Assembly: GCA_007129635.1 (NCBI GenBank)
Contig: SKVE01000653.1
Location: 1-6,126 of the forward strand
Length of the DNA stretch: 6,126 nucleotides
Reading direction: 5' to 3'
DNA from: Planctomycetaceae bacterium
GTDB lineage: Bacteria > Planctomycetota > Planctomycetia > Pirellulales > Pirellulaceae
In this document: piece by piece, positions 1 through 6,126 of the stretch
How positions within the stretch are numbered: the stretch's first letter is position 1
Layout of the letters: each line of letters starts with the position of its first letter
Notes under the pieces: model-generated
Told to the model about the DNA's origin: nothing
The model's input: the letters and a program-made list of their open reading frames with translations, nothing else
Database searches by the model: none
Made by a program: the position numbers and the translations under genes

Positions 1-12
1 CTGCGGGCCTCT

Positions 13-45
13 CTTCGTACGAAGCAATGAGCGGGTCCGTACGAA
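13..45. repeat. Paired CGTACGAA sites, one within a 12-bp palindrome
   Basis: CTTCGTACGAAG at 13-24 is a perfect 12-bp palindrome. Its CGTACGAA core (16-23) recurs at 38-45, within TCCGTACGAAAC. The cores are 22 bp apart, about two helical turns, so both would face the same side of the DNA. They lie about 25-60 bp downstream of the start point expected from the leftward promoter at 79-106. That position suits operator sites or leader elements of a gene beyond the left edge. The repeats are seen directly; a regulatory role is inference. Confidence 0.4.
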
Positions 46-78
46 ACGATAAAGACAAATGGTCAGTAAATATTCGTT

Positions 79-106
79 ATTATTGTTATTCCAGCGGAAA
101 TGTCAA
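79..106 (-). promoter_or_regulatory. Sigma70-type promoter reading left out of the window
   Basis: On the minus strand there is a perfect -35 TTGACA (plus positions 101-106), a 16-nt spacer, and AATAAT (79-84), which matches five of six -10 bases. Transcription would start near position 72 and run leftwards. The -35 box lies four bases beyond the stop codon of the HTH gene, so the promoter separates the next leftward gene, outside the window, from HTH gene transcription. The surrounding stretch at about 56-90 is much more AT-rich than the rest of the window, as expected of a promoter. Confidence 0.6.
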
Positions 107-110
107 GCTC

Positions 111-665
111 TTATTCCGCAGCATCCGAGGACGAAAGATCGAACGAATCTTCCGAATAACAATGTTCGGCAACTCGGCCCAATTCCTCAGCGGCCCGTCG
201 GCGGCCGATCGCGTGCCACGGCCCCACCTCACGCAACTCAGGCATCAATTCGATCAATTGATCCACAAGTCGTTCGGCCAGGCAAACCAACTGTGGGTTC
301 GAAGCCGCTTCGAGAATCGCCATCGCCGTCTTCATCACTCGGACCAATCGGGCTCGTTCGGAGACGGGACGCGACAGTGGCAAAGTCGGCTCGACTAACA
401 GTTCGTCGATCGGCACGTCCAGCAAGGCTTGCCACTGATAGAGCTCGCTGAGCTTTAGATCCGAAGATTCATTTTCCTGGATGCGCACGTGTCGAATCGA
501 CATGCCCAGCCGTCGAGCCGCAGTGCGCAGCGAGACATTCTGCAAACGTCGGACCGTGCGGATCCGATGCATTTGCGGCGCGGACGATGATGCATCGGCC
601 GCCGAATCGGAGCCATTCACGCGAGCCAAGTTGGCGCGGATCGGATCAAACGGAATCGCTGCCAT
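111..665 (-). CDS. HTH (XRE-like) DNA-binding protein, 184 aa
   Basis: Probable cytoplasmic transcription regulator; its target is unknown. Residues 1-32 form a Ser/Ala-rich, probably disordered leader. Residues about 33-64 resemble an XRE/Cro-type helix-turn-helix, with the core SLRTAARRLGMSIRHVRIQE at 45-64 (helix, Gly-Met-Ser turn, Arg-rich recognition helix). It is followed by an ELYQWQALLDVPIDELL-type helix usual in the XRE fold. Residues about 101-145 are predicted helical (SERARLVRVMKTAMAILEA, then LVDQLIELMPEL) and may serve dimerisation; the tail is acidic and Ser-rich. No enzymatic motif is seen. The ATG at 665 is the natural start, preceded only by a weak AGAG; the stop is TAA. It is divergent from thiC across 251 bp of palindrome-rich DNA, so control of itself or of thiC is possible. 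The call as an HTH protein is fairly secure; the regulatory target is a guess. Confidence 0.75.
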   Translation of the reverse strand: MAAIPFDPIRANLARVNGSDSAADASSSAPQMHRIRTVRRLQNVSLRTAARRLGMSIRHVRIQENESSDLKLSELYQWQALLDVPIDELLVEPTLPLSRPVSERARLVRVMKTAMAILEAASNPQLVCLAERLVDQLIELMPELREVGPWHAIGRRRAAEELGRVAEHCYSEDSFDLSSSDAAE

Positions 666-719
666 GTTCTCTGTTGCCCTTGGGTGATACCGCCATTACG
701 GCCGGGTTATTGCCATCCC

Positions 720-738
720 TCGACCGGTCGATATCGAC
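720..738. promoter_or_regulatory. Two overlapping 12-bp palindromes, candidate operator
   Basis: TCGACCGGTCGA (720-731) and GTCGATATCGAC (727-738) are both perfect palindromes that share five bases. Together they give three alternating TCGAC/GTCGA half-sites at a strict 7-bp pitch (720, 727, 734). The cluster lies 55-73 bp upstream of the HTH gene start in the divergent gap. A further GTCGA is at 767-771, and a second palindrome built from the same half-site is at 851-865. This looks like a protein-binding region. GTCGA words are also fairly frequent in the coding DNA here, so the assignment is tentative. Confidence 0.4.
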
Positions 739-849
739 ATCTTCTTCTGAGCGATTAGACGAATCTGTCGAGCAAAAAGTTCCACGGATTCGCTTGAGCC
801 TGAGCCATCGAAGATGAGTTCCTGCAAACACGAGGCGCAGAAAGCCCAC

Positions 850-878
850 TTGGTCGACTCGACCACGGGCAGTATGAT
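850..878 (+). promoter_or_regulatory. Candidate thiC promoter
   Basis: A -35-like TTGGTC (850-855; the TTG matches) is followed by a 17-nt spacer and TATGAT (873-878), which matches five of six -10 bases. The start point would be near 885, giving a leader of about 30 nt before the thiC ATG at 917. A leader that short leaves no room for a TPP riboswitch downstream of this promoter. The -35 is weak, which fits a promoter that is regulated or needs an activator. It is the best candidate I found in the 666-916 gap. Confidence 0.45.
851..865. promoter_or_regulatory. 15-bp palindrome over the thiC promoter spacer
   Basis: TGGTCGA (851-857) and TCGACCA (859-865) form a perfect 7-bp inverted repeat around one central base. 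It covers most of the candidate -35 and more than half of the spacer of the putative thiC promoter, a classic place for a repressor to act. It uses the same GTCGA/TCGAC half-site as the 720-738 cluster. The palindrome is seen directly; the operator role is inferred. Confidence 0.4.
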
Positions 879-880
879 GA

Positions 881-2284
<1,404 letters not shown>

Positions 2285-2286
2285 TC

Positions 2287-3612
2287 TTGTCAATCGACGA
2301 TCGTTTCCCACACGCCGAGCAGTCCGACGCCCATCTGCCTGGGCTGTACCAAGACGGTGCCTTTTGGGGCATGACCGCGACGCAGTTGTTCGGCGCGTTC
2401 AACGACAATCTGTTCAAACAATTGATGCTGCTGCTGGCCGTCCCCGTCGGGGCGGCAGCGGTCAGCCAGGACGACCAGCAATGGTTGGCGACGGTCGTAT
2501 TCTCGCTGCCGTTTGTCCTGTTTTCCGGCTATGCCGGCTTCCTGTCCGATCGATTCAGTAAACGGACCATTATACTAATGGCCAAAATGGGTGAGTTGAT
2601 CGTGATGACGTTGGGGGTATTGGCGTTCGCCAATTACTCCCGAACCGGGTACACCGGTTTGCTGGTCGTGTTGGGGCTGATGGGTACGCAGAGCGCCTTC
2701 TTCGGTCCATCAAAATACGGCATCTTGCCCGAGATGCTACGCGGCAGCGATCTGCCGCGCGCCAATGGGTTGATCCTGATGACGACGTTTTTGGCGATCA
2801 TCTTCGGTACGGCCTCGGCCGGCGTGCTAGGACAATGGCTGGTGGATGGAAACGCCCCGCTGGCCGAGAGTGCCGGAGGGCTCGCCCGAGGCTCGGCGTT
2901 CTGTATCGGCATCGCCGTGGTAGGCATCGTGACCGCGATGTGGATTCGCCGAGTCCCGCCGGCCCGGCCCGATTTGCGTTTTCGCATGTCCGCCTTGACG
3001 ATGACCCCTGAAACGCGAGCCGTTTTGCGAAACGATCTGCCCTTATCGGCCGCTATCCTGGCATCTTGCACGTTCTGGCTGGTGTCGGGCATCGCCATCC
3101 AATCGATCAACTCCCTGGGACTCGTCCAACTGGAACTCGGCAAGCAGTGGACCAGCCTGCTGACCGCGATGATCGGAGTAGGGATCGCCGTGGGCGCGGT
3201 GACGGCCGGGCGCATGTGCCGCGGTCGCGCCGATCCCCGCGTGGTCCGGTTGGGTGTCTGGGGCATCGTGGCTTTCCTGTTGATCCTCTCCATCTCGCTA
3301 CCCGGTGGCCAGCATCTGTTGGGGTTTTGGGGCAGTCTGGTGGTGCTGATGCTGGTCGGCGTCTCTGCCGGGCTGTTCGCCATCCCCGTCCAGGTCTACA
3401 TCCAAGCTCGGCCACCCGCCGGCCAGAAAGGACGCATGATCGCGGTGATGAACCAGGCCAATTTCATCGCGATCACCCTGTCCGGCGTCATCTATCTGGC
3501 CATGGACCGCTGGGCGGTTGCCATGGATTGGCCGCGCAGCACCTTGTTTGTCATGATCGCAGGACTATTCCTGCCCGTCGCCTTGTTTTACCGTTTACCA
3601 GGAGACAAATGA
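2287..3612 (+). CDS. MFS transporter, LplT/Aas-like, 441 aa
   Basis: Inner-membrane major facilitator superfamily protein with many hydrophobic helices (about 10-12). Diagnostic segments, numbered from the TTG: TQLFGAFNDNLFKQ (32-45) in TM1, the MFS motif A loop FLSDRFSKR (85-93) between TM2 and TM3, and FFGPSKYGILPEML (138-151). The last two are typical of the lysophospholipid transporter LplT and of the MFS half of Aas-type acyltransferase fusions. This suggests a lipid-related substrate, but no substrate can be read from the sequence. The acyltransferase partner is absent: the protein ends at FYRLPGDK and polA follows. I chose TTG 2287 because it leaves a two-base gap after thiC and has AGGACGGA upstream; the ATG at 2371 would cut into the lead of TM1. 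An upstream in-frame start at 2158 would overlap thiC by 127 bp and adds a non-membrane, Arg-rich stretch. Family call sure; start and substrate less so. Confidence 0.85.
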   Translation: MSIDDRFPHAEQSDAHLPGLYQDGAFWGMTATQLFGAFNDNLFKQLMLLLAVPVGAAAVSQDDQQWLATVVFSLPFVLFSGYAGFLSDRFSKRTIILMAKMGELIVMTLGVLAFANYSRTGYTGLLVVLGLMGTQSAFFGPSKYGILPEMLRGSDLPRANGLILMTTFLAIIFGTASAGVLGQWLVDGNAPLAESAGGLARGSAFCIGIAVVGIVTAMWIRRVPPARPDLRFRMSALTMTPETRAVLRNDLPLSAAILASCTFWLVSGIAIQSINSLGLVQLELGKQWTSLLTAMIGVGIAVGAVTAGRMCRGRADPRVVRLGVWGIVAFLLILSISLPGGQHLLGFWGSLVVLMLVGVSAGLFAIPVQVYIQARPPAGQKGRMIAVMNQANFIAITLSGVIYLAMDRWAVAMDWPRSTLFVMIAGLFLPVALFYRLPGDK

Positions 3613-3650
3613 CCGGTCGAACCCATCGCCTGGGACGTGTATCGAGCCCG

Positions 3651-3680
3651 TTGACAAGTAAGCTGCAGGTTACCTATAAT
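3651..3680 (+). promoter_or_regulatory. Perfect-consensus promoter of polA
   Basis: TTGACA (3651-3656), an 18-nt spacer and TATAAT (3675-3680) match the sigma70 hexamers at all twelve positions. Transcription should start near 3687 and give a leader of about 90 nt before the polA start. The promoter lies 38 bp after the transporter stop codon, so polA is probably transcribed independently of thiC and the transporter. The spacer is one base longer than the optimal 17, which would lower its strength somewhat. Confidence 0.75.
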
Positions 3681-3730
3681 GCACTGAGTTTGGGCGCCGT
3701 CATGTAACTGTCGATGCCGCAGAAGAAACA

Positions 3731-3768
3731 CCCCCCCTCCTCGTCTACCTATCCTCCCTCATTCATTC
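3731..3768 (+). promoter_or_regulatory. Pyrimidine-rich polA leader lacking a Shine-Dalgarno site
   Basis: 33 of 38 bases are C or T, starting with a run of seven C at 3731-3737. CCTCC occurs at 3736-3740 and 3753-3757; this is the sequence of the 16S anti-Shine-Dalgarno itself, the opposite of a ribosome-binding site. Between this tract and the ATG at 3776 there is no GGAG-like element. Translation may start without a Shine-Dalgarno site, perhaps with help from ribosomal protein S1 on the unstructured leader; that is inference. Confidence 0.5.
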
Positions 3769-3775
3769 GGTGATC

Positions 3776-6007
3776 ATGTCCCAGCCGAAGCACCAACGCC
3801 GCCTGCCCGGCTTCGATACCGCCCTGGAACCTGCCGCCCGAGTCGCTGAAGATAACGGGGACGATCCCATCACGGCGGAAAACGAGGAAAGAGCCGTCGA
3901 TGCTGTGGCGATTCGCGAAGAGCCAGATTCACCGGCCGACCCGACGCGAAGCGATTCGGTGCCGTTGGTCTGTGTGGTGGATGCTTACAATCTGATTTTT
4001 CAGGTGTTCCATGCGCTACCTGAGATGAGCAGCCCGGATGGTCAACCGGTAGGGGCGGTCCACGGGTTTCTGCGTGATATTGCGGATTTGATCGAAAAGC
4101 ATCAGGCGGACTACTTATTCTGTGCTTTCGATACGGAAGGGGACACGTTTCGCCATCGAATTTACGAGCCATACAAGGCCAATCGCGACGAGATGCCGGT
4201 GGACCTGCGTTCGCAGATCCCGAAGATCCACCAGGCGTTGGAGGCGATGGGAGTACCGATCCTCGAATGGTCCGGCTACGAAGCGGACGATCTGATCGCC
4301 TCGATGGCTCGCGAGATCGACCGGCGAGGCTGGCGAGGCCATTTGGTCACCAGCGACAAGGATTGTCGGCAGTTGATCACCGATCGGATCAACCTGTTCA
4401 ATCTTCGCAAGAACCAAATCTACGATGCCGCAGCGCTGGTCAAGGACTGGGGCATCCGGCCCGATCAGGTCGTCGACTTTCAGGCGCTGGTCGGCGACCC
4501 GACCGACCAGGTTCCCGGGATCCCGCTGATCGGTCCGAAGATCGCCAGCCAACTGCTGGGGCAGTACTCGACGCTGGAAAACGTGCTGTTGCATGCCCAT
4601 GCAATCAGCGGAAAACGGCGGCGCGAGAATCTGATTCAGGGCCGCGAGACGGCCATGCTCAGCCGCGACTTGGTGCGGCTGGTCGACGATCTGCCGATTT
4701 CGATCGATTGGGAAGCGGCTCGAGTTTCCCAATTAGATCCTGCCGCGATCCTCCCGCTCTGCCGCGATTTCGGCTTCCGTCGACTGGCCGACCGATTTGC
4801 TGCGATGGGAAACTCGCTTTCGCCTCCTCCAGGCGGGCCGGCGATGGTCGCAGGGCAAGCGAACCCCGAGAGCCCGTCGCTTGCTCGCGAGGTCTCGACC
4901 GCAGGGTACCATACCATCACCACGCGAGACGAGCTGACCGCGTTGGTCCAGCAACTGGCGGGGCAAGAGCAGATCGCCTTGGACACGGAAACCACGTCGA
5001 CCAATCCTCGCTGGGCGGAGATCGTCGGCTACAGCTTCGCTTGGAGACCGGGCGCAGCCTGTTACATTCCCGTTCGCACCCCCCCGGGCGAACCCTGTTT
5101 GCCGTCCGGACTGGTCGCCGACCAGTTGCGACCGGTCCTGGAAGATCCTCGGATCAAAAAGATCGGTCAGAACTTAAAATATGACATGATCGTGCTGCGA
5201 TCGGTGGGTATCTGGCTGCAGGGACTGAGCTTCGACACGATGGTCGCCGACTATTTGATCGATCCCGGCGAGCGAAATCACAGCCTGGACGATTTGGCTC
5301 AACGATACTTGAACCACAACACGATCAAGATCGAAACGCTGATCGGCACCGGCAAGAGCCAGAAATGCATGGATCAGGTGCCCGTTTCGCTGGTCAGTGA
5401 TTACGCGGCTGAAGACGCTGACATCCCCCTACGATTGATGCCCCTGTTGCATTCGCGTCTGCAGGAAGACGGACTGGTCGACCTGTTCCGCGACCTCGAG
5501 ATGCCCCTGATCGAAGTGTTAATGGAAATGGAATACGAGGGCATCATGGTCGACCCCGCCCGGTTACAAACGCTGGGCCAACGGTTCGGCCAGCGGATGG
5601 AAGCGTTGCAGCAGGAAATCTTCCAGTTGGCCGGGAAGACCTTTAACATCGATTCGCGTTTGCAGTTGGCCAAGGTCCTGTTCGAGGATCTCCAGTTGCC
5701 GGTGGTAAAAAAGACAAAGACAGGCCCGAGCACGGATGTCGAGGTATTGACGGAATTGGCCAGCCAGCACGCGTTGCCGGCGCGGATCGTCGAGTACCGT
5801 CAGAACGCTCGGCTGAAGAGCACGTACGTCGACGGATTACTGCAGTTGATCCACCCGGTGACCGGGCGGGTCCATACCTCCTTCAAGCAGGATGTCGCCG
5901 CCACCGGGCGGCTGAGTTCTCAGGAGCCCAATCTACAGAACATCCCCGTGCGAACGACCGAAGGCCGCGAGATCCGATCGGCATTCGTCCCGGGCGACGA
6001 AGATTAG
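3776..6007 (+). CDS. polA: DNA polymerase I, cut by in-frame TAG before motif A
   Basis: Repair and Okazaki-maturation polymerase; 743 residues before the stop, where about 970-1000 would be expected. Numbered from ATG 3776 (GTG 3770 also possible): an acidic extension at 1-63; a 5'-nuclease domain at about 64-340 with acidic sites D69, D119, E169-A-D171-D172, D194/D196 and D241/D244, plus a helix-3-turn-helix at about 248-261; a DEDDy 3'-5' exonuclease at about 376-560 with D403/E405, D470 and Y543/D547, so proofreading looks competent; then the polymerase thumb and early palm, ending with TGRLSSQEPNLQNIP (710-724) and IRSAFVPGDED. TAG at 6005-6007 ends the frame six codons before the motif A aspartate, and the fingers and the rest of the palm follow only past the stop. 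As read, the product would keep both nucleases but lack polymerase activity. The identity is certain; the stop could be a real mutation, a recoding site or a sequence error. Confidence 0.95.
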   Translation: MSQPKHQRRLPGFDTALEPAARVAEDNGDDPITAENEERAVDAVAIREEPDSPADPTRSDSVPLVCVVDAYNLIFQVFHALPEMSSPDGQPVGAVHGFLRDIADLIEKHQADYLFCAFDTEGDTFRHRIYEPYKANRDEMPVDLRSQIPKIHQALEAMGVPILEWSGYEADDLIASMAREIDRRGWRGHLVTSDKDCRQLITDRINLFNLRKNQIYDAAALVKDWGIRPDQVVDFQALVGDPTDQVPGIPLIGPKIASQLLGQYSTLENVLLHAHAISGKRRRENLIQGRETAMLSRDLVRLVDDLPISIDWEAARVSQLDPAAILPLCRDFGFRRLADRFAAMGNSLSPPPGGPAMVAGQANPESPSLAREVSTAGYHTITTRDELTALVQQLAGQEQIALDTETTSTNPRWAEIVGYSFAWRPGAACYIPVRTPPGEPCLPSGLVADQLRPVLEDPRIKKIGQNLKYDMIVLRSVGIWLQGLSFDTMVADYLIDPGERNHSLDDLAQRYLNHNTIKIETLIGTGKSQKCMDQVPVSLVSDYAAEDADIPLRLMPLLHSRLQEDGLVDLFRDLEMPLIEVLMEMEYEGIMVDPARLQTLGQRFGQRMEALQQEIFQLAGKTFNIDSRLQLAKVLFEDLQLPVVKKTKTGPSTDVEVLTELASQHALPARIVEYRQNARLKSTYVDGLLQLIHPVTGRVHTSFKQDVAATGRLSSQEPNLQNIPVRTTEGREIRSAFVPGDED

Positions 6008-6126
6008 AAGCTGATGACGGCAGATTACTCGCAGATCGAACTGCGTGTGCTGGCCCACTTCTGCGACGATGCGGCGTTACGGCAGGCTTTTGAAGAAGAC
6101 CAGGACATTCACGCATTGGTGGCCAG
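6008..6126 (+). pseudogene. polA: Continuation of polA past the TAG: motif A and start of the palm/fingers
   Basis: The polA frame continues unchanged after the stop: KLM, then TADYSQIELRVLAHF, then about 20 residues including FEEDQDIHALVA, open to the window edge. TADYSQIELR is family A polymerase motif A, and its catalytic metal-binding Asp is codon 6023-6025. FEEDQDIH corresponds to the FAEGKDIH segment of E. coli Pol I. No frameshift is needed. An ATG at 6014, seven bases after the stop, could in principle restart translation and yield a separate C-terminal polymerase piece, but there is no good ribosome site before it. Marked as pseudogene only because of the interrupting stop; if the TAG is an error this is simply the rest of polA. 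Confidence 0.85.

What the first reader, a model, noticed from the sequence alone, without database searches (positions are those of the whole stretch)
6005..6007. In-frame amber stop just before the catalytic motif A of DNA polymerase I
The frame reads AFVPGDED, TAG, KLMTADYSQIELR with no indel, and conservation is high on both sides. Counting back from DYSQ, the stop falls where Taq polymerase has Trp (EEGWLLVALDYSQ) and E. coli Pol I has Tyr (EDYVIVSADYSQ), as recalled. TGG to TAG is a single transition and TAY to TAG a single transversion. Possible explanations are a sequencing error, a real nonsense mutation leaving a nuclease-only Pol I, an amber suppressor, or a split polymerase. thiC in the same window ends in TAG where expected, which argues against general reassignment of amber.
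Basis: partly seen in the sequence, partly recalled or inferred. Interest (0 to 1): 0.75.

Follow-up and report, generated by a model that had tools for sequence, protein, structure and literature searches.

The report
Likely false stop in planctomycete polA
A DNA repair polymerase gene from an uncultured planctomycete carries an in-frame stop codon close to the broken end of its assembled sequence, and this is most likely a wrong or minority-strain base in the assembly rather than a working stop.

Summary
The window is a whole 6126-base contig of a fragmented, 64% complete planctomycete bin. Its polA frame starts at ATG 3776, stays open to a TAG at 6005-6007, and resumes without an indel. One Pfam domain (DNA_pol_A) runs through the stop. 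The contig ends 119 bases after it.

The two closest genomes have TAC (Tyr) at this codon, so Tyr, not Trp, is the likely parent residue. No stop occurs there in 100 distinct relatives.

Amber reassignment is disfavoured. RF1 is encoded in two pieces, TAG ends 107 of 463 predicted genes, and no CUA tRNA was found among the few tRNAs recovered. In 0.94 Mb of the bin, 3 of 15 stop-interrupted candidates are TAG, and polA is the only one with the same Pfam family on both sides.

The gene shows no clear decay. Two overlapping contig-end pairs in the bin disagree by about 3%, which fits mixed strains. I judge the TAG most likely a consensus error or minority-strain base. A real E. coli polA1-like nonsense allele is the main rival. 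Reads were not available.

The parts
3776..6004 (+). polA open frame (743 codons) from ATG up to the TAG; P0004 in the protein database is this product
3968..4453 (+). 5'-3' exonuclease N-terminal domain (PF02739)
   Evidence: residues 64-225 of window:3779-6004
4454..4738 (+). 5'-3' exonuclease C-terminal SAM fold (PF01367)
   Evidence: residues 226-320
4907..5461 (+). 3'-5' exonuclease domain (PF01612)
   Evidence: residues 377-561
5561..5998 (+). first part of the family A polymerase domain (PF00476 profile positions 3-149)
6005..6007 (+). in-frame TAG; Tyr (TAC) in the two nearest genomes, Trp (TGG) in G003 and most other planctomycete relatives seen
6011..6124 (+). continuation of the polymerase domain (PF00476 profile 154-191) with motif A DYSQIELR, intact
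6014..6016 (+). ATG two codons after the stop; a possible restart codon, also ATG in the two nearest relatives (TTG in G003)
   Evidence: function not tested
6126..6126 (.). end of contig G000:C849, 119 bases after the stop; no overlapping or continuing contig found in the bin (a very short overlap could be missed)

Best explanation
An in-frame TAG interrupts the Pol I frame 119 bases before the end of its contig, and it is most likely a wrong or minority-strain base in a fragmented metagenome assembly rather than a working stop in the organism's own polA. The inferred steps are these. The assembly stopped at this point because the reads there were thin or came from more than one strain. The consensus took a base at the third position of a codon that is tyrosine in the closest relatives. 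The organism would then make an ordinary full-length Pol I. Shown directly: the stop, its place, the intact sequence around it, and the Tyr codon in relatives. Not shown: reads, coverage, and the missing end of the gene.
For: The window is an entire 6126-base contig of a bin in 1022 contigs, 63.6% complete, and the stop lies at its tip. Bases within 121 of a contig end make up only 3.6% of the 938,938 usable bases of this bin that I read. The gene shows no clear decay: the 39 codons after the stop differ from G002 by 4 synonymous and 2 replacement changes, and amino-acid changes private to the window number 23, the stop included, against 20 private to G002. None of 100 distinct relatives has a stop here. 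Two pairs of contig ends in the same bin overlap with mismatches, 3 in 112 and 5 in 148 bases. In the open frame of the second pair 4 of the 5 changes are synonymous, as expected of co-assembled strains. PMC7111523 (passages) says that coexisting strains fragment assemblies and that composite reading frames may be chimeric.
Against: The tip is not noisy in general: bases private to the window are 5 of 122 comparable sites in the last 150 bases and 70 of 1840 elsewhere; private replacement codons are 3 of 50 against 18 of 732, P 0.15. dN/dS of window-G002 is 0.175, somewhat above 0.125 and 0.130 for the other two close pairs, which leaves room for mild relaxation. Nothing here separates a base error from a real, recent nonsense mutation, which would also leave the rest of the gene intact. 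No reads or coverage were available. E. coli survives with a polA amber (PMC6379578, passages), so a real stop need not be lethal.
Confidence: 0.66

Rival explanations
1. A real, recent nonsense mutation, fixed or segregating, that leaves a Pol I with its 5' nuclease, its 3'-5' exonuclease domain and part of the polymerase domain, but without motif A and the rest of the active site, much as the E. coli polA1 amber leaves a nuclease without polymerase.
For: Both nuclease domains are matched nearly end to end before the stop. E. coli polA1 (amber at residue 342) is viable, and the N-terminal nuclease alone suffices for growth (PMC6379578, passages). The tip shows no excess of other differences.
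Against: In a 0.94 Mb sample no other stop was shown to interrupt a domain, though L291, L321 and L326 are not settled and three candidates had no Pfam match to judge by. The codon is sense in all 100 distinct relatives. The stop sits at a contig tip. The lethality of D705A in E. coli (PMC3686724, passages) suggests that a long inactive Pol I can be worse than a short one; this is inference.
Confidence: 0.23
2. A two-piece Pol I: translation ends at the TAG and restarts at the ATG at 6014, so that the rest of palm and fingers is made as a second chain that joins the first.
For: An ATG lies two codons after the stop. A split Pol I has been engineered in E. coli, at a different place (PMC3686724, passages). 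One database piece, P0157, ends at AFVPG, a few codons before this site, on a contig of 181,979 bases; why it ends there was not worked out.
Against: The ATG is an ordinary codon in the two nearest relatives. No relative of the 100 carries a stop at this codon, and of the listed matches in 60 genomes only one piece, in G008, has a stop inside, a TGA in the N-terminal part. The cut would fall inside one domain. Of 14 shorter pieces that I read out of 120 listed, several (such as P0121 and P0140) turn into unrelated sequence at other points, as frameshifts do.
Confidence: 0.05
3. A CUA suppressor tRNA reads the TAG, and a full-length Pol I is made.
For: The position tolerates many residues (W, K, H, N, C, S, Y, R, Q, M among relatives), so almost any inserted residue would do.
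Against: No CUA anticodon among the 16 tRNA genes of the bin, in further contigs, or in the 30 tRNA loci read from the three same-genus genomes out of 166 matches. The bin is too incomplete to exclude one. TAG ends 107 of 463 predicted genes.
Confidence: 0.04
4. General reassignment of TAG in this lineage.
For: None found.
Against: prfA (RF1) is present in the bin in two pieces on two contigs, each below the whole-protein cut-off because partial, and over the cut-off in G001, G002 and G003. TAG is a common terminator, also in thiC of this window. In-frame stop candidates are TGA 7, TAA 5, TAG 3.
Confidence: 0.01

Closest known systems
E. coli polA1 (amber at residue 342; PMC6379578 and PMC3686724, passages read)
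   Same: A nonsense codon in polA that would leave the 5' nuclease and remove polymerase activity.
   Different: polA1 stops after 341 residues, before the polymerase; here the stop falls after 743 residues, inside the polymerase domain, and its reality is unproven.
Full-length DNA polymerase I of related planctomycetes (G001, G002, P0001)
   Same: Same family and motif A (DYSQIELR), 85-95% identical over the compared parts.
   Different: They are open past this codon to the C-terminus and carry Tyr there.
Interrupted genes caused by assembly or strain mixing in metagenome bins (PMC7111523, passages read)
   Same: Short contig, gene at the tip, two overlapping contig-end pairs in the bin that disagree.
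   Different: Only one base is in question and the tip is otherwise clean.

Membership tests
DNA polymerase I (family A) | 5' nuclease, 3'-5' exonuclease and family A polymerase domains in order | tested here: met
   the polymerase domain is cut by the TAG and then by the contig end
DNA polymerase I (family A) | one uninterrupted open frame | tested here: not met
   TAG at 6005-6007
polA1-like nonsense allele | stop present in the organism's own gene | not testable with these tools
   needs reads or a resequenced sample
polA1-like nonsense allele | 5' nuclease domains complete before the stop | tested here: met
   PF02739 profile 2-164 of 164, PF01367 1-95 of 97
Assembly or strain artefact at a contig tip | feature lies near a contig end in a fragmented bin | tested here: met
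   contig ends at 6126, 1022 contigs, 63.6% complete
Assembly or strain artefact at a contig tip | excess of private differences near the tip | tested here: not met
   5 of 122 against 70 of 1840
Assembly or strain artefact at a contig tip | reads disagree with the consensus | not testable with these tools
   no reads available
Amber reassignment | release factor RF1 lost or changed | tested here: not met
   RF1 present in two pieces
Amber reassignment | many in-frame TAG codons in conserved genes | tested here: not met
   3 TAG among 15 candidates in 138 contigs; only polA has the same Pfam family on both sides
Amber suppression | a tRNA with CUA anticodon | tested here: inconclusive
   none among those found, but the bin is incomplete and 30 of 166 matches in relatives were read
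Split polymerase | relatives or paralogues split at the same place | tested here: not met
   no stop at this codon in 100 relatives; no second family A polymerase in the bin; P0157 ends a few codons earlier and is unexplained

The most novel reading that the evidence does not exclude
The TAG is real and fixed, and this planctomycete runs a two-piece Pol I: a nuclease-plus-thumb chain ending before motif A, and a catalytic chain restarted at the ATG two codons later.
Probability: 0.04. Interest if true: 0.6.

Novelty: not a real feature. Interest (0 to 1): 0.14.

Why it matters
If the stop were real, it would be a natural counterpart of the classic E. coli polA1 amber, showing a wild bacterium living with Pol I nucleases and no Pol I synthesis, or with Pol I in two pieces. 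As it stands it is a reminder that a single stop at the tip of a metagenome contig needs reads before it is called biology.

Tried and rejected
Trp as the parent residue: rejected, because the nearest relatives have Tyr. A second polA or a continuing contig in the bin: none found, though an overlap of a few bases could be missed. A chimeric tip from another organism: rejected, because the 39 codons after the stop stay as close to G002 as the rest of the gene. A generally noisy tip: not found. Amber reassignment: rejected. I looked for overlaps between contig ends. Two pairs differ by 3 of 112 and 5 of 148 bases; one pair shares 63 bases exactly, 13 short of one end; one pair matches at only 82.5% over 63 bases and is probably a repeat; and the window's first 24 bases equal the end of contig C815 (L268). 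No overlap at the polA end was found. The pattern search for tRNA ends was too loose to use. The first scan for interrupted genes was swamped by shadow frames and was replaced. Of its final 15 candidates, five have different Pfam families on the two sides (L171, L220, L260, L301, L329), six have a match on one side only (L241, L267, L291, L293, L321, L326), three have none (L223, L242, L278), and one, polA, has the same family on both. In L326 a partial AAA_16 match (profile 2-51 of 167) stands before a TGA and nothing after it, so an interruption there is not excluded; L291 and L321 are not settled either. A structure prediction was not run, because it could not tell a real stop from a false one.

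Full report
Observation. The window is the whole of contig C849 of a bin of 5,010,328 bases in 1022 contigs, 63.6% complete and 2.3% contaminated. The organism is a planctomycete by its relatives: the nearest named records of the same gene are Planctomycetaceae bacteria PLM2.Bin2 (92% identical) and CSSed162cmA_153 (85%), which match G002 and G001 in contig length and identity. The polA frame opens at ATG 3776 and is read to a TAG at 6005-6007, then goes on without an indel for 39 codons to the contig end at 6126. Pfam finds the 5' nuclease, the 3'-5' exonuclease and the start of the polymerase domain before the stop, and the next part of the polymerase domain after it. The domain search of the genome gives one match, profile 3-191, with one TAG inside.

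What stood at the codon. Both nearest genomes have TAC (Tyr); the third same-genus genome has TGG. The database proteins P0001 (95% identical over the searched part), P0002, P0003 and P0005 have Tyr, and P0006-P0008 have Trp (8 of the 120 listed proteins were read, P0004 being the window's own). Of 109 fetched loci, 3 lacked the motif; after dropping duplicates, 100 distinct sequences remain, not all planctomycetes, with W 64, K 8, H 6, N 6, C 5, S 4, Y 3, R 2, Q 1, M 1 and no stop. The residue is therefore free to vary. The parent residue here was most likely Tyr, not Trp. Bst Pol I (name recalled) has Trp at the aligned place in the five alignments shown.

Is the gene decaying? Not clearly. 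dN/dS of window-G002 is 0.175 over 781 codons, somewhat above 0.125 for window-G001 and 0.130 for G002-G001; the excess lies mainly in the first 324 codons (0.243). After the stop, 4 synonymous and 2 replacement differences separate the window from G002 over 39 codons. The window has 23 private amino-acid changes, the stop included, and G002 has 20 (all). Any real stop must be recent.

Is TAG read as a residue in this organism? Probably not. RF1 (prfA) is present in two pieces on two contigs, profile 5-195 and 204-353, and over its cut-off in the three same-genus genomes. Among predicted genes in the contigs sampled by then, TAG ends 107 of 463, TGA 250 and TAA 106. No CUA anticodon was found among 16 tRNA genes of the bin, in further contigs, or in 30 tRNA loci of the three relatives (30 of 166 matches). 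The bin holds too few tRNAs to exclude one.

How often are genes interrupted in this bin? I fetched 200 contigs by region. Of these 63 read as N and were dropped. With the window, 138 sequences and 938,938 bases remain. A coding-potential scan gave 15 places where coding sequence seems to run through a stop: TGA 7, TAA 5, TAG 3. The two sides were searched apart. Five places have different Pfam families on the two sides and look like neighbouring genes (L171, L220, L260, L301, L329). Six have a match on one side only: in L241, L267 and L293 that domain runs to its expected end or start, while L291, L321 and L326 are not settled. L223, L242 and L278 have no match. polA alone has the same family on both sides. 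One clear interruption in 0.94 Mb is what a low rate of consensus errors would give; the expected rate is recalled, not measured.

Contig ends. The stop lies in the 3.6% of sampled sequence within 121 bases of a contig end. Two pairs of contig ends in the bin overlap with mismatches, 3 of 112 and 5 of 148. In the open frame of the second pair, 4 of 5 changes are synonymous and 1 replaces Glu by Asp, as between co-assembled strains; the first pair lies in sequence with internal repeats and could be a repeat. Three further end matches were seen: 63 bases exact, 24 bases exact at the window's other end, and one of 82.5% over 63 bases. PMC7111523 (passages) describes how strain mixtures fragment assemblies and yield composite frames. 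Against this reading, the polA tip has no general excess of private bases: 5 of 122 comparable sites against 70 of 1840.

Relatives and splits. Of 60 genomes searched, the window's own included, 58 have a polA match (G036 and G058 have none); of the listed matches only one piece, in G008, has a stop inside, a TGA in the N-terminal part. A search for shorter polymerase pieces listed 120 proteins, of which I read 14. Several, such as P0121 and P0140, turn into unrelated sequence at other points, as frameshifts do. P0157 ends at AFVPG, a few codons before this site, and I did not find out why.

Mechanism and rivals. I commit to an artefact: a wrong or minority-strain base at a contig tip, with a normal Pol I in the cell (0.66). 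The main rival is a true polA1-like nonsense allele (0.23). E. coli polA1, an amber at residue 342, is viable, and the 5' nuclease part alone is enough for growth (PMC6379578, passages). A two-piece enzyme restarted at ATG 6014 (0.05), a suppressor tRNA (0.04) and code reassignment (0.01) are less likely.

Verdict. The stop is really in the sequence, the list of explanations was sound, and the dullest of them fits best. Only reads can settle it.

Noticed in passing
window 3651-3680: A perfect sigma-70 consensus (TTGACA, 18, TATAAT; 12 of 12) stands upstream of polA; it was the one site found, with 1.1 promoter-like sites expected by chance at the scan's looser cut-off.
   Followed up: no
window 1-24: The first 24 bases equal the last 24 of contig C815 (L268 6504-6527), which suggests that the two contigs are neighbours. 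The shared stretch contains the palindrome CTTCGTACGAAG.
   Followed up: partly
G003:C24:216-3433 and G003:C30:117622-119192: Dense clusters of tRNA genes in a same-genus genome, possibly tRNA arrays of a mobile element.
   Followed up: no
P0157, P0121, P0140 (protein database): Short Pol I pieces on contigs of about 182-224 kb. P0121 and P0140 turn into unrelated sequence as if by frameshift, and P0157 ends at AFVPG, a few codons before the site studied here.
   Followed up: partly
L326 6841-6843: A TGA inside a coding stretch with a partial AAA_16 match before it and none after; possibly another interrupted gene in this bin.
   Followed up: partly
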